From the NCBI GenBank assembly GCA_029561345.1, contig JAKQJC010000007.1, positions 1 through 64,000 on the forward strand: DNA of 64,000 bases, read 5' to 3'. The notes below the pieces were generated by a model. It ran no database searches and had not been told where the DNA came from. It saw only the letters and a list, made by a program, of their open reading frames with translations. Source of the stretch: Chloroflexota bacterium. Lineage in GTDB: Bacteria > Chloroflexota > Anaerolineae > Anaerolineales > Anaerolineaceae. Numbering within the stretch: the first letter of the stretch is position 1; the number at the start of each line of letters is the position of its first letter. The position numbers were made by a program, and so were the translations under genes. Positions 1 to 64,000 of the stretch are shown piece after piece.

Positions 1-1597
1 CGTACTGGTCCACCGGCGTCCAGTAATTCGCCTCGCCGTCCAGCATGGCAGTGTCGTTGTTGGCGCAACCGTAGCGCGCGTAGTACCAGGACGATTCCAT
101 GAACGTGTCGAAGGTGTCCGTTTCCCGCGTGGCCGGGCCGCCGCAGCAGGGGCAGGTGGTTTCGTAGAACGACGGCATCTTTTTGAGTGGCGAGCCAACA
201 CCTTCAAATTCAACGTCGGTGGGCAGCACTACGGGAAGGTCTGCCGCCGGCACCGGCACCGCGCCGCAGCTGCCGCAATTGATGATCGGGATGGGCGCAC
301 CCCAGTAGCGCTGGCGAGAGATCAGCCAGTCGCGCAGGCGGTAATTGATGGTGTGGTGGCCAATGCCTTTTTCGGTAACGTAAGCCACGGCCTTCTCAAA
401 GGCCTGCTCGCCAGGCGTGCCGCTCAGCGGGCCAGAATTGATCATCGTGCCGTGTGCCGGCACCGATTCGGTCATCGCCGCCGGATCCACAGCGGCTTCG
501 CCTGCGGGCTGAACCACCACGCGGATCTCCAGGCCAAAGGCGCGGGCAAATTCAAAGTCGCGCTGGTCGTGGGCGGGCACGGCCATGATGGCGCCGGTGC
601 CGTAGGTCATCAGCACATAGTCGGCAATCCAGATCGGAATACGCTCGCCGTTAACCGGGTTGATGGCATAGCCGCCGGTGAAAACACCAGATTTTTCCTT
701 GCCGGCAGCTTCGCGTTCCACTTCACTCTGGCGCGAGGCGGCCATCTGGTAAGCTTCCACTTCCGCCTTACGTTCCGGCGTAGTGATCTTGCCGACCAGC
801 GGATGTTCGGGCGCCATCACCATGAAGGTGACGCCCCACAGGGTGTCGGGGCGGGTGGTGAATACTTCCAGCGGATCGCCCTGTTCGGTGTGGAAAGTGA
901 CCGCCGCGCCTTCGGAGCGGCCGATCCAGTTGGTTTGCAGGGTCTGAACGCGCTCGGGCCAGTCAATGCCGTCATAGCACAGCAATTCTTCGGCATAGGC
1001 GGTGGCCTTGAAGAACCACTGGTTCAATTCCTTTTTGATCACCGGGGTGCCGCAGCGTTCGCAGTGCCGGTCATCGCCCCACACCTGCTCGCGGGCCAGG
1101 GTGGTATTGCAGGCCGGGCACCAATCCACCGGAGAATTTTTTCGGTAGGCCAGTCCCTTCTTGAAGAGCTGGGTGAAAAACCACTGCGTCCAGCGGTAAT
1201 ATTCCGGGTCAGCCGAAATGGCCTCGCGGCGCCAGTCAATCATGGTGCCCATGCTCTTCAACTGGTTGCGCATGCGGGCAATGTTGGCGTAGGTCCACTC
1301 TTTGGGGTGGATGTTGCGCTTGATGGCGGCATTTTCGGCCGGCAGGCCAAAGGCATCGAAGCCCATGGGGAACATCACGTTGAAGCCCTGCATGCGCATG
1401 AAGCGGGCGCGGGCATCAGATGGCGCCATGGCATACCAGTGGCCAATATGGAGGTCGCCGGAGGGGTAGGGGAGCATGGTGAGGGCATAGTGCTTGGGGC
1501 GGGATGGATCCACATCGGCGTGATAGAGACCTTCGGCTTCCCATTTGGCCTGCCAGCGGGCCTCAATTTCAGCGGGGTTGTAAACTTTTTGAACCAT
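1..1597 (-). CDS. leuS: Leucine--tRNA ligase (5' part; runs off the window)
   Basis: Charges tRNA-Leu with leucine in the cytoplasm. About 532 codons are present; the C-terminal part, with the KMSKS loop and anticodon-binding domain, lies left of position 1. The N-terminus (MVQKVYNPAEIE) leads into the class I HIGH signature in LPYPSGDLHIGHWYA. A zinc-ribbon-like insert (CPAC...CERC) and a second Cys cluster (CGSC...CPCC) follow, and the connective editing region (TFTTRPDTLWG-type segment) is present. The start at 1597 is set by GGAGG at 1604-1608. The gene lies directly behind a T-box leader and two tRNA-Ala genes, so leucine-dependent antitermination is expected. Identity is secure. The long open frame on the opposite strand is an artefact of GC-rich codon use. 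Confidence 0.97.
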   Translation of the reverse strand, partial: MVQKVYNPAEIEARWQAKWEAEGLYHADVDPSRPKHYALTMLPYPSGDLHIGHWYAMAPSDARARFMRMQGFNVMFPMGFDAFGLPAENAAIKRNIHPKEWTYANIARMRNQLKSMGTMIDWRREAISADPEYYRWTQWFFTQLFKKGLAYRKNSPVDWCPACNTTLAREQVWGDDRHCERCGTPVIKKELNQWFFKATAYAEELLCYDGIDWPERVQTLQTNWIGRSEGAAVTFHTEQGDPLEVFTTRPDTLWGVTFMVMAPEHPLVGKITTPERKAEVEAYQMAASRQSEVEREAAGKEKSGVFTGGYAINPVNGERIPIWIADYVLMTYGTGAIMAVPAHDQRDFEFARAFGLEIRVVVQPAGEAAVDPAAMTESVPAHGTMINSGPLSGTPGEQAFEKAVAYVTEKGIGHHTINYRLRDWLISRQRYWGAPIPIINCGSCGAVPVPAADLPVVLPTDVEFEGVGSPLKKMPSFYETTCPCCGGPATRETDTFDTFMESSWYYARYGCANNDTAMLDGEANYWTPVDQY

Positions 1598-1609
1598 GAT
1601 ACACCTCCA

Positions 1610-1860
1610 GTAGAAAATACAAAAAATCCTTCGCCATACAGGGACGAAGGATTGCTCCGCGGTACCACCCTGCTTGCCGGAAACCGGCCGCTCTGGGACG
1701 CTGTAACGGGCGTTAGCCGTCTCCGGCTACTTGATTTCACCGGTGAAGCTAGCCCCAGAAGGGGCGGCGGGCGAGTTCAACCTCTGCGCTCTGTGGGCGC
1801 TGCGCCGGGCTCACACCTCACTCTCCCGACTCGCTGCCAGATGGCTTACTACTCCCGTTG
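1610..1860 (-). promoter_or_regulatory. T-box riboswitch leader of leuS
   Basis: Reading on the minus strand, the leader shows the AGTA element of the specifier loop near 1850 and a GAACTCGCC segment at 1771-1780. In that segment CTC (1773-1775, a Leu codon) is the likely specifier. The conserved T-box GGGTGGTACCGCGG lies at 1657-1670; its UGGU bulge would pair with the ACCA end of uncharged tRNA-Leu. A terminator follows: 9-bp stem AATCCTTCG/CGAAGGATT (1625-1633 with 1645-1653) and a U tract at 1618-1626. Known logic of the class: uncharged tRNA-Leu stabilises the antiterminator and switches leuS on. The specifier assignment is by eye. Confidence 0.92.
1618..1653 (-). terminator. Intrinsic terminator of the leuS T-box leader
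   Basis: Nine-base-pair stem with an 11-nt loop followed by a U-rich tail on the minus strand, directly downstream of the T-box sequence and ending about 20 nt before the leuS start. It is the regulated terminator of the leader, not the end of a gene. Confidence 0.85.
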
Positions 1861-1869
1861 TTGCTCTAG

Positions 1870-1942
1870 TGGACCCAGGGGGATTCGAACCCCCGGCCTT
1901 CTCAATGCCATTGAGACGCGCTCCCAACTGCGCTATGGGCCC
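1870..1942 (-). tRNA. tRNA-Ala (anticodon GGC)
   Basis: 73-nt cloverleaf on the minus strand: acceptor GGGCCCA/TGGGTCC with the G3:U70 pair that is the alanine identity element, anticodon arm TCTCA-ATGGCAT-TGAGA (anticodon GGC), T arm GGGGG-TTCGAAT-CCCCC, discriminator A. The CCA end is not encoded. It follows a second tRNA-Ala by 33 nt and is itself only about 10 nt upstream of the leuS T-box stem I. Confidence 0.96.
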
Positions 1943-1975
1943 GGGTAAAACGACGGTCCTGTTGCCAGAACACTG

Positions 1976-2048
1976 TGGACCTGGGGGGATTCGAACCCCC
2001 GGCCTCTTCAGTGCGATTGAAGCGCGCTCCCAACTGCGCTACAGGCCC
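1976..2048 (-). tRNA. tRNA-Ala (anticodon CGC)
   Basis: 73-nt cloverleaf on the minus strand with acceptor GGGCCTG/CAGGTCC (again G3:U70), anticodon arm CTTCA-ATCGCAC-TGAAG (anticodon CGC), a T arm with a TTCGAAT loop and discriminator A. No CCA is encoded. It is nearly identical outside the anticodon arm to the neighbouring tRNA-Ala(GGC), which suggests a tandem duplication followed by an anticodon change. Confidence 0.96.
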
Positions 2049-2065
2049 GTGTCAAACGTTCCAAT

Positions 2066-2094
2066 ATTCTACCTGAGAGGCCCTTTTCTGTCAA
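2066..2094 (-). promoter_or_regulatory. Promoter of the tRNA-Ala / T-box / leuS transcript
   Basis: On the minus strand TTGACA (2089-2094), a 17-nt spacer and TAGAAT (2066-2071). The predicted start is near 2059, about 11 nt before the first tRNA. There is no room for another promoter between the second tRNA and the T-box leader. Confidence 0.82.
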
Positions 2095-2165
2095 GACGTT
2101 TGCAGGGCTTTTTCCCAAAAAACAGGGTCAATATCTGCAATTTTGGATTGTTTTTTTTCAACCCA

Positions 2166-2194
2166 TTGCATTTGCCCTTGAATCTGACTATAAT
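2166..2194 (+). promoter_or_regulatory. Sigma70-type promoter of the beta-helix protein gene
   Basis: TTGCAT (2166-2171), 17-nt spacer, TATAAT (2189-2194) about 60 nt upstream of the start codon at 2257. It is divergent from the tRNA promoter. Confidence 0.72.
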
Positions 2195-2256
2195 CGGATA
2201 ATAAAAGTCTTATTTATCGAAATAGATGCCCCTGATCATCAGAAAGGCCAAAGACA

Positions 2257-3726
2257 ATGGATATGCCAATTTTATCACTGCTTCTCCGTTCCCTGTTTTC
2301 CGGTTTACTGATTCTATCTCTGGCTGGCGCGCCGGCTCCTGCCCTGGCCGCTGCCACCTACACCGTCAACACCCTGGCCGATAACGTCACCAACGGCGAC
2401 GGCTTTTGCACCCTGCGCGAGGCCGTGCTGGCCGCTAACAATGCCGCCAGCAACGACTGCGGGACGGGATCTGCGGCTGCCGACACCATTAATATTCCGG
2501 TTACAGGCACCCTGCGCCTGAATGCCACCCTGCCAGCCATCACTGGCAGCGGCGGTAGATTAACCCTGAATGGGAACACCCAGTTTACCCTGAGCGGCGA
2601 TTCTGACGGCAACAACACGCCCGATGTGCGCCTGCTGATTGTGGAAAGCGGGGCAGACCTGACCCTGCAAAACCTCACACTGAGCCGCGGCAAAGCTCAC
2701 GAAAATTACAGCGGCCTGTTGATCGGCGGCGCCGTGGTCAGCCAGGGCACCCTGGCCGCCACCAATGTAACCTTTGAACGCAATTCAGCCGATTACGGCG
2801 GCGCGGTTTACACCGACGGCTCGGCCACCCTGAACAACTGCTGGTTTATGTACAACCAGGCGGTTGTGAGCGGTGGAGCTGTGGATAATGCCGGCACAGC
2901 CGTGATCAACGCCAGCAGCTTTTTCAGCAGCGCCGCTATCGAAGCTGGCGGAGCCCTGCTCAATTTCGGCAACCTGACGGTATCCAAAAGCACTTTTTTT
3001 GACGGCACCGCCAAATGGGGCGCAGGCATCTACAATGACAACACCCTGATGTTATCTGATGCCTTTTTCAACAATGATTATGCCGACATCCACGGCGGCG
3101 GTATTTATCATGCCAACGGCAGCCTTACCGTGACCCGCACCACCTTTTCCGGTGAGCATGCCACCGGCAGCAGCGGCGGAGCCATTTACAACGCCGCCAA
3201 TGCCGGGGTGATCAACAGCACTTTCTCAAATAACTCAAGCACAGACAGCGGCGCCGGGGTGTATAATGCCGGCGTACTCACTGTGACCAACAGCACTTTT
3301 GCCGATAATTATGCCATTTTAGGCGGCGCTGGAATTCACAACACCGGTGATTTGACGTTAGTCAACACCATCCTGACCAACGGCGGTGCCATCGACTGCA
3401 TCAGCAGCGGCGGCACACTGACCGCGCACCACAACCTGCTTCAAGACAGCGGAGCCAACGCCTGCGGTCTGACCCATAATCTTAACAACAACCTCACCGG
3501 CCAGAATGCCATGCTGGAGCCGTTCGGGGCCAATGATGCGGGCATGCTCTACCCTTTGAAACCCAAAAGCCCGGCCATTGATGCAGGCGACAACACCGCC
3601 TGCCCGGCAACAGATCAACGCGGCATGATCCGCCCGCTGGACGGCAATATTGACGGCAGCGCTGTCTGCGACCTGGGCGCGTATGAGTCGGCCATTCAGG
3701 TCTATTTGCCGCTGCTGGTCAAATGA
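2257..3726 (+). CDS. Secreted CSLREA-domain right-handed beta-helix protein
   Basis: 489 aa. An N-terminal signal peptide (hydrophobic core about residues 5-30, ending APALAA) is followed by the CSLREA-type motif FCTLREAVLAAN (residues 50-61). A long run of Gly/Asn-rich parallel beta-helix turns (GGAVYTDG, GGGIYHANG, GAGVYNAG, GAGIHNTG) spans about residues 130-370. The C-terminal choice-of-anchor region (DQRGMIRPLDG...CDLGAYE) closes with VYLPLLVK. Such proteins are exported surface or extracellular proteins. The enzymatic role, if any, is unknown; pectate-lyase-like folds share this architecture but no catalytic site is recognisable. It is monocistronic, with its own promoter and terminator. 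The tail motif recurs in other proteins here and may be a sorting or anchoring signal. Confidence 0.88.
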   Translation: MDMPILSLLLRSLFSGLLILSLAGAPAPALAAATYTVNTLADNVTNGDGFCTLREAVLAANNAASNDCGTGSAAADTINIPVTGTLRLNATLPAITGSGGRLTLNGNTQFTLSGDSDGNNTPDVRLLIVESGADLTLQNLTLSRGKAHENYSGLLIGGAVVSQGTLAATNVTFERNSADYGGAVYTDGSATLNNCWFMYNQAVVSGGAVDNAGTAVINASSFFSSAAIEAGGALLNFGNLTVSKSTFFDGTAKWGAGIYNDNTLMLSDAFFNNDYADIHGGGIYHANGSLTVTRTTFSGEHATGSSGGAIYNAANAGVINSTFSNNSSTDSGAGVYNAGVLTVTNSTFADNYAILGGAGIHNTGDLTLVNTILTNGGAIDCISSGGTLTAHHNLLQDSGANACGLTHNLNNNLTGQNAMLEPFGANDAGMLYPLKPKSPAIDAGDNTACPATDQRGMIRPLDGNIDGSAVCDLGAYESAIQVYLPLLVK

Positions 3727-3740
3727 TGTTGCTCTCCCCA

Positions 3741-3773
3741 GCAGGTCCCTGAAAAGGGGACCTGCCTTTTTTA
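3741..3773 (+). terminator. Rho-independent terminator after the beta-helix gene
   Basis: Perfect 9-bp stem GCAGGTCCC/GGGACCTGC (3741-3749 with 3757-3765), 7-nt loop, then CTTTTTT. Confidence 0.9.
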
Positions 3774-3900
3774 TCCTCATGAAAACAGGGTAACTGCCCG
3801 CCGCTGCCACTGCAGAGAAGCGTTCCGTGGCATCCATTGGCGCACAATCCCAGGAACATATCTTGTGAGTGGCTGTTCGTTCTCCCCTACCCTTTATTGC

Positions 3901-4485
3901 CTAAGCCTGACCAGGCCGAACCTTCCACCACAGCGCCGCCGCCAAACCACCCGCCAGCGCCCCACCCAGCAGGGTTGGATCTTGCCAGACAAACGCCTTC
4001 AGATACACCACCTCTGCCAGCACCACCGTTACCGGAATCCTCACCCAGTTGCTTTTAACCGTCAGCAGTGCAAAAATCAGAAAAAAGGCGTGCCCTGAAA
4101 TGACCGGCAGGGCATAAAAAGAGCGGATAAGCGCCAGAACAGTCACAATGGCATCCAGTGTCAGCGCTGAAATGGCGCGGCGCCCAGCCTGGGCATAGAG
4201 CGGGATGCGGTCAAAAATAAACCCGGTAAAAGGCAGGGCCATTGGGGTGAAATAAAACAGATAAAGGGTCAGGTCGCGGCCTTTGAAAAGAAACAGGCAC
4301 CCCATTCCAAGTACAAACATCAAAATGCAGCCCAAAACGAAGCCGGCTGCCGGTTGAAATAACCGATCCACCTGCAGGGTGCTTGTCTCCAGGCGGGTCA
4401 CCCGTGCCTGCAAATTCAGTATTTCGGCTTGCAAAGCCGCCAGACGTTCATCTGTGGAAATAGAAACACGATCATCTGAGTCCAT
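3901..4485 (-). CDS. Small membrane protein with N-terminal coiled coil, unknown function
   Basis: 194 aa. Residues 10-40 (ERLAALQAEILNLQARVTRLE) form a short amphipathic coiled coil. Four or five hydrophobic segments follow (for example AAGFVLGCILMFVLGMGCLF, LTLYLFYFTPMALPFTGFIF and a C-terminal GGALAGGLAAALWW). I do not recognise a family. The start is supported by AAGGTGG six bases upstream of the ATG. It lies downstream of the Rrf2 gene but beyond a strong terminator, so it probably has separate or read-through transcription. It is more likely a real gene than a shadow because codon use and membrane topology are coherent. Confidence 0.75.
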   Translation of the reverse strand: MDSDDRVSISTDERLAALQAEILNLQARVTRLETSTLQVDRLFQPAAGFVLGCILMFVLGMGCLFLFKGRDLTLYLFYFTPMALPFTGFIFDRIPLYAQAGRRAISALTLDAIVTVLALIRSFYALPVISGHAFFLIFALLTVKSNWVRIPVTVVLAEVVYLKAFVWQDPTLLGGALAGGLAAALWWKVRPGQA

Positions 4486-4503
4486 GCTGATCCACCTTGA
4501 GAT

Positions 4504-4540
4504 AAAAAACCTGCCGCTTTTTAATCTTAAAAAGCGGCAG
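4504..4540 (-). terminator. Terminator after the Rrf2 regulator gene
   Basis: Fourteen-base-pair perfect inverted repeat CTGCCGCTTTTTAA/TTAAAAAGCGGCAG (4511-4524 with 4527-4540). On the minus strand it is followed by GTTTTTTATC. Confidence 0.85.
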
Positions 4541-4568
4541 AAAAATGGCCTGACAACGGCGAATAAGA

Positions 4569-4982
4569 TCAGGCAGCAGGATATTCTTTAATAAATTGAG
4601 AGAAATAGGTGGTGCGCAGGCGTTCGACCAGAGCTTCCTGGGCTTCGCACCACAGCGGGTGCAGGGGACAGTCTTCGCCAAAGGGGCAGTTATGCGGATC
4701 GTTGGTGCATTCATTAAGCTGAACCGGTCCATCAATGGCCTCCACCACCTCGATTAGGGAAATCTCTTCAGGCATGCGCGCCAAAGAAACGCCGCCGCGC
4801 GCGCCGCGCGAAGTGTGGATCAACCCGGCAATGGAGAGCTGAGAGATGATTTTTGCCAGGAAAGAAGGCGGAATGTGCTGTTCTTCCGCAATTTGACTGG
4901 TGGCAGCCCGTTGATGAGGGCCCAGCCGGGCTAAATAAAGCATGGCTCTTAAGGCATAATCAGCCTGACGCGTAATTTGCAT
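4569..4982 (-). CDS. Rrf2-family transcriptional regulator, probable Fe-S sensor
   Basis: 137 aa, full length for the family. The N-terminal winged helix-turn-helix (MQITRQADYALRAMLYLA, then SQIAEEQHIPPSFLAKIISQL) and the wing GARGGVSLAR are typical. The effector region carries Cys92, Cys99, Cys105 and Cys112 (C-x6-C-x5-C-x6-C); three of these match the cluster ligands of IscR/RsrR/NsrR-type sensors. Inference: a redox, NO or Fe-S-status responsive repressor or activator. No isc/suf genes are adjacent, so its target is not evident. It has a 266-nt upstream spacer, consistent with its own promoter, and a strong terminator downstream. Confidence 0.92.
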   Translation of the reverse strand: MQITRQADYALRAMLYLARLGPHQRAATSQIAEEQHIPPSFLAKIISQLSIAGLIHTSRGARGGVSLARMPEEISLIEVVEAIDGPVQLNECTNDPHNCPFGEDCPLHPLWCEAQEALVERLRTTYFSQFIKEYPAA

Positions 4983-5248
4983 ACGTCTATCCTCGTAAAT
5001 AAAACTTTCTGGCTGCTCAGCCGCAGGTCAAGGCGCGAAAAACAGTTGTTTCGGGGTTCAAAGGTCTCTGCATTAAAAGAGCCTGCCATCCGGTGGTTTC
5101 TGACAATGGATCTGAGCAGCGAAAAATCTTCGTAAATTTGTCTTTATAACCTTTATTGTATCATAATTTGCCACAGGGCAAGTCTGTGGAGGCCAATTTT
5201 AGCAAAAGAAGCACCCTGCCTGGCTGAAGAATCTGCCCGGCCGCCCTG

Positions 5249-5674
5249 TTACAGCGAAGCCAGCACCTCTGCATCGATTTTCACCAGACCGTATTCGTCA
5301 GAATAGATGAAAAAGTTGCCGGGGCAAAGCTGCATCAGCACCGGCAGTTCTTCCGCCAGGTTTTCAAACGACAGGCGGTCCTGAAAGGCAATGATGGCCT
5401 GCAGCACTTCCGCCTGTTTCTGGCCGAAGTGGATGACAAAATCATAGCGCCAATCCTGATCCACCAGCAGTTCCATCGAGTGATCCTTGGCGCAGTACGA
5501 TAGGACAAATTTCACCTCGCTGTTGTCATAATCCATCACGGCTGCTTCAGACAGCCAGAAATCCTGATCAAAGGTGGCGTTCAGCGGGCGGCCTTTCCAG
5601 CCAGCCGAAGTGAGATTTTGCACAAAGAGGGCGCGTTCCTGCAACTGCAGGGGGGACATTTCAGATTTTCTCAT
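5249..5674 (-). CDS. Hypothetical protein downstream of alpha-mannosidase
   Basis: 141 aa, soluble, acidic, with no signal peptide or membrane segment. The order of secondary structure (N-terminal helix LQLQERALFVQNL, several short beta strands such as EVKFVLSYCA and RYDFVIHFG, a helix KQAEVLQAIIAFQDRL, and C-terminal strands FFIYSDEYGLVKID) looks like a compact alpha/beta fold. No family was recognised. The start is set by AAGGAT seven bases upstream. It begins 18 nt after the mannosidase stop, so the two genes are probably co-transcribed. Confidence 0.75.
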   Translation of the reverse strand: MRKSEMSPLQLQERALFVQNLTSAGWKGRPLNATFDQDFWLSEAAVMDYDNSEVKFVLSYCAKDHSMELLVDQDWRYDFVIHFGQKQAEVLQAIIAFQDRLSFENLAEELPVLMQLCPGNFFIYSDEYGLVKIDAEVLASL

Positions 5675-5692
5675 CGGGGTTATCCTTCGTTT

Positions 5693-8600
5693 CTATGCTG
5701 GCAGCAGCCGCAGGGTCAGAATTTGATAGGGGCGGATGGCCGTTTGCACCGCCTGATCTGCGCAGGGCAGGGCTTCCTGGTCTTCTTCCAGCAAATTGCA
5801 GCGCCAGGCCCCGGCCAGGGGGAAGCCGGCGCGCAGGGTCAGCGGACCGCGCTGGCGCTGGCATTCGTACAGGCGCACAATGACGCCGCGGCCGTCTTCA
5901 GCCGGCTTGATGGTTTCAATGACCACATTGTCGCGGTCAGCCTGGATGAAAGGCGGTGGAACCTGGCGCAGCGGGGCCGGCTCTGCGGACAGGTGCAGGC
6001 GCAGCGGGTCGTTGATGGCATAGGCCTGGCTGATGGTGCCGGCGCCCCAGCTGCCGGCATGCGGCAGCAGGCTGTACTTGAAGCTGTGCTCACCCTGATC
6101 GGCGTCAAAATCGGGCATGGTGGGGCTGCGCAGCAGGCTGATGCGCAGCACGCCGTCGTGAATATCGTGACCGTATTTGCCGTTGTTCAGCAGGCTGACC
6201 CCGTAATCGCCTTCGCTCAGGTCCACCCATTTTTGGGCACAGGTTTCAAAACGGGCCCAATCCCAGCTGGTGTTGCGGTGGGTGGGGCGGGTGACATTGC
6301 CCCACTGGATCTCATAGGTGGCAGCTGGCGCAAAAACATCCACCGGGAAGGCTGCTTTGAGCAGGATATGTCTTTCACTCCAGTCAATGCGCGTGTCCAC
6401 ATCCAGGCGGGCGCTGCCGGCCTCGAGCGAAAGCACCTGGGTGAAGGTGGAATGGAGGATGCGCCGTTTAATTTCCAGCGCTGCGCGCAGCGGCCCGGCT
6501 TCGATGACGGTGATGGAAACGGCCGGATCAGCCAGCCACATGCGGTCTTCGTAGTAAATATCCACATCCCAGGCGTCAAAATTCATCGGGCGGTCTTCAA
6601 AGGCCTGCAGCTGGTTGGCCAGCGCGCCAGCGGGCAGCACCTCGCGCTGGCAGCGTTTATCCAGCAGGCGGGTGATGTCGCCATCGGCGTTTAATTCCAC
6701 GCGCAGCAGGTCGTTTTCCAGCAGGGTGGGGCTGGCCTGCAGCGTGTTCTGGCGCGGGACTGCCGGTTCCGGTGCGGCGCACAGCGGCGTGACACTGAAG
6801 GGCGGCAGGGGGCCGGCGTCGAGTAAAACGCCGCCAGCCACCGGCTGCGCCGCCACCGGGGTTCCATCGGGGCGGGCCAGGGCCGGCAGGGCTTCGGCGC
6901 CGGGGAAGAAGATCAGGTCAGAGCGGGTGAAGGCAGAAGGATTGACCGCCAGGGCCGCGCCGCCGGTCTGCCCGGCCAGGGAGGCCAGCGCCTGGCCTGA
7001 AACTTCGGCGCACAGCTCGCGCACCTCGGCATACTGCGCCTGCGATTCCCAGTAGACCGGGCCGATGCTGCTGCCGGGAAGAATATCGTGGAACTGGTTC
7101 AGACAGACCACTTCCCAGCCTTTGCGCAGGGTTTCCCGCGGCGCGGCATAAGCAGCGTCCATGCGGGCTGCCATCGCCGAGAGAAAATCGGCATCGTGCA
7201 GCAAAAATTCAGCTTCGCGGTTGGCGCGTTTGTTGCGTCCCTGGGTGGTGTAGGTGCCGCGGTGATATTCCAGGTACAGCTCGCCGTTCCAGACCGGCAA
7301 ATCGCCGCCGGCGGTTTCTTCAAGGCGTTCAAAAAAGGCCCTAACCGAGGAAAAATGGGTACGCGGCGCTGCCGGAAAAGCCTGGAAGGTATCCACGTTT
7401 TCCACCATCTCGCGGGTCGGGCCGCCGCCGCCGTCGCCGTAACCGTACGACATGAGCATGGGCAGGGCGCGGCCGTCTTTGTTCCAATCCTTCTGCTTGT
7501 AATTGGTCCAGGTGCCCAGAATCTGGTCAGGAGAGGCGTCGGCATTGTAGGTGCTGCCAAACATGCTGCCTTTTTCGGGAGTCGGACTGAAATGGGTCAG
7601 CACGCGGGTGCCGTCCAGCCCCTGCCAGTAGAAGCTGTCCCAGGGCAGGCGGTTGTACTGGCTCCAGCCGATTTTGATGGTGAAAAAGAAGCGGCAGCCG
7701 GCTTCGCGGATCAACTGGGGCAGGTTCCAGGCATAACCGAAAACATCCGGCAGCCACAGCACGGGCGAATCGGCGCCGGGGCCAAAATGCTGGCGGAAGA
7801 AGCTGCGCCCCAGCAAAAACTGGCGCGCCAGCGATTCCGGGCCTGAAAGGTTGCAATCGGCTTCCACCCACATGCCCCCCATCACTTCCCAACGGCCTTC
7901 AACGGCGCGCTGCCGAATGGTCTCGAAGAGGGCGGGGTCGTCCTGGCGCACAAAATCATAAAGCTGGGGTTGGCTCTGGCTGAATTTGAAAGCAGGATAA
8001 AGTTCCATCAGGCGGACGGCGTTGTGAAAGGTGCGGCGTGCCTTCTGGCGGGTCTGGTCAAGGGTCCACAGCCAGGCCACATCAATATGGGCATGCCCGA
8101 CCGCCTCAATATCCACATCCAGCGGGGCGCCAGCCTGCGCCAGTCCTTCATCGAGGGCGGCTGCAGCAGTGGGCAGGCTGGCATAAAATTCTGCGCCAAA
8201 AGGTTCGCGGGTATCGAGCAGGTTGAAGGCTTCATCCAGGGCGCTCAGCAGGCGGCCTTTTTCGGTGTCGGTTTCAGCGAGCTGTTTGGCAATGGTCAGG
8301 GCGGCGCTGGCGCGGGTGATGAAGCGGCGGGTGGCAGGGTCCAGTTCCACCACCATGCAGGGACGCATCAGCAGTTTGATCAGGGGGTCGCCGTTAAAAA
8401 GGCCGGTCCAGCCGTGCAGAGCCAGGGTGTGGGGCTGCCCGTCGCAGGCAAAATCTGGCAGGCGCAGCTCCTGATGGTGGCGGTCGCAGGAACCGCAGGC
8501 CTGGCCGTCAATATAAACCAGGGCCTCGGGATGGCTGAAATCGCCAGCTTCACCGAGGGGCAGGAAAAGGGCCGCCGGCCCCGACCAATCAGCCGGCACC

Positions 8601-8836
8601 TGAAAGCTGCTGCGCAGGGTGTAATTGCACAGCCAGCCGCCCCAATAATCGCCGGGATTGATCACCTCCCATGCGCTGTCATCCACCTCCGGCTGCACGG
8701 GCGGCGGGGTGGAAGCATCAGGCATGGCGGTGAAACGGAAAGGCGGCAGGGGCTGCTGCTGGCGGTAAACAAGGGGGGTGATGAGTTGCAATCGGCGCTC
8801 AATTTTGCGGTCAGTCCAGCGGATTTGATGATTCAT
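5693..8836 (-). CDS. Glycoside hydrolase family 38 alpha-mannosidase
   Basis: 1047 aa, the length of vacuolar/cytosolic (Ams1-type) class II alpha-mannosidases; hydrolyses terminal alpha-mannosides. The metal-site motif GHAHIDVAWLW gives His248 and Asp252. The nucleophile region WVEADCNLSGPE has Asp327, and FHDILPGSS contributes His583. The C-terminal half (about 650-1040) is the beta-sandwich of the family (LLRVELNADGDITRLLD). No signal peptide is present from the chosen start. The frame stays open upstream to 9019, but MNHQIRWTDR at 8836 has AAGGAAA at the right distance and starts the conserved region. Likely cytoplasmic turnover of imported mannosides. It is the first gene of a two-gene unit with the 141-aa protein. 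Confidence 0.95.
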   Translation of the reverse strand: MNHQIRWTDRKIERRLQLITPLVYRQQQPLPPFRFTAMPDASTPPPVQPEVDDSAWEVINPGDYWGGWLCNYTLRSSFQVPADWSGPAALFLPLGEAGDFSHPEALVYIDGQACGSCDRHHQELRLPDFACDGQPHTLALHGWTGLFNGDPLIKLLMRPCMVVELDPATRRFITRASAALTIAKQLAETDTEKGRLLSALDEAFNLLDTREPFGAEFYASLPTAAAALDEGLAQAGAPLDVDIEAVGHAHIDVAWLWTLDQTRQKARRTFHNAVRLMELYPAFKFSQSQPQLYDFVRQDDPALFETIRQRAVEGRWEVMGGMWVEADCNLSGPESLARQFLLGRSFFRQHFGPGADSPVLWLPDVFGYAWNLPQLIREAGCRFFFTIKIGWSQYNRLPWDSFYWQGLDGTRVLTHFSPTPEKGSMFGSTYNADASPDQILGTWTNYKQKDWNKDGRALPMLMSYGYGDGGGGPTREMVENVDTFQAFPAAPRTHFSSVRAFFERLEETAGGDLPVWNGELYLEYHRGTYTTQGRNKRANREAEFLLHDADFLSAMAARMDAAYAAPRETLRKGWEVVCLNQFHDILPGSSIGPVYWESQAQYAEVRELCAEVSGQALASLAGQTGGAALAVNPSAFTRSDLIFFPGAEALPALARPDGTPVAAQPVAGGVLLDAGPLPPFSVTPLCAAPEPAVPRQNTLQASPTLLENDLLRVELNADGDITRLLDKRCQREVLPAGALANQLQAFEDRPMNFDAWDVDIYYEDRMWLADPAVSITVIEAGPLRAALEIKRRILHSTFTQVLSLEAGSARLDVDTRIDWSERHILLKAAFPVDVFAPAATYEIQWGNVTRPTHRNTSWDWARFETCAQKWVDLSEGDYGVSLLNNGKYGHDIHDGVLRISLLRSPTMPDFDADQGEHSFKYSLLPHAGSWGAGTISQAYAINDPLRLHLSAEPAPLRQVPPPFIQADRDNVVIETIKPAEDGRGVIVRLYECQRQRGPLTLRAGFPLAGAWRCNLLEEDQEALPCADQAVQTAIRPYQILTLRLLPA

Positions 8837-8888
8837 GCACAGTTTCCTTTTCTTGCCGCAGAGATGGTGGAGAAAATGATCCAGGATT

Positions 8889-8918
8889 ATTGTACCCTTA
8901 AAGCAGTTAAGATAACAA
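8889..8918 (-). promoter_or_regulatory. Probable promoter of the alpha-mannosidase gene
   Basis: On the minus strand TTGTTA (8913-8918), 18-nt spacer, TACAAT (8889-8894), about 50 nt before the start. The rest of the 325-nt divergent spacer to the TetR gene holds that gene's promoter and operator and nothing else I can recognise. Confidence 0.5.
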
Positions 8919-9073
8919 AGAAATTGGATAACCACCCGGGCATAAGTCTGATTTAAAACCGCAAAAAATGCGAAGCGTGCCGCCCTCCTGCTCTGGAAGG
9001 GGAGTTGCCGTACAGGCAAACCTTTCGCGCTGGCTTCGATCCTCTGCCTGCCCCCTTGCCTTCGCCAGATATC

Positions 9074-9102
9074 TTGACAGATTCCTCTGCAGGAGATAAA
9101 AT
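9074..9102 (+). promoter_or_regulatory. Promoter of the TetR / DUF2087 / hydrolase operon
   Basis: TTGACA (9074-9079), 17-nt spacer, TAAAAT (9097-9102), a near-consensus sigma70 promoter with the predicted start near 9109. Confidence 0.85.
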
Positions 9103-9109
9103 AGACGAA

Positions 9110-9123
9110 GTATAATATTATAC
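9110..9123. promoter_or_regulatory. Palindromic operator overlapping the TetR promoter start site
   Basis: Perfect 14-bp palindrome GTATAATATTATAC immediately after the -10 box, at about +1 to +14 and 38 nt upstream of the TetR start codon. Position and symmetry fit an autoregulatory TetR-dimer site. The site also contains internal TATAAT sequences on both strands. Confidence 0.6.
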
Positions 9124-9161
9124 ATAGTTCAATAATAGACAGGGTTCAAGAGAGGTGCAAG

Positions 9162-9779
9162 ATGGAACACCACGACCCGGCAGCCAGCCGGATGGAACGT
9201 AAAAAAGAGGAAAACCGGCAAAAAATCATTGCCACCGCCATGGGGCTGTTTGGGCAGCACGGCTATGACGCCACCACCATGGAACAGATTGCCGCGGCGG
9301 CAGATATTGCCAAAGGCACCCTCTACAACTATTTTCCGGTTAAGGAAGCCATCCTCGACGCCTTCATCAAGCAAAGTTTCAAAGAAAGAAACGCTGAACG
9401 CATTGCGCGCATGCACGCCCTGCCCGACACCCGCTCGCGCATGATCCAGATGCTGACAGACCTGATGGCAGGCGTGGCAAACCAGCCGGTGATCTTTGAA
9501 AAGTACTTTATCTACCGCATTCAGAACATGATTGCCCTGCGCCAGGATGAAAGCACCCACAGCGGCCTGATTTCTTTGGAGCAGGCGATTTTGGAGCTGG
9601 GACAGCAGAGCGGCGAACTGCGTGCAGACCTGCCGCAGGCGCTGCTGCTGGCTTTGATTGAATTTGTATTTATCGAGGTGGCGCAGCAGTATTACCGCGC
9701 CCCTGAAACCTTCAAGGCAAGCCAGACCATTGAAGACTGTGTGGACCTGTTTATGAACGGGGCCGCCAGCCGGAGTTGA
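9162..9779 (+). CDS. TetR/AcrR-family transcriptional regulator
   Basis: 205 aa. The N-terminal DNA-binding domain (about residues 14-62) shows the classic pattern RQKIIATAMGLFGQHGYDATTMEQIAAAA followed by GTLYNYFPVKEAIL. The remaining helices form a variable ligand-binding domain with no assignable ligand. It probably represses its own operon through the palindrome at 9110-9123. Downstream genes are a DUF2087 protein (36 nt away) and an HSL-type esterase, so a small hydrophobic ester or acyl compound is a possible inducer; that is inference only. Confidence 0.93.
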   Translation: MEHHDPAASRMERKKEENRQKIIATAMGLFGQHGYDATTMEQIAAAADIAKGTLYNYFPVKEAILDAFIKQSFKERNAERIARMHALPDTRSRMIQMLTDLMAGVANQPVIFEKYFIYRIQNMIALRQDESTHSGLISLEQAILELGQQSGELRADLPQALLLALIEFVFIEVAQQYYRAPETFKASQTIEDCVDLFMNGAASRS

Positions 9780-9814
9780 ACCGGAGAAAACACAGCTCCG
9801 GGAAAGAGAGAAAG

Positions 9815-10246
9815 ATGATGAATACCCCATTACCCATCACGGCCGCCGTTTTTCGCAAACGTCTGGTTGATTTATGCTGCCGCAGCGGGCTGGCCGACCT
9901 GCCCAAAGACCAGATTGACCAGCATATCCTGTTCAAGAGCATGATGCTGCTGGTGGGCCGCAGCGGCCCGCTCAGCGGGCAGGAGATGGATGAAAAATTG
10001 AAACAGTGGATCAACCAGATCGGCAGCATCAAAAAGCTGGACCATGCCAGCCTGCGCCGCTGGCTGATTGACGCCGGTTACATCACCCGCAACAGCGGCG
10101 GCACCTGCTACCAGGTGGCCCAACCCGGCCCGCATGCAGACTGGTTCAGCGCGGAAGTGGATGAACTGAACGTGGTGGAAGTGATCCAGACCGGGCTGGA
10201 AGAGATTGCCCGGCGCAAACAGGAATTTATGCAGCGCGGAAAATAA
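9815..10246 (+). CDS. DUF2087-domain protein
   Basis: 143 aa from MMNTPLPITA. The C-terminal half (HASLRRWLIDAGYITRNSGGTCYQVA) matches the DUF2087 pattern, a small helical domain often found with or fused to regulators. The N-terminal half (FRKRLVDLCCRSGLADLPKDQ) looks like the preceding helical segment. An in-frame ATG at 9776 overlaps the TetR stop, but ATG at 9815 has the purine-rich GGGAAAGAGAGAAAG in front and is preferred. Function unknown; possibly a nucleic-acid-binding accessory of the TetR regulator. Second gene of the operon. Confidence 0.8.
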   Translation: MMNTPLPITAAVFRKRLVDLCCRSGLADLPKDQIDQHILFKSMMLLVGRSGPLSGQEMDEKLKQWINQIGSIKKLDHASLRRWLIDAGYITRNSGGTCYQVAQPGPHADWFSAEVDELNVVEVIQTGLEEIARRKQEFMQRGK

Positions 10247-10280
10247 CGCGAAAAGCTGCTTTTTTGAAAGTTGAGAAAAA

Positions 10281-11201
10281 ATGCCAAGCTTACAAAGCCG
10301 CCTCTTTGTTTTTGCCATGCGCAATCGCCACTTGCTGCAGGGCAAGCTGAAACCCCAGCCGCCCATCGACTGGAACACCTCCATGGTGGCCCTGCGCGCG
10401 GAAACGGAAAAAGGCACGGGCCTGATGGGCAAACTGCCTGATGATATTGCCATTGAACCGGTGCAAATCGGGGATCTCTACGCCGAGTGGGTAACCCCCA
10501 GAGGCGCCGCCCGTGATAAAGTCATCCTGTACTTTCACGGCGGCGGGTACGTCATCGGATCCTGCCTGGGGCACCGGCCGATTGTGGCCAAATTTGTGAA
10601 AAACAGCGGCACGCCGGCCCTGGTGTTCAATTACGGCCTGGCGCCTGAAAAGCCCTTCCCGGCCGGGCTCAATGATGCTGTGGCCGCCTACCAGTGGCTG
10701 CTGAAACAGGGGACCACGCCGAAAAAAGTGGTCTTCGTGGGCGATTCAGCCGGCGGCGGGCTGTGCCTGGCAACCCTGCTGGCCCTGCGCGATCAAAACA
10801 TCCCCCTGCCGGGCGGCGCGGTGGCCATGTCGCCGTGGACGGATTTGAAGAACACCGGCCAGTCTTACGAGACGAATCAAAAGGTGGATACGCTCACCTG
10901 GCGCGGCTCGCAGGAAGTGTTCAGCAAGTATTACGTGGGCAATCAGGATCCCGGCAACCCCTGGATTTCACCGCTGTACGGCGATTTGCACGGCCTGCCG
11001 CCGCTGCAGCTTTACGTGGGCAACGATGAACTGCTGCGCGATGATTCGACGCGCTTTGCTGAAAAGGCGCAGGCCGCCGGCGTGGAAGTGAAACTGACGG
11101 TGGGCGAAGGACTCTTTCACTGTTACCCGGCCTGTGCCCCGCTTTTTCCGGAAGCTGTGCGCGATATGAATGAAATTTGCGCCTTCATCCGGCAGATATA
11201 A
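10281..11201 (+). CDS. Alpha/beta hydrolase, hormone-sensitive lipase (GDXG) type
   Basis: 306 aa. The oxyanion-hole motif HGGGY is at residues 86-90 and the nucleophile elbow GDSAGG at 154-159 (Ser156). The acid is likely Asp249 in LYVGNDELL and the base His280 in GEGLFHCYP. This is the standard layout of bacterial HSL-family carboxylesterases. There is no signal peptide, so it is cytoplasmic. It begins 34 nt after the DUF2087 gene and is followed by a strong terminator, closing the TetR operon. The natural substrate is unknown; short-chain acyl esters are typical for the family. Confidence 0.93.
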   Translation: MPSLQSRLFVFAMRNRHLLQGKLKPQPPIDWNTSMVALRAETEKGTGLMGKLPDDIAIEPVQIGDLYAEWVTPRGAARDKVILYFHGGGYVIGSCLGHRPIVAKFVKNSGTPALVFNYGLAPEKPFPAGLNDAVAAYQWLLKQGTTPKKVVFVGDSAGGGLCLATLLALRDQNIPLPGGAVAMSPWTDLKNTGQSYETNQKVDTLTWRGSQEVFSKYYVGNQDPGNPWISPLYGDLHGLPPLQLYVGNDELLRDDSTRFAEKAQAAGVEVKLTVGEGLFHCYPACAPLFPEAVRDMNEICAFIRQI

Positions 11202-11211
11202 CAACCTTTCC

Positions 11212-11241
11212 AGATCCGGTCATGGACCGGATCTTTTTTTA
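11212..11241 (+). terminator. Terminator of the TetR-DUF2087-hydrolase operon
   Basis: Perfect 10-bp stem AGATCCGGTC/GACCGGATCT (11212-11221 with 11225-11234), 3-nt loop, then a T run. Confidence 0.93.
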
Positions 11242-11303
11242 TTATCCGCCTGTCCACCAGTTGCCAGGCCCGTGTAATCCTTAAAGGTATATATCTGGTT
11301 TTT

Positions 11304-11312
11304 TGGTATAAT
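11304..11312 (+). promoter_or_regulatory. Extended -10 promoter of gatB
   Basis: TGG directly before TATAAT (11307-11312) gives an extended -10 element about 55 nt upstream of the gatB start. No convincing -35 box is present. Confidence 0.55.
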
Positions 11313-11367
11313 TATCGCAGGCTTATGACACGAATTTGACTGGAATTTACCTGAGCGAGGAAATCTG

Positions 11368-12807
11368 ATGACCTCTTACGAAGCTGTTATTGGGCTCGAA
11401 ACCCACATCCAACTGAACACCACCACCAAAATTTTCTGTTCCTGCAAGGCTGATTCATGGTTTGACCCGCCCAACACCAACATCTGCCCGGTTTGCACCG
11501 GTCTGCCGGGTGTGCTGCCGGTGCTGAACCGCGCTGTGGTTGAAAAAGGGGTGCTGCTGGCGGCGGCCATGCACTCCGAAATCCGCCCGGTGTCCTTTTT
11601 TGACCGCAAAAATTATTTCTACCCCGATCTCCCCAAAGGTTACCAGATTTCACAATACGATATGTCGCTGGGCAAGGGCGGTTATATGGATCTGCCCATG
11701 CCGCAGAGCGGCGGTGTGCGCCATATCACCATCACCAAGCTGCATCTCGAAGAAGATGCCGGCAAAACCAAAAACGAGCACGGCCGGCGCATGATTGACT
11801 TCAACCGCTGCGGCGTGCCGCTGGTGGAAATGGTCACCGGCCCCGACCTGCGCACCGCCGACGAGGCCGCGCAGTATCTCATCCGCCTGCGCCAGCTGCT
11901 GCGCTGGCTGGGCATCTCAGAGGCCGATATGGAAAAAGGCCACCTGCGCTGCGATGCCAACGTGTCCATCCGGCCGGTGGGTGCCACCTATTTGAACACC
12001 AAGACGGAAATCAAAAATGTCAACTCGATTGACGCAGTGCGCGAAGCAATCCTCAAGGAAATTGACCGCCAGACGCGCGAGGTGGATGCCGGCAACCGCA
12101 TTGAAGCCTGGACCCTGGAATGGGATGAGGACCGCGGCGTGCTGAAGAAGATGCGCTCGAAGGAAACCGAGGCCGATTACCGCTACTTCCGCGAACCCGA
12201 TCTGCTGCCCCTGCGCCTGGATGACGCCTGGAAGGGTCAAATCCTTTCCGGGCTGCCCGAACTGCCCCTGGAACGGCGCGCCCGCTTTATGAGCGAATTT
12301 GGCCTGCCGGAATATGATGCAGATATCCTGACAGCGGAACGGCGCCTTTCGGAATATTTTGAGGCCGCGGTGAAGGCTTACGGCGGCGACCCCAAGCGTG
12401 TTTCCAACTGGATGATGAACGACATCCTGCGCATGGTCAACGACCGCGGCATTTCGGTGACAGAACTGAAACTCACCCCGGTTTATCTGGCCGAGATCAT
12501 CAAGCTGGTGGATTCCGGTACGGTCAACACCTCCACCGGCAAGGCCCTGGTGCAAAAGGTGGATGAAACGGGCAAGGCCCCGGCTGAAATTGTGCAGGCT
12601 GAAGGATTGGCCAAAGTCAGCGACGACAGCGCCATTCGCGCCGTCTGCCAGGAAGTGATGGCCGAAAGCCCCAAGGAAGTGGCGGCCTTCAAGGGAGGCA
12701 AGGAAACCCTGATGGGCTGGTTTGTGGGCCAGGTGATGAAGAAAATGCGCGGCAAAGCCGATCCGGCGCTGGCGCGCAGCATTATGGAAGAACTGCTCAA
12801 GCAGTAA
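11368..12807 (+). CDS. gatB: Aspartyl/glutamyl-tRNA(Asn/Gln) amidotransferase subunit B
   Basis: 479 aa, normal length for GatB. It converts misacylated Glu-tRNA-Gln and/or Asp-tRNA-Asn to the amidated form together with GatA and GatC, which are not in this window. The N-terminus VIGLETHIQLNT, the zinc-site region CSCKADSWFDPPNTNICPVC, the core YFYPDLPKGYQISQYD and the C-terminal YqeY-like tail (about residues 330-475) are all present. The start has a clear purine-rich site (GAGCGAGGAAATCTG). It is monocistronic, between its own promoter and a terminator shared with the convergent operon. Confidence 0.97.
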   Translation: MTSYEAVIGLETHIQLNTTTKIFCSCKADSWFDPPNTNICPVCTGLPGVLPVLNRAVVEKGVLLAAAMHSEIRPVSFFDRKNYFYPDLPKGYQISQYDMSLGKGGYMDLPMPQSGGVRHITITKLHLEEDAGKTKNEHGRRMIDFNRCGVPLVEMVTGPDLRTADEAAQYLIRLRQLLRWLGISEADMEKGHLRCDANVSIRPVGATYLNTKTEIKNVNSIDAVREAILKEIDRQTREVDAGNRIEAWTLEWDEDRGVLKKMRSKETEADYRYFREPDLLPLRLDDAWKGQILSGLPELPLERRARFMSEFGLPEYDADILTAERRLSEYFEAAVKAYGGDPKRVSNWMMNDILRMVNDRGISVTELKLTPVYLAEIIKLVDSGTVNTSTGKALVQKVDETGKAPAEIVQAEGLAKVSDDSAIRAVCQEVMAESPKEVAAFKGGKETLMGWFVGQVMKKMRGKADPALARSIMEELLKQ

Positions 12808-12834
12808 TTCAAACGCTTCAGTGCAAAGAAAATC

Positions 12835-12865
12835 AAAGCTGAGACAGAACTGTCTCAGCTTTTTT
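12835..12865. terminator. Bidirectional terminator between gatB and the transglutaminase operon
   Basis: Inverted repeat AAAGCTGAGACAG/CTGTCTCAGCTTT (12835-12847 with 12850-12862) followed by T residues on the plus strand. On the minus strand it overlaps the last codons of the converging transglutaminase gene and lacks a long U tract, so it mainly serves gatB. Confidence 0.8.
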
Positions 12866-15101
12866 GTTTTTCCCTGCGCTGCCAGCGCAGTTTCAGGCGC
12901 GCCCAGGCTGTGCGCCGCACCAGGCTGCGCAGCGCCCGCACCTGCTCCGCGCTCACCGGCCGGGTGGTGAACACCGCCTGCTCGTAGAGGGCCGTGGCTC
13001 TGGTCAGGGCTGCCAGCAGACCTGTTGGCAGCTGGTTCTGCATGGCGGCCAGGTATTCCAGCGGGGTAATCGAAGCCGTCCCGCTGCGGCCAGCCGCGCG
13101 CAGCCCACGGCGCAGTTCCCAATACAGGCGGCGAACCTGGTTTTCAGGCAGGTACCAGCCTGAACGCACCCGTTCCCGCTGCCGCAGAAGCAGGCGCACG
13201 CTCAAAACCAGACCGGCCAGCACCCCCAGGCCAATCAGCGCCGGCTGCCAGGGCAGGTTCAACACCGGCGCCAGGGCACCGCCTTTTTGTGCGGCTGCCG
13301 GGGTGGGCATCTCGGGAGAGGAAAAGTCGAAGGGGGTAAAGGCTGCCGTGGGCTCAAACTCCACCCAGCCGTAAACCGGAAAATAGACCTCCACCCAGGC
13401 GTGGGCCGCGCGCGCCGGCACGCGGTACGCCTTGCGATCATAATCATACTCGCCCATGGCAAAGCCGGTCACCAGGCGGGCCGGCACGCCGCTGGCGCGC
13501 AGCAGCACCACCATGGCCGAGGCATAGTGGCTGCAAAAGCCGCCCTGCGACTCAAACAGAAAATTATCCACCAAATCGCTGCCCCTGGGCAAAGGCGGCA
13601 CATCCAGCGTGTAAGGGTAAGAAAAACGCAGGTAATTCTGCACCGCCTGGGCTTTCTGAAAAACATTGGGTGCATTTTCGGTCAGGCGGGCGGCCAGGTC
13701 GCGCACCCGCTGCGGCAGGGTTTCGGGCAGCTGCAAATAGACGGCCTTTACCGCATCCGGGATGCTGCCGCGCGGCTCTTCCAGCATCAACCCTGAGGCG
13801 TTGCTGACCTCTGAAAACACATCATATACGGCCACGCCATCCGTTTGCGTGGGTTCTCCGCTCACCAGGGCCAGGCCGTCGCCGGCCACCGCCCGCAGGC
13901 TCAGGCCGGCGGTGGTGCTCACCGGAGCATTGGCGGCAAACAGCAGGTCACCGTATTCAGCCGTGATCTCAAAATGCTGTTTCAGGCTGTAGCGCCCAAT
14001 GCCCGTTTGATTGAGCCGGGTTTCAGGGCTGGCATCCGGGGCAGCCTTCCAGCCGGTGCCGGTATATTCAGCAAAGATGGCTGCCCGCCAGTAATGCCGG
14101 GGCGGCTGTTCCTGTTCAGCCATTTCACCGGCCTCCGGAGGCAGCGGCGCCGGTTCATTCAGGGTCACCCACATCACCGCTTCATCTGATTTTGGCAGCG
14201 GCACATGAATGTTTTCCATATCTGGCATGCGCACGGTCAGGCCGCTGACGGCGGGCACATCCTGGGTGGCCGCGGGCGTGGGCGTTTTGCCATCCGGTTT
14301 CTGGTTTGCCGGGCTGACCGCCGCCGGGGTGGGGCGCGGGGTGAGCAGGTCCCGAACGAGCTCCCAGCCCTGCGGTGAAGCGGCCCAACCCACCATATAC
14401 ACCAGCACCACCGTCACCAGCCCGGTGATCAGCCAGTTTTCGAGGATCAATTCAGGGTAATCCACCTGCAGGCGGGCCCAGGTTTCCAGGCGGCCGCGGT
14501 AAGCAGCATAGAGCAGCAGCAGGGCAGCGCAAACCAGCCAGTAAAGCGGGAAATTGCCGTCGCGGTTGAAGTTCAGCGCCAGCACCACCAGCGCCGCGCT
14601 GGGCAGCAGACCCAGCAGCGCCTGCCAGCGTCTGAAAGTCATCCACAAGAGCCAGGCAGCCGCATTCCAGGCCAGAAACGCCGCCGTGAAATAAAACAGA
14701 GACAGGTTAGGACAGCCAGCGGTCAGCGGCAGGCACCAGCCGCCGCGCAGCAGGTCCAGGGCAGTCAGCGTGCGCAGATTCACCATCCACCACAGCTCAT
14801 CGCCCGAAAGCGCCCGGAACATGGTCAGCGAGCCCACCTGCCCGGCCAGGAAAAAGCACACCAGCAGGGAAAGCCCCAGCGAATAGGCAGCAGCCAGCCA
14901 GCCCTTCAGGCGCGAGCGGACCAGGGCCCAGCCGCACAGCGCCCCCAGAAGATAACAGGTTGAGAGGGCCGAAAGATCGGCCCGCCAGCGCCCCGTGCCC
15001 AGAATGGACGCCGTCAGCCCCACCAGGCAGCCCATCAGGGCGGCCAGCGGTGCATGGCGGCGCAGAAAATTCCAGAAGGCATCCTGAAAGCGCTCCATCA
15101 T
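12855..15101 (-). CDS. Membrane transglutaminase (TgpA-like, DUF3488/DUF4129)
   Basis: 748 aa. Residues 10-260 hold six or seven membrane segments, followed by an extracytoplasmic region with a Pro/Thr linker. The transglutaminase core (about 530-610) has GGFCSHYA with the catalytic Cys and AHAWVEVY with the catalytic His, and then WVEFEPT at the acid position, where Glu/Asp varies. Another membrane helix (IGLGVLAGLVLSVRLLL) and a C-terminal DUF4129-like region end the protein. A longer frame exists to 15530 but runs through the upstream gene; ATG at 15101 overlaps that gene's stop as ATGA. It is the last gene of the five-gene operon. Family members sit with MoxR and DUF58 proteins and are thought to act on envelope proteins. 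Confidence 0.9.
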   Translation of the reverse strand: MMERFQDAFWNFLRRHAPLAALMGCLVGLTASILGTGRWRADLSALSTCYLLGALCGWALVRSRLKGWLAAAYSLGLSLLVCFFLAGQVGSLTMFRALSGDELWWMVNLRTLTALDLLRGGWCLPLTAGCPNLSLFYFTAAFLAWNAAAWLLWMTFRRWQALLGLLPSAALVVLALNFNRDGNFPLYWLVCAALLLLYAAYRGRLETWARLQVDYPELILENWLITGLVTVVLVYMVGWAASPQGWELVRDLLTPRPTPAAVSPANQKPDGKTPTPAATQDVPAVSGLTVRMPDMENIHVPLPKSDEAVMWVTLNEPAPLPPEAGEMAEQEQPPRHYWRAAIFAEYTGTGWKAAPDASPETRLNQTGIGRYSLKQHFEITAEYGDLLFAANAPVSTTAGLSLRAVAGDGLALVSGEPTQTDGVAVYDVFSEVSNASGLMLEEPRGSIPDAVKAVYLQLPETLPQRVRDLAARLTENAPNVFQKAQAVQNYLRFSYPYTLDVPPLPRGSDLVDNFLFESQGGFCSHYASAMVVLLRASGVPARLVTGFAMGEYDYDRKAYRVPARAAHAWVEVYFPVYGWVEFEPTAAFTPFDFSSPEMPTPAAAQKGGALAPVLNLPWQPALIGLGVLAGLVLSVRLLLRQRERVRSGWYLPENQVRRLYWELRRGLRAAGRSGTASITPLEYLAAMQNQLPTGLLAALTRATALYEQAVFTTRPVSAEQVRALRSLVRRTAWARLKLRWQRREKQKS

Positions 15102-16486
15102 GCGGGCTTCCCCGGTTCGCCCGCCAGGCGCGGCGTGCGGCGCACCACCACCCGACCGGTGCCAAATGAGGTGAATTCCCAGCGCCGCAGCTGCCCGTAA
15201 GACCCGCTGATCACCCTGATCTGCTGGCGGGCAATCACCGCGGCGCGCACGCCGTCGCGCTGCAGCAGGGCAGCCAGCTGGGCGGCGCGCCCGGCCTGCC
15301 CGCGGGCAGCCGGGTGAACGAAGGAGGCCGGGTCCAGCAGCAGCACCTGCGGCCCCCCGCGCGCGCCGCGCGCCAGGGTGCGCAGGGCCGTGCGCCATTC
15401 CGCCTGCAGCGAAGCCGTCAGCACAATCACCGAATCGCGCTCCGAAACCAGGGCGCGGGTTTGCGCCAGAGTGGCTTCGAGGGGCAGGGCCTGAGGCTCC
15501 AGCCGCGCCAGGGCGTGCAGAATATTCCACAGGTGAGCCTTGCCCGGTCGCGGCGGGATGGCCAGGCCGCTGCCGGCAAAAAGACCCACAGAAAGACGCT
15601 CATTCAGCAGGCTGGAGGCCAGCGAAGCCGTCAATGTGGCCAGCACTTCAAAAGAGCCCCCGTTCCCCTCGCCCACCTGCGCCGCCGCATCCGCATCCAG
15701 GACCAGCCAGAGGCGGGTGGAAGCTTCGGGATCAAAATTTTTCACATGCAGGGCGTTGCGGCGGGCTGTGGTGCGCCAGTGGATGTGACGCACCGGGTCG
15801 CCCGGCACATAGGGGCGGGTGCCGCCGGCATTGATGGTCTCAGCAGCCAGCGGCAGGCGCAGCGAAAGAGCGTCGCCGGTGCGCTTGCGCCGCGGCAGCA
15901 GGTGCGGCGGCAGAACCGCCAGCGGCGGGTACACCAGAATCTCGCGCCGGTCTTCATAAATCTGGCTGATCTGAAAAAAATGAAGGGGATCGCCCATGCG
16001 AATTTCCCACGGGCCAAAGGTATACACGCCGCGGCGCGCGCAGACGGTGCTGGCCGCCCAGTTTTCCACGCTGCGCCCGTCCACCAGGCGCACCTGGTGC
16101 AGGGCATAGACCGGCTGCGGGGTGTGGTCCACCAGTTCGGCCCACAGCACCGGCAGCAAAGAGCGGTTGGCCAGGCCCAACTCCTCTTCCAGCACATCTC
16201 CCACCTGCACGGCCAGGTAGCGCAGGGCGCGGCGGCCGCGCACCTGGCGCATCATGGCGCGCGCCCACAGGTAAGCGCCGCTCCACAGCAGCAGCAGCAC
16301 CACCAGCAGGGTGCCCATCACCGCATCGCGGCGGGCCAGCCAGAACAGCAGGCCGCCCAGCAGCAGCACTGAAGCCAGCCAGCCGGTGGGGGTGAGGCGC
16401 AGGGCAGCCGAAAGGCCAGGCTGCCTGTACTGCCACAGGCCGCGGATGCGCTGCCAGAGCGAGGCGGGCAAAAGCAAACGGCGCAT
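15098..16486 (-). CDS. DUF58-domain membrane protein
   Basis: 462 aa. Two membrane helices lie near residues 34-75 (LASVLLLGGLLFWLA, TLLVVLLLLWSGAYLW). A beta-rich stretch and then the DUF58 signature RPYVPGDPVRHIHWRTTAR (about 230-250) follow, and the fold continues as a von Willebrand A-like domain (LWLVLDADAA). Partner of MoxR ATPases in many bacteria, with a proposed chaperone-like role for envelope or redox complexes. It sits 4 nt after the MoxR gene and overlaps the transglutaminase start by 4 nt, a tight translational coupling. Confidence 0.92.
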   Translation of the reverse strand: MRRLLLPASLWQRIRGLWQYRQPGLSAALRLTPTGWLASVLLLGGLLFWLARRDAVMGTLLVVLLLLWSGAYLWARAMMRQVRGRRALRYLAVQVGDVLEEELGLANRSLLPVLWAELVDHTPQPVYALHQVRLVDGRSVENWAASTVCARRGVYTFGPWEIRMGDPLHFFQISQIYEDRREILVYPPLAVLPPHLLPRRKRTGDALSLRLPLAAETINAGGTRPYVPGDPVRHIHWRTTARRNALHVKNFDPEASTRLWLVLDADAAAQVGEGNGGSFEVLATLTASLASSLLNERLSVGLFAGSGLAIPPRPGKAHLWNILHALARLEPQALPLEATLAQTRALVSERDSVIVLTASLQAEWRTALRTLARGARGGPQVLLLDPASFVHPAARGQAGRAAQLAALLQRDGVRAAVIARQQIRVISGSYGQLRRWEFTSFGTGRVVVRRTPRLAGEPGKPA

Positions 16487-16490
16487 AAAA

Positions 16491-17456
16491 TCAGGGATGG
16501 ACCAGGCCGTAATCGGGGAGCGGCACGGTTTGCAGCAGAATGCGCACCAGGTGGGCAGCCGTCAGGTTGTTCAGGCGCGCCGCCGGATTCACCACCAGGC
16601 GGTGAGCCAGCACCGGCTCTGCCAGGGCTTTGATGTCGTCGGGCAGCACAAATTCGCGCCCGCGCACCGCTGCCAGCGCCTGCCCGGCATGGTAAAGCCC
16701 CAGGCTGCCGCGCGGACTGGCTCCCAGGTCAATGTTTTCATTCTTGCGCGTGGCGCCAATGATATCCACAATGTATTCCTTGACCGCCGGCGAAACAAAC
16801 ACGCTGCGCGCGGTTTCCTGCATGGCCAGCAGTTCAGCCTGGCTGACCGCCTGCTCCAGGGTTTCAATGGGATGCCGAAACTGCTGGCGGTCCATGATGG
16901 CAATTTCATCCTGGCGGCCAGGATAACCCAGGCTCAGGCGCAGCAGAAAGCGGTCAAGCTGGGCTTCCGGCAGGGGAAAAGTGCCTTCGTATTCAATCGG
17001 GTTCTGGGTGCCAATCACCATGAAAGGCTCCGGCAGGATATGCGCCGCGCCGTCCACCGTCACCTGGTGTTCCTCCATGGCCTCCAGCAGGGCGCTCTGC
17101 GTTTTTGGGGTGGCGCGGTTGACCTCATCGGCCAGCACCACCTGGCTGATCAGCGGGCCGGGGATGAATTCAAAACTGCGCGTGGCCTGGTTGAAGATGG
17201 AAGTGCCGGTCAGGTCGCCCGGCAGCAGATCGGGGGTGAACTGAATGCGGTTGAAGCCGCAGCCCAGCGATTGGGCCAGGCTGCGCGCCAGCATGGTTTT
17301 ACCCACGCCGGGCACATCTTCAATCAGCAGGTGGCCGCGCGCCAGCAGGCAGGCCAGGGTCAGCTCCAAAACCGGGCGTTTGCCCACGATGACCTTTTCC
17401 AGGTTATCCAGAATGCGGTCCGACAGAGGTTTGATTTCAGCGATGGTGAGGGTCAT
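16491..17456 (-). CDS. MoxR-family AAA+ ATPase
   Basis: 321 aa. Walker A is DVPGVGKTM, Walker [16 protein letters not shown], and sensor 1 FMVIGTQNP, followed by the conserved [16 protein letters not shown]. The C-terminal lid contains the [12 protein letters not shown]-type sensor 2 segment. The frame is open upstream to 17528, but [11 protein letters not shown] at 17456 begins right after the upstream stop (17458) and is the natural start. A MoxR ATPase is expected to work on the DUF58 protein and the membrane transglutaminase encoded next. Confidence 0.96.
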
Positions 17457-17457
17457 A

Positions 17458-19293
17458 TTAGTGTGCCAGCATCTTCCATTTTTCAAAACGTTCCACTGAG
17501 CCCAGGCGGGCATAGGTGCGGTCCACATAAGGCCGGGTGAGCGCCGAACGGCTCGTCCAGAACAGGGGGATGACGACAGCCGCCTCGGTCAGCACCAGGT
17601 TTTCTACCTGATTATACAGTTTGGTGCGCATATACGCATCATTCGCCGCACGAATTTGCGTCAGATAACGGTCAAATCGAGTTTTATCCCAGCCGCTGTT
17701 GATGCCGCTATCACCGCGGGCATCCCACAAATTCATATACAGACTGACGGGGGCAAAAAAGTCATAGCAGTAGCCGCGCCGCCAGAGGTTAGGCGCAGAG
17801 CTGCTCCAGATATCATAGGCGGTATAATTGACTTCCTGAATTTCAACCGTCACGCCCAGGTTTGCCTGCCACTGCGCCGCAGCTGAACTCGCCATCAGGC
17901 GGGCAAAATCGCTGGCGGTGGAAGGGAGGGTGAACACCGGCACAGGTATTTTCTGCGGGTTGGCATAGGCCTGTTTCAGCAGGCGCTGCGCTTTCTGCAG
18001 ATCAAATGTGATGGTTGTCTCAAGCGGTTCGCCGGTCAGCCAGGGCTGGGCAATGCGTTCCGCCGGATAACTGCCCATGCGCCCCACATCGGCGATAATT
18101 TTGCTGCGGTCCAGGGCCAGCGAGAAGGCCAGGCGCACATCCGGGTTATCAAACGGCGGCTGGCTGGTGTTAAAACCAAGATAATACAGGCAGGCTCCGG
18201 GCGAGGTTGTGAGCTGCTTGCTCAGGGTTTTATCCTGACTGACCGTGTTATATTCCTCCTGGCCCAGCCAGTTGACATCCAGTTTTTGGGTCAGGTAAAG
18301 GCCCTGGCGAACATCCGGCTGAGCCAGGGTCATGTGCACCTCATCAAGGGTCGGCGCCGGAACGGCCTCTGTGCCTTTCCAGAACGGGTTGCGCACCATC
18401 GTCAGGCTGCTTTCCGGCGTCCATTCTTTCAAGGCAAATGGGCCGTAGGTGGCAATAAAATCGGGTTGGGTCCAGAATTCCCCGCTGAGTTCGATGGCAA
18501 AAGCCGGCTGCGCCGCCATCCAGACGCTGTCGGCCAGTTCGCCCAGGTAACTGGCGGGGCGCACTAATTTGATGACCAGAGTGCGGTCATCAACAGCATG
18601 CACGCCCAGGCTGCTCTGCGGCCCCTGGTAATCGGCTGCGCCTTCAATATCCTCAAAGACAAAACCATTCCCCGTATCAAGGTTTGGATCCAGCACGCGC
18701 CGGATGCCGTATTCCACGTCGGCAGCTCTGACCATGCGCGCCTGGCCGTTTTCCATGATCTGTTCCACCTTGCCCGACATGGTATTAAAACGCACCCAGG
18801 AGATATCCTCCTGCAGGGTAAAGGTCCAGGTCAGGCCGTCCGCTGCAACAGTCCAGGTGGCGGCCAGGCCCGGCTGCACCGCCCCGCTGACCTCATCCAG
18901 GCGGGTGAGGCCGACAAAAAGTTCGGAAGGCGCCTGATTCGAGGCGCCGTAAGACATGGCCGGGTCAATGGAGTAGGGGCTGTCGTCGCCGATGCGCAGT
19001 GTCTGAACATCGTCCAGCCTGGGCCCGGCTGTGGGGGCAGGGGTGGGGGTGGAAAGCGGTTTCTCTGTGGGCTTCAGGGCAGACTCCTGCGGCGTGGAGG
19101 CGGGTTCCTGGCCGGCCACAATGGGCTGCGGGGTGGGCTGGCGGGTACCGGCCAGGTGTTCAGCCAGCATGGCATCCGCCATTTTAACCGCGCGCGCATC
19201 CGCTTCTTCAGCAGAAAGGGCCGCGCAGCCGCTGGAGGCCAGCAGGCTCAACAGGGTGAGGCCGATCAACAAACGTTTTAAAATGGGCTTCAT
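17458..19293 (-). CDS. Extracytoplasmic solute-binding lipoprotein, peptide/nickel (family 5) type
   Basis: 611 aa. The signal peptide ends in LASSGC, a lipobox-like site with Cys23, followed by a Pro/Thr-rich linker (to about residue 90). The rest has the SBP family 5 layout: [28 protein letters not shown] and [22 protein letters not shown] at the N-lobe, [16 protein letters not shown] in the middle, and a C-lobe with [16 protein letters not shown]. Members normally bind oligopeptides, nickel or sugars for ABC importers, but no permease or ATPase genes are nearby. It lies between a TPR membrane protein (15 nt upstream) and MoxR (1 nt downstream), so it may sense or deliver something to that envelope machine. 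Confidence 0.92.
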
Positions 19294-19307
19294 CTTCTTT
19301 TGCCTCC

Positions 19308-22300
19308 TTAACGGATCACGCTGACCAGCCAGTTATAGACATCCGATGTGTTGGCGCCTGATCCGCTCAGGTAATCAGTGCTGCTGTAAAAATAGCGGGA
19401 ATCAGGGCAGTCGCCCGGCATGCCGCCGGTGAAGCTGCGTGAAGCCACCACAGCACCCGTGGTCACATCGCGCACCGAGTAGGTCCAGACCACCTGGACA
19501 CGGACCAGCGTATGACCGCCAGTATAACTGCATCTTTGAATCTCGTTGTTGCTCTCATTCATGCGCACAGCATAGCGGAAATGTCCCGGGTATGTTGGAG
19601 AGTAAGAAGAGGGCAGGCTCACTGAGCCGTTGCAGACGATGGCCTTGGGTGATTCGCCAAGAATGCCCACCGCCGGAGAAGCGGCGCGCCTGTTGGCGCA
19701 GGCCGCGGCTTGCGCCTCTGAAAGCACCTGCTGTCCCTGAGAGCCAGTGTCGCGGGCCAGGGCATAGACGGCTTCAAGGTAGGTTTCCTGGGCCAGCTGC
19801 TTCACCGACGCGCTGTGAGCTGCCTTGCGCGCCGCATCGTATTTTTCAATGGCGCCAATAAAATCACTTTGATCGAGGAAGGTTTTTCCCCAGCCCATAT
19901 AGGCATTGGCCAGACCATCAGCCACGGCATTTTTCAGATCAGCGCTGGTGGCGCCGGTGAGAACCTGGTTGAGATTGTCGATGGCCTCTTCATACCGGCC
20001 GCTCGCCACCAGATCATTGGCGGCGCCCACATACATCATCGGGATGGCCGCTTTGGCCTCCTTGGCCTGAGGCAGATCGCTGTAATTCTGAATAATGGCT
20101 TCATAGGCGGTCACAGCTTCAATATACGCTTTTTGATCGCTGAGCTGATTGCCCCATTCCAGGTAGGTGGCGGCGGCGGCCTCGCGCGCCTGCTTTGCTG
20201 ACGGCAGGTCGCTGTACTGGTTGACCACAGCTTCGTAGGCCGTCACAGCCTGGGCATAATTTTTTTGGTCTTTGAGCTGGCTGCCCCATTCCATATAAGC
20301 AGAGGCCGCCTCATCGCGGGCCAGGGTGGCCGGCGGTTGATCAGCAAAGCGGATCACAATGTCTTCATAACGGGCCACCGCATCGCTAAATTGGCCCGCC
20401 TGGCGCAGTTCAGCACCCCGGCTGAACAGCGTCTCAGCCGCTTCCACCCGGGCGGTGACCGTGGAGGGAGTGTCGGCAAAATCAGCCAGCACCAGGTCAT
20501 ATTGCTTTATCGCATCATCCAGGCTGCCCTGCTGGCGCAGCTGCTGGGCCCGGCGCAGGTGACTCTCCGCAGCCAGCGGGCGCAGATCAGCGGCTTCGGT
20601 TTCGGTGAAGCGCCGGAAAATGGTCTCATAGATGGCGGCAGCCTTCTCAAACTGCCCGGCCTGGAACTGGCTGGCCGCCCAGGCGCTGTGAACAGCAAGG
20701 CTGGTTTTGCGGGCGGCGGCGGCAGTGTTCTTTTGGGCGGCATATTGAGCTTCGATCACATCCAGTTTTTCCACTGCGGCTTCAAATTCTTTTTGCTCAA
20801 ACAACGCCTCGCCCCAATCCAGGTAAGTCTGGGCAGCGCGCTGTTGACCGGTTTCCAGCAGGCTGGTGTCTGCGTAATCAGCGATAATTTGTTCAAAGGC
20901 TTCAACCGCGCCGGCATGATCTTTTTGCGCTGCTTTGGCATCTCCCTTGGAGAGGATGCTCAGGGCGGCCTTCTCCCGGCCCTCTTTGGCTTCTTTCAGG
21001 TCCGGATAGTCCTGGTAAACCGTGGTAAATTGTTTCAATGCCTGTTCATAGTCGGCGGCCTGAAAGAGGCTGTCGCCCCAGGCAAGAAAATTGACCGCCT
21101 GTTTCTGACGGGCATCGGCCGTTTCAGGAGCCTCCGGGTAGGCGGCGGTGACCTGTTTGTACTGGTCAATGGCTTCTTTGTATTTTCCGGCCGCCGATAA
21201 TTCATCTCCCCAGGCAGCATAGACCCTGGCACTGCTCAGGCGAGCGCCCATCAGCCGGGCGCTGCCGCCAAAACGGCTGGCATGCACTTCATAGAGCTGG
21301 GCCGCCCGGGCAAAATCTTTATCCGCATAAGCCTTATCTGCAGAAATCAGCAGGGCTGTTTCAGCCATCTTATCGCTGGCATCCTTCAGATTTGGATTGA
21401 GGGTCAGGCTGAACCAGTGGACCATGCGCTCCATTCCGCTAAAAGCAGCGCGGTCATCCGCCGCCTGGTAAGCAGCCAGACTGGCTTCATAGATCTTTTG
21501 CCCGGCATCGTAATACAGATACAATCCGGTTGTTTCAACGGCCAGAACAACCAGAGCTGCCAGCACTGGAAAGACATGCTTGGGCTGCCGCCAGGTGACC
21601 TGTTTGGAGGCCAGCAGCCAGGCATCGATGCCTTCCCAGGCGGCCAGCAAGGTCAGCCCCAGCAGCCAGATGCCCGGAACCCCCGCGCCGCCGGTGAAAT
21701 AGGCCGCCAGCGCCAGCCCGCTGAAGAGGAGAAAATAGATGACAAACCGCAGCCACTGACCCAGGTAAGCATAACCCAGCCCCAAACCGCTGAGGTTGAG
21801 CAGGGCAGCGCCAATGGGAGAAACCGCGCGCGTCACAGGCGGCTTTGGGGGCGGCGGGGGCGTTTTCCGCTGCGGAACGGTCACTGCCTCGACAGGGGTT
21901 GGGCGCGGCGGCGCAGGTTGGATGACTGGCGCCGCGGGCGGCATCTTGTTGGCGCGGCCCACAGCCTGGGTCTGGGGCGGCGGAGGAATCACCAGCGGCG
22001 GCTGGCTGGCGCTCATGCGCACCTGTTCGATCTGGGCAGCGCCTGCCAGCGGCAGCAATGCCTTATCGGCGGCCTGCCACCAGGCCGCAGCCTGGGCGCG
22101 CGCCGCCGCATGGTCGCTGGCTATGCAGTTCACGCAGTCATCGCATACCAGCCAGGGCAGCGGCCGCTGGGCAGATTCACGGGCAATATCCAACCGCGCC
22201 GGTGATATCAGCAGGTCATCCAGGGTGCTGATCTTCTTTTGAGCCAGTTCATAGCGGTGGATGGCAATGTATTTTTCCCAATATCCCGGGCTGCTGACCA

Positions 22301-22379
22301 CCTGGACGGTGGAAAAAATATAACCTTCCGGTTCCATCACCGGCAGCCCGCAAACATGGCAGGGTGCAACAGACGCCAT
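19308..22379 (-). CDS. Large membrane protein with N-terminal zinc ribbon and tandem TPR-like repeats
   Basis: 1023 aa, start set by GGAGGAGG before ATG at 22379. Residues 7-10 (CHVC) and a later CDDCVNC pair suggest a zinc ribbon. A Pro-rich linker leads to about three membrane helices (for example LRFVIYFLLFSGLALAAYF). The rest is a long array of 40-50-residue YbgF/TPR-like repeats with the consensus W(G/A)..L....Y..A...Y..I...Y.D.P, up to about residue 880. A C-terminal beta-rich domain (about 900-1023) contains CSYTGGHTLVRVQVVWTYSV. It is first in the operon with the solute-binding lipoprotein, MoxR, DUF58 protein and transglutaminase, and is plausibly the scaffold of that complex. No catalytic site was seen. 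Confidence 0.85.
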   Translation of the reverse strand: MASVAPCHVCGLPVMEPEGYIFSTVQVVSSPGYWEKYIAIHRYELAQKKISTLDDLLISPARLDIARESAQRPLPWLVCDDCVNCIASDHAAARAQAAAWWQAADKALLPLAGAAQIEQVRMSASQPPLVIPPPPQTQAVGRANKMPPAAPVIQPAPPRPTPVEAVTVPQRKTPPPPPKPPVTRAVSPIGAALLNLSGLGLGYAYLGQWLRFVIYFLLFSGLALAAYFTGGAGVPGIWLLGLTLLAAWEGIDAWLLASKQVTWRQPKHVFPVLAALVVLAVETTGLYLYYDAGQKIYEASLAAYQAADDRAAFSGMERMVHWFSLTLNPNLKDASDKMAETALLISADKAYADKDFARAAQLYEVHASRFGGSARLMGARLSSARVYAAWGDELSAAGKYKEAIDQYKQVTAAYPEAPETADARQKQAVNFLAWGDSLFQAADYEQALKQFTTVYQDYPDLKEAKEGREKAALSILSKGDAKAAQKDHAGAVEAFEQIIADYADTSLLETGQQRAAQTYLDWGEALFEQKEFEAAVEKLDVIEAQYAAQKNTAAAARKTSLAVHSAWAASQFQAGQFEKAAAIYETIFRRFTETEAADLRPLAAESHLRRAQQLRQQGSLDDAIKQYDLVLADFADTPSTVTARVEAAETLFSRGAELRQAGQFSDAVARYEDIVIRFADQPPATLARDEAASAYMEWGSQLKDQKNYAQAVTAYEAVVNQYSDLPSAKQAREAAAATYLEWGNQLSDQKAYIEAVTAYEAIIQNYSDLPQAKEAKAAIPMMYVGAANDLVASGRYEEAIDNLNQVLTGATSADLKNAVADGLANAYMGWGKTFLDQSDFIGAIEKYDAARKAAHSASVKQLAQETYLEAVYALARDTGSQGQQVLSEAQAAACANRRAASPAVGILGESPKAIVCNGSVSLPSSYSPTYPGHFRYAVRMNESNNEIQRCSYTGGHTLVRVQVVWTYSVRDVTTGAVVASRSFTGGMPGDCPDSRYFYSSTDYLSGSGANTSDVYNWLVSVIR

Positions 22380-22428
22380 ATAACCTCCTCCAGGTAATAA
22401 TAAACGAGACAAGACAGACGCCATGATT

Positions 22429-22434
22429 ATTATA
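22429..22434 (-). promoter_or_regulatory. -10 box upstream of the TPR-SBP-MoxR-DUF58-transglutaminase operon
   Basis: Perfect TATAAT on the minus strand about 50 nt before the TPR gene start. No good -35 hexamer is seen at 16-18 nt, so this may be an activated promoter. Confidence 0.4.
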
Positions 22435-22519
22435 CGCTGGAAGGAAAAAACATGGCCCTGAAAGATGGGCGGCAAAGCTGCTCATCTGCCTGGTCATTAA
22501 AATTCACCCCATGTCCCGG

Positions 22520-22548
22520 TTGACAAAGTAGAACTATTGTTCTAAAAT
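22520..22548 (+). promoter_or_regulatory. Promoter of the GyrI-like gene
   Basis: TTGACA (22520-22525), 17-nt spacer, TAAAAT (22543-22548), near-consensus and about 45 nt upstream of the start. Confidence 0.85.
22529..22544. promoter_or_regulatory. LexA-box-like palindrome inside the GyrI-like gene promoter
   Basis: Perfect 16-bp palindrome TAGAAC-TATT-GTTCTA lying between the -35 and -10 boxes. Its core GAAC-N4-GTTC is the known LexA operator form of Gram-positive bacteria. A repressor bound here would block the promoter. Binding by LexA is inferred from the pattern alone. Confidence 0.55.
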
Positions 22549-22594
22549 AAATCTATCAACCTGACCATTCACTTTTCCTACAGGAGCTAAGATC

Positions 22595-23062
22595 ATGTTT
22601 TTCAAATGTGAAACCTTTGAACAGATTGAACAACCTGTTCTCACCATCCGCACCACCACTTCTGTCAGCGAGCTGCCTTCCCTGATCGGCAGCGCTTATG
22701 AACAGGTGATGGCGCATCTTTCAAGCCTGGGTCAACAGCCTGCCGGCGATCCATTTGTCATCTATTACAACATGGATATGCAGGCGTTGGATGTGGAAAT
22801 GGGTTATCCGGTAAAGAGTTCCCTGCCCGGCAGCGGTGACGTGCAGCTCTCGCACCTGCCGGCCGGCCCCATGGCCGCCTGCCTTTATACCGGGCCTTAC
22901 GCCGATTGCGCCCCGGCCTATGAAGCGCTGACCACCTGGGTCGTGGATAATGGCTATGAAACCACCGGTGTATCTGTGGAATATTACCTCAACAGCCCCG
23001 CTCAAACGCCTCCTGAGCAGCTCCAGACGCGCATCGTCTTTCCACTGCAAAAACCGGCCTGA
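22595..23062 (+). CDS. GyrI-like small-molecule-binding (AraC effector-binding) protein
   Basis: 155 aa, a stand-alone effector-binding domain of the GyrI/SOUL type. Tandem alpha-beta units are recognisable (IEQPVLTIRTTTSVSELPSLIGSAYEQV, DPFVIYYNMD, LPAGPMAACLYTGPYADCAPAYEAL, YYLNSPAQTPPEQLQTRIVFPL). The ending with Glu and an aromatic pocket is typical. Family members bind or hydrolyse planar cationic compounds, or inhibit gyrase (SbmC/GyrI in E. coli is SOS-regulated). It is monocistronic, with a strong promoter overlapped by a GAAC-N4-GTTC palindrome, so SOS-type induction is a reasonable hypothesis. No HTH is attached. Confidence 0.88.
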   Translation: MFFKCETFEQIEQPVLTIRTTTSVSELPSLIGSAYEQVMAHLSSLGQQPAGDPFVIYYNMDMQALDVEMGYPVKSSLPGSGDVQLSHLPAGPMAACLYTGPYADCAPAYEALTTWVVDNGYETTGVSVEYYLNSPAQTPPEQLQTRIVFPLQKPA

Positions 23063-23082
23063 ACCATAGCCTTTATACCTGA

Positions 23083-23119
23083 ACCTCCGGAGGCTGTCCT
23101 GCTTTCGGAGGTCTTTTTT
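23083..23119 (+). terminator. Terminator after the GyrI-like gene
   Basis: ACCTCCG/CGGAGGT (23083-23089 with 23106-23112) followed by CTTTTTTA. Confidence 0.75.
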
Positions 23120-23190
23120 ATCACCAGAATCATTTCAGGCTGCCTGCGCTTCAGGCATTTTCTCGGCCGGCGCATCTTTGAACGCCATGT

Positions 23191-23322
23191 TCAGCTGGAG
23201 GTGGACTGGATGCGGGTGCGTTCTGCCGCAGCCACTGCCAGAATGATCAGTTTATCAGGAATGGCCCACAGCGGTTCGGTGTAGATGCAGCCACGCTGAT
23301 TGCCGCGCAGGCTGTGTTTTTT
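23191..23322 (-). pseudogene. Possible remnant of an MFS transporter N-terminus
   Basis: In the otherwise gene-free 23120-23431 stretch, one minus-strand frame reads LRGNQRGCIYTEPLWAIP and then loses likeness and stops. The EPLWxIP pattern resembles the N-terminus of a major facilitator subfamily common in Gram-positive and Chloroflexota genomes. A ribosome-binding-like AAGGAGG sits just upstream at about 23334-23340, but no start codon is in frame. Interpreted as a decayed gene fragment. Similarity is from memory of the family pattern only. Confidence 0.33.
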
Positions 23323-23431
23323 TCAATCTGATGCCTCCTTGAGATCAATCAGGCTTTGGTTGACAGGGTTACGACGGTTGTGGCTTGCATTAAAACCCTT
23401 TCGTTTTCGCTAACAAATCAAGCGGGCAAAA

Positions 23432-23938
23432 TCAGGCGGGAAGGCGGCCTCCCCACAGCCGCCTTTCCACCAGCCAGGCATCGGCAGGCGCCAGCAGCTT
23501 CACCGGGCTGGCATCCAGCCAGGCGCGCGCCTGGGCATCGAGATTGAATGAGGCTTCAAAGAGCCGGTAAATGGCATCGTTGTCATCATCGGCGGCAATC
23601 CGGTTGATCGAGACGGCGCCGCAGTCGCTGCAGCCGTGAATCAGCATCAGTTCGCCCTGGTTGGCGCCGTATTTTTTGCGGCTTTGCTTCAGAGTCAGGC
23701 CAATGGGGCGCATGGCGCCGCGGCAGGCCGAAAGACGGTCTCCCGCGGCGTACAGATCCATGTGGCGCGACCAGAGGCAGAAGGGGCAGTGGTTGCGGTT
23801 GTGCACGCCGCACACCAGCGGGTTGGCGGTGACATAGGCGCGGCAGTGAACGCAGTTGAAATCGCTGTTGATACCACCATAATTGGGGTTGCCGTGCGGG
23901 CCGGTGAGCATGGGGTGGTCGTAAAGATGGCGGCTCAT
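23432..23938 (-). CDS. RNHCP-domain zinc protein
   Basis: 168 aa. The N-terminal part carries the domain's namesake motif in HNRNHCPFCLWSRHMD, preceded by FNCVHCRAYV and followed by the HGCSDCGAVSINRI pair, giving three CxxC or CxxxC sites that probably hold zinc. The C-terminal half (ASFNLDAQARAWLDASPV) is helical. Function of the family is not established. The start overlaps the rsgA stop as ATGA, so its translation is coupled to a ribosome-assembly GTPase. That suggests, as inference, a role at the ribosome or on RNA. Confidence 0.88.
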   Translation of the reverse strand: MSRHLYDHPMLTGPHGNPNYGGINSDFNCVHCRAYVTANPLVCGVHNRNHCPFCLWSRHMDLYAAGDRLSACRGAMRPIGLTLKQSRKKYGANQGELMLIHGCSDCGAVSINRIAADDDNDAIYRLFEASFNLDAQARAWLDASPVKLLAPADAWLVERRLWGGRLPA

Positions 23939-24927
23939 GCTTCGGCCCTCAGGTGCAAGTAGCTTTGCCAGCGGCGCGGGCTGATCTGCCCGGCGGTGAC
24001 CGCCTTGCGCACGGCGCAGCCGGGTTCTTCATCGTGGCGGCAGTTGAGGCCAAAGCGGCACTGCCCCAGGTAAGGACGCATTTCAGGGAAGCAGCCAGGC
24101 AGTTCATCTTCACTGATATCCCACAGGCCAAATTCGCGCACCCCCGGCGTATCCAGAATGGAACCGCCGAAATCCAGCTCGAACATTTCGAGGTGGGTGG
24201 TGGTGTGCTTCCCCTTGCCGGTGATCTGGCTGACGGCGTTGACGCGCAGGCCCAGACCGGGCTGCAGGGCATTCAGCAGGGAGGTTTTGCCCACCCCCGA
24301 TTTGCCCATCAGCACCGACATGCGCCCTGCTAGCGTCTCGCGCACTTCATCAAGGCCGGCGCGGCTGTTGGCGCTGGCCAGCAGCACGGGATACCCCGCC
24401 TGGCGGTACTCGGCGGCTGCCTGCAGCAGGTCAGCTTCCACCCGCCCGTTTTCGTCCATCGCCAGGTCCAGCTTGGTGATGCAGATGACGGCAGGCACGC
24501 CGGCGGCTTCAGCCATCACCAGGTAACGGTCAAGCATGCCCCATTTTGGGGCCGGGTTGGCTGCTGCAAACACCGGCACCACCTGGTCCACATTGGCGGC
24601 AATGATCTGCTCGAAAGCATGGGCGCCGGGCATGGGGGTGGCGGTGGGGCGCGAAAGGTGGTTGCGGCGCGGCTCAACGGCAGTGATCTGCCCGCTGCCG
24701 CCGCCAGTTTCGCTGACTAAAACCACATCGCCCACGGCCACCGGATCGGTGTGTTCAAAGGTGTGATCCACTTTCTGGCGTCCGCGCCCTTCGGGCGGTG
24801 TTTTGGCACGCAGGCGCGGCGAAAGGGTGCAGTTGAGGCTGCGGTCAGAGAGGTGAACGGTATAGATACCGGTGTTCTTTTTGAAGACGATACCCTTGTT
24901 CGGGTCGGTGATGCGGTCAGTACTCAT
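23935..24927 (-). CDS. rsgA: Small ribosomal subunit biogenesis GTPase RsgA (YjeQ/YloQ)
   Basis: 330 aa. An N-terminal OB-fold (about 12-90) is followed by the circularly permuted GTPase order: G4 TKLD (151-154), G1 GKSGVGKT (208-215), G3 DTPG (259-262). The C-terminal zinc finger has Cys290, Cys296, His298 and Cys304. RsgA checks the decoding centre of late 30S particles and is released by GTP hydrolysis. The start has CTTAAGGAA upstream. A strong intrinsic terminator lies only 17 nt before the start and belongs to a leader with a small ORF, so expression is probably set by attenuation. It is co-translated with the RNHCP protein. Confidence 0.97.
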   Translation of the reverse strand: MSTDRITDPNKGIVFKKNTGIYTVHLSDRSLNCTLSPRLRAKTPPEGRGRQKVDHTFEHTDPVAVGDVVLVSETGGGSGQITAVEPRRNHLSRPTATPMPGAHAFEQIIAANVDQVVPVFAAANPAPKWGMLDRYLVMAEAAGVPAVICITKLDLAMDENGRVEADLLQAAAEYRQAGYPVLLASANSRAGLDEVRETLAGRMSVLMGKSGVGKTSLLNALQPGLGLRVNAVSQITGKGKHTTTHLEMFELDFGGSILDTPGVREFGLWDISEDELPGCFPEMRPYLGQCRFGLNCRHDEEPGCAVRKAVTAGQISPRRWQSYLHLRAEA

Positions 24928-24944
24928 CGTAGAAATTCCTTAAG

Positions 24945-24979
24945 AAAAAAAGCCAGCCACGAGATATCCCGTGGCTGGC
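24945..24979 (-). terminator. Attenuator terminator upstream of rsgA
   Basis: Perfect 10-bp stem GCCAGCCACG/CGTGGCTGGC (24970-24979 with 24952-24961), 8-nt loop, then seven T residues on the minus strand (24945-24951). It stands between the leader peptide ORF and the rsgA start, so it must be read through for rsgA expression. Confidence 0.92.
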
Positions 24980-25149
24980 GGTGTTTTGATTCATGCATGG
25001 ATGCGCGGCAGGGTCACAGGGCCGCGGGACGGCCTCTGGACAGGCTTAAATCAAAAGCCACGGGAACATGAACGCGCCCGTGGCCAGATGGTCTTATTCT
25101 TAAGGAATAAAGACGGATCTCAGCCTAGAAGGACAGGCGCGTCCATGTC
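24968..25149 (-). promoter_or_regulatory. Mutually exclusive attenuator RNA structures of the rsgA leader
   Basis: Three alternative pairings are visible. (a) Segment 1 (25136-25149, inside the leader ORF) pairs over 14 bp, with two G-U pairs, with segment 2 (25065-25078). (b) Hairpin A pairs GCCACGGG (25077-25084) with CCCGTGGC (25057-25064) and holds most of segment 2 in its loop. (c) TCCCGTGGCT (25056-25065) pairs perfectly with AGCCACGGGA (24967-24976), the 5' arm of the terminator. Pairing (a) breaks hairpin A and frees the strand needed for antiterminator (c). Hairpin A leaves the terminator free to form. A further hairpin, GTCTT(T)ATTC/GAATAAGAC, spans 25091-25114. Confidence 0.72.
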
Positions 25150-25193
25150 TCTTGTATGGAAACAAGCACCGATGCATTGTATTTATTAGACAT
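25125..25193 (-). CDS. Leader peptide of the rsgA operon (22 aa)
   Basis: Start ATG at 25193 with an ideal AAAGGAG (25202-25208) 8 nt upstream, and stop TAG at 25125-25127. The peptide begins MSNKYNASVLV and ends ETWTRLSF. It has no coding match I recognise and is too short for a domain. Its last codons (Thr-Trp-Thr-Arg region) contain RNA segment 1 of the attenuator, so a ribosome on these codons would decide the fold downstream. A good promoter precedes it. Interpreted as a regulatory leader ORF; whether the peptide stalls ribosomes in response to a compound cannot be told from sequence. Confidence 0.75.
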   Translation of the reverse strand: MSNKYNASVLVSIQETWTRLSF

Positions 25194-25242
25194 AAAACGC
25201 GCTCCTTTCTTTAGAGATCCGCAAAAAATTTCAGACAGTCAG

Positions 25243-25272
25243 AGTGTATCACAGCCGTCCGGCCCCTGTCAA
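25243..25272 (-). promoter_or_regulatory. Promoter of the rsgA leader
   Basis: On the minus strand TTGACA (25267-25272), 18-nt spacer, TACACT (25243-25248), with the start near 25236, about 43 nt before the leader ATG. The -35 lies within a short inverted repeat CCCCT-TGAC-AGGGG, which could be an operator. It begins 29 nt beyond the stop of the upstream gene. Confidence 0.75.
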
Positions 25273-25300
25273 GGGGTTTCGAAAATTCGCCTGGCGGAGT

Positions 25301-26821
25301 TCAATTCAGCGTCACCATCTCATAATTCAGGTTTTCATCCACAAAGTGGAGATACAGGCATTTCAGGTTTTCACTCCCGGTCATCCAGGCGGCACGGCCG
25401 TCGAGCATAAAGGCGTCGTCGCCGCGCGGCAGGTGGTAGTCGCTGGTGATCAGGGTGGCCGGGCGCAGAATAGTCCCTTCGTCATCTATCAGCATGGCAT
25501 AGACGCCGTGGTAGTCGCTTTCCCACCAGTTTCCTGTGTTCCGCCATTCTTCCCACAGGGCAATGTAACGGTCGCCGCCCAGGGCCACCAGCTTGGGGCG
25601 CTCGGCGTGCAAATTGGAGGCGTCCGAATAGGCCGTCAGCCATTTCAGCCGGTTGGTGCGCGATGTGCCGGAGGAGGTCACGGTCAGGGTATCCGGCAGG
25701 TTGGGGTCAATGCTGTTGTCGCTGCCCTTCACCCGCACCATGGCCAGGTTGCGCGCCCCGTTGATGGTTTCGGCGGTGGCGGCATTGCCCTCGGTGACAA
25801 AAAGGGCCAGGTATTTGTAGGTGGGATCCCCTTCGATCAGTGCGAGGTTGCCCAGGCGGGTGTAGGTGACATTATCGCCAAGGCTGCCCTTGATGTGAAA
25901 GAGTGGGTAGCTGGTGTGGTTGCGGGCAAAAACAATATAGCGGGGGTAGGCGTCGCCCAGGTGATGCTCAATGATGCCGGCGCCGTCGTACAGCAGGCGT
26001 TCATCGAAGGAGTGGCTCACCCAGACCGACGAAGTGCGCGTGACGGCGCCGGTGGCGGCGTTCAGGCGGGTGGATAGGGCCTTCTGGTGGCGTGTGCCGT
26101 TGAGCTTGGGGTCAGGCCCGGTGTTGATGCCGTGTACCAGAGCGATCTCGTTTCCACCCACCAGCAGGCGCGAGGTGGCCGCCACCATGGGGTTGATGAT
26201 CATTTCCGCATTGGCGTTAAAATTGTGACGGGCGATGTCAAGATCAATATTGAACAGCACGCTGCCCGCGGCGTCGAGCTTGACCACGCGCACAATGTTG
26301 CTGCGGTAGGTGTTAGCAGGCGGGTAGGTGGCATTGACCACGTCATCTTCATATATCCCCGTGGCGTAGTAGCGGCTGCCGGAACTGTCGATGGAAAGCC
26401 CCATCACCAAATCAATAAACGGCATGTTCGTCAGGGCCTGGGTCACCTTGTAACCGGAGCCGGTGATGACAGGTTCAACGTGCAGCAGCACTGCCTTCCA
26501 GGCGGTGGCATCGTTGTAATCCTGCGCCAGCACATCCAGTTCAGTGCCATCAGAGGCAACAATGATTTGCGGCGTCATGCCGTAATTGGAAGACCAGCTC
26601 TCCGGACCGTTCAGGTCGTATAGATTGACGTCAAATGGAGTCAGCACCGAGGAAACCGGGATGCTGGATTCCGGCCCAACCACCATCGGCAAAAACAGGC
26701 GGGTTTCGTTCGGAACGCCAGGAACCGCTGTTTGCACAGCCGATTGCGCCGCCCCTGCAGGGATCAGCGCAGCCAGAATCAACAAAAAAGAAACCAGACG
26801 CATAATCCGTTGAGACATCAT
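25301..26821 (-). CDS. Secreted protein of unknown function with post-signal LFLPMVV motif
   Basis: 506 aa. Signal peptide with hydrophobic core MRLVSFLLILAALIPAG, cleavage near AAQSA. Directly after it comes ETRLFLPMVVG, the short hydrophobic motif also seen at the end of other secreted proteins here. The rest is beta-rich with repeated 'I.V....G' and 'RYYATGIY', 'RYIVFARNH', 'YIALWEEWRN' type strands, compatible with a beta-propeller, but no named family is recognised. GGAGGGATG gives the start (two adjacent Met codons). Likely exported and perhaps surface-held. Probably transcribed alone, since the downstream rsgA leader has its own promoter. Confidence 0.82.
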   Translation of the reverse strand: MMSQRIMRLVSFLLILAALIPAGAAQSAVQTAVPGVPNETRLFLPMVVGPESSIPVSSVLTPFDVNLYDLNGPESWSSNYGMTPQIIVASDGTELDVLAQDYNDATAWKAVLLHVEPVITGSGYKVTQALTNMPFIDLVMGLSIDSSGSRYYATGIYEDDVVNATYPPANTYRSNIVRVVKLDAAGSVLFNIDLDIARHNFNANAEMIINPMVAATSRLLVGGNEIALVHGINTGPDPKLNGTRHQKALSTRLNAATGAVTRTSSVWVSHSFDERLLYDGAGIIEHHLGDAYPRYIVFARNHTSYPLFHIKGSLGDNVTYTRLGNLALIEGDPTYKYLALFVTEGNAATAETINGARNLAMVRVKGSDNSIDPNLPDTLTVTSSGTSRTNRLKWLTAYSDASNLHAERPKLVALGGDRYIALWEEWRNTGNWWESDYHGVYAMLIDDEGTILRPATLITSDYHLPRGDDAFMLDGRAAWMTGSENLKCLYLHFVDENLNYEMVTLN

Positions 26822-26940
26822 CCCTCCCTTTCATTTTTCAGGGTCGTACGAGGTTTAAATCAGTAAAAACCTGATGTGAAGATCACGTTCATGGATCAAA
26901 GCCCAATTTCTTCTCCCATTTCCGGCTCAAACCAGCGTCA

Positions 26941-28689
26941 TCACGGCTCGCCCAGGATGGCTGGAGCCGGCGGATTTCCCACCCGCGGCCAGAGCAAATT
27001 GAGCGCCGGGCCGGGGTCAGGCTTGTCGTTGATCCGGTAATGGCCCATCACCGCCTCCAGCGGCAGGTTCCAGCGCGCGCGGATATCCGCCACCAGCACC
27101 CGCAGGGCCGCCAGCTGCGCCGGGGGATATTCCTCCCAGAAGCGGTAGCGGAAAGCATTCAGATAATCTTCATAGATGGGGCCGTTGAAATCCTCTGGAT
27201 AAAGGATCGGGCCGGTGTTGACCAGTTCAATGCCGATGGACTGCTGGTAAGGCTCGATCATGCGCCCGTTGGGCAGGTCGCAGATCGGACACGATTCGCG
27301 GCAGCCGGTGCGGTAGCCGTAACAGGACACATGCATGGCACCCAGCTCTTCGGGCACCATCTGCACCACCGCCCCGCTGCGGTCAATGATGTAATGGATG
27401 CTGGTGTATTTGGGCTGCTGGAAAGTGGCAATGGAGCCCGTCAGGTCGCCGTCAGTGTAATGCACTACAATGGCTTTGGGTTCGTTATTTCGCACAAAGT
27501 TGCACGAAGGCCTCACACTCAGGCTGCGCGGTAAATCCACCACCGCCTGCAGGCTCAAATCGGTCGGAAACGCCATCGCATCGAGACCCGCCAGCCACTC
27601 AGGGTCGTTGGCCCGCTGCGGCCGCTTGCAGTAATCGGCCAATTTTTGCAGCGGCTCTGGCGTGGTGGTGGGCGATGGCATCGGCGTGGCTGCCGGCACC
27701 GGCAGCGCCGAGCGCTCCGCCTGGTTCAGCATAAAACCGGCAAAACTGCGCCCCTGCGTGCCATGCAGCACCGGGTAAAAGGCTGGGCTGGCCGCCGGGT
27801 AAAACCGCGGCAGCAGGTAAGCGTTGGCTTCCCCTGCTTTCAGAAGCAGGTCGCTGCGGGTGGTCAGGCCAAAGCCGTAGCTGTAGCCGGCGCCGTGCAC
27901 CAGCCCCCCTAGCTTTTCAGAAACTGTGTCCGTCGGGTAGCTGAAGCCGTTCACCGCATGGCCCAACTGCCCGGCCATCACCTTGCGCGCCGCTGCCAGC
28001 TCGCTCTGCAAATCTGCCGGGGTCAGGCCGCGGTAGTCGCTGGGACCCATGCCCATGCTCCCCAGGGTGATCAGTCCTTCGCGCTCCCAGTTGGTCAGCT
28101 CTTTCCAGCAAAACCGGTCTGATTTATCGTCGCATTCCTTGCCCACCACGCTGTCCCTTACGGTCAGGAAAACCAGGGCGTGCAGACCGGTGTTACGCAG
28201 GGTGGGAATCACCTCGTCATAGAACATTTTTCGCCAGGGCCGGTCCAGGTCGATGGTGATGATCACCGGGCGCTCCGCCATAGGCGGCTTTCCCTTCAAT
28301 AGGTCCAGCAGGGCAGGTTCATCCAGGGCAGTGAAACCATTATCCGCCAGCCAGGTCAGTTGTTCCCTGAACCAGGCAGGGGTCATCATCGTTTGACCGT
28401 TTTCGCTGTCATTCAGGCTGCGGTAAGCCAGGGCAAGCGGAACCAGGGGGCCGGCTCCAGCCGGCACGGCCGCCGGAAGGGTGGGTGTGGGGCTTGCCTG
28501 CAGGGTGGGCGCCGCGCAGGGAGAAGGCGTGCTGACAGGTTCCGCCGGGCAGGTTGCCGCGGGTTCAGGGGTGGCGCATGCCGGGCAGGGCGTCGCCTCG
28601 CCAGCCGCCGCCGGGGTGCAGGCTGCCAGCCACAAGAGGGCCAGCAGCGCCATCAGAATCCATCCCTTGCGGCCCAAATCTGCCTTCAT
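26941..28689 (-). CDS. Lipoprotein with degenerate NodB-like domain fused to amidase_2 (peptidoglycan amidase)
   Basis: 582 aa. Lipobox LAAC gives Cys24; a Cys/Pro/Thr-rich linker runs to about residue 80. Residues 83-320 follow the polysaccharide-deacetylase layout (MTPAWFREQLTWLADNGFTAL, PVIITIDLD, NGFSYPTDT). However, TFDDG is replaced by TIDLD, and the region of the His-x3-His metal motif (GSMGMGPSDYRG) has no His. Residues 400-565 form an N-acetylmuramoyl-L-alanine amidase (AIVVHYTDGD with His410, SIHYIIDRSG, GIELVNTG, VMGHYRINDKPDPG with His550 and Asp558). So it probably cleaves peptidoglycan stem peptides, with an inactive carbohydrate-binding front domain. ATG at 28689 overlaps the surE stop as ATGA. 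Confidence 0.88.
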   Translation of the reverse strand: MKADLGRKGWILMALLALLWLAACTPAAAGEATPCPACATPEPAATCPAEPVSTPSPCAAPTLQASPTPTLPAAVPAGAGPLVPLALAYRSLNDSENGQTMMTPAWFREQLTWLADNGFTALDEPALLDLLKGKPPMAERPVIITIDLDRPWRKMFYDEVIPTLRNTGLHALVFLTVRDSVVGKECDDKSDRFCWKELTNWEREGLITLGSMGMGPSDYRGLTPADLQSELAAARKVMAGQLGHAVNGFSYPTDTVSEKLGGLVHGAGYSYGFGLTTRSDLLLKAGEANAYLLPRFYPAASPAFYPVLHGTQGRSFAGFMLNQAERSALPVPAATPMPSPTTTPEPLQKLADYCKRPQRANDPEWLAGLDAMAFPTDLSLQAVVDLPRSLSVRPSCNFVRNNEPKAIVVHYTDGDLTGSIATFQQPKYTSIHYIIDRSGAVVQMVPEELGAMHVSCYGYRTGCRESCPICDLPNGRMIEPYQQSIGIELVNTGPILYPEDFNGPIYEDYLNAFRYRFWEEYPPAQLAALRVLVADIRARWNLPLEAVMGHYRINDKPDPGPALNLLWPRVGNPPAPAILGEP

Positions 28690-29456
28690 GCCAGGTTCCA
28701 TTCTTGCAAAGTGCGGTGCAGGGCATAATCCGTCAGGTCCAGTTCCAGCGGGGTGACGGATACGTAACCCTCCACCAGTGCGCCATAATCGGTGCCGTCT
28801 TCGGCCAGGCCGGTTGGGCTGGCGCCGCCAATCCAATAGTAAGGCCGGCCGCGCGGGTCTTCGCGGCTGTCAAGAGCGTCGTTGTAAATGCGGGTGCCCA
28901 TACGGGTGACGCGCACACCCCTGATTTGATCGTCCGGCAGGTAAGGCACATTGATGCTCAAAATGGCATTCTTCGGCAGTTCATGCGCCAGGGCAGCCGC
29001 AACCACCCGGCGGGCAGCCCGCGCCGCGGGACCAAAATCGGTTTCGCTGATCGGCAGTTCACCGGGGCGATCCAGCGAAACAGCAAAACCGCGCACATCT
29101 GAAATCGCCGCCTCCATGGCCGCCGTCACCGTGCCGGAATAGGTCACATCGTGTCCCACATTGGCGTTGGGGTTGATGCCCGAAACCACCAGGTCAAACG
29201 GATGCTTGAAAAGGCCCAGCATGGCCAGGGCCACACAATCTGAAGGCCCCCCATCCGACATCCACGCCGGAAAACCGTCGGCCAGGCGGGTTTCGCGCAC
29301 GCGCATGGGCCGGTCGAGGGTTTTGGCATGGCCCGAAGCCGACCAGTTGCGGTCTGGCGCCAGAACGGTCACCTCGCCGAGCTGGCGCATCTCCCGGGTC
29401 AGGGCCAGCAGCCCGGGATGGGTGACGCCGTCATCATTGGTGATTAAAATTTGCAT
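28686..29456 (-). CDS. surE: 5'/3'-nucleotidase SurE
   Basis: 256 aa. N-terminal metal site ILITNDDGVTHPGLLAL (the DD pair), then VTVLAPDRNWSASGHAKTL, the DCVALAMLGLF stretch and the DLVVSGINPNANVGHDVTYSGTVTAAMEA block are all family hallmarks. The C-terminal GYVSVTPLELDLTDY is also typical. It dephosphorylates nucleoside monophosphates and short polyphosphates in the cytoplasm. Stop and the start of the next (amidase) gene overlap by 4 nt. It is about 107 nt downstream of the GH25 gene. Confidence 0.97.
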   Translation of the reverse strand: MQILITNDDGVTHPGLLALTREMRQLGEVTVLAPDRNWSASGHAKTLDRPMRVRETRLADGFPAWMSDGGPSDCVALAMLGLFKHPFDLVVSGINPNANVGHDVTYSGTVTAAMEAAISDVRGFAVSLDRPGELPISETDFGPAARAARRVVAAALAHELPKNAILSINVPYLPDDQIRGVRVTRMGTRIYNDALDSREDPRGRPYYWIGGASPTGLAEDGTDYGALVEGYVSVTPLELDLTDYALHRTLQEWNLA

Positions 29457-29563
29457 GGATCAAATCCTTTCAAAACAGCAGGGTTGCAGAGCAGGATGGC
29501 GAACCGCCCGGCGCAAACCGGGCGGCCTGATAAAAATCACAGTTTACGGTCTGGCCGCAGCGA

Positions 29564-30499
29564 TCAGATTTCCTTGATGTAAGGAATGCCAATGCACACC
29601 CAGCGTTCATCCGGAGCGACAATTTTGGCATAATCATTTTCAATGCGTTCGACCTCAATGATTTCATCTTTATGGACCAGACCCAGTGCCGGGAACGACA
29701 TGCCCGGGCCGCCCTGAATCACCAGGTTATCGGCCAGCACCCGGTAAGGCTTGCCCACCGGCCGCGGCCCTGAAGGCTGCAGAAAAGCGTCAAAATCGGC
29801 CTGCGAGCCGTTGAACACATCCATATCCATCGGGAAGGTCACGCCCGGCAGGATGATTTTAGCCGAAAACTGCCAGAATTTCCAGCTCAGCGCGCCGTTG
29901 GGCAGGGTGGGGTTGCTGCCCAGCGAGCCCAGGGTGGTCTGGAACTGCGCCCAGGTCTGGGTGTAGTTCGATTTGTTGTAATCGAAATAGCTGGCCACCC
30001 ACAGCGGCCAGCTGCCAATCCAGCCGGCCAGGCCGGGGGCATAGCTCTGGAACCAGCGCGCCGTATAAACCAGAGTGGGCAGCTTGGCCTGGGCGGCCAC
30101 AATTTCCACGGTTTCCTTGGATACCGCCGAGATCACGTCTGGCGAAAGGCGCGGCACAGCCGTGGCCGGAATTTCCTTGCGATTGAAGCTCCAGAACTTG
30201 TTCCAGTCAGCCCACCACTGTTCCACATCCAGGGCCACAAAATCGGGCCTGAGGGTGTTGATCTGGTTCAGGAAATGGTTGGCATTGGCCGGAGCGCTCT
30301 GGATGGGATCCACCCAGTGATACAGGCCCAGCTTCAGGCCGGCGCTGCGAGCCGCGGTGACATGCTGCAGCAGGCGGTCATCCACCAGGCTGGCGCCGGA
30401 AGTGGCTTTGACAATGACAAATTTGGCGCCGTTTTGCGCCATCTGGACAGCCGGCATGGACGGCTGATAATGACTGATATCAATACCCCAAACAGACAT
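29564..30499 (-). CDS. GH25 muramidase with C-terminal SH3-like domain
   Basis: 311 aa from MSVWGIDISHYQ; GGAGGAAACC before ATG at 30499 decides the start over an ATG 15 nt upstream. The GH25 barrel (1-215) has the N-terminal DISHYQ Asp, KFVIVKATSG, GLYHWVD and the catalytic-pair strand FVALDVEQWW. Residues 245-310 (YRVLADNLVIQGGPG...DEIIEVERI) look like a bacterial SH3 domain for wall binding. No signal peptide is visible, which is unusual for a wall hydrolase and leaves export or cytoplasmic release unexplained. Its neighbours include an amidase lipoprotein, so a cell-wall theme is likely. Confidence 0.9.
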   Translation of the reverse strand: MSVWGIDISHYQPSMPAVQMAQNGAKFVIVKATSGASLVDDRLLQHVTAARSAGLKLGLYHWVDPIQSAPANANHFLNQINTLRPDFVALDVEQWWADWNKFWSFNRKEIPATAVPRLSPDVISAVSKETVEIVAAQAKLPTLVYTARWFQSYAPGLAGWIGSWPLWVASYFDYNKSNYTQTWAQFQTTLGSLGSNPTLPNGALSWKFWQFSAKIILPGVTFPMDMDVFNGSQADFDAFLQPSGPRPVGKPYRVLADNLVIQGGPGMSFPALGLVHKDEIIEVERIENDYAKIVAPDERWVCIGIPYIKEI

Positions 30500-30540
30500 G
30501 GTTTCCTCCTGCAAAATGACCCAGCATGAACAGGCGCTTT

Positions 30541-31269
30541 TCAGGGTTTGCTGATCACACCTTGACTGCCGCCGGTGGTCAGGTCGTAACGCGCGCCCAG
30601 GATTTTCACCCGTCCCTCTTCAACGGCTTCTTTGATGATGGGCGACTCAGCCAGGGATTCCACCGTGCGCATGATATTGACCGAAATGGTATTATCCAGC
30701 AGGGTGCCAGGCAGCTCTTCAGCTTCCCGGACGGCTGGCGTGATGTAATCCACCAGGTATTGAATGGAACCTGCGGCTTTGCCTTGCTTTTCGGTAAGTT
30801 CAACCGTGGCCTTCACCGCGCCGCAGCTTGAATGACCCAAAACCACAATGAGGGGAATGGCCAGCTCTTCCACGCCAAATTGAATGCTGCCCAGGGCGGC
30901 CCTATCCAGCACATGCCCGGCGGTGCGAATGACAAACAGATCGCCCAGGCCGCGGTCAAAAATCAGCTCGGGCGGCACGCGCGAATCCACGCAGCTGAAG
31001 ATGGTGGCAAAAGGCTTCTGACCTTTGGTCAGCTCCTTGCGCCGCGTCATGGTCTGGTTGGGTCTGATCATCTGGTTGGAAACAAAACGCTGCCCGCCTT
31101 CCCACAGGCGGCGGATGGCGCCGTCAGGGGCGGTGATGGGCAGTTCGTTGAGCGGGTTCACCGGCGTGGCGGTGGTGGCGCTGCGTTCGCAGCCGGCCAC
31201 AACCAGGCCGGTGAGCGTGACGCCCAGGCCTTTGAGGAAAGTTCGGCGGGTGATTGGCTGCAATTCCAT
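30541..31269 (-). CDS. Beta-carbonic anhydrase with Tat lipoprotein signal
   Basis: 242 aa from MELQPITRRTFLKG, chosen because GAGGAG lies 7 nt upstream; two in-frame ATGs lie a little further up. The twin-arginine motif ITRRTFLKG and lipobox VAGC (Cys27) predict folded export through Tat and lipid anchoring. Zinc ligands and catalytic dyad are complete: Cys93-x-Asp95-x-Arg97 in FSCVDSRVPPE, and His146 with Cys149 in GHSSCGA. It interconverts CO2 and bicarbonate, here at the outer face of the membrane. Periplasmic or surface beta-class enzymes exist but are less common than cytoplasmic ones. Confidence 0.95.
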   Translation of the reverse strand: MELQPITRRTFLKGLGVTLTGLVVAGCERSATTATPVNPLNELPITAPDGAIRRLWEGGQRFVSNQMIRPNQTMTRRKELTKGQKPFATIFSCVDSRVPPELIFDRGLGDLFVIRTAGHVLDRAALGSIQFGVEELAIPLIVVLGHSSCGAVKATVELTEKQGKAAGSIQYLVDYITPAVREAEELPGTLLDNTISVNIMRTVESLAESPIIKEAVEEGRVKILGARYDLTTGGSQGVISKP

Positions 31270-31352
31270 GAACATGCTCCTCAAAACCGATCTGAATTTA
31301 TTCTACACGATTCAAGGAAAAATGGGAAATGCAAGATTTGGGAGAATTTTAT

Positions 31353-31381
31353 TTGCCCGAAATGGAATTTGATGCTATTTT
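31353..31381 (+). promoter_or_regulatory. Probable promoter of the beta-propeller lipoprotein gene
   Basis: TTGCCC (31353-31358), 17-nt spacer, TATTTT (31376-31381) preceded by TGC (extended -10), 49 nt upstream of the start codon. Divergent from the carbonic anhydrase gene. Confidence 0.45.
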
Positions 31382-31429
31382 TAATGCTGACCCACCCGCA
31401 ATCATTGAGATCAAATTCCGGAGGCTTTC

Positions 31430-32662
31430 ATGAAAAGGCGCCTTTTGATGGTTGCTTTCCTTCTCACCGCCCTGCTCGCCGGCTGCAGCCAGCCGGCCGC
31501 TGTGGAGACCGCGGCCCAGGCCACCCTGCCGCAGCCCAGCGCCGCCCTTCCTCCACCCACGCGCACACCCCTTCCCCCCACCGCCACCCCGACAGCCCTG
31601 CCGCCCACCTTCACGCCCACCCTCACGCCAACCCTCACACCCGCCCCCACCCTGACCGCCACGCCGCTTCCCACTGCCACGCCGGTGCCGCTCAACCCGT
31701 CCGCTTTCCGCCTGATGGTCATGCTGGAAAACGGCGCCATCAATTGGATGACCAGCGACGGCCAGCTTGAAGCCAATATGGCGGGTCCGGTGCCGCCCTA
31801 TGCCAGCCCGGCATACCATGCCGGAAAGAAAAAACTGGCTGCCATTGGCATGGGAGAAATCGGGCAGGCTGTTTTTGTGGGCGGCGCTGACGGCAGCGGG
31901 ATGAAGCTGGTCTTTGAATATCCCATGAATGCACAGATCTATTATGAACAGGCGATGAACCTGCAGTGGTCCGCTGATGGGCGCTACCTGACCATTGAAG
32001 CTGTGGAAGTGAACGCCAACCAGATGGGACTGCCCATGCTGCACATCCTCTCCGCCCAGGGTGCCGTCATAGATATCTATAAATTTGCCGTGCAAGCCCG
32101 GTGGTCCCCGCAGGGGCATGAAATTGCCTATGTGGCCCCGGTGGCGCAGAATCAGTTTGGCGTGGTGGTTCAAAGCATGGATACCGGTAAACGCCAGGTG
32201 CTGCCAAGACCCGAAATGCAGCCCAACGATGCCTGCGACCGTCCGGCATGGCGGCCGGATGGAAAAGCCCTGTTGATGGTCTGCCACATTGGAACCGAAA
32301 GAAACCTGTACCTGACGTCTGCGGATGCTGAGGTCGCCACGCTGCTCGGCGCGTCTAAAGCCACCACCGCTGACTGGTCGCCCGATGGGCAGTTGATTGC
32401 CTTTACCGATGGCAGCAGCCTGTTCATCATGGATGCCAGCGGTGCCAATATCCGCCAGATTGCCACCTCTTCAAAAATTGAAAGCCTTAAATGGTCGCCG
32501 GATGGCCGGCAAATTGCCTTCCTGGCCCGTGTAGCCGGCTGGTCATTGCTGGTGGTGGAACCCAATGGCAACGGGTTGAAGAAGCTGGCCGGCGACCTGG
32601 CCAGCCCCTCTGATGCCGGCACGGCCGTGTTCAGCTGGATTCCCCCACTGGAACAGCCTTAA
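31430..32662 (+). CDS. TolB/WD40-like beta-propeller lipoprotein
   Basis: 410 aa. Lipobox LLAGC (Cys19), a Thr/Pro-rich linker to about residue 85, then beta-propeller blades ending in the PD40 pattern: LQWSADGRYLTIEAV, ARWSPQGHEIAYVAP, PAWRPDGKALLMVC, ADWSPDGQLIAFTDG, LKWSPDGRQIAFLAR. Such exported propellers bind proteins or glycans; the partner is unknown. TCCGGAGG in front of the ATG supports the start. It converges with the ferredoxin-like gene, with only 17 nt between stops. Confidence 0.9.
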   Translation: MKRRLLMVAFLLTALLAGCSQPAAVETAAQATLPQPSAALPPPTRTPLPPTATPTALPPTFTPTLTPTLTPAPTLTATPLPTATPVPLNPSAFRLMVMLENGAINWMTSDGQLEANMAGPVPPYASPAYHAGKKKLAAIGMGEIGQAVFVGGADGSGMKLVFEYPMNAQIYYEQAMNLQWSADGRYLTIEAVEVNANQMGLPMLHILSAQGAVIDIYKFAVQARWSPQGHEIAYVAPVAQNQFGVVVQSMDTGKRQVLPRPEMQPNDACDRPAWRPDGKALLMVCHIGTERNLYLTSADAEVATLLGASKATTADWSPDGQLIAFTDGSSLFIMDASGANIRQIATSSKIESLKWSPDGRQIAFLARVAGWSLLVVEPNGNGLKKLAGDLASPSDAGTAVFSWIPPLEQP

Positions 32663-32679
32663 TCACGTGTTTGGGCGGG

Positions 32680-33507
32680 TCAATTGGGCCGGGGCGGGTT
32701 CACGCTGACCACCTCTGAGAGCATGCGGGTGGCCGCTTCGATCACGTCCGGACGCGTCAGGCGCAAGTGGATGGCCTTCTTGGGGCAGATATCCGCGCAG
32801 TGTCCGCAGCCGCGGCAGGCTTCCGGATTGATCACCGCCCGGCCGTCCTGAATCTGGACGGCCTGCACAAAGCACTGGCTGGCACAGCGCCCGCAGGCCA
32901 CGCAGTCGCCGCTCACCTCAAACTCCACCCCCGGCAGCCGGCTGATTTTGGGCTGGATGACCGGCGGCAGGTGCGGCAGCATGCGGAACAGGCAGCAGCA
33001 GGGGCAGCAGTTGCAGATGGTCATGAGCTGTTTGCCCGGCCGCACCCCCAGCCAAATGGCATCGATGCGCCCGCGGCCGATCATATGAAACAGGCCGGCC
33101 TCCGCGCAGCGCTGCTGGTGAGCCAGAGCCTCTTCCACGGAAGCCATATGCCCCAGTGCCGGGTTGATGTGGGCTGCCGAGGGGCCCAGGAAGATGCAGC
33201 CCAACTCCTGGGGATAATCATGGCAGCCGGCCGCCGTGCGGCAGAGGCATTCCTTCATGATGAAACGGTGGCTGGCGGTGCGGATAAAATGGGCGGCCAG
33301 CTCTCCCGGGACCATGGCGTTTTCCGGGGCGTTAATCGCTTCGCGCACCGTCACCCGCTGCTTGGGCACATAGAGAATGCGGTCATTCTTAAAGAACACC
33401 CGGTTAACCAGCCGGTCCATTAATGGCAGGCTGGCCATCTGCGCCCCCAAAAAGCGCAGTGGAAAGCATTTTTTGATCAGCTCAAATAATAATACCGGGG
33501 CGCCCAT
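32680..33507 (-). CDS. 4Fe-4S ferredoxin-type protein with extra Cys cluster
   Basis: 275 aa from MGAPVLLFEL. Two C-terminal 4Fe-4S sites, CVACGRCASQC and CRGCGHCADICP, form a classical double-cluster ferredoxin fold (about 205-265). The preceding domain (about 60-200) is unassigned and holds KECLCRTAAGC and the dense CNCCPCCCL string, which may bind a further metal site. No membrane segment. The frame is open upstream to 33675, so the start is uncertain: ATG at 33507 gives the compact protein, while one at 33567 is also possible. Probably an electron carrier or an oxidoreductase subunit without an identified partner in this window. Confidence 0.8.
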   Translation of the reverse strand: MGAPVLLFELIKKCFPLRFLGAQMASLPLMDRLVNRVFFKNDRILYVPKQRVTVREAINAPENAMVPGELAAHFIRTASHRFIMKECLCRTAAGCHDYPQELGCIFLGPSAAHINPALGHMASVEEALAHQQRCAEAGLFHMIGRGRIDAIWLGVRPGKQLMTICNCCPCCCLFRMLPHLPPVIQPKISRLPGVEFEVSGDCVACGRCASQCFVQAVQIQDGRAVINPEACRGCGHCADICPKKAIHLRLTRPDVIEAATRMLSEVVSVNPPRPN

Positions 33508-33689
33508 TGTTTGCCTGAACGCGAACCTTTCTGATGCTTGCGAGTGGTCAAAGGCAGGGAAATCCATCCAACCTGCGCAAAAAAAGCCCTGTTCTGGCAG
33601 CGGTTCAAAAAAATGTCCGTTTCCACCGTTTCCAATAACCGGGCCGTGCAGGCGGGTAAGAAAATATCCTGGCAATTCCGCCTGTACAA

Positions 33690-33720
33690 TTGAAAAGGAT
33701 CATCTCTTGCGTAGTATAAT
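33690..33720 (+). promoter_or_regulatory. Probable promoter of the HD-GYP sensor gene
   Basis: TTGAAA (33690-33695), 19-nt spacer, TATAAT (33715-33720). The -10 box overlaps the first in-frame ATG (33719), which argues that translation begins further down, at 33782. Confidence 0.55.
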
Positions 33721-33781
33721 GGTTAAGGACCATATCGTGAAGCCTAAACATCATATTCGTCCCATCCACAAAACAGGGCAT

Positions 33782-35860
33782 ATGAGACATTCCCTTCGCA
33801 TTGGCTTTTTTATTACCCTTCTAATCACCCTTCTGCTCGCCGGGCTGACTGCTGGCTGTCAGGGCGCGGGCAGTCAGGATATTCTGACCCCGGCCGAGCG
33901 CGCCTGGCTTGAAGAACATCCCCGCATTCGCATTGCGCCTGACCCCAATTTTCCCCCAATTGAATATTTTGATGAACAGGGCAATTACCGCGGCGTGGTC
34001 GCCGATTATTTTGAAGTCATTCAGCAGCGCCTGAATTACCGCTTTGAAATTGTGCGGCTTGAAACCTGGGATGATGTGATCATGCAGGCCAAAGCCCGCC
34101 AAATTGACGGCATCACCGCGGCGCAAATCACGCCGGAGCGCTCTGAATACCTGCTCTACACCCAACCCATCCTCGATATTCCCAACGTCATTATCATGCG
34201 CAATGACAGCGACCAGACCTACCAGCTGGGTGACATGGGCGGCATGGCGGTGGCCATCACCCGTAACAACGCGCTGGATGAATATATCCGCACCAATTAC
34301 CCTGAAATCACCATCATGCAGGTGAAGGACGATTTGACCGCGCTGCAGGATGTTTCCTTTGGCCGCGCCGACGCCACCGTGGTCAACCAGGCCATCGCCT
34401 CATACCTCATCCGTGAAAAAGGCATCGCCAATTTGCGCGTGGTCGGCGATTCAGGCAAAACCAACTCCCTGTCCATTGCCACCCGCTCTGATGTGCCCCT
34501 TCTCAACAGCATCATGAAAAAAGGCCTGGCCGCCGTCACCCAGTCTGAGCGCGACGCCATTTACAGCCGCTGGGTGAGCCTCGGTTCAGACCGCTTCTGG
34601 ACCACCCGCGAATTCTGGGTGACCGTGGGCATCAGCCTCAGCGTGCTCTTCCTGGCCTTTGGTGTGATCATCGTCTGGAACCGCACCCTGCGCATCCAGG
34701 TGGATTCCAAGACCGTGGAACTGAACCGCGAACTGGCCGAACGCCGCCGGGCCGAAGAAAAAATTCAGCAGCAGCTCATGCAGCTTTCGGCCCTTCACGC
34801 CATTGACCTGGCCATCAGCTCCAGCCTCGACCTGCGCATCATTCTGAACATCCTGCTCGAGCAGGTCACCGTGCAGCTGCATGTGGATGCGGCCGATGTG
34901 CTCATGCTCAACTCGTTCACCCAGATTCTGGAATACGCCGCCGGCATTGGTTTTGAGACCCGCTCCATCGAACGGTCGCGGGTGGCCCTGGGCGACGGCG
35001 CCGCCGGTATTGTGGCCCAGGAACGCCGCCTGCTCAGCATTCCCGATCTCAAGCAGTTCAAAAGCCTGCTGAGCAACACTGATTTTGCAAAGGAAAATTT
35101 TATCTCCTATTTCGGCGTGCCCCTCATCTCCAAAGGCCAGGTGAAGGGCGTGCTGGAGATCTTTCAGCGCACCCCCTTTGCCCCCGACCCTGAATGGCTG
35201 CAGTTTCTCGAAACCCTGGCCGGGCAGGTGTCCATTGCCATCGATAACGCCGAACTGTTCGAAAAGCTGCAGCGCTCACACAGCGAGCTGGTGCATGCCT
35301 ACGAAGAAACCATCGAGGGTTGGTCCAACGCCCTGGACCTGCGCGACCAGGAAACCGAAGGCCATTCGCGCCGGGTAACCGACATGTCGGTGAAGCTGGC
35401 CCGCGAAATGGGCATGACCGACGAGCAGGTGGCGCACGTGCGCCGCGGCGCCTTGCTGCATGATATCGGTAAAATGGGCGTGCCCGATAATATCCTGCTC
35501 AAACCCGGCCCGCTGACCAACGAAGAATGGCAGATCATGCGCAAGCACCCGGTCTATGCCTTTGACATGCTCTACCCCATCACCTTCCTGCGCGACGCCC
35601 TCGATATTCCCTACTGCCACCACGAAAAATGGGACGGCTCCGGCTACCCGCGCGCTCTGCGCGGCGAGCAAATTCCTCTGGCGGCGCGCATTTTCGCCAT
35701 CATTGACGTGTGGGATGCCCTCACCTCTGACCGGCCCTACCGCAAGGCCTGGAAGGAAGAACAGGCCCTGCAGCACATCCGCCAGCAGTCAGGCCAGCAT
35801 TTCGACCCCCTGGTGGTGGAACATTTCTTCAACCTCCTCAACGACCTGCCCTACCGCTGA
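33782..35860 (+). CDS. Membrane sensor: extracellular SBP3 domain, GAF, HD-GYP phosphodiesterase
   Basis: 692 aa from MRHSLRIGFF, which gives a perfect signal sequence (or lipobox LTAGC, Cys26). Residues 40-270 are an extracytoplasmic solute-binding family 3 domain (IRIAPDPNFPPIEYFDEQGNYRG, GITAAQITPERSEYLLYTQP, AVAITRNNALDEYI). A membrane helix (FWVTVGISLSVLFLAFGVII) leads to a coiled coil and a GAF domain (LDLRIILNILLEQVTVQL). The HD-GYP domain has HDIGK (His560-Asp561) and GYP at 621-623 in HHEKWDGSGYP. It should hydrolyse cyclic di-GMP in response to an amino-acid-like ligand. An earlier ATG at 33719 overlaps the -10 box. Confidence 0.93.
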   Translation: MRHSLRIGFFITLLITLLLAGLTAGCQGAGSQDILTPAERAWLEEHPRIRIAPDPNFPPIEYFDEQGNYRGVVADYFEVIQQRLNYRFEIVRLETWDDVIMQAKARQIDGITAAQITPERSEYLLYTQPILDIPNVIIMRNDSDQTYQLGDMGGMAVAITRNNALDEYIRTNYPEITIMQVKDDLTALQDVSFGRADATVVNQAIASYLIREKGIANLRVVGDSGKTNSLSIATRSDVPLLNSIMKKGLAAVTQSERDAIYSRWVSLGSDRFWTTREFWVTVGISLSVLFLAFGVIIVWNRTLRIQVDSKTVELNRELAERRRAEEKIQQQLMQLSALHAIDLAISSSLDLRIILNILLEQVTVQLHVDAADVLMLNSFTQILEYAAGIGFETRSIERSRVALGDGAAGIVAQERRLLSIPDLKQFKSLLSNTDFAKENFISYFGVPLISKGQVKGVLEIFQRTPFAPDPEWLQFLETLAGQVSIAIDNAELFEKLQRSHSELVHAYEETIEGWSNALDLRDQETEGHSRRVTDMSVKLAREMGMTDEQVAHVRRGALLHDIGKMGVPDNILLKPGPLTNEEWQIMRKHPVYAFDMLYPITFLRDALDIPYCHHEKWDGSGYPRALRGEQIPLAARIFAIIDVWDALTSDRPYRKAWKEEQALQHIRQQSGQHFDPLVVEHFFNLLNDLPYR

Positions 35861-35889
35861 TAACCCCATATCAATGAGCCGGTGTACAT

Positions 35890-35926
35890 AAACCTGCATC
35901 ATGGTAGGATGGACAGGTTTTTCTTT
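35890..35926 (+). terminator. Weak terminator after the HD-GYP gene
   Basis: AAACCTG/CAGGTTT (35890-35896 with 35914-35920), 17-nt loop, then TTCTTT. Modest stem, plausible position. Confidence 0.45.
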
Positions 35927-36077
35927 CCTATCTGTAAATTTCACCTTCTATACGTATATTTGTTCGTCGAACATCATTAACCGTTCAGCCAGGCTGGCGC
36001 TTTTCCAAATGCATTTAAGTTATTTGGCAAAGTGGGCATGGGCCTCCACTGCGCAGCTGCAAAAATTTTTGAAAACG

Positions 36078-36107
36078 CGCCCGGGGTGCCCGGCCCCAGG
36101 CGTTTTT
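36078..36107. terminator. Isolated GC-rich hairpin with flanking A and T runs
   Basis: CGCCCGGGG/CCCCAGGCG (36078-36086 with 36094-36102, one mismatch), with AAAA on the left and TTTTT on the right. It can act as a terminator in both directions. It lies in the middle of the 365-nt gap 35861-36225, which has no coding potential I can see. An upstream small RNA or a barrier between the two genes is possible. Confidence 0.5.
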
Positions 36108-36113
36108 ATGCCG

Positions 36114-36142
36114 TTGAAAAAAGGCTTGCAGCGTGATAGGAT
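36114..36142 (+). promoter_or_regulatory. Possible promoter of the ELWxxDGT protein gene
   Basis: TTGAAA (36114-36119), 17-nt spacer, TAGGAT (36137-36142), about 84 nt before the start codon and just after the isolated hairpin. Confidence 0.42.
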
Positions 36143-36225
36143 AAATACAGAGTTCATTCCTGTTTTCCACACATTCCATTTTTTTTGCCGGATAAATGAC
36201 CAGCCTGAAAGAAAAGGAGGATCTG

Positions 36226-39021
36226 ATGATGGGCTTATTGCGTTTATCACTGCGTTGTTTGATTTTTGTGCTGACCGGCGTCCTGCTGGCCGCCTCAGGC
36301 CAGCCTGCCGTGAGCGCCCAGATCCAGCCCGGAGCAGAAAAAACGCTCCGCATGGAAATGGAAGCGGATCCTCCTTTCCTGATCATGGATATCAACACTT
36401 TCCCGGCTTCGTCAAATTCAAAGAACCTGCTGGCCGTCAACGGCAGGCTGGTCTTTTTCAGCGCCACCACCCCCGCCTACGGGGAGGAACTCTGGGTAAG
36501 TGACGGCACAGCCAACGGCACCAAACTGGTGATGGATATCTGCCCGGGCATGTGCAGTTCGAGCCCTGCCAGGTTTATTGAAAAAGACGGCGTCCTCTTT
36601 TTCACCGCCACCCTGCCAGATACCGGCGCCGAACTCTGGCGCAGCGGCGGCACCAGCACCAACACCATCATGGTCAGGGATATCAACCCCGGCGAAAAAA
36701 GCAGCAGCATTTCCTCGCTGGTGATCTTCAATGACCGGCTCTATTTCTCCGCCTTTGACGGTGTTAACGGCACGGAGCTCTGGGAAAGCAATGGTCTGGA
36801 AGCGGGCACCACCATGACCCTGGATATCTGCCCGGGAAGCTGCAGCGGTGCTCCTAAAAACCTGATTACCTTCAACAACGCCCTTTACTTCAGGGCTTAT
36901 TCTGCCAGCGAAGGCGAGGAACTCTGGAAATCGGATGGCACCGCTTCGGGAACAGCTCAATTCTTCAGCTTCAACCCCGGCACAGGCAATTCCAATGTTC
37001 TGGACAACCGGGCTGTTTCGGATCATTATTTATTCTTCACCGCCAATTCGCCGGCATCCGGCAACGAAGTGTTCCGCACCGACGGCACCGGCACCGGCAC
37101 CATCCTCCTGGGCGATATCGTGGGCGGCACCGGCAGCAGCTACCCCAGGAATTTTGCCGTCCTTAACAACAAACTCTACTTTTCTGCCACCAGCGGCGGC
37201 GACAACGAGCTGTATGTTTCTGACGGCCTGCCCCCGGGCACCCTGCTGCTCAAAAACATCAACAGCCTGGGTTCCAGCTACCCGCAGGAATTAACCGTCG
37301 CAAATGGCAAGCTCTATTTTACGGCCAACAACGGTTCTGCCGGCATCGAACCCTGGGTCAGCGACGGCACGGCCACCGGCACCCAGCTTCTGAAAGACAT
37401 CATTACCGGCACAGAAAGCTCCAACCCGACCACGTTTTATAACGCCAGTGGAACGCTGCTGTTCAGCGCCGAAGATGGGGTGCATGGCCTGGAACCCTGG
37501 AAATCAGATGGCACCGTCACCTCCACCCTCATGCTGGCCGACAACCTCACCGGTTCAGAATCCGGCCGGTTTAAAACCCCTGCCCATTTCGTGGACGGTG
37601 ATGGCCACCTGAATGTGCTCTATGTTTCCAGAAATGCAGCCCGCGGTGAAGAAGTGTGGCTGTATCACCGCGGCGGCGGCGGCATCTTTGAAACATTCAA
37701 TGTCTCCTTGAAGGACGTCAACCCGTCCACCCAGGACAGCCAGAAAAGCCCCTCCCCCAGCGCCACAGGCAAACTGGGCACTCAGGTGGTTTTTGTGGCC
37801 AATGATGGGGTTTTGGGCAGCGAGCCCTGGATCACGGACATCTACGGCAGCACACCCACCCTGTTGAAAGATATCAACCCTGACGGCGGGGATGGAGATC
37901 CGGATGAATTTACCCTCTTTAACGGCCAGCTTTATTTCACGGCCTACAACCAGGGAAATAAAGAGCTCTGGGTCACCGATGGCACCGAAAGCGGAACAAC
38001 CATGGCGGTTGATCTGAACGGGGATAATACCGGCAATGTACAGTATCTGACCGTTTACAATGATGCGCTCTATTTCTCAGCCATGGATACTGGCGGCACC
38101 TGGCAGGAACTTTACCGCTTTGACGGTACCACAGCCGCCCTGGTGAAGGATATCTATTCCGGCGGCGGCTCTTCAGACCCGCAAAATTTGATGGTGTGGA
38201 AAGGCCGGCTTTATTTCAGCGTCACCACGCCCGACGGAAATCAGATCTGGTCCACTGACGGCACAGAGGCGGGCACGGTTCTGGCCGGGTATATTGAGCC
38301 GGGCGCTTCTGGTGAGGTTGATTGGCTGACCCCTGCCGGCGACTACCTGGTTTTTGTCACCTCGCACAGCAGCTACGGCTATGAGCTTTTCAGGCTCGAC
38401 GGCGTGAGCACCCAGACCGAACTGGTAAAGGATATTGTTGCCGGAACCGGCGACGGTTCCCCCAATTTTCTGATTCCGGCTGGAGATCTGGCTTTCTTTG
38501 AAGTCAATGAGGATGGATTCCGCGGCACTTACCGCACCGACGGCACGCCCGAAGGCACCTATATGGTGATGGCGGTGGACAGTCATCCGCTTTACGGCTC
38601 CTTCCAGGGCGCCACGGCGGCCGGCAGCCAGTACTACTTCACTGCCTACACCGCCGCCGCCGGGTTTGAGCTCTTCAAAAGCGACGGCACCCCCACCGGC
38701 ACCGTGCTGGTCAGCGACATCGTCCCTGGCCCAGGTTCTTCCCTGGCGCTCAGGCCCTGGAATGTGCTTGGCACGATATTCTTCGCGGCCGATGACGGGG
38801 TTCACGGCATGGAGCTGTGGCAAACCGACGGCACAGAAGCAGGCACGCACATGGTGGCGGATATCTTCCCCGGCATCGGCTCCGCCAATCCCTTCATCCT
38901 GCTTGGCGGGCCCGCTCTGTTCTTCAGCGCACAGAATGAAACCAGCGGCTACGAAATCTGGCTCTACCGCCACGAAGTTCCCGGCACAGAGCTGATGCTC
39001 CCACAGATCATCAAACCTTGA
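36226..39021 (+). CDS. Secreted ELWxxDGT-repeat protein
   Basis: 931 aa. AAAGGAGG at 36213-36220 places the start at the MM pair (36226/36229). Signal peptide (LLRLSLRCLIFVLTGVLLAASG), then about seventeen copies of the ELWxxDGTxxGT repeat spaced about 50 residues apart (ELWVSDGTANGT, ELWKSDGTASGT, EPWVSDGTATGT, QIWSTDGTEAGT, ELFKSDGTPTGT, ELWQTDGTEAGT). Each is linked to L(Y/F)F(S/T)A strands. This suggests two or three stacked beta-propellers. Some units are degenerate (EVWLYHRGGG, EPWITDIYGS). The C-terminus ELMLPQIIKP resembles the LPLV-type tail of other secreted proteins in the window. Probably an extracellular adhesion or recognition protein. Confidence 0.9.
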   Translation: MMGLLRLSLRCLIFVLTGVLLAASGQPAVSAQIQPGAEKTLRMEMEADPPFLIMDINTFPASSNSKNLLAVNGRLVFFSATTPAYGEELWVSDGTANGTKLVMDICPGMCSSSPARFIEKDGVLFFTATLPDTGAELWRSGGTSTNTIMVRDINPGEKSSSISSLVIFNDRLYFSAFDGVNGTELWESNGLEAGTTMTLDICPGSCSGAPKNLITFNNALYFRAYSASEGEELWKSDGTASGTAQFFSFNPGTGNSNVLDNRAVSDHYLFFTANSPASGNEVFRTDGTGTGTILLGDIVGGTGSSYPRNFAVLNNKLYFSATSGGDNELYVSDGLPPGTLLLKNINSLGSSYPQELTVANGKLYFTANNGSAGIEPWVSDGTATGTQLLKDIITGTESSNPTTFYNASGTLLFSAEDGVHGLEPWKSDGTVTSTLMLADNLTGSESGRFKTPAHFVDGDGHLNVLYVSRNAARGEEVWLYHRGGGGIFETFNVSLKDVNPSTQDSQKSPSPSATGKLGTQVVFVANDGVLGSEPWITDIYGSTPTLLKDINPDGGDGDPDEFTLFNGQLYFTAYNQGNKELWVTDGTESGTTMAVDLNGDNTGNVQYLTVYNDALYFSAMDTGGTWQELYRFDGTTAALVKDIYSGGGSSDPQNLMVWKGRLYFSVTTPDGNQIWSTDGTEAGTVLAGYIEPGASGEVDWLTPAGDYLVFVTSHSSYGYELFRLDGVSTQTELVKDIVAGTGDGSPNFLIPAGDLAFFEVNEDGFRGTYRTDGTPEGTYMVMAVDSHPLYGSFQGATAAGSQYYFTAYTAAAGFELFKSDGTPTGTVLVSDIVPGPGSSLALRPWNVLGTIFFAADDGVHGMELWQTDGTEAGTHMVADIFPGIGSANPFILLGGPALFFSAQNETSGYEIWLYRHEVPGTELMLPQIIKP

Positions 39022-39028
39022 ATGCAGA

Positions 39029-39063
39029 CCGGGGCTTTGATGGCTCAAAGCCCCGGAATTTTT
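39029..39063 (+). terminator. Terminator after the ELWxxDGT gene
   Basis: Perfect 12-bp stem CCGGGGCTTTGA/TCAAAGCCCCGG (39029-39040 with 39045-39056), TGGC loop, then AATTTTT. Confidence 0.93.
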
Positions 39064-39074
39064 CATTGTCTCAA

Positions 39075-39947
39075 TCAATACCGCTTCTTCTCATACAGGA
39101 AAACCTGATCCTCATCGGTGGGGCTGAAACCGGCCCCAGCAATCAGCGCCAGCAGTTCCGGCTGGCAGGCCGGCTGCCAGTAAACGCAGCCGCAGGCGCG
39201 TTCCGCGCACAGCCGCCGCAGGTCTTCCAGCAGAGCCGGAAAATCTTCCGGCGCGCAGGCGGCCGCCGCCAGCATCAGGTTCAGGCTGCCTTCATCCTCA
39301 TCCACAAAAACGGCAGCCAGCCCCTGCCCGCCGCGCCAGCTCAATAAATGGCCTTGTGCCAGCATATTTTCAATGATTTCCGCTTCGGGGTCGGCAAACT
39401 TCCAGCCCAGGTCCAGCAGCGGTCCCGTGAGCGGGATGAGCGGGTTGGCCTGCAGCACCGCCAGCGCGGCCGCGGCATCCCCCGCACCCAAAGCTTTGAA
39501 AGGCGCCGGCCGGTCTGCCAGCGGCAGGGCTGTGTGCGATTGCATTTTATTGATCAGGGTAAAACCGTGCTTGTCGCACAGGTGGTGCACCCGCACGCGC
39601 CGGTAACTGGTCATCAGGCGGATGGCCGAGCCGCCCCATTTCTGCCACAGCGCCAGCAGGTATTCGTGCATGCTCGAAGCCAGTCCCAGCCCGCGCAGTG
39701 GGTAAGCCACCCGCAGCCCTTCCATCCAGAACTGCGCGGCTGACATTTGGGTGAGCTTGACCAGCCCGCCCACCTGGCCCTTATATTCAGCGGTCACCAG
39801 CAGCCCGCGTGGGTCGGCCAGCCAGTGATCCCAGACATAGGGCACGTAATCGTTGCCGCGCCAGATGGTGCGCGTCAATTCAAGCACAGCGGCTTTATCA
39901 TACGGCATGGCCGGGCGGCAGACAGTGACCGGGGGCATGAACATCAT
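39075..39947 (-). CDS. GNAT-family N-acetyltransferase
   Basis: 290 aa. The N-terminal GNAT domain (10-150) has VCRPAMPYDKAAVLELTRTIW, the beta-4/acetyl-CoA loop GLRVAYPLRGLGLASSMHEYLL (the R-G-x-G-L form of motif A) and a following strand KHGFTLINKM. The C-terminal half (150-290) is a second, weaker GNAT-like or unknown domain (LLSWRGGQGLAAVFVDEDEGSLNLML). The substrate is not predictable. Starts 7 nt after the stop of the deacetylase-like lipoprotein gene, so the two are one transcription unit. Confidence 0.85.
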   Translation of the reverse strand: MMFMPPVTVCRPAMPYDKAAVLELTRTIWRGNDYVPYVWDHWLADPRGLLVTAEYKGQVGGLVKLTQMSAAQFWMEGLRVAYPLRGLGLASSMHEYLLALWQKWGGSAIRLMTSYRRVRVHHLCDKHGFTLINKMQSHTALPLADRPAPFKALGAGDAAAALAVLQANPLIPLTGPLLDLGWKFADPEAEIIENMLAQGHLLSWRGGQGLAAVFVDEDEGSLNLMLAAAACAPEDFPALLEDLRRLCAERACGCVYWQPACQPELLALIAGAGFSPTDEDQVFLYEKKRY

Positions 39948-39954
39948 GTTGTCC

Positions 39955-41193
39955 TCAGGGTTTTGGGGTCAGGTCCGTGACCTGGCCGCCAGCGCGGCGA
40001 AAGAGATGCCCCGGCAGCACATAAACGCCGTCCGGGCAGGGGGCCGCGGCCACCAGCTCTTGCAGGTGCTGCGGGTCGTTCTGCCGGCTGATATCCACCG
40101 GTCCCAGGGTGCATTTCTGGGCGCGCGGATCGTCTTTGAGGGTGTCGGCCAAAAACGCCACCGCCCCGTTGCTGCCCACAATGCGCGGCACGCGGTTGCG
40201 GTCAAAATCAGCGGCATAGGGCGGCGGCAAAAATTTTGCTCCGTAATAGGTGTCCACTTCCAGAATGCCCAGCAAAGCCTGGCCGTTGAGCGCCGTGTAG
40301 CTGATCAGAGCCTTCTTGGCGGCTTCATCTGAGGGCCACAGGCCAAACGGCAGAGCAATGATATTATCCACCTGCTCAAACAGCTCCGGACGGCCGGCTT
40401 TTTCAAGGTAATTCTTCAGCCAGCGCTCGTTTTCCTCGGCTGCCCACACCAGCTCTTTAGCATTGGTCATATCGAGGCGGGGATGCTGGAAAAAGTGATT
40501 GTAGGGCATGGCGTCGTGCTCAATGCACCAGACAATGGCCTTCGCCAGGCTGTCTTCCCAACCTTCGCCAACAATAAACCAGTCGCCGGCTTCCATGTTG
40601 GAATAATACTTGTCGCCAAAGTTGTAGAAAATGGCCGCCGAAAAGCCAAAATCGGGATGCTGCTGGTAGAACTGCCACATCAGCCCCAGGCCCGATTTCG
40701 GCGAGGGCTTGCCATTGGCATCCAGAAAGATCTGGTCGGCGTTGAACAGGTCGTCAATGGTGATCACCAGCGGCCGGCGCCCTTCGGGAACGCTCAGGTC
40801 GCCGCGCAGCCAGTCAGCCAGCGAAATCAGGGTGAAGCCCTGGTCATAGAGCGACTGGAGCTGGTTGGCGAAATCTTCCAGGCGCACCTTGGTCAGGGGC
40901 AAATCAGTGTAGCGGTTGGGGTAAAAGCGGTGGTAGGTGAGGATGGCCAGGCGTGGATCGCTGGTCCACAGGGTCACATCCATGGTCACAGGGGTGGGCG
41001 TCGGCGAAGGGATCACCGTGGGGCTTGGCACCGGCGTGGCTGTGGGCGGAATGGGCGTGAGGGTGGCCGTGGGCTGCTGCGTGGCCGTGGGCGGCTGAAT
41101 AGTGGGGGTGGGAGACTTAAAAGCCTGACTGCAGGCGCTGAGCGCCAGCAGAAGCAAGATTAAAATCAGAATGCGGGAACGGGTCATGGGCAT
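39955..41193 (-). CDS. Polysaccharide-deacetylase-like lipoprotein
   Basis: 412 aa. Lipobox LSAC (Cys21), Thr/Pro-rich linker to about residue 70, then a NodB-type fold: LAILTYHRFYPN, FANQLQSLYDQGFTLISLADWL and VITIDDLF, the TFDDG-like metal site. YNHFFQHPRLD then supplies a possible His-x3-His. Large insertions separate the motifs. It may act on surface glycans or peptidoglycan, though the non-standard motif spacing makes activity uncertain. It precedes a GNAT gene. Start at MPMTRSR with AGAGGA upstream. Confidence 0.82.
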   Translation of the reverse strand: MPMTRSRILILILLLLALSACSQAFKSPTPTIQPPTATQQPTATLTPIPPTATPVPSPTVIPSPTPTPVTMDVTLWTSDPRLAILTYHRFYPNRYTDLPLTKVRLEDFANQLQSLYDQGFTLISLADWLRGDLSVPEGRRPLVITIDDLFNADQIFLDANGKPSPKSGLGLMWQFYQQHPDFGFSAAIFYNFGDKYYSNMEAGDWFIVGEGWEDSLAKAIVWCIEHDAMPYNHFFQHPRLDMTNAKELVWAAEENERWLKNYLEKAGRPELFEQVDNIIALPFGLWPSDEAAKKALISYTALNGQALLGILEVDTYYGAKFLPPPYAADFDRNRVPRIVGSNGAVAFLADTLKDDPRAQKCTLGPVDISRQNDPQHLQELVAAAPCPDGVYVLPGHLFRRAGGQVTDLTPKP

Positions 41194-41443
41194 TTTATCC
41201 TCTAAAAAGTGTGTTTATTTTACCATTTTTGGCACATTTCGGGCCGTATCTGTAGGGGCGAGCCCGCTTGCTTTCCCGGCCAGCAGGGATCCTCAAAAGG
41301 GTTTCTCCCCTTCCCTGATGAAAAAGGCCTGGCCCTATCCCGCCCTGAAAAAAAAAGACGTCTCCCTGCGCCCCGTCCTCTTCCCCCATCCACATACCCG
41401 CCGGCCCGCCAAAACCCGTCTGCCGCGCGGCCTCAATTTGGGG

Positions 41444-41464
41444 TAAAATAGGTCAGAAAGACCT
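41444..41464 (+). promoter_or_regulatory. Possible -10 box and operator-like repeat before pqqD
   Basis: TAAAAT (41444-41449) is followed at once by the inverted repeat AGGTC-AGAAA-GACCT (41450-41464), three bases before the pqqD start. It could be an operator or an RNA hairpin at the 5' end. No good -35 was found; the rest of the 274-nt gap shows nothing. Confidence 0.35.
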
Positions 41465-41467
41465 GCC

Positions 41468-41752
41468 ATGCTCACCCTCAACCAGCGCCCCCACCCCATC
41501 CCTGACCTGACCCTGCAGCAGCCCATCGCTGGCGAAACCCTGCTCGTCACCCCGGCGCAGGGCAAGGTGCGCGTGCTCAACCCGGCGGGCAGCCGCATCT
41601 GGTCTCTGGTGGATGGCGCCCTGACAGCCGGCGAAATAGCCCTCCGCCTGGCCGAAACCTATGCCATTCCCCGCGAGCAGGCCGAAGCCGACACCCTGGC
41701 ATTTTTACAGTCCCTGCATGAGCGCGGACTGATCACCCTGGAGGTTGAATGA
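41468..41752 (+). CDS. PqqD-family peptide-binding protein
   Basis: 94 aa, complete. The winged-helix PqqD fold is visible: strand pair GETLLVTPAQGKVRVLNPAGSRIWSLVDG, then helices TAGEIALRLAETYAI and EQAEADTLAFLQSLHERGLI. Such domains recognise the leader of ribosomally made peptides and present them to modifying enzymes. No radical SAM enzyme or obvious precursor lies next to it. Instead its stop overlaps (ATGA) a surface protein gene, followed by a gingipain-like lipoprotein. A role in handling or sorting those proteins is inference. Confidence 0.9.
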   Translation: MLTLNQRPHPIPDLTLQQPIAGETLLVTPAQGKVRVLNPAGSRIWSLVDGALTAGEIALRLAETYAIPREQAEADTLAFLQSLHERGLITLEVE

Positions 41753-42654
41753 CGATTTCTCCCCGCTCAGCGCTCTGCCGCTGCGCCGCTGTGGTCATCC
41801 TGGCGGCTGCCTTGCTGCTGGCTTTCCAGCCGGTGCAGGCCTCCGTCACCCTGCTGAGCTTCACCCTGACGACTCAAAACCTGTCTGTCACTGCCCGCTG
41901 GCAGATGGCCAGCGAAAACGGCCTGACGGGATTCTACCTGCAGCGCGCGGCTGCCGCTGCCGGTCCCTTCCAACGCGCCAGCACCCTCATCCCTGCCACC
42001 GGCGACCTGCTGATGGGCGGAACCTACCAGACCACAGACTCGGCCGGCCTTGCCGCAGGCCAGGTGGTGTATTACCGCCTTGAGGCCCTGCAAAGCGACC
42101 AGACCTCGCAGTTTTTCGACCCGGCCAGCGTGACCATCCGGGCCAACACCGCGGCCACCGCAGCAACCCCCACCCCCACCGCCACTCCGCAGCCTTATCC
42201 GGCGGCTGGTCAACCCAGCCCCACCCCGCAGTCCGTGTCAGCGGTGCAAAACCAACCCGTCAGCCTACAGGCCACCGCCTATCCGGCGCCCCAGCCGGTT
42301 CCAACCGAAACCCCGGCCGCCTCCGCCCAGGCCAGCGCCACGGCTGCGCCTGCTTACCCGGCAGCCACCCCCGAGCCGCTGGTGACATCCAGCCCCACCG
42401 TGCCGCCTTACCCTCCGGGTGTGGTGCCCACCCTCATCCAGGGCGTCACCAACAACCCCACCCAGACCTCCAACGACATTATGCTGCCCGGTCTGAGCTT
42501 TGGCAATATGAGTCCCACTGCCGAGCCCGCCAAATTGCCCGATCTTTCTGACCCCAAGTCGGCTCCGTGGATCATCGGCGCCATTGTGGTTCTGGCCATT
42601 GTGTGGGTTATCCTCAAATGGCTGCAAAGCCGGGATGAAACGCCCAAACTCTGA
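41749..42654 (+). CDS. Single-pass surface protein: FN3-like domain, Pro/Thr stalk, C-terminal membrane anchor
   Basis: 301 aa. Signal peptide (AAVVILAAALLLAFQPVQA), then a fibronectin-III-like domain (about 35-130; TLTTQNLSVTARWQMASENGLTGFYLQRA is the usual 'how it looks' strand pair). A low-complexity Pro/Thr/Ala stalk (130-240), a region LPDLSDPKSAPW and a C-terminal helix IIGAIVVLAIVWVILKWL with a short basic tail complete it. This is the layout of a stalked cell-surface protein. It overlaps pqqD by 4 nt and the next gene by 20 nt, so the three genes are one unit. Confidence 0.82.
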   Translation: MTISPRSALCRCAAVVILAAALLLAFQPVQASVTLLSFTLTTQNLSVTARWQMASENGLTGFYLQRAAAAAGPFQRASTLIPATGDLLMGGTYQTTDSAGLAAGQVVYYRLEALQSDQTSQFFDPASVTIRANTAATAATPTPTATPQPYPAAGQPSPTPQSVSAVQNQPVSLQATAYPAPQPVPTETPAASAQASATAAPAYPAATPEPLVTSSPTVPPYPPGVVPTLIQGVTNNPTQTSNDIMLPGLSFGNMSPTAEPAKLPDLSDPKSAPWIIGAIVVLAIVWVILKWLQSRDETPKL

Positions 42655-44701
42655 TCTCCTGCTATTTTTAAAGCCAACCTGCGGGTTGGCTTTTTTAATC
42701 TGCCTGCTGCTGGCGGCCTGCCAACCAGTTCCAGCTTCTGCCGCTGCCCTCAACCTCACCGTTGCTGAAGCAGGGGTGCAGCGCGCTGCCCTGGCCGACC
42801 TGCGCCGGGCAGGGCTGGCGGTGGATGACCCCGCCTGCCTCAACCTCACCTTCCGCGGCCAGGCCTGGCCCGCCTGGAGCGACGGCGAAGCGCTCTACTT
42901 CCCCGCCCTGCCCTTCGAGAGCCGCTATGCCCGGCAGGCAGTTTACCAGGTGCGCGCTTCCCCCGCCCCCTGCGCTCCCAATCCGCTCCCCTCCGCACCC
43001 TCCCAACCTTCTGGCTCCGCCGTCACACACGGCTGGCAAACCCTCACCCTCGGCAGCCCGCGTCTCTATGCCCCCCAGGCCGCTGATCGTGACCCCTGGT
43101 TTGACCGCCGCTGGGTGGCCCCTGCCGCCGACACCCTCGTTTTTAATCTGACCCGGGTCCCGGCAGGCGAAGCCACCCTCACCCTGGCCTTCTGGCCTGC
43201 CACCACCGCCGAGGGCGCCCCAGCCCACCGGATGCTGGCGTCACTCAACGGCGCGCCCCTGGGCGAATGGAGCGGCAGCGGTAAAGATTTCACCACCTGG
43301 AACATTCCCCTGGCCCCTGGCACGCTGCGCGCCGGTGAAAACCAGCTGCATATTTCCCTCCCCGGCCTGCCCGGTGTTCCAGCCGATATCCTGTATATGA
43401 AGAAAATCATCCTGCAGCAAGACCTTCCCCTGCAGGCGCTGAACGGCCGCCTTGAGGCGCACACCGCCGCCGGGGCGGCGCAGCCCGCTGGTTTCGACGC
43501 TGCTGCTGAAGTGTGGGTGATGGATCTTGATTCTTCACCTGAAAACCCGCTCTGGTTCCGGATTGAGGCGGCTTCAAGCCTCCCTCTTCCCGCGGTGCAC
43601 CTCTGGGCCGCCGCCGCGAGCGCCCTGCCTGCCCCCGCGGCCATCACCCCAGCCCGGCCCGCGGCGGAGCTGAACGCCAGCGCCTCTGCGCCGGATCTCA
43701 TTGCCATCGGCAGCCCTGAACTGCTGGCCGCTCTCCAGCCCCTGCTGGCTGAACGCGCGCGCCAGGGATTGGCCGTGCAAAGCGCTTCCCTGCAGGCGGT
43801 TTATGACCAGTTCAACAGCGGGCTCTCTGAGCCGCAGGCTCTCACCCGCTTTCTGCAGCAGGCTGCCGGGCCCAACACCGCCGTGCTGCTGGTAGGCGAC
43901 GCCACCACCGACCCGGCCGGATATCTTTCAACCCCGCCGGCCGGCGCCCTGCCCGCGGTCTTCATCCGCGCGGCCTTTAGCGGCGAAACCATCAGCGACC
44001 TGCCGCTGGTGGACCTGGACGGCGACGGCCTGCCCGACCTGCCCATTGGCCGGCTGCCCGCCCGCACCCCCGCCCAGGTGAGCGCCGCCGTGCAGAAAAT
44101 CCTTGCTTTTGAACAGTCCGGTGCGCAGGGTCAAACGCTGCTGCTGACCCAGGCCTCCGAGGGCAGTTTCACCGCCGCCGCTGAAGCCTTCAAAGGGCAG
44201 CTTGACCCCGGCATGCAGGCGCAAATACTGCCCGCAAATGCATCCGCCGGGCAAATCTTCACCGCCGATGCCCGGTTGGTGGTTTATTTTGGTCACGGCA
44301 GCCTCACCCAGTGGGCGCCGGAGGCTGCCCTCACCCGCGAAAGCGCCCGCGCCCTGCCGCCGCAGCCCCGCCAGCCCCTGGTGTTCAATTTCACCTGCCT
44401 GGCCGGCTATTTTGCCCACCCCGAGGAAGAATCCCTCGATGAAACCCTGCTCTGGCAGCCGCAGGCCGGCGCTGTGGTCGTGCTGGCCCCCACCGGTCTG
44501 ACCCTCACCGAAGCCCAGGCGCCCTTCAGCCTGGCTCTGGCCCGCGCCCTGCAGGACCCGGCCTGCCCCACCCTGGGCAGCGCCCTGCTGCAGGCCTGGC
44601 GCCAGGCAGGCAGCGGTTCCGCCGATGACCGCGAGGTGATGCAGACTTTCCTGCTGCTGGGCGATCCCCTGCTCAGCCTGGAGGGCTTTAAATCAAAGTA
44701 A
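42635..44701 (+). CDS. Gingipain-like (peptidase family C25) lipoprotein
   Basis: 688 aa from MKRPNSDLLLFL, which overlaps the preceding gene. Lipobox LAAC (Cys29). Residues 40-330 form beta-sandwich domains; 350-688 form the caspase-like C25 catalytic domain: NTAVLLVGDAT, DLPLVDLDGDGLPDLPIGRLPA, VVYFGHGS with His554, VFNFTCLAGYF with Cys588, then GAVVVLAPTGLT and FLLLGDPLL. The catalytic His/Cys pair is present, so it may be an active cysteine protease. C25 members act as type IX sortases or secreted proteases; no type IX components are seen here. It follows pqqD and a stalk protein. Confidence 0.9.
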   Translation: MKRPNSDLLLFLKPTCGLAFLICLLLAACQPVPASAAALNLTVAEAGVQRAALADLRRAGLAVDDPACLNLTFRGQAWPAWSDGEALYFPALPFESRYARQAVYQVRASPAPCAPNPLPSAPSQPSGSAVTHGWQTLTLGSPRLYAPQAADRDPWFDRRWVAPAADTLVFNLTRVPAGEATLTLAFWPATTAEGAPAHRMLASLNGAPLGEWSGSGKDFTTWNIPLAPGTLRAGENQLHISLPGLPGVPADILYMKKIILQQDLPLQALNGRLEAHTAAGAAQPAGFDAAAEVWVMDLDSSPENPLWFRIEAASSLPLPAVHLWAAAASALPAPAAITPARPAAELNASASAPDLIAIGSPELLAALQPLLAERARQGLAVQSASLQAVYDQFNSGLSEPQALTRFLQQAAGPNTAVLLVGDATTDPAGYLSTPPAGALPAVFIRAAFSGETISDLPLVDLDGDGLPDLPIGRLPARTPAQVSAAVQKILAFEQSGAQGQTLLLTQASEGSFTAAAEAFKGQLDPGMQAQILPANASAGQIFTADARLVVYFGHGSLTQWAPEAALTRESARALPPQPRQPLVFNFTCLAGYFAHPEEESLDETLLWQPQAGAVVVLAPTGLTLTEAQAPFSLALARALQDPACPTLGSALLQAWRQAGSGSADDREVMQTFLLLGDPLLSLEGFKSK

Positions 44702-45057
44702 AGCACGGGTCTGGGCGCGCAGCTGCCCCTTCATGGTGCTGATCATTTAGATTCCTGTCATTATTATGACCATGTCATATTTCAACATTCCCTGTGTTTT
44801 CTATGTTTTCAATCAGGAAGTTAACCCCACGTGTTTCTTGGTTGCTGCTTAACCATGTTTTTTCTTAACCGCCAAGCACGCGAAGGGCGCAAAGGAAGAA
44901 AAAAGATCAAAATCTGATTTCTTTGGCTGTTTCGCCTTCCACTTCGAGGGCCTTTGCACAGCGGCCTCGATGGAGCAGACTAACCGGTCTTTTTGAGCCA
45001 AGCCTGGGTGGTTACGTTTTTTGTACTGTAAAGCGGGGAGTCAGGGGGAAAGCTTAA
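44702..45057. other. AT-richer intergenic gap without genes
   Basis: No reading frame with coding character, RNA gene or promoter stands out in this stretch. It is less GC-rich than the neighbours and contains one repeat-like segment (44870-44906). Confidence 0.6.
44870..44906. repeat. Degenerate 'CGAAGGGCGCAAAGG' intergenic repeat fragment
   Basis: The segment TTAACCGCCAAGCACGCGAA followed by GGGCGCAAAGGAAG shows the 8-9-nt periodic pattern (CCAAG-CACG-CGAAG-GGCG-CAAAG) that recurs in intergenic regions of many bacterial genomes. Only one copy is in this window, so the call rests on pattern memory. Confidence 0.4.
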
Positions 45058-45100
45058 CCAAAAAACAAAATGCCTGTCATCCACCAGGAATGACAGGCAG
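45058..45100 (-). terminator. Terminator of the receiver/Y1-polA-TPR operon
   Basis: Perfect 10-bp stem TGCCTGTCAT/ATGACAGGCA (45072-45081 with 45091-45100), 9-nt loop, followed on the minus strand by TTTTGTTTTTT. Confidence 0.92.
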
Positions 45101-45122
45101 GGGTTGTTCAGGAATTTCGGGG

Positions 45123-47438
45123 CTATGCGCCGCGCTGAATCTGCGCCAACAGGGAGCGGTAATCGGCCACATTCACCGGGTTCAGGTTGATGATCGTCTG
45201 GATCACCGTCACCGCATCCTTGTAATTGCCGGTGCGCATCAACTGTTCCCCCACCATATCCAGCTCAGCCACGGCGTCGCCCAGGCGGCCGGCATTGCGG
45301 TAAGCCGTGGCCAGGCGCTTGCGCAGCTCAATCTTATCAGAATGTTCGTTGATCACGCCCTGCACAAAGGCAATCATATTCTGCGGATTCGAGCTGCCCT
45401 GCATATAGGTCATGTAACTGTCCAGTTCGTTCAGCGCCATGCCGTCCTGCGCCAGGCGGAAATACATATCAATGATATTGAAACGCGTCTTCTCATCTTC
45501 GGGCTGAATGGTGCGAATTTGTTCCAGCACGCGCAGAGCCTGGCGCATATCCAGGCGCTGCATGTCAATATCAGCCATGCGGTTCAAAATTTGCACGCTC
45601 CAGGTCTGGTTGGAAGATGATCTCGGCGCCAGGCGCAGGGCATTGGCGTATGTCTTGCGCGCCATATCCACTTCGGCCTGCATGTAATAATTGTTCGCCA
45701 GGTCCATGTATTCTTTGATGGCCTCGTCAAACATGCCCTGTGAAACAAGCTGATCAATCAGCACCTGCCGCACCACCATATCCATCGGGTCGAGCTGGAT
45801 CACCTTGCGCAAAATCTGAGTGGATTGAACCATATCGCCGCGCATGGCGTAGCTGCGCGCCACCAGGGCATATTTTTCAATCGCCGGGCGCATCAGGTTC
45901 TCCTTCAGCAGCAGTTCGGCAATTTGAATGTGCAGCGGCAAAAAGCCCGGTGCGCTCTGCAGGCCGAAGAAAGCCTCTTCAATGGCCGTGCGCACCTGCG
46001 CCGTTTCAGCAAGCGTGCGCACGCGCATCAGGCAGTCCATGGAAGCGGTGTTTTCTGTCTGCAGCAGCATGTCCACCACCGGCATGGGAATGCCTGCGCT
46101 CATCTGGTGGCGCGCCTGGCTGAGGAAGGAACGCCACTCGGCGCGGTTAAGATAGGCCGAAATTTTGTCGCACAGTTCCGTCAGCACTTTTTCATCCGTC
46201 TGGCGGCGCTGCGACTCAATCATTGGTTCGTAAAGCTGGGCCAACATGGCAGCGTTTTCCGGCCCGGCCACAATGCAATCCGCTGTTTTCAGCGCTTCCA
46301 GATATTCCACCGCCGCCTCGCCCAGCCGGTCAGCCTGGCGCAGGCAGTCGGCGCGCATCAGGCGCGAAGCCAGGGTGTAATCAGGATGCTTGACGGCTTC
46401 CTGCAGGGTTTGCAGACATTCATCATACCTTCCCAACTGGAACTGCAGCAGCCCCAGGTCAAAAAAGGCGGCAGGGCTGTTCAGGCCGGCATCGATGGCA
46501 TGTTCCAGTTCCACCACAGCCTGATCATTTATCCCCTGGGTTTGCAAATCCACCGCCTGGGTCAGCATCATCCAGAACTGGCTTGGGCCGCTCTGCTGGC
46601 TGCGGCCGCCGTCACTGTTGCGTTCAATGGATTTGAGGGTGCGCAGCGATTGTGAAGGCGGCGCCTCCTGGGCCTGTTCAAACAAAATGCCCGCCAACAC
46701 AATCAGGGCTTTTTGCCGTGCTTCTGAAATCGGATCGCGGCTCTTTTCGGCCGGCTCGGTTTCCTGGGCTGCCTGGCTTTTGGCCGGAGCAGGCTGGGCA
46801 GCCGCCGCCCCAGGGCTCAGGCGCGGCTTTTCGGGCCGCGGCAGCATCTGGTTGGATGAGATCATCGTCAGGGCGCGGCGCGCTTCGTAGCTTTCGGGCA
46901 TAATCTGCAGGGCGTAGTTCACTGCCTGCATGGCGCGGGCGCTGTCGCCGGCCGATTGGATCAGGCTGGCCACCGTCAGATATTCGCTCACCGCATCGGC
47001 CTTGCGGCCCAGGTGCTGGTAGGTGGCCGCCAGGCGCGAATGCGCGGTGATGTTATCGGGGGCCAGGCGGGTGACCCGCGACCAGTTCTGCACCGCTTTT
47101 TGAATATCACGGTTCTTGATGTAAAGATCAGCCGCCTGCAGGCCAATTTGAATGGCCTCGGGAACGCGGCCCAGTTTTTCGCACAGCTGGGAGTATTTCT
47201 CGAAAGGCAGAGGGTCGTTCGGCGTGAGCTCCGAAACCCGCTGGTAACATTCCAGCGCATCGTCGTACTGCTGCAATTCCATCAAAACCAGGCCCAGGCT
47301 GCTCAATGCCTTGGCGTCGTCCGGAAATTCCGTCAATGCCTGGTAATAGAAATTCGCCGCCTGTTCCCACTGCCGGTCCCAGGCCGCGGAATGGCCCTGA
47401 TTCATTGCTTTCTGGTAGATATCTGAATTGCCGCTCAT
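45123..47438 (-). CDS. Cytoplasmic tetratricopeptide-repeat protein
   Basis: 771 aa with no signal peptide or membrane segment. The N-terminal TPR array (ANFYYQALTEFPDDAKALSS, ALECYQRVSELTPNDPLPFE, WSRVTRLAPDNITAHSRLA, ALQIMPESYEARRALTMI) is followed by an Ala/Pro linker. A second long helical-repeat array reaches the C-terminus (VELEHAIDAGLNSPAAFFDL, YALVARSYAMRGDMVQSTQI, YADLAN-like units). It probably acts as a protein-interaction scaffold. The start overlaps the polA stop by 4 nt (ATGA), placing it in one operon with DNA polymerase I and the receiver/Y1 protein; a joint role in a signalling or DNA complex is possible but unproven. Confidence 0.88.
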   Translation of the reverse strand: MSGNSDIYQKAMNQGHSAAWDRQWEQAANFYYQALTEFPDDAKALSSLGLVLMELQQYDDALECYQRVSELTPNDPLPFEKYSQLCEKLGRVPEAIQIGLQAADLYIKNRDIQKAVQNWSRVTRLAPDNITAHSRLAATYQHLGRKADAVSEYLTVASLIQSAGDSARAMQAVNYALQIMPESYEARRALTMISSNQMLPRPEKPRLSPGAAAAQPAPAKSQAAQETEPAEKSRDPISEARQKALIVLAGILFEQAQEAPPSQSLRTLKSIERNSDGGRSQQSGPSQFWMMLTQAVDLQTQGINDQAVVELEHAIDAGLNSPAAFFDLGLLQFQLGRYDECLQTLQEAVKHPDYTLASRLMRADCLRQADRLGEAAVEYLEALKTADCIVAGPENAAMLAQLYEPMIESQRRQTDEKVLTELCDKISAYLNRAEWRSFLSQARHQMSAGIPMPVVDMLLQTENTASMDCLMRVRTLAETAQVRTAIEEAFFGLQSAPGFLPLHIQIAELLLKENLMRPAIEKYALVARSYAMRGDMVQSTQILRKVIQLDPMDMVVRQVLIDQLVSQGMFDEAIKEYMDLANNYYMQAEVDMARKTYANALRLAPRSSSNQTWSVQILNRMADIDMQRLDMRQALRVLEQIRTIQPEDEKTRFNIIDMYFRLAQDGMALNELDSYMTYMQGSSNPQNMIAFVQGVINEHSDKIELRKRLATAYRNAGRLGDAVAELDMVGEQLMRTGNYKDAVTVIQTIINLNPVNVADYRSLLAQIQRGA

Positions 47439-50242
47439 GCCTCGCCTCGCGCTTCAAAGGGTGTCATTTCTCCCCAATTATATCCCCAACGGGCTTCCGT
47501 GGTGAGAGGGATCGATAAAGGAAATGCGCTTTCCATGGTCTGCTGGACGGCGCGCGCCGTGGCGTGCAGTTCGTCCGCAGGCACTTCGAGCACCATTTCA
47601 TCGTGAACCTGCAAAAGAATCTTTGCCTTCAAACCAGCTTTCTGGATGGCGCCCGGCAGCAAAATCATCGCCTTTTTCATAATATCGGCGGCTGTGCCCT
47701 GAATGGGGGCGTTGATGGCCTCGCGCTCTTCGCGGGCGCGCAGATTCTGGTTGGTGAGCTGGGCCAGAGCGGGAAAATAGCGCCGGCGGCCCATCAGGGT
47801 TTCCACATAGCCCTGCTCGGAAGCCTGGCGGCGCAGCCCATCCAGGTAGCGCTTCACGCCGGGGAACTGGCGGAAATAGGCGGCCACAAAATCTTCCGCC
47901 TCGCCCAGGGTCAGGTCGGTGGTGCGGGTCAGGCCAAAGGCACTCATGCCGTAAATCAGGCCGAAGTTGATGGATTTGGCATGCCGGCGCTGATCCTTGG
48001 TCACCTCGCTGAGGGGCAGGCCCAAAATGGCCGCCGCCGTGGCCGCATGAATATCCTGGTTGGCCCTGAAGGCCGCCAGCATGGCTTCATCGCCGGAAAT
48101 ATGCGCCACAATGCGCAGTTCAATCTGCGAATAATCCACCGAAAGCAGCACATTTCCCGGCGCCGCCACAAAGGCCCGCCGCACCTTGCGCCCCAGTTCG
48201 GTGCGCGTGGGAATGTTTTGCAGGTTGGGGTCCGAGCTGGCAATGCGCCCGGTGACTGTGCCGGTCTGGTTATACGAGGTGTGCACCCGCCCGGTGGCCG
48301 GGTTGACCGAAGCCGGCAGCGCCTCCAGATAGGTGGAGCGCAGCTTGGCCAGTTCGCGGTATTCCAGAATCAAATCCACCACCGCATGCTGGCCGCGCAG
48401 TTCTTCCAGCACCTCGGCTGAGGTGGAAAAATGCCCGCTGGCCGTGCGCTTGCGCCGGTCAGGCGGGGCCAGGCGCAGCCGCTCAAACAGCACGGTTGAA
48501 AGCTGCTGAGTGGAGTTGAGGTTAAAGGGCATGCCGGCGGCTTCATGGACCTGTTTTTCCAGGCTGGCCATGCGCTCGCCCAGCTCCGCCGACATTTGCT
48601 GCAAAAAGGTCAGGTCCAGCGCCACCCCGGTGCGTTCCATTTCAGCCAACACGCTCACCAGCGGCATCTCCAGCTCATCCAGCAGCGCCTGCGCATTGAT
48701 CTTTTGCAGTTCGGCGCGCAGCAGCGGCGCCAGACGCAGGGTGCGCTCGGCATCGGCAGCCGCATAGGGTGCGGCGTTTTCCACTGGCACCGCGTCAAAG
48801 GTGATCTGCGCCTTGCCCTTGCCGATAAGCTCTTCGATATGGGTCATTTCTATGCCCAGGCGCTCCCAGGCCAGGTTTTTCAGCCCCAGGTTGCGCGAAC
48901 CCGGGTCCACCAGCCATTCGGCGATCATGGTATCCATGCTCAATGGACGCACCTGAATGCCGTTGCGGCTGAGCACCAGCACGTCGTATTTAATGTTATG
49001 GCCGATCTTTTCAACGGCCGGATCGGTCAGCGGTCCGCGCAAAGCCTCAATCACCTGCGCCAGCGGAAGCTGCTGTCCCTGGATGTGTCCCACAGGAATG
49101 TAATAACCCTCGCCTTCCTTGCAGGCAATGGAAATGCCCACCAGGTCGGCGCGCATCGGGTCGGTGGAAGTGGTTTCCGTGTCAAAGGCCAGGCAGCCGG
49201 CCGCGGCCAGCTCTGCTGTCAATTCCCGCAGCGCTTCCGGCGTATTCACCACCTTCACCTTCAAATCGGAGGGCGGGGGCGGCGGGGCGGTCAGCGCGGT
49301 GGGTTCGCCAAAGAGGTTCAACTGGGCTCCCACCGCAGGCGGGCGGGCGGCCTTCGGGTTGGACAGGGCGCTCAGTTCATCCACCTTTTCCATCAGGGTG
49401 CGGAATTCCAGTTCGGCAAACAGGGCCTTCACCGCCTGAGGATCAAAACGGTGCGGGCGGGCCTGTTCCAGGTCCACGCGCATCGGCAAATCCACAATAA
49501 TCCGCGCCAGCTTCTGGCTCAGGTAGGCTGAATCGCGGCCCAGTTCCAGCTTGCTGCGCATGGCGCCTTTGATTTCTTCCAGGTGGGCGTAAATGGCGTC
49601 CAGCGTGCCGTAGGTTTTCAACAGGTTGATGGCGGTTTTTTCGCCAATGCCGCTCACGCCGGGAATGTTATCTGAAGTGTCGCCCACCAGGGCCTTATAA
49701 TCCACCACCTGGTCAGGGCGCACCCCCAGGTAGGTTTCCACATCTGCCGGAAAATAATCTTTCGCTTCCGAAAGCTTCTGCCCGGCCAGGTTCACGGCCA
49801 CGCGGTCGGTCACCAGCTGCAGCAGGTCGCGGTCGCCGGTGATGATCTTCACCCCCAGCCCCTCGCCGGCAGCCCATGAAGCCACGCTGCCCAGCACATC
49901 GTCAGCCTCGTAACCTTCCATCTCCAGGCGAGGAATGTTCAGCGCGTCCACAAACTGGCGGATGCGTTCCATCTGGGTGCGCAGATCATCGGGCATTTTG
50001 GCGCGCGTGCCTTTGTATTCGCTGAAAAGGGTGTCGCGGAAGGTTTTGCCTGTGTCAAAAGCCACTGCCAGGTAATCGGGCCTGTCGTTGATCATCAGAC
50101 GCAGCAACACGCTGGCAAAACCAAAAACCCCCGCCGTTGGCTCGCCAGAGCGGGTTTGCCAGCGCGAGCCGGCCGTGGACAGGGCAAAATAGGTCCGGTA
50201 GGCCAGGGCATGGCCGTCAATCAGATACAGGGTTGGGGGCAT
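47435..50242 (-). CDS. polA: DNA polymerase I
   Basis: 935 aa, three domains. The 5'-3' nuclease (1-300) has LYLIDGHALAYRTYFAL, YEADDVLG and the GEKTAINLL helix-hairpin-helix. The 3'-5' exonuclease (about 330-510) keeps all acidic motifs: FDTETTSTD, HNIKYDVL and YAAADAERT, so proofreading is likely. The polymerase domain (530-935) has the motif A DYSQIELR, the motif B RRHAKSINFGLIYGMSAFG and the motif C HDEMVLEVP. It works in repair and Okazaki-fragment processing. The start is at 50242, three nt after the stop of the receiver/Y1 protein, and its end overlaps the TPR gene. Confidence 0.97.
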   Translation of the reverse strand: MPPTLYLIDGHALAYRTYFALSTAGSRWQTRSGEPTAGVFGFASVLLRLMINDRPDYLAVAFDTGKTFRDTLFSEYKGTRAKMPDDLRTQMERIRQFVDALNIPRLEMEGYEADDVLGSVASWAAGEGLGVKIITGDRDLLQLVTDRVAVNLAGQKLSEAKDYFPADVETYLGVRPDQVVDYKALVGDTSDNIPGVSGIGEKTAINLLKTYGTLDAIYAHLEEIKGAMRSKLELGRDSAYLSQKLARIIVDLPMRVDLEQARPHRFDPQAVKALFAELEFRTLMEKVDELSALSNPKAARPPAVGAQLNLFGEPTALTAPPPPPSDLKVKVVNTPEALRELTAELAAAGCLAFDTETTSTDPMRADLVGISIACKEGEGYYIPVGHIQGQQLPLAQVIEALRGPLTDPAVEKIGHNIKYDVLVLSRNGIQVRPLSMDTMIAEWLVDPGSRNLGLKNLAWERLGIEMTHIEELIGKGKAQITFDAVPVENAAPYAAADAERTLRLAPLLRAELQKINAQALLDELEMPLVSVLAEMERTGVALDLTFLQQMSAELGERMASLEKQVHEAAGMPFNLNSTQQLSTVLFERLRLAPPDRRKRTASGHFSTSAEVLEELRGQHAVVDLILEYRELAKLRSTYLEALPASVNPATGRVHTSYNQTGTVTGRIASSDPNLQNIPTRTELGRKVRRAFVAAPGNVLLSVDYSQIELRIVAHISGDEAMLAAFRANQDIHAATAAAILGLPLSEVTKDQRRHAKSINFGLIYGMSAFGLTRTTDLTLGEAEDFVAAYFRQFPGVKRYLDGLRRQASEQGYVETLMGRRRYFPALAQLTNQNLRAREEREAINAPIQGTAADIMKKAMILLPGAIQKAGLKAKILLQVHDEMVLEVPADELHATARAVQQTMESAFPLSIPLTTEARWGYNWGEMTPFEARGEA

Positions 50243-50245
50243 GAA

Positions 50246-53086
50246 TTAGAATGTTCCTTGTCTCTGTCGGGTCTGGGTAATATACTCACGCAGGGCCTGG
50301 GTGGGCAGCGTGCGCGCGCCGCTGACAATCAGGTAGCCCGGCGCCCAAAAATCGCCGGAGGGGTTTTCCAACTTGAAATTGGGAAATTCGTTGAAAATGC
50401 GCTGCGAGGTGCGCTGGCGCAGGATCTTGAGCATTTTGCCCGGCGAAATGGCCGGTGAAACGCGGATAATCCACTGCATATAGTCCGGGCGGATCGAAAG
50501 GCCCTCTAGCTGCCAGCCAAAGGCCACGCAAATTTGCGGCATCCACTTGCTGATGGAAGCCAGCAACTTGCCTGCCAGGTAATGCTGGGGCAGGCGTGGA
50601 ATGAACACGCAGGTATAGGTCAGGTTGGCCATGCCCACTGAGGCCGGTTCCAGCGGGGTGATGGTGCGCGGCGAATAAACCACCGCCGGTTGGGTTTCGT
50701 CCACAGATATATCATGCAGCATCTTTTCAGCGGGCGGCGCTGAAGGTGAGGCCGCCTTTTCCAGCCATTCGGGCAAAGGTTGGCTGGCTGGAACGGGTTT
50801 GGCCGGCGCGGCTTGCGCCTGGCGCATGATCTCTTCCCAGCTCGAAAGGCTTTTATCGGCAGGCGCAGCAGGCGGCTGCACAGGGATGGGCTGCGGCATG
50901 GGCCGGGTTGGCGCCGAAGCCGCCGCGGGTTGGGGTGCGGGCGGCACGGACGGCGCGGCAGGCAAAACTGCTTCTGGGGCTGCAGGGGCAGCCTGGCCGA
51001 CCATTTGGTCAATCCATGACTGTGCAGCTTCCTGCTTTTCACCCAGGTGCGAAATGGCCTCTTCAGCCTCCTTCAACGCAGCCAGTTCTGCTTCAGAGAA
51101 GGTGGGCTGTTTCTTTTCACGGGCCGCCGCCGGCGTGATCACCTGCGGAATATGCACAGGCGTTTCTGGCGGCGCTTTGACAGCTGGTTCTGCCTCCTGG
51201 GCAAACAGGGCGCTGATCTCTTCCTGGGTCAGCGCAGCCTTTTTCACCGGCAAAGCCTCAGGCGCAGCCGGGGCAGGCGCAGGTTCGGGTTCGGCCGCCG
51301 TCTGCGCGAACATCGCGCTGATTTCTTCCTGGGTCAGCGCGGCCTTTTTCACCGGCAAAGCCTCAGGCGCAGCCGGAGCAGGCGCAGGTTCGGGTTCGGC
51401 CGCCGTCTGCGCGAACATCGCGCTGATTTCTTCCTGGGTCAGCGCGGCCTTTTTCACCGGCAAAGCCTCAGGCGCAGCCGGGGCAGGCGCAGGTTCGGGT
51501 TCGGCCGCCGTCTGCGCGAACATCGCGCTGATTTCTTCCTGGGTCAGCGCAGCCTTTTTCACCGGCAAAGCCTCAGGCGCAGCCGGGGCAGGCGCAGATT
51601 CGGGTTCGGCCGCCGTCTGCGCGAACATCGCGCTGATTTCTTCCTGGGTCAGTGCGGCCTTCTTGACCGGCAAAGCCTCAGGCGCAGCCGGAGCAGGCGC
51701 AGATTCGGGTTCGGCCGCCGTCTGCGCGAACATCGCGCTGATATCATCCTGACTCAGTTCTTTTTTCTTTTCAGCGGCGGGCGCTTCCGCGGCAAACAGG
51801 CGGGCAATGTCATCCTCCGTCAGCTTGGCCGGGGCTGGCGGTTCGGCTGGTTTTGCAATCTCCAGCACCGGTGGAACCATTTCCACCGCCTCGCCCTCGC
51901 CTGCAAAGAGGGCGGCAATTTCCGCCTCAGTCAGCTCGTGTGAATCGGCCGGCGGTTCGGCCGTTTGCGGCAGGGTCATTTGAGGTTGCGGCATAGGCTC
52001 TTCCTTTTGGGCTTCTCCCAACAGGGCAGCCACTTCGGCTTCAGAAATCAGGCCGCCCCACTCATCTTTCTGTTCATCTGGTCCGGCCAGGCTGGCAGGC
52101 GGGGTGGTCGGGGGTTCAATTTCAACTTCAGTGCGCGCCGCAGGGTCCGGCGTGGGAATGTCTCCAAACAGGGCCAGCAAGTCGGTTTCCAGCTGGGCAC
52201 CAGAGCTATCGCCTTCTTCAACGGCGGTCGGCTTCATTTGCGATGCCAGGGCGGCTTCAGCCGCCATTTGCGCCAGCACTTCGCTGGGATCGCCTTTGGG
52301 CATCGTCTGCAGGGTCTGGGCAATGCGCAGGGTCTGGCTGCGCGTCAGGCTGAAGGGCGCATCCCCAGGGTAAATCATCGCCAGCAGCAGGCCTTGTGCC
52401 AGGCTGGTGGCATACACCATGAAGCCGTATTCACCCTCGTCCGTGATCAGTTCGGTAAACCGCGAAAGATCCTCGCCCCCCGGCTCCCAGGTGCGGTTGA
52501 TGATCTTGGTCAATTCCGCGGCAAAACTGGCGGGCAGATCGCTGACAAAGACGAACATTTTCTTTTCATAAATCATCAGCGCTGCTTCGGCTGTGGATGC
52601 CGGCATCAAACGCGCCAGGTGCTCTCCGGCCCAATCGGCCCGGCCCAGCGGCAGCTCGCCAGGCAGTTCAGCCGGGGTTCCCACTGTGATGGCATAATGT
52701 TTGGGCTGCGGCAGGGGAATGCCTTCCTGGGTCAGCGCGTCCTCCACTACCTTCTGCAAATCAGGCAGGTAGAAGGGCTTCTTTAATGTATCGTGCAGCA
52801 TCAGCCCGTCAAGCTGGGCATGGCGCGGGTTGTTTTCAGGTGGAAAAACAATCAGGCGGGACTGCGGGCTGGCAGCCATCAGCTCCCGGCCGGCCTGGTT
52901 CACCGAAACACTGCCCAGGTCTGAATCGAGCAGGAAAATGGCAAAGGGCCGTTTTTTGCACAAATCGAGCGCCTCACTTAATGAAGCGCAAAGTTCGGCC
53001 TGATAATCGCCCATTTTTTCCAGGCTTTGATGAAGCAGGTCGCCAAAAGCAGTATGTGAGGTCAGGATCAGGATGTTTGCCGCCAT
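50246..53086 (-). CDS. Receiver-like / FliM-motif repeat / domesticated Y1 (IS200-type) transposase-domain protein
   Basis: 946 aa. Residues 1-125 look like a CheY receiver (MAANILILTSHTAFGDLL, FLLDSDLG with Asp54, LKKPFYLPDL with the Lys) but lack the N-terminal acidic pair. Residues 130-350 resemble roadblock/LC7-like strands. About 385-680 carries nine copies of an L(S/T)(Q/E)(E/D)(E/D)I(S/A)A(M/L)FA motif. A Pro/Ala linker follows. Residues 824-946 match the IS200/IS605 TnpA fold (YTCVFIPRLPQHYLAGKL, FGWQLEGLSIRPDYMQWIIR, RQRTSQRIFNEFPNF, FWAPGYLIVSG, LREYITQ). The HUH motif is replaced by DYMQW (868-872); the late Tyr935 remains. Probably a non-transposing DNA- or RNA-binding domain. Start supported by a leaderless promoter; an ATG at 53134 is the alternative. 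Confidence 0.82.
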   Translation of the reverse strand: MAANILILTSHTAFGDLLHQSLEKMGDYQAELCASLSEALDLCKKRPFAIFLLDSDLGSVSVNQAGRELMAASPQSRLIVFPPENNPRHAQLDGLMLHDTLKKPFYLPDLQKVVEDALTQEGIPLPQPKHYAITVGTPAELPGELPLGRADWAGEHLARLMPASTAEAALMIYEKKMFVFVSDLPASFAAELTKIINRTWEPGGEDLSRFTELITDEGEYGFMVYATSLAQGLLLAMIYPGDAPFSLTRSQTLRIAQTLQTMPKGDPSEVLAQMAAEAALASQMKPTAVEEGDSSGAQLETDLLALFGDIPTPDPAARTEVEIEPPTTPPASLAGPDEQKDEWGGLISEAEVAALLGEAQKEEPMPQPQMTLPQTAEPPADSHELTEAEIAALFAGEGEAVEMVPPVLEIAKPAEPPAPAKLTEDDIARLFAAEAPAAEKKKELSQDDISAMFAQTAAEPESAPAPAAPEALPVKKAALTQEEISAMFAQTAAEPESAPAPAAPEALPVKKAALTQEEISAMFAQTAAEPEPAPAPAAPEALPVKKAALTQEEISAMFAQTAAEPEPAPAPAAPEALPVKKAALTQEEISAMFAQTAAEPEPAPAPAAPEALPVKKAALTQEEISALFAQEAEPAVKAPPETPVHIPQVITPAAAREKKQPTFSEAELAALKEAEEAISHLGEKQEAAQSWIDQMVGQAAPAAPEAVLPAAPSVPPAPQPAAASAPTRPMPQPIPVQPPAAPADKSLSSWEEIMRQAQAAPAKPVPASQPLPEWLEKAASPSAPPAEKMLHDISVDETQPAVVYSPRTITPLEPASVGMANLTYTCVFIPRLPQHYLAGKLLASISKWMPQICVAFGWQLEGLSIRPDYMQWIIRVSPAISPGKMLKILRQRTSQRIFNEFPNFKLENPSGDFWAPGYLIVSGARTLPTQALREYITQTRQRQGTF
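51211..51735. repeat. Five tandem 105-bp in-frame repeats
   Basis: Units begin at 51211, 51316, 51421, 51526 and 51631, and a partial sixth at 51736. Each encodes 35 residues containing LTQEEISAMFAQ and an Ala/Pro/Glu linker ending LPVKK. Copies differ at only a few bases (ggcctttt/agcctttt, ggttcg/gattcg, ggag/gggg), which points to recent expansion. Antisense frames across this region are an artefact of the repeat. Confidence 0.95.
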
Positions 53087-53093
53087 ACTAAAG

Positions 53094-53122
53094 AGTCTAT
53101 CACGTCCTTTAAACAGAGGCAA
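53094..53122 (-). promoter_or_regulatory. Promoter of the receiver/Y1-polA-TPR operon
   Basis: On the minus strand TTGCCT (53117-53122), 17-nt spacer, TAGACT (53094-53099). The predicted start lies at or next to ATG 53086, so the mRNA would be leaderless, which explains the missing ribosome-binding site. Confidence 0.6.
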
Positions 53123-53312
53123 GAAAAATAACATCCATTCTGGATAAAAATATCAGAAAGAATTTGGAAAAGCAGGCCGTGAGCGGTTTTGCTGGATACC
53201 AGCTCAGCCGCCGAGCACGGCACACAATGGCTGCCAATTCTTTTGCTTTCCGGGCTGTTAATGCAATGCATATGTAAATATGATAATATAGAGTAAGAAA
53301 GGAGTATTTATT

Positions 53313-54296
53313 ATGGATCCTTCACCCGATCAAAAACTGGATATGTACCGCCTGATGCTGCTGGCCAGGCGGTTGGACGAACGCGCCTGGGTGCTGCACC
53401 GCCAGGGCAAAATTGCATTTCACATCTCCGGCATCGGCCACGAGGCCGCCCAGGTGGGCGCCGCCTTTGCCATCCGCCGCGGCAGCGACTGGGTCACCCC
53501 CTACTACCGCGACCTGGCCCTGATGCTGGCCCTCGGCATGACCCCGGCCGAATTTCTCATGGGCCTGATGGGCAAACGCGACGAACCCAACTCAGGGGGA
53601 CGGCAAATGCCCAGCCACTGGAGCCTGCGGCGCGCCAACGCTGTCAGCCACTCTGCGCCTGTCGCCACCCAGTCTGTGCATGCCGCCGGCATCGGTCTGG
53701 CCATCAAGCTGCGCGGCGACGACAAGGTGGTGCTCACCACCATCGGCGAAGGTTCCACCTCTCAGGGGGAATGGTACGAGGCCGTCAACTGGGCTGCCGT
53801 GCACCGTCTGCCGGTCATTTTCATCGTGCAAAACAACCAGTATGCCATTTCGGTGCGCGCCGAAAAGCAGATGGCGGTGCAAAGCGCCGCCGATAAAGCC
53901 TGCGGCCTGGGCCTGCCCGGCATCATGGTGGACGGCACCGATGTCTTTGCCGTGCACCGCGCTGTGAAAGACGCCGTGGATAATGCCCGCGCTGGCAACG
54001 GCGCCACCGTCATCGAAACACGCATGTACCGCATCACCCCTCACTCCTCTGATGACGATGACCGCACCTACCGCTCACGCGAAGAGGTGGAAGAAAACAA
54101 GCGCCGCGATCCGCTGCTGCTGGCGCGCGCCCGCCTGCAGGAGGAAGGGCTGCTGAGCGAGTCGCAATATGATGAAATGGACACGCAAATCAAGGCTTCC
54201 ATCGAAGAAGCCGTCAAACAGGCCGAAGCCGCCCCTTATCCGGCCGGCGAAGAGGCCCTGCACCCTGTTTATGCCGAGGAGGTGCGCCATGCCTGA
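53313..54296 (+). CDS. 2-oxoacid (pyruvate or branched-chain) dehydrogenase E1, alpha subunit
   Basis: 327 aa, start with AAAGGAG upstream. Conserved features: DERAWVLHRQGKIAFHISGIGHEA, YYRDLALMLALGM, GRQMPSHWS and the thiamine-diphosphate motif GEGSTSQGEWYEA...QNNQYAIS. RITPHSSDDDDRTYRSREEV near the phosphorylation-loop region is typical of the BCKDH/PDH alpha family. It decarboxylates the 2-oxoacid with the beta subunit. First gene of the four-gene operon. Substrate (pyruvate, branched-chain or acetoin) cannot be fixed from sequence by eye. Confidence 0.93.
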   Translation: MDPSPDQKLDMYRLMLLARRLDERAWVLHRQGKIAFHISGIGHEAAQVGAAFAIRRGSDWVTPYYRDLALMLALGMTPAEFLMGLMGKRDEPNSGGRQMPSHWSLRRANAVSHSAPVATQSVHAAGIGLAIKLRGDDKVVLTTIGEGSTSQGEWYEAVNWAAVHRLPVIFIVQNNQYAISVRAEKQMAVQSAADKACGLGLPGIMVDGTDVFAVHRAVKDAVDNARAGNGATVIETRMYRITPHSSDDDDRTYRSREEVEENKRRDPLLLARARLQEEGLLSESQYDEMDTQIKASIEEAVKQAEAAPYPAGEEALHPVYAEEVRHA

Positions 54297-55272
54297 AATG
54301 ACCCTCATTGAAGCCATCCGCCAGGCCCAGGATGAAGAACTGGCCCGCGATCCCAACGTGTTCATCACCGGCGAAGATGTGGGCGTGCGCGGCGGCGTGT
54401 TCCGCGCCACCATGGGTCTCTACGATAAATACGGCCCCAACCGCCTCATCGATTCACCCCTGGCCGAAGATTCCATCGTCGGGGTGGGCATCGGCGCCGC
54501 CCTCTACGGCATGCGCCCCATCCTTGAAATTCAATTTGCCGATTTTATACACCCTGCCCTCAATCAAATCATCAGCGAAGCCGCCAAAATGTGCTACCGC
54601 TCCAACGGCGAATGGACTGTGCCGCTGGTCATCCGCGCCCCCTACGGCGGCGGCATCGGCGGCGGGCTCTATCATTCCCAGAGCGTGGAAGCCCTATTCG
54701 CCCACGTTCCCGGCCTCAAAGTGGTCATTCCCTCCACGCCTTACGACGCCAAAGGGCTGCTCAAAGCAGCCGTGCGCGACCCCAACCCCATCATCTTCCT
54801 TGAACCCAAGAAAGGCTACCGCCTGATCAAAGGCGAGGTGCCCGAAGGCGAATATGTGGTGCCCATCGGCCCGGCGCGCATCTCGCGTCCTGGCAGAGAC
54901 CTGAGCCTGTTTGCTTACGGCATGATGCATCACTATGCCCTGCAGGCTGCCCAGAAGCTGGAAAGCGAGGGCATTGATGTGGAGGTGGTGGATCTGCGCA
55001 CTCTTTACCCGGTGGACAAGGAAACCATCCTCAATTCGGTGCGCAAGACCAGCCGCGCCCTCATCGTCCACGAAGATAACCTCACCGGCGGCTACGGCGC
55101 CGAAATTGCTGCCATCATCGCCGACGAGGCCTTCACCGATCTGGATGCGCCGGTGCGCCGCCTGGCCGGACCGGATGTGCCGGCAGTGCCCTTCAGCCAC
55201 CCCATGCAGGACTGGTTTATGGTCAACCCGGAAAAGATTGCTGCCGCCGCGCGCAAGCTGGCGCAGTGGTGA
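54289..55272 (+). CDS. 2-oxoacid dehydrogenase E1, beta subunit
   Basis: 327 aa from MPEMTLIEAIRQAQ, with GAGGAGG upstream and an 8-nt overlap with the alpha gene. Family signatures are FITGEDVGVRGGVFRAT, RLIDSPLAEDSIVGVGIGAAL, EIQFADFIHPALNQI, and the C-terminal transketolase-like VVDLRTLYPVDKETIL, followed by VHEDNLTGGYGAEIAA. It completes the E1 heterotetramer. The much longer frame starting at 54169 runs through the end of the alpha gene and is not used. Confidence 0.94.
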   Translation: MPEMTLIEAIRQAQDEELARDPNVFITGEDVGVRGGVFRATMGLYDKYGPNRLIDSPLAEDSIVGVGIGAALYGMRPILEIQFADFIHPALNQIISEAAKMCYRSNGEWTVPLVIRAPYGGGIGGGLYHSQSVEALFAHVPGLKVVIPSTPYDAKGLLKAAVRDPNPIIFLEPKKGYRLIKGEVPEGEYVVPIGPARISRPGRDLSLFAYGMMHHYALQAAQKLESEGIDVEVVDLRTLYPVDKETILNSVRKTSRALIVHEDNLTGGYGAEIAAIIADEAFTDLDAPVRRLAGPDVPAVPFSHPMQDWFMVNPEKIAAAARKLAQW

Positions 55273-55284
55273 AAGGAGGAACCC

Positions 55285-56592
55285 ATGCCCACCCAGGTGA
55301 TTATGCCTCAGTTAGGCGAATCTGTTGTTGAAGGCACCCTCACCCGCTGGCTCAAAAAAGAAGGCGAGCCGGTGGCTGAACTGGAAGACCTGCTCGAAGT
55401 GACCACCGACAAGGTGGCCTCTGAAATTCCCAGCCCGGCCAGCGGCATTCTGCTGCAGGTGCTGGTTGAAGAGGGTAAAACCGTCCTCGCCCACACCATC
55501 CTTGCCTGGATCGGCCAGCCCGGTGAAGAAATTCCCGCCGCGCCCCGGCCCCAGCCGGCCGGTCATGCCGCGCCAGCCGCCCTTCCATCCAGCAGCCCGG
55601 CCGCGGCTCCGGCCGCTGATCTCGGTTTCATTTCTCCCATTGTCATGCGCCTGGCCAAAGAGTATGCGGTGGATCTCACCCAGGTGAAAGGCAGCGGCGA
55701 AAAAGGGCGCATCACCAAGCGTGATGTGATGGCTTATGTTGAAAAACGCCAGCCCCTGGCCCCGGTACAGGCAGCCTGGGAAACCCCTGCCGATGGCGAC
55801 CTGTTCAGACCCACCGAGCTGGTCTTTGCCCAGCCAGCGTCTGCGCCGGTGCCTGCTCCGGCGCCGGTTTCCGTGCTGCCTGCGCAGCCGGCTGCCTCTG
55901 CCGCCCCGGCGGTTGGCGATACCCTTATTCCGCTTTCGCCGGTGCGCCGCGCCATTGCCGAGCACATGGTGCTCAGCAAGCACACCTCACCCCATGTCAC
56001 CACGGTGATGGAAGCCGATATGAGCCGAGTCAGCGCTCACCGCGAAGCCAACAAGGCTGCCTTTGCAAAAGAAGGGGTTCATCTGACCTTCACGGCTTAT
56101 TTCATGGCTGCCATTGTGGCCGGGCTCAAAGCCCAGCCGCTGGCCAATGCCTCGTGGAGCGCAGACGGCATCCTGGTGCACCACGCCATTAACCTGGGCA
56201 TGGCCACCGACCTGGGCGAAGGCGGGCTGATCGTGCCGGTGATCCGCAGCGCCGGCGACCTTTCATTGCTGGGCCTGGCGCGGGCGGTCAACGACCTTTC
56301 CAGCCGGGCGCGCAGCAAGCGCCTGCTACCCGATGAAACCAAAGGCGGCACCTTCACCCTCACCAACCACGGCACCGGCGGCTCGCTCTTTGCCACCCCC
56401 ATCATCACCCAGCCCCAGGCCGGCATCCTCGGCGCCGGGCGGATCCAGAAACGCGCCGTGGTGATCAACGATGCCATTGCCATCCGCCCGATGGTATACC
56501 TGAGCTTTACCTTCGACCACCGCATTCTCGACGGCGCCGCCGCGGACCATTTTCTGGCAAAGGTGGCCGAAACCCTGCAAAATTGGGTATAA
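55285..56592 (+). CDS. 2-oxoacid dehydrogenase E2 (dihydrolipoyl acyltransferase)
   Basis: 435 aa with a single lipoyl domain (1-80; Lys43 in EVTTDKVASEIPSP). An Ala/Pro linker, the peripheral-subunit-binding domain (112-150; ISPIVMRLAKEYAVD...GSGEKGRITKRDV), a second linker and the acyltransferase core follow. The core ends with FDHRILDGAAADHF (His412, Asp416 of HxxxDG). Transfers the acyl group to CoA in the complex core. AAAGGAGG in the short gap after the E1-beta gene sets the start. Operon order is E1 alpha, E1 beta, E2, E3. Confidence 0.95.
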   Translation: MPTQVIMPQLGESVVEGTLTRWLKKEGEPVAELEDLLEVTTDKVASEIPSPASGILLQVLVEEGKTVLAHTILAWIGQPGEEIPAAPRPQPAGHAAPAALPSSSPAAAPAADLGFISPIVMRLAKEYAVDLTQVKGSGEKGRITKRDVMAYVEKRQPLAPVQAAWETPADGDLFRPTELVFAQPASAPVPAPAPVSVLPAQPAASAAPAVGDTLIPLSPVRRAIAEHMVLSKHTSPHVTTVMEADMSRVSAHREANKAAFAKEGVHLTFTAYFMAAIVAGLKAQPLANASWSADGILVHHAINLGMATDLGEGGLIVPVIRSAGDLSLLGLARAVNDLSSRARSKRLLPDETKGGTFTLTNHGTGGSLFATPIITQPQAGILGAGRIQKRAVVINDAIAIRPMVYLSFTFDHRILDGAAADHFLAKVAETLQNWV

Positions 56593-56687
56593 TCGATATC
56601 AACGCAACTTTCCATGCCGGCTCCCCCTCACCCCCAACCCACTTTCAACAGGCTGAGCCGCCAGTTTTTTTGTCAACAAGAGGTGTT

Positions 56688-58085
56688 ATGAGCGAATATG
56701 ATGTGATTGTCATCGGAGCCGGTCCTGGCGGCTATGTCTGCGCCATCCGCGCTGCCCAACTGGGTTTAAAAACCGCCGTAATTGATAAGCAGTGGCTGGG
56801 CGGGGTGTGCCTGAATGTGGGCTGCATCCCCTCCAAGGCACTGCTCAAAAATGCCGAGGTGGCCCACACCCTGCGCGAGCGCGGCAAGGAATTCGGCTTT
56901 TCGTTTGACAACCTCACCCTCGATTACAGCGCCGCCGTCAAACGCAGCCGCGATGTGTCCAACCGCCTCACCCGCGGCGTGGCCTTTTTAATGAAGAAGA
57001 ACAACATTGATGTCCATATGGGCACCGCCCGCCTGAGCGCCCCCAACACCGTGCAGGTGACCGATGACAAGGGCGAAGTGAAAACCCTCACCGCCCGCCA
57101 CATCGTCCTGGCCACCGGCGCGCATTCCACCGCCATTCCCGGCGTCACCATCGACGGCCAGCGCATTTTGAGCTACAAGGAAGCCATTCTTCAGCCCACC
57201 CTGCCCAAGTCCGTCATCATCATCGGCGCGGGCGCCATCGGCGTGGAATTTGCCACCGTCTGGAATGCCTACGGTGCCGAAGTCACCATCGTCGAAATGA
57301 TGCCGCGCATTGTGCCCCTGGAAGATGAAGACATCAGCGCCGAGCTCGCCAAAGCCTTCACCAAGCGCGGCATCAAGCTGATGACCGGCAGCCGCGTGCA
57401 ATCGGTGACGGCCCTTGAAGATGGCGCCGAGGTGAAAGTGAGCGGCCCCGAAGGTGAAACCACTCTCAAGGCCGACCAGGTGCTGGTGGCCGTTGGCTTC
57501 AAACCCAACAATGCCAACCTGGGCCTCGAAGAGCTGGGCGTCAGAGTCAGCCCGCGCGGCTTTGTGGAAGTGGACGACACCATGGCCACCAATGTGCCCG
57601 GCATCTGGGCCATTGGCGACCTGACCGGCAAGCTGCTGCTGGCCCATGTGGCCTCAGCCCAGGCCATGATTTGCGCTGAAAGCCTTTTTGGCCTTGAAAC
57701 CACCCCCATTGATTACAGCATGGTGCCGCGCGCCACTTACAGCTCGCCCCAGGTGGCCTCCTTCGGCCTCACCGAGGCCCAGGCCCGCGAAACCGGCGCT
57801 GAAATCAAGGTCAGCCGCTTCAATTTCCAGGCCAACGGCAAGGCGCTCGGCCTCGCCGATTACGGCGGCTTTGTCAAGCTGATCACCAATGCCAAATACG
57901 GCGAAATTCTCGGCGCGCACCTCATTGGCCCCGAAGTTTCGGAACTGCTGCCCGAACTGACCCTGGCTCAGCGCATGGAACTGACCACCGAAGAAGTGGC
58001 CAGCAACATCCACGCTCACCCCACCCTCAGCGAAGTGCTGATGGAAGCCGCGCACGCCGCCGAAGGCCACGCCATCCACAGCTAA
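56688..58085 (+). CDS. lpdA: Dihydrolipoyl dehydrogenase (E3)
   Basis: 465 aa from MSEYDVIVIGAGPGG. FAD-binding GxGxxG motif at the N-terminus, redox-active disulfide Cys41/Cys46 in GGVCLNVGCIPSK, NAD site VIIIGAGAIGVEFATVW, second FAD contact IWAIGDLTGKLLLAHVA. The active-site His444-Glu449 pair is in HAHPTLSE. It reoxidises the E2 lipoyl arm to make NADH. AAGAGGTG precedes the ATG. A longer open frame from 56583 is rejected because of that site and the homology start. It closes the operon and is followed by a terminator. Confidence 0.97.
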   Translation: MSEYDVIVIGAGPGGYVCAIRAAQLGLKTAVIDKQWLGGVCLNVGCIPSKALLKNAEVAHTLRERGKEFGFSFDNLTLDYSAAVKRSRDVSNRLTRGVAFLMKKNNIDVHMGTARLSAPNTVQVTDDKGEVKTLTARHIVLATGAHSTAIPGVTIDGQRILSYKEAILQPTLPKSVIIIGAGAIGVEFATVWNAYGAEVTIVEMMPRIVPLEDEDISAELAKAFTKRGIKLMTGSRVQSVTALEDGAEVKVSGPEGETTLKADQVLVAVGFKPNNANLGLEELGVRVSPRGFVEVDDTMATNVPGIWAIGDLTGKLLLAHVASAQAMICAESLFGLETTPIDYSMVPRATYSSPQVASFGLTEAQARETGAEIKVSRFNFQANGKALGLADYGGFVKLITNAKYGEILGAHLIGPEVSELLPELTLAQRMELTTEEVASNIHAHPTLSEVLMEAAHAAEGHAIHS

Positions 58086-58104
58086 TCCGCATTTACAGCT
58101 TCAG

Positions 58105-58140
58105 AGCCAGGCAGCGCCAACTGCGCTGCCTGGCTTTTGA
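58105..58140 (+). terminator. Terminator of the 2-oxoacid dehydrogenase operon
   Basis: AGCCAGGCAGCGC/GCGCTGCCTGGCT (58105-58117 with 58123-58135), 13 bp, then TTTTGATT. Confidence 0.93.
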
Positions 58141-58153
58141 TTCCGGGTCTGTA

Positions 58154-58162
58154 TGGTATAAT
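58154..58162 (+). promoter_or_regulatory. Extended -10 promoter of the DUF6311-like gene
   Basis: TGG directly before TATAAT (58157-58162), 43 nt upstream of the start. The -35 region overlaps the previous terminator and is weak. Confidence 0.55.
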
Positions 58163-58204
58163 CCGGCTGCCCGTATCCTCCACCCCCTGAGAGAAGGCCG
58201 GTTT

Positions 58205-59902
58205 ATGCCAGCTTCACCCCGTTTCCAAATCTCCCCTCGCATCCGTCATGCCGCGGTTCTCCTGGCCCTCAGCCTGGTTCTCGGCCTGGCCTGGTACCTG
58301 CTGCTTTACGGGCGTTACCCCCTCTATCCATCGCATGTCAACTGGCTCTACAATGCCCGCGGCGACGTGCTGCAGCACCAGCTGGGCTGGGAGTGGTTCC
58401 GCCAAGAGCCCTGGCGTTTTCCCCTGGGGAGCATCCAGGCCTACGGCTACCCCTTTGGCACCTCCGTAGCCTTCATGGATGCCATTCCCCTGCTGGCCAT
58501 CCCCTTCAAGCTGCTCTCGCCCTGGCTGGAGCCCAATTTTCAATATTACGGCTTCTGGGAACTGGCCTCGCTTATCGGGCAGGTCCTCTTTGGGCTGCTG
58601 ATCCTCTCCGAGTTCACCCGTTCCTGGGCGGTTAAAATTCTGGGGGCGTCGCTGCTGGCGATCTCCGCGCCGATGATCTTCCGCGCCTTCTACCACAGCT
58701 CGCTCTCAGCCCAGTGGCTGTTGCTGGCGGGCATCTGGTTCGCCCTGCTGGAATACCGCGGCCGCCTGTGGCGCGGCGCCTGGATTCTGCTTTTTGCCCT
58801 GGCCATGCTGATCCACGTCTATTTCATTCCCATGCTGGCGCCCCTCTGGCTGATTGGCCTGTTTTTCCATTATAAAAAAGAGAAGCGGCGCTGGCCCCTG
58901 CTTCTGGAACTGCTGGCGGCGGCCGCTGTGGTGCTGGGCATCGGTTACAGCCTCGGCATTTTCTCCCTGAGCTACCAATCCCTGCAGGGAAGCGGGTTTG
59001 GCTTCTTCTCGTGGAACCTCGACGGCTTTTTCAACCCCTTCCATTTTGCCTCTGCCTTTGTCCAGGGCCTCGGCACCGGCACCGACGGCCAGTTTGAAGG
59101 CTTCAGCTACCTGGGTCTGGGCGGCTTCCTGATTCTGCCCCCCGCCATCTATCTTTTCTTCGAAAAAGAAGTTTCCCGCCGCCGGCTGGGTTTCCTCTGG
59201 CCGTTTGGCCTGGCCGCGCTTGGCTTGATGCTCTTTGCCCTCTCCAACCGCGCCTTCCTGGGCAATTTTCCCCTCTGGGACCTGGAACTGCCCGATGCCC
59301 TGCTGGGCTTTTGCAACCTGTTCCGCACCTCAGGGCGCTTCATCCTGCCGGTGTTTTATTTCATCATGGTGGGCGGGCTGGCAGTGCTGGCGCGCAACCT
59401 GCGCCACCCGGCCCCGGTGCTGCTGGCTGCTGTCCTGCTTCAGCTTGTGGACCTGCGGCCGCTTTACACGGCCAAAACGCCAACCGGTTTCACGCGCTAC
59501 GAATCCGGGCTGCTGATGGAATTCTGGGAGCCGGCGGCTCAAACCAATGCGCACATCGTCATCATCCCGGCCAAAAAGCTCACCTCGGAATATGAGCCGC
59601 TGGCCATTTTTGCCGCCCACAACCGTCTCACCCTCAACCTGGGCTACTTTGCCCGCTCTGACGTGCAGGCTTTCCAATCCTATGCGCAGGAAACCTGGGC
59701 GCAGCTCAAGGCCGGCCAGGCCGATGACCGCACCATCTACGTCCTCAGCGACCCCGAATGGATCGCCTTTGCCAAGAGCAACCTGACCCGCAGCCTGTAT
59801 TTCTGCGAACTGGATGAATTTGCCATTCTCTTCTCGGCTGATAATGCCGTAGCTCAAACGGATTTCAACGCCCCGCTGTACTGTTCCATCCCATCCCGCT
59901 GA
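58205..59902 (+). CDS. Polytopic membrane protein, DUF6311/GT-C-like
   Basis: 565 aa with roughly ten membrane helices (VLLALSLVLGLAWYLLLYG, VKILGASLLAISAPMIFRAF, AWILLFALAMLIHVYFIPML, LLELLAAAAVVLGIGYSLGIF). The first extracytoplasmic loop carries GDVLQHQLGWEWFRQEPWRFPLG and FGTSVAFMDAIPLLAIPFKLL. This conserved pattern, with an Asp near the first helix, is the layout of DUF6311 and GT-C glycosyltransferases. A soluble C-terminal domain (about 430-565) follows. It may use lipid-linked sugars in surface glycan assembly, as inference. Monocistronic. Confidence 0.8.
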   Translation: MPASPRFQISPRIRHAAVLLALSLVLGLAWYLLLYGRYPLYPSHVNWLYNARGDVLQHQLGWEWFRQEPWRFPLGSIQAYGYPFGTSVAFMDAIPLLAIPFKLLSPWLEPNFQYYGFWELASLIGQVLFGLLILSEFTRSWAVKILGASLLAISAPMIFRAFYHSSLSAQWLLLAGIWFALLEYRGRLWRGAWILLFALAMLIHVYFIPMLAPLWLIGLFFHYKKEKRRWPLLLELLAAAAVVLGIGYSLGIFSLSYQSLQGSGFGFFSWNLDGFFNPFHFASAFVQGLGTGTDGQFEGFSYLGLGGFLILPPAIYLFFEKEVSRRRLGFLWPFGLAALGLMLFALSNRAFLGNFPLWDLELPDALLGFCNLFRTSGRFILPVFYFIMVGGLAVLARNLRHPAPVLLAAVLLQLVDLRPLYTAKTPTGFTRYESGLLMEFWEPAAQTNAHIVIIPAKKLTSEYEPLAIFAAHNRLTLNLGYFARSDVQAFQSYAQETWAQLKAGQADDRTIYVLSDPEWIAFAKSNLTRSLYFCELDEFAILFSADNAVAQTDFNAPLYCSIPSR

Positions 59903-59915
59903 AGGGATGAGGCAT

Positions 59916-60116
59916 TCAATTCTTCCACAGCCGCCGCGCCTGGTGATGCAGCCACGCGGCGGTGGCGCTTTGATGGCGCCGCACCGCCAGCACCGAACAG
60001 GGCGCCTTTTGCACGATGGTATCGCACACCGCGCCAAACAGGGTCATGAAACACAGCAGCGCCGTCCACAGTCCGCTTTTTTCACGACTCACCTCCTGAA
60101 CCGGCGCTCCGGTCAT
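59916..60116 (-). pseudogene. Short ORF ending like a universal stress protein (probable truncated remnant)
   Basis: 66 codons from an ATG that overlaps the ubiX stop as ATGA. The second half, TLFGAVCDTIVQKAPCSVLAV, matches the conserved end of UspA domains (GSV.D.IV..APCSVLVVR). The first half has no recognisable start of a Usp fold. The nucleotide-binding loop is missing, so any product would be a fragment. The translational overlap suggests it may still be translated. Alternatively the true gene was longer and was truncated by a deletion. Confidence 0.45.
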
Positions 60117-60688
60117 TCCTCCTGGGTCAGCCCTTCCCACGGCCGGTAAAGGTCATTTTCCACCCCCAGGCGCGCCAGCACCCGTCCCACCATCTGATCC
60201 ACCATCTCATCAATGGTTTTGGGACGGGTATAAAATGAGGGGATGGGCGGGTAAATCACCGCCCCAGCCTCGGCGGCCAGGCTCATCAGGCGCAAATGCC
60301 CGCGGTGGAAAGGCGTTTCGCGCACCATTAAAATGAGCGGCCGCCCCTCCTTGAGGGTCACATCCGCCGCCCGCGCCACCAGGTCCGCCGCATAGCTGTT
60401 AGCAATCGCTGAAAGCGTCTTGATGGAGCAGGGAATGACCACCATGCCGCGGGTGGCGAACGAACCGGATGCCAGGGGGGCGGCAATATCATCCGCCTCA
60501 TAACACACCGCAGCCAGTTCCATCACCTGTTCCGGGGTCCAGTCTGTTTCCTGGGTAATCGTCAGGCGGGCTGCCGGGCTGATCACCAGGTGAGTTTCAA
60601 AATTCAGCAGGCGCAGTTTTTCCAGCAGACGGATGCCCAGAATGGCGCCCGAGCTGCCGGTCATTGCAATGACAAGCCGGTTGTTCAT
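60113..60688 (-). CDS. ubiX: Flavin prenyltransferase UbiX
   Basis: 191 aa. N-terminal Rossmann motif VIAMTGSSGAILGIRLLEKL, the FATRGMVVIPCSIKTLSAIANSYA segment and PLILMVRETPFHRGHLRLM are family hallmarks, and the C-terminal MVDQMVGRVL closes it. It makes prenylated FMN for UbiD-type decarboxylases; no ubiD is present in this window. The start overlaps the ubiE stop (ATGA) and the stop overlaps the next short ORF. Its position next to ubiE/menG supports a quinone-biosynthesis role. Confidence 0.96.
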   Translation of the reverse strand: MNNRLVIAMTGSSGAILGIRLLEKLRLLNFETHLVISPAARLTITQETDWTPEQVMELAAVCYEADDIAAPLASGSFATRGMVVIPCSIKTLSAIANSYAADLVARAADVTLKEGRPLILMVRETPFHRGHLRLMSLAAEAGAVIYPPIPSFYTRPKTIDEMVDQMVGRVLARLGVENDLYRPWEGLTQEE

Positions 60689-61377
60689 GGTTTCACTCCC
60701 CAATGAATGGCAATGGTGCCGAAATTCAGGCGCCGGAAACCGGTCTGCCTGAAGCCGGCCTCAATCAATTTTTCCTGCAGGGCCTCCGCAGAAAGAAAAT
60801 GCTGTGTGGTTTCCGGCAGGTAACGGTAAGCCTCTCCGTCGCCCGTCAGCACCCGGCCGGCCAGCGGAATCACGCGGTGCATGTAAAACTGCACCAGCGG
60901 GGTCAGCAGGCCCGAGCGCGGCTGCGTGGTATCCAGCGCCACCCAGCGTCCGCCGGGTTTCAAAACGCGGAACTGCTCGGCCAGGGCGCGCGGCAAATCC
61001 ACCACATTGCGCAGTAAAAACCCTGAAACCAGTCCATCAAAATGCGCATCGCAAAAGGGCAAATGCAGCGCATCTGCGGCGGCAAAGGTCAGGGTTGGTC
61101 CTTTATTACTGCGCCCGGCCAGCATCATCGCCAGGGTGAAATCTGCCGCCGTCACCTGGCAGGTCGGCTGCTGTTTCAGCGCCTCGCGCGCCAGGTCGCC
61201 GGTTCCAGCGCCCAGGTCCAGCAGGCAGGCGCCTGGCTGCAGGGCGGCGCGGGCAATCACCTCGCGGCGCCAGAAGCCGTCCTGCCCGCCGGTCATCAGG
61301 CGGTTCATCAGGTCATAGCGGCTGGCAATGCGCGTAAATAGATGCTGCACGCGGGCAGAGCGTTCCGGCAGGCTCAT
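60685..61377 (-). CDS. ubiE: Demethylmenaquinone/ubiquinone C-methyltransferase (MenG/UbiE)
   Basis: 230 aa. N-terminal signature VQHLFTRIASRYDLMNRLMTGGQDGFWRRE, SAM-binding motif I LLDLGAGTGDLA, the DGLVSGFLLRNVVDLPRAL block and the C-terminal YRYLPETTQHFLSAEAL are diagnostic. It methylates the quinone ring with SAM; menaquinone is the more likely product in an anaerobic Chloroflexota. Coupled to ubiX by a 4-nt overlap and 20 nt downstream of the Thr/Pro-rich protein gene. Confidence 0.95.
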   Translation of the reverse strand: MSLPERSARVQHLFTRIASRYDLMNRLMTGGQDGFWRREVIARAALQPGACLLDLGAGTGDLAREALKQQPTCQVTAADFTLAMMLAGRSNKGPTLTFAAADALHLPFCDAHFDGLVSGFLLRNVVDLPRALAEQFRVLKPGGRWVALDTTQPRSGLLTPLVQFYMHRVIPLAGRVLTGDGEAYRYLPETTQHFLSAEALQEKLIEAGFRQTGFRRLNFGTIAIHWGVKP

Positions 61378-61396
61378 GAAAAACTCTTTCTCCGGC

Positions 61397-62104
61397 CTAT
61401 GGATAGGGCGGGGTGGGCGGCACCGCAGTGGGTGGGGGAATATAAGGCGGTTCGGTGGCCGTGGGCGGCGGTGGTTGGGTGGCTGTGGGCGGCGGCGGCG
61501 AAGTGGGTTCCGGCGGCTGGGTGGGGCCAGGGCCTGAGGTGGCCGTGGGCGGGCGCCGGGTGGGGGTGTAAATCAGGTAGGTGGGGGTCAAGGTTGGAGA
61601 AGGTGTGGGCGTGGCCGTATCGCCCGGACGCGGGGTGGCGGTGGGCGGTTCGGGTGTGGCAGTGGGGCGCGGCAGGGTGCGGCTGGCAGTGGGCCTGAAG
61701 GTCGGCGTGGGGGTTCCCACGCGCGGCGTGGGGGTGGCGCGCGGGGTGCCCGTGCCCGGCGGCATGGGCGTGATGGTGGGGATGGGGGTCAGCAGGTTAT
61801 TTCTCACCGTGGCCATCACATTGCGGGGTTCCGTGCCGCCGGTGGCGGGGGTGGGTTCATCCACAATCGCCGCGCCCACAATGGCCAGTTCCACCTTGGG
61901 CATGCGCACAGCATAAGGATCCACGTCATAGTTCGCCTCAAGGCGCGAGCGCACCGGGTGATTGATGGTATCCTCTCCTCCCGTGCCCCAACCGGCTGCC
62001 AGCACCGGCAGGCCGATCAGGATCAGGCCGAGGAAAATGACCACACCCATCACCATGATCCAGCGGTTGCGTATCTCAACATCCAGACGCGAAACGCGGT
62101 TCAT
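61397..62104 (-). CDS. Membrane-anchored Thr/Pro-rich protein
   Basis: 235 aa. One N-terminal membrane helix (IMVMGVVIFLGLILIGLPVLA) preceded by a basic segment, and then a short folded region (about 45-110; VRMPKVELAIVGAAIVDEP). A long Thr/Pro tail of PTATPEPP- and PTPTF-like units runs to the C-terminus. It is probably an extracytoplasmic stalk or glycosylated surface protein. It starts 12 nt after the cyclase stop, so it is co-transcribed with a membrane adenylate cyclase. No family recognised. Confidence 0.8.
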   Translation of the reverse strand: MNRVSRLDVEIRNRWIMVMGVVIFLGLILIGLPVLAAGWGTGGEDTINHPVRSRLEANYDVDPYAVRMPKVELAIVGAAIVDEPTPATGGTEPRNVMATVRNNLLTPIPTITPMPPGTGTPRATPTPRVGTPTPTFRPTASRTLPRPTATPEPPTATPRPGDTATPTPSPTLTPTYLIYTPTRRPPTATSGPGPTQPPEPTSPPPPTATQPPPPTATEPPYIPPPTAVPPTPPYP

Positions 62105-62115
62105 TGCGCTGCTCC

Positions 62116-63990
62116 TTACAGCAGTTCCTGCTCGGTATCCAGCGGCAGCAGGCGGTACACCTGCAGCATTTCGGCCTTGCCTTTGACGGCATGCGGGCCA
62201 AGCGGTTCAATCTTAAACTGGTTGCGGTATTCCGCCAGCGCCAGGTAAGTGGAATGGCTGATCACCACGCCCGAAACATCAAAAATCTGGCGCGTCAGCC
62301 CCTCCAGGCGCTGGGTGGTGTTGACCGTATCGCCAATGATGGTGTAATGCAGGCGGTCCGAAGTGCCCAGGCCGCCAGCCGTCACCACGCCAGTGTTGAT
62401 GCCAATGCCAGTGGCCATGATCGGCTCGCCGCGCTCCATGCGCGTGGTGTTCAGGCGCTCGATGGCTTTCAGCATTTCCAGGGCCGTCAGGCAGGCCGCA
62501 TAGGCGCCGCGCTTGGGATCAATCAGCTTGGGCAGAATGCCAAAGAAAGCCAGAATGGCATCGCCGTCAAACTTGTTGACCACGCCGTTGTTGGCGGCAA
62601 TGATCGGCACCAGCACGCCGAAATATTCATTCAGCCAGCGGAACAGTTTGGTGGGGTCAATTTTTTCCGCCAGGGTGGTGAAGCCGCGAATATCCGACAT
62701 CAACACGGTGGCGATGGCTTCCTGGCCTTCAATGCGCAGGTGCCCCGAGTTGAAGGTGGTGCGCAGCTGTTCGCGCACTTCTGGCGAAACGGTGCGGCCC
62801 AGCAGGTCGCGGTACATGGACCCCTCCTGCAGGCCGGCCACCATGTGGTTGAACGATTGCCCCAATGCCGCCACCTCGTCATTTCCCTGGGCATCCACCT
62901 TCACATCCAGGTTGCCGCGCTCCACCTCGGCTGAGGCATTCACCACGCGCAGCAGCGGACGGGTGATCTGGTTGGCCAGGGTGATGCCGATGAGCACCAC
63001 CACCACAAAGACGCCCGCCACCAGCAGGAAAATCTGTATCTGGGTGATCTGGCTGGTGCGCACCAGGTACACCTGGGGCAGCGAAACACCCATGATGCCC
63101 AGCACGGTTTCACCGCGCGCCGACCAGGTGGTCAGCAGTTCGCTGTGTTTCTGGTCGCCAATCTGAAGCTCGCGGATAGGCGCCTGTTCGCGGTTGGAAA
63201 GCACGCCCAGCACTTCTTCCGAGTTGAGCGGGTAATATTGATCGGGCAGAGAGAAAAGGGTTGAAATACCCGGCACGCCGCTGGTGTCATAAAAAGTGAT
63301 GCCGGCCGCGCTGATGTCGCTCAACTGCCTTGAAAGGCTGGGCAGGGTAACCCCCACCAGCACCACGCCTGCCAGCGAACCATCCAGGGCCACAATCGGG
63401 CCGCTGACGTAAAAATAGCGCGTGCTGCCCACCGTCCCCAGCCCGGCATATTTATCCCGGCCGTTGGTCACATCGCGGTCCAGCACCTTTGTGACGAAGT
63501 CCCAATCGGTGTAAATGGTCTCGCCGCGGGTGAATTCATAATCGCCAGTCTGGCCGCCCGGTTTCATGCGCAGGCTGAGCAGGCTGGTCCCGTTGGGGTC
63601 CAAAATTTCAATGGCCTCTTCCCTGGTGTTCACCGCCACCGGGTAGAACATTTCGCGCAGGGCGGCCGAATCGCCAGCCTGCACCGCCTCCACCACCCCG
63701 CTGGTGTTGGCCACAAAGCGCAGGGTTTCCAGCAGGCGGGTTTCCACCCGCACCATGCCGTCCACCCCCAGGCCGCCCGCATCATCCAGCTGATTAATAA
63801 ATGAAGCATGAATGGATTCCAGAAGGACCTGACCGACAATAAACACGCTGGCAATAGCAAACAGCAGAGCCAGCAGGGCATAGGGCAGGGTGATCTTGAC
63901 GCGCACCGGCACGCGCACTTTGAGCTTTTTAAGCCCCGATTCAACCGCATTGGCCTTTTCGCCGCCTTCCTCAAAGCCCAGCTTCTGCAT
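62116..63990 (-). CDS. Membrane class III adenylate/guanylate cyclase with dCache and HAMP domains
   Basis: 624 aa. Membrane helix near residues 35-57 (ITLPYALLALLFAIASVFIVG), an extracytoplasmic dCache-like sensor (60-310; VGSTRYFYVSGPIVALDGSLAGVVLVGV), a second helix (IQIFLLVAGVFVVVVLIGITLA), and HAMP (LRVVNASAEVERGNLDVKVDAQG). The cyclase domain (about 420-610) has both metal Asp residues (VLMSDIRGFT and NKFDGDAILAFFG) and the YTIIGDTVNTTQRLEG segment with Asn and Arg. The Lys and Asp/Thr positions favour ATP, but guanylate activity is not excluded. The start at 63990 is 10 nt from the window edge and could lie further upstream. Confidence 0.92.
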   Translation of the reverse strand: MQKLGFEEGGEKANAVESGLKKLKVRVPVRVKITLPYALLALLFAIASVFIVGQVLLESIHASFINQLDDAGGLGVDGMVRVETRLLETLRFVANTSGVVEAVQAGDSAALREMFYPVAVNTREEAIEILDPNGTSLLSLRMKPGGQTGDYEFTRGETIYTDWDFVTKVLDRDVTNGRDKYAGLGTVGSTRYFYVSGPIVALDGSLAGVVLVGVTLPSLSRQLSDISAAGITFYDTSGVPGISTLFSLPDQYYPLNSEEVLGVLSNREQAPIRELQIGDQKHSELLTTWSARGETVLGIMGVSLPQVYLVRTSQITQIQIFLLVAGVFVVVVLIGITLANQITRPLLRVVNASAEVERGNLDVKVDAQGNDEVAALGQSFNHMVAGLQEGSMYRDLLGRTVSPEVREQLRTTFNSGHLRIEGQEAIATVLMSDIRGFTTLAEKIDPTKLFRWLNEYFGVLVPIIAANNGVVNKFDGDAILAFFGILPKLIDPKRGAYAACLTALEMLKAIERLNTTRMERGEPIMATGIGINTGVVTAGGLGTSDRLHYTIIGDTVNTTQRLEGLTRQIFDVSGVVISHSTYLALAEYRNQFKIEPLGPHAVKGKAEMLQVYRLLPLDTEQELL

Positions 63991-64000
63991 GGATCTCTTG

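What the first reader, a model, noticed from the sequence alone, without database searches (positions are those of the whole stretch)
24945..25272. Leader-peptide attenuator controlling the ribosome-assembly GTPase RsgA
Seen: a TTGACA-18-TACACT promoter, a 22-codon ORF with an ideal ribosome-binding site, three mutually exclusive RNA pairings and a perfect intrinsic terminator 17 nt before rsgA. Segment 1 lies inside the small ORF (25136-25149) and pairs over 14 bp with segment 2 (25065-25078). That pairing disrupts hairpin A (25057-25084) and frees TCCCGTGGCT (25056-25065) to pair 10/10 with the terminator's 5' arm (24967-24976). Inference: ribosomes covering the end of the ORF allow hairpin A and termination. 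Few active ribosomes, or an early stall, expose segment 1 and permit antitermination. RsgA would then rise when translation capacity is low, a homeostatic loop for 30S maturation. I know of no described leader-peptide attenuator for rsgA.
Basis: partly seen in the sequence, partly recalled or inferred. Interest (0 to 1): 0.86.

Follow-up and report, generated by a model that had tools for sequence, protein, structure and literature searches.

The report
Modular ribosome-sensing gene switch in Anaerolineae
The stretch before this second copy of a ribosome-maturation gene is a real, conserved RNA switch that reads whether a ribosome gets stuck on a tiny decoy gene, and the same switch, with swapped decoys, sits before many antibiotic-resistance-like genes in this bacterial class, so it probably turns on ribosome-protection genes when translation is poisoned.

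Summary
Promoter, 22-codon leader ORF, 14-bp antiterminator pairing, first hairpin and final terminator are all present. They recur upstream of about 30 orthologous genes, and the antiterminator helix shows compensatory changes in 12 of 14 pairs. The downstream gene is not the housekeeping rsgA. It is a second, monophyletic copy (rsgA2) followed by an RNHCP-domain gene; the same genome has another rsgA without this leader. The leader peptide carries a conserved S-V-[LIV]-V motif, kept at amino-acid level, at a fixed 23 nt from the antiterminator segment. Covariance models find the same RNA chassis with other leader peptides upstream of ABC-F proteins, ABC exporters, MFS pumps, GNATs, RIO kinases and tRNA synthetases (Leu-Leu-Leu before LeuRS), in 177 of 396 Anaerolineae genomes. 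Best reading: stall-triggered transcription attenuation inducing ribosome-directed, resistance-type genes, analogous to rli80-hflXr and the WhiB7/WblC regulon. The 30S-homeostasis inference, and 'few ribosomes = antitermination', are not supported: the Shine-Dalgarno region pairs with the same segment, so untranslated RNA is predicted to terminate. No expression data exist.

The parts
25243..25272 (-). sigma-70-type promoter TTGACA-18-TACACT; predicted transcript start near 25236
   Evidence: TTGACA-like -35 with TANANT-like -10 at 16-18 nt in nearly all 38 leaders examined
25187..25209 (-). segment 1: Shine-Dalgarno and start-codon region, complementary to segment 2
   Evidence: paired in the free-RNA fold, P 0.98; SD:segment-2 duplex stronger in own locus than in swapped loci, 0/5000, for rsgA2 leaders and for other-gene leaders
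25125..25193 (-). leader ORF, 22 codons, MSNKYNASVLVSIQETWTRLSF
   Evidence: ORF with RBS found in nearly every homologous leader
25161..25172 (-). S-V-L-V codons (8-11): proposed stall motif
   Evidence: among the 24 leaders with an in-frame TCG codon, V in 21 at +1 and 19 at +3, using all four Val codons; fixed 22-23 nt spacing to segment 2 in 25/26
25136..25149 (-). segment 2 (antiterminator 5' side), inside the end of the leader ORF
   Evidence: covariation with segment 3
25056..25084 (-).
   Evidence: strong T-runs after T1 in the other-gene leaders
25065..25078 (-). segment 3 (antiterminator 3' side), 5' arm and loop of T1
25056..25065 (-). segment 4: T1 3' arm, complementary to the T2 5' arm
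   Evidence: 10/10; T1-3' x T2-5' 514/588 Watson-Crick pairs over 84 loci, shuffled mean 499, 0/5000
24945..24979 (-). T2: intrinsic terminator hairpin plus T-run, 17 nt before rsgA2
   Evidence: T2 hairpins found in most rsgA2/RNHCP leaders
23935..24927 (-). rsgA2, second RsgA-family GTPase, 330 aa
   Evidence: TIGR00157 228.6 bits vs cut-off 100; separate clade from rsgA1, 100/99
23432..23938 (-). RNHCP-domain protein, 168 aa, overlapping the rsgA2 stop
   Evidence: PF12647 85.5 bits vs cut-off 24; follows rsgA2 in about 30 relatives

Best explanation
A ribosome-mediated transcription attenuator of a family conserved in Anaerolineae. Segment 1 (SD/start), segment 2 (end of the leader ORF), segment 3 (5' arm and loop of T1) and segment 4 (3' arm of T1) are alternative partners, followed by terminator T2. 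Without a ribosome, 1:2 pairs and T1 and T2 terminate transcription. With unimpeded translation the ribosome reaches the stop, covers segment 2, and T1 and T2 terminate. If a ribosome is arrested early, at or before the S-V-[LIV]-V motif, its leading edge stops just before segment 2; segment 2 pairs with segment 3, T1 cannot form, and segment 4 is free to compete with T2 by pairing with its 5' arm, so rsgA2-RNHCP is transcribed. The conserved nascent-peptide motif and the other genes under the same switch make ribosome-targeting antibiotics, or similar elongation stress, the likely inducer. RsgA2 and RNHCP would then be induced ribosome-rescue or ribosome-protection factors. Shown by sequence: anatomy, conservation, covariation, motif spacing, paralogy, regulon composition. 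Inferred: the ON/OFF direction, stalling at the motif, the inducer, the role of segment 4 at T2, and the function of RsgA2/RNHCP.
For: Covariation of 2:3 in rsgA2/RNHCP leaders and in 69 mainly other-gene leaders; swap tests for 2:3, SD:2 and 4:T2. Twelve further leaders fetched through the RNHCP protein and not by the RNA model score 39-100 bits (11 of them at least 76), most with an S-V-x-V-type leader peptide; five rsgA1 control loci and the RNHCP loci outside Anaerolineae give no hit. Motif kept as amino acids with free third bases at fixed spacing to segment 2 while the stop position varies from 2 to 16 codons after it. Downstream genes: ABC-F above the NCBIfam ribosomal-protection cut-off in two cases (L245, L278), a Mef-like MFS pump and a DrrA-type ABC ATPase in the own genome, GNATs, ABC exporters, RIO kinases. 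LeuRS leaders contain Leu-Leu-Leu in two genera (L285, L452), the textbook mark of ribosome-sensing attenuation. Precedents: hflXr/rli80 (PMC6310831), mef(E) (PMC4335068); the Streptomyces WblC-activated genes include an RsgA paralog, GNATs, ABC and MFS transporters and tRNA-synthetase paralogs (PMC7157823).
Against: No transcript, reporter or induction data. Equilibrium folding keeps T2 formed in every scenario, so the segment-4 relay would have to act kinetically. With a simple footprint, a ribosome exactly at the motif lets 1:2 re-form and T1 dominate in 22/23 rsgA2 leaders; also excluding SD pairing flips only 7/23. RNHCP-only leaders lack SD:2 pairing and about half are predicted ON without a ribosome. 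pN/pS of the leader ORF is only mildly low and not decisive. The other-gene leaders were found with a model that contains the 2:3 helix, so their pair counts lean towards it. Relatedness inflates shuffle tests. The likeness of S-V-x-V to macrolide-stalling leader peptides (ErmC, ErmA) is from my own knowledge, not tested.
Confidence: 0.78

Rival explanations
1. One reading: a homeostatic loop in which low translation capacity raises RsgA for 30S maturation.
For: Same RNA anatomy; an early-held ribosome gives read-through in the fold model.
Against: The gene is a patchily distributed second copy; rsgA1 loci lack the leader; ribosome-free RNA of rsgA2 leaders is predicted terminated; the same switch precedes ABC-F, pumps and GNATs.
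Confidence: 0.07
2. Amino-acid (valine, or Ser/Leu) starvation attenuator: hungry codons in SVLV stall the ribosome.
For: The chassis apparently can do this: Leu-Leu-Leu before LeuRS and Asn runs before a second AspRS.
Against: rsgA2/RNHCP have no link to Val metabolism; only 2-3 Val codons; the motif usually begins with Ser and has a fixed pattern; all four Val codons are used.
Confidence: 0.15
3. A general stalled-ribosome sensor: any early arrest of whatever cause induces, and the SVxV motif only tunes sensitivity.
For: Equilibrium folds flip at codons 1-4 in about half of the rsgA2 leaders and less often at the motif; divergent or missing motifs in L132, L161, L163.
Against: Amino-acid-level conservation and fixed spacing of the motif.
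Confidence: 0.25
4. A protein- or metabolite-binding leader (for example autoregulation by RsgA2) in which the small ORF is incidental.
For: Highly conserved hairpin sequences.
Against: Same RNA before unrelated genes; ORF conserved with peptide types that track the downstream gene; no Rfam family matches.
Confidence: 0.03

Closest known systems
rli80-hflXr attenuator of Listeria (PMC6310831)
   Same: Leader ORF, alternative terminator/antiterminator, accessory paralog of a ribosome-associated GTPase, transcriptional control by stalled ribosomes.
   Different: Different GTPase (HflX), RLR stall motif, one terminator, no sequence relation seen; here inducer and phenotype are unproven.
mef(E)/mel, erm(K), msr leader-peptide attenuators (PMC4335068)
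   Same: Short leader peptide with a conserved motif, transcription attenuation; the paper notes two adjacent terminators in erm(K).
   Different: M(T)xSMRLR-type peptides; not one RNA chassis shared across many unrelated genes of a genome.
trp/leu-type amino-acid attenuators
   Same: 1:2, 2:3 and terminator logic; LLL leader before LeuRS.
   Different: In rsgA2 leaders segment 1 is the SD/start region and the motif is a mixed nascent-peptide sequence rather than a run of one codon.
WhiB7/WblC regulon of actinobacteria (PMC7157823)
   Same: Gene content: RsgA paralog, GNATs, ABC and MFS transporters, tRNA-synthetase paralogs, GTPases.
   Different: One trans-acting activator there; here each gene carries its own cis attenuator.

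Membership tests
ribosome-mediated (leader-peptide) transcription attenuator | short translated ORF with RBS upstream of the terminator | tested here: met
   sequence and conservation; translation itself not testable here
ribosome-mediated (leader-peptide) transcription attenuator | mutually exclusive terminator/antiterminator supported by covariation | tested here: met
ribosome-mediated (leader-peptide) transcription attenuator | ribosome position changes read-through | not testable with these tools
   equilibrium modelling only
macrolide/antibiotic-inducible attenuator (erm, mef, hflXr class) | known stall motif (MRLR/RLR type) | tested here: not met
   no RLR-type motif; S-V-[LIV]-V instead; therefore not filed as a member
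macrolide/antibiotic-inducible attenuator (erm, mef, hflXr class) | induction by a ribosome-targeting drug | not testable with these tools
   regulon content is suggestive only
any Rfam family (including T-box and known leaders) | covariance-model match at gathering score | tested here: not met
   window: two tRNAs only; other leader loci: only irrelevant hits below gathering score
RsgA (TIGR00157) | score above curated cut-off | tested here: met
   228.6 vs 100; G4 motif TKxD rather than the NKVD of the own-genome rsgA1
housekeeping rsgA orthologs of Anaerolineae | falls in the rsgA1 clade | tested here: not met
   rsgA2 and rsgA1 each one side of a 100/99 branch

The most novel reading that the evidence does not exclude
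One homologous, modular attenuator chassis with interchangeable leader peptides acts as a distributed, cis-encoded counterpart of the WhiB7 regulon in Anaerolineae, and RsgA2 with RNHCP is a new class of inducible ribosome-directed antibiotic-tolerance factors sensed through an S-V-[LIV]-V arrest peptide, with a relay in which one ribosome-controlled helix disables two successive terminators.
Probability: 0.4. Interest if true: 0.9.

Novelty: new variant of a known kind. Interest (0 to 1): 0.8.

Why it matters
If true, it gives a gene-discovery handle for a large, poorly cultured class: any gene behind this leader is a candidate translation-stress or resistance gene, and the leader peptide hints at the signal. 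It would add RsgA to HflX as a ribosome GTPase with a drug-induced paralog, and give a first role to the uncharacterised RNHCP family. It would also show how one attenuator body is re-used with different sensors, from Leu-tRNA to apparently drug-arrested ribosomes.

Tried and rejected
Idea that Asn runs before AspRS mean Asn-tRNA made only through AspRS: not supported, AsnRS is present in all five genomes tested and the leader-borne AspRS is a second AspRS-like gene. Leader-ORF pN/pS: too short to be decisive. Equilibrium simulation of the T2 relay: T2 always forms. RNHCP fold: AlphaFold mean pLDDT 75.8, no meaningful PDB match. Literature: no RNHCP function paper; the one paper holding rsgA, attenuat- and leader peptide is a stringent-response review; nothing on Anaerolineae leader-peptide attenuators among the papers listed. 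Rfam: no match. One automatic hairpin finder missed T2 in some leaders where a second finder or eye found it, so T2 counts are approximate.

Full report
WHAT WAS CHECKED.

THE GENE. The 330-aa product is an RsgA-family GTPase (TIGR00157), but the genome holds a second one on another contig. In a tree of 56 proteins the leader-bearing copies and the others lie on opposite sides of a 100/99 branch, so the window gene is an accessory paralog, rsgA2. It is followed, in the window and in about 30 relatives, by an RNHCP-domain gene. RNHCP is patchy: 10 of 396 sampled genomes of the class, 57 of 147 of the family. RNHCP and an RsgA are also neighbours in Spirochaetales and Treponema with only 32-33% RsgA identity, which suggests a functional link.

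THE LEADER IS CONSERVED. Upstream of almost all rsgA2 genes, and of RNHCP genes that have no rsgA2 (several genera), lies the same element. On a 35-leader MAFFT alignment the antiterminator helix is 86% paired with both-side changes in 12 of 14 pairs; no shuffle reaches this and slid registers fall to 26-62%. T1 is 96.8% paired. Real partners pair better than swapped partners (mean -21.2 versus -16.1 kcal/mol, 0/2000). As a check on sequences not used for the model, 12 leaders reached through the RNHCP protein score 39-100 bits (11 of them 76 or more); five rsgA1 loci and RNHCP loci outside Anaerolineae give nothing. In one subgroup of these the segments change together: segment 2 CGCGTC, segment 3 GGACG, T1 3' arm TCCGTGG, T2 5' arm CCACGGA.

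THE PEPTIDE. Leaders share a core such as MFNxASVLV. Of the 24 leaders with an in-frame TCG codon, Val follows in 21, written with all four Val codons, then mostly Leu/Ile/Val, then Val in 19: the amino acids are kept while third bases float. The distance from the last motif codon to the GCGCC of segment 2 is 22-23 nt in 25 of 26 leaders that carry a good motif, while the stop codon lies 2 to 16 codons after the motif. A ribosome with that codon in the P-site would have its leading edge close to the start of segment 2. From my own knowledge, S-[IV]-x-V resembles the arrest motifs of ErmC and ErmA leader peptides; this is a lead, not a test.

LOGIC. The SD and start region can pair with segment 2 and dominates the free RNA of the window leader (P 0.98); own-locus SD:segment-2 pairing beats swapped loci in rsgA2 and other-gene leaders (0/5000 each) but is absent in RNHCP-only leaders. 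In models, a ribosome at the stop removes the antiterminator in essentially all 35 leaders; a ribosome at codons 2-5 of the window leader gives the antiterminator (P 0.96-0.98); ribosome-free RNA gives T1 in 18 of 23 rsgA2 leaders. A ribosome exactly at the motif is ambiguous: a simple footprint lets 1:2 re-form around it, which may be sterically impossible, but this is my inference. T2 stays folded at equilibrium in all scenarios, so relief of T2 by segment 4 would have to be kinetic; the T1-3'/T2-5' complementarity is nevertheless kept (514/588 Watson-Crick, shuffled mean 499).

THE WIDER FAMILY. Model R1, then R2, find the same chassis before other genes. R2 hits 177 of 396 class genomes at E 0.001 or better; outside the class there are only a few weak hits. 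In the own genome the four leaders precede a DrrA-type ABC ATPase, an ABC-F protein, rsgA2, and an MFS pump whose hits include several Mef models, all below their cut-offs. Among 73 genes behind hits: 20 with an ABC ATPase domain, at least 14 GNAT, 10 RIO-domain, 6 RsgA, 4 class-II synthetases (Asp) and one LeuRS (identities). Two ABC-F proteins pass the NCBIfam ribosomal-protection cut-off. Leader peptides follow the gene: LLL before LeuRS in two genera, Asn runs before a second AspRS, PSRSAPV-type ends before GNATs and ABC transporters, SxSEC(A/V)C-type ends before several ABC-F. Caveat: these loci were found with models containing the helix, and the first gene was picked as the longest ORF nearby.

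COMPARISON. It works like erm(K), mef(E) and above all rli80-hflXr, where an accessory copy of a ribosome GTPase is switched on by stalled ribosomes (PMC6310831, PMC4335068). It lacks their RLR motif, so it is not filed with them. The gene list resembles the WblC-dependent, antibiotic-induced genes of Streptomyces, which include an RsgA paralog (PMC7157823). No Rfam family matches.

VERDICT. Real and conserved attenuator: about 0.95. Stall-induced direction: about 0.85. Translation inhibitors as the natural inducer of rsgA2-RNHCP: about 0.6. The function of RsgA2 and RNHCP remains open.

Noticed in passing
L285 (G360:C461) and L452 (G434:C16): Two LeuRS genes behind the same RNA chassis have leader peptides with Leu-Leu-Leu followed by a similar tail (LLLGxxNxxCWSxP).
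   Followed up: partly
L282, L283, L289, L298: A second AspRS-like gene is preceded by Asn/Gln-rich leader peptides (e.g. MLFGILQANQNQQNNNPGVRLWEDQS); AsnRS is present in these genomes, so the reason for Asn runs is unclear.
   Followed up: partly
L390, L394, L400: RNHCP genes next to an RsgA gene in Spirochaetales and Treponema, with a very different RsgA (32-33% identity).
   Followed up: no
L137 and L141 (Longilinea genus): Leader ORF start lies within a few nt of the predicted transcript start with no clear RBS: possibly leaderless leader peptides.
   Followed up: no
L235, L262, L276, L277, L280, L288, L290, L294, L296: RIO-family kinase genes carry the same attenuator; a RIO-like gene also follows rsgA2 in L163.
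   Followed up: no
L240, L243, L244, L247, L255, L303 and others: Leader peptides before GNAT and ABC genes end in a conserved PSRSAPV-x-R / PCRIAPV-type tail, partly dictated by the RNA segment; could be an arrest peptide of its own.
   Followed up: no
L231 (G007:C24): rsgA2 reading frame split in two behind an intact-looking leader; gene decay in one genome (or an assembly error).
   Followed up: no
window 23935-24927: RsgA2 proteins have TKxD at the G4 motif and GKSGVGKT at the P-loop, versus NKVD and GPSGVGKS in the own-genome rsgA1.
   Followed up: no
window 25301-26821: 506-aa ORF upstream of the leader with no Pfam or NCBIfam match.
   Followed up: no
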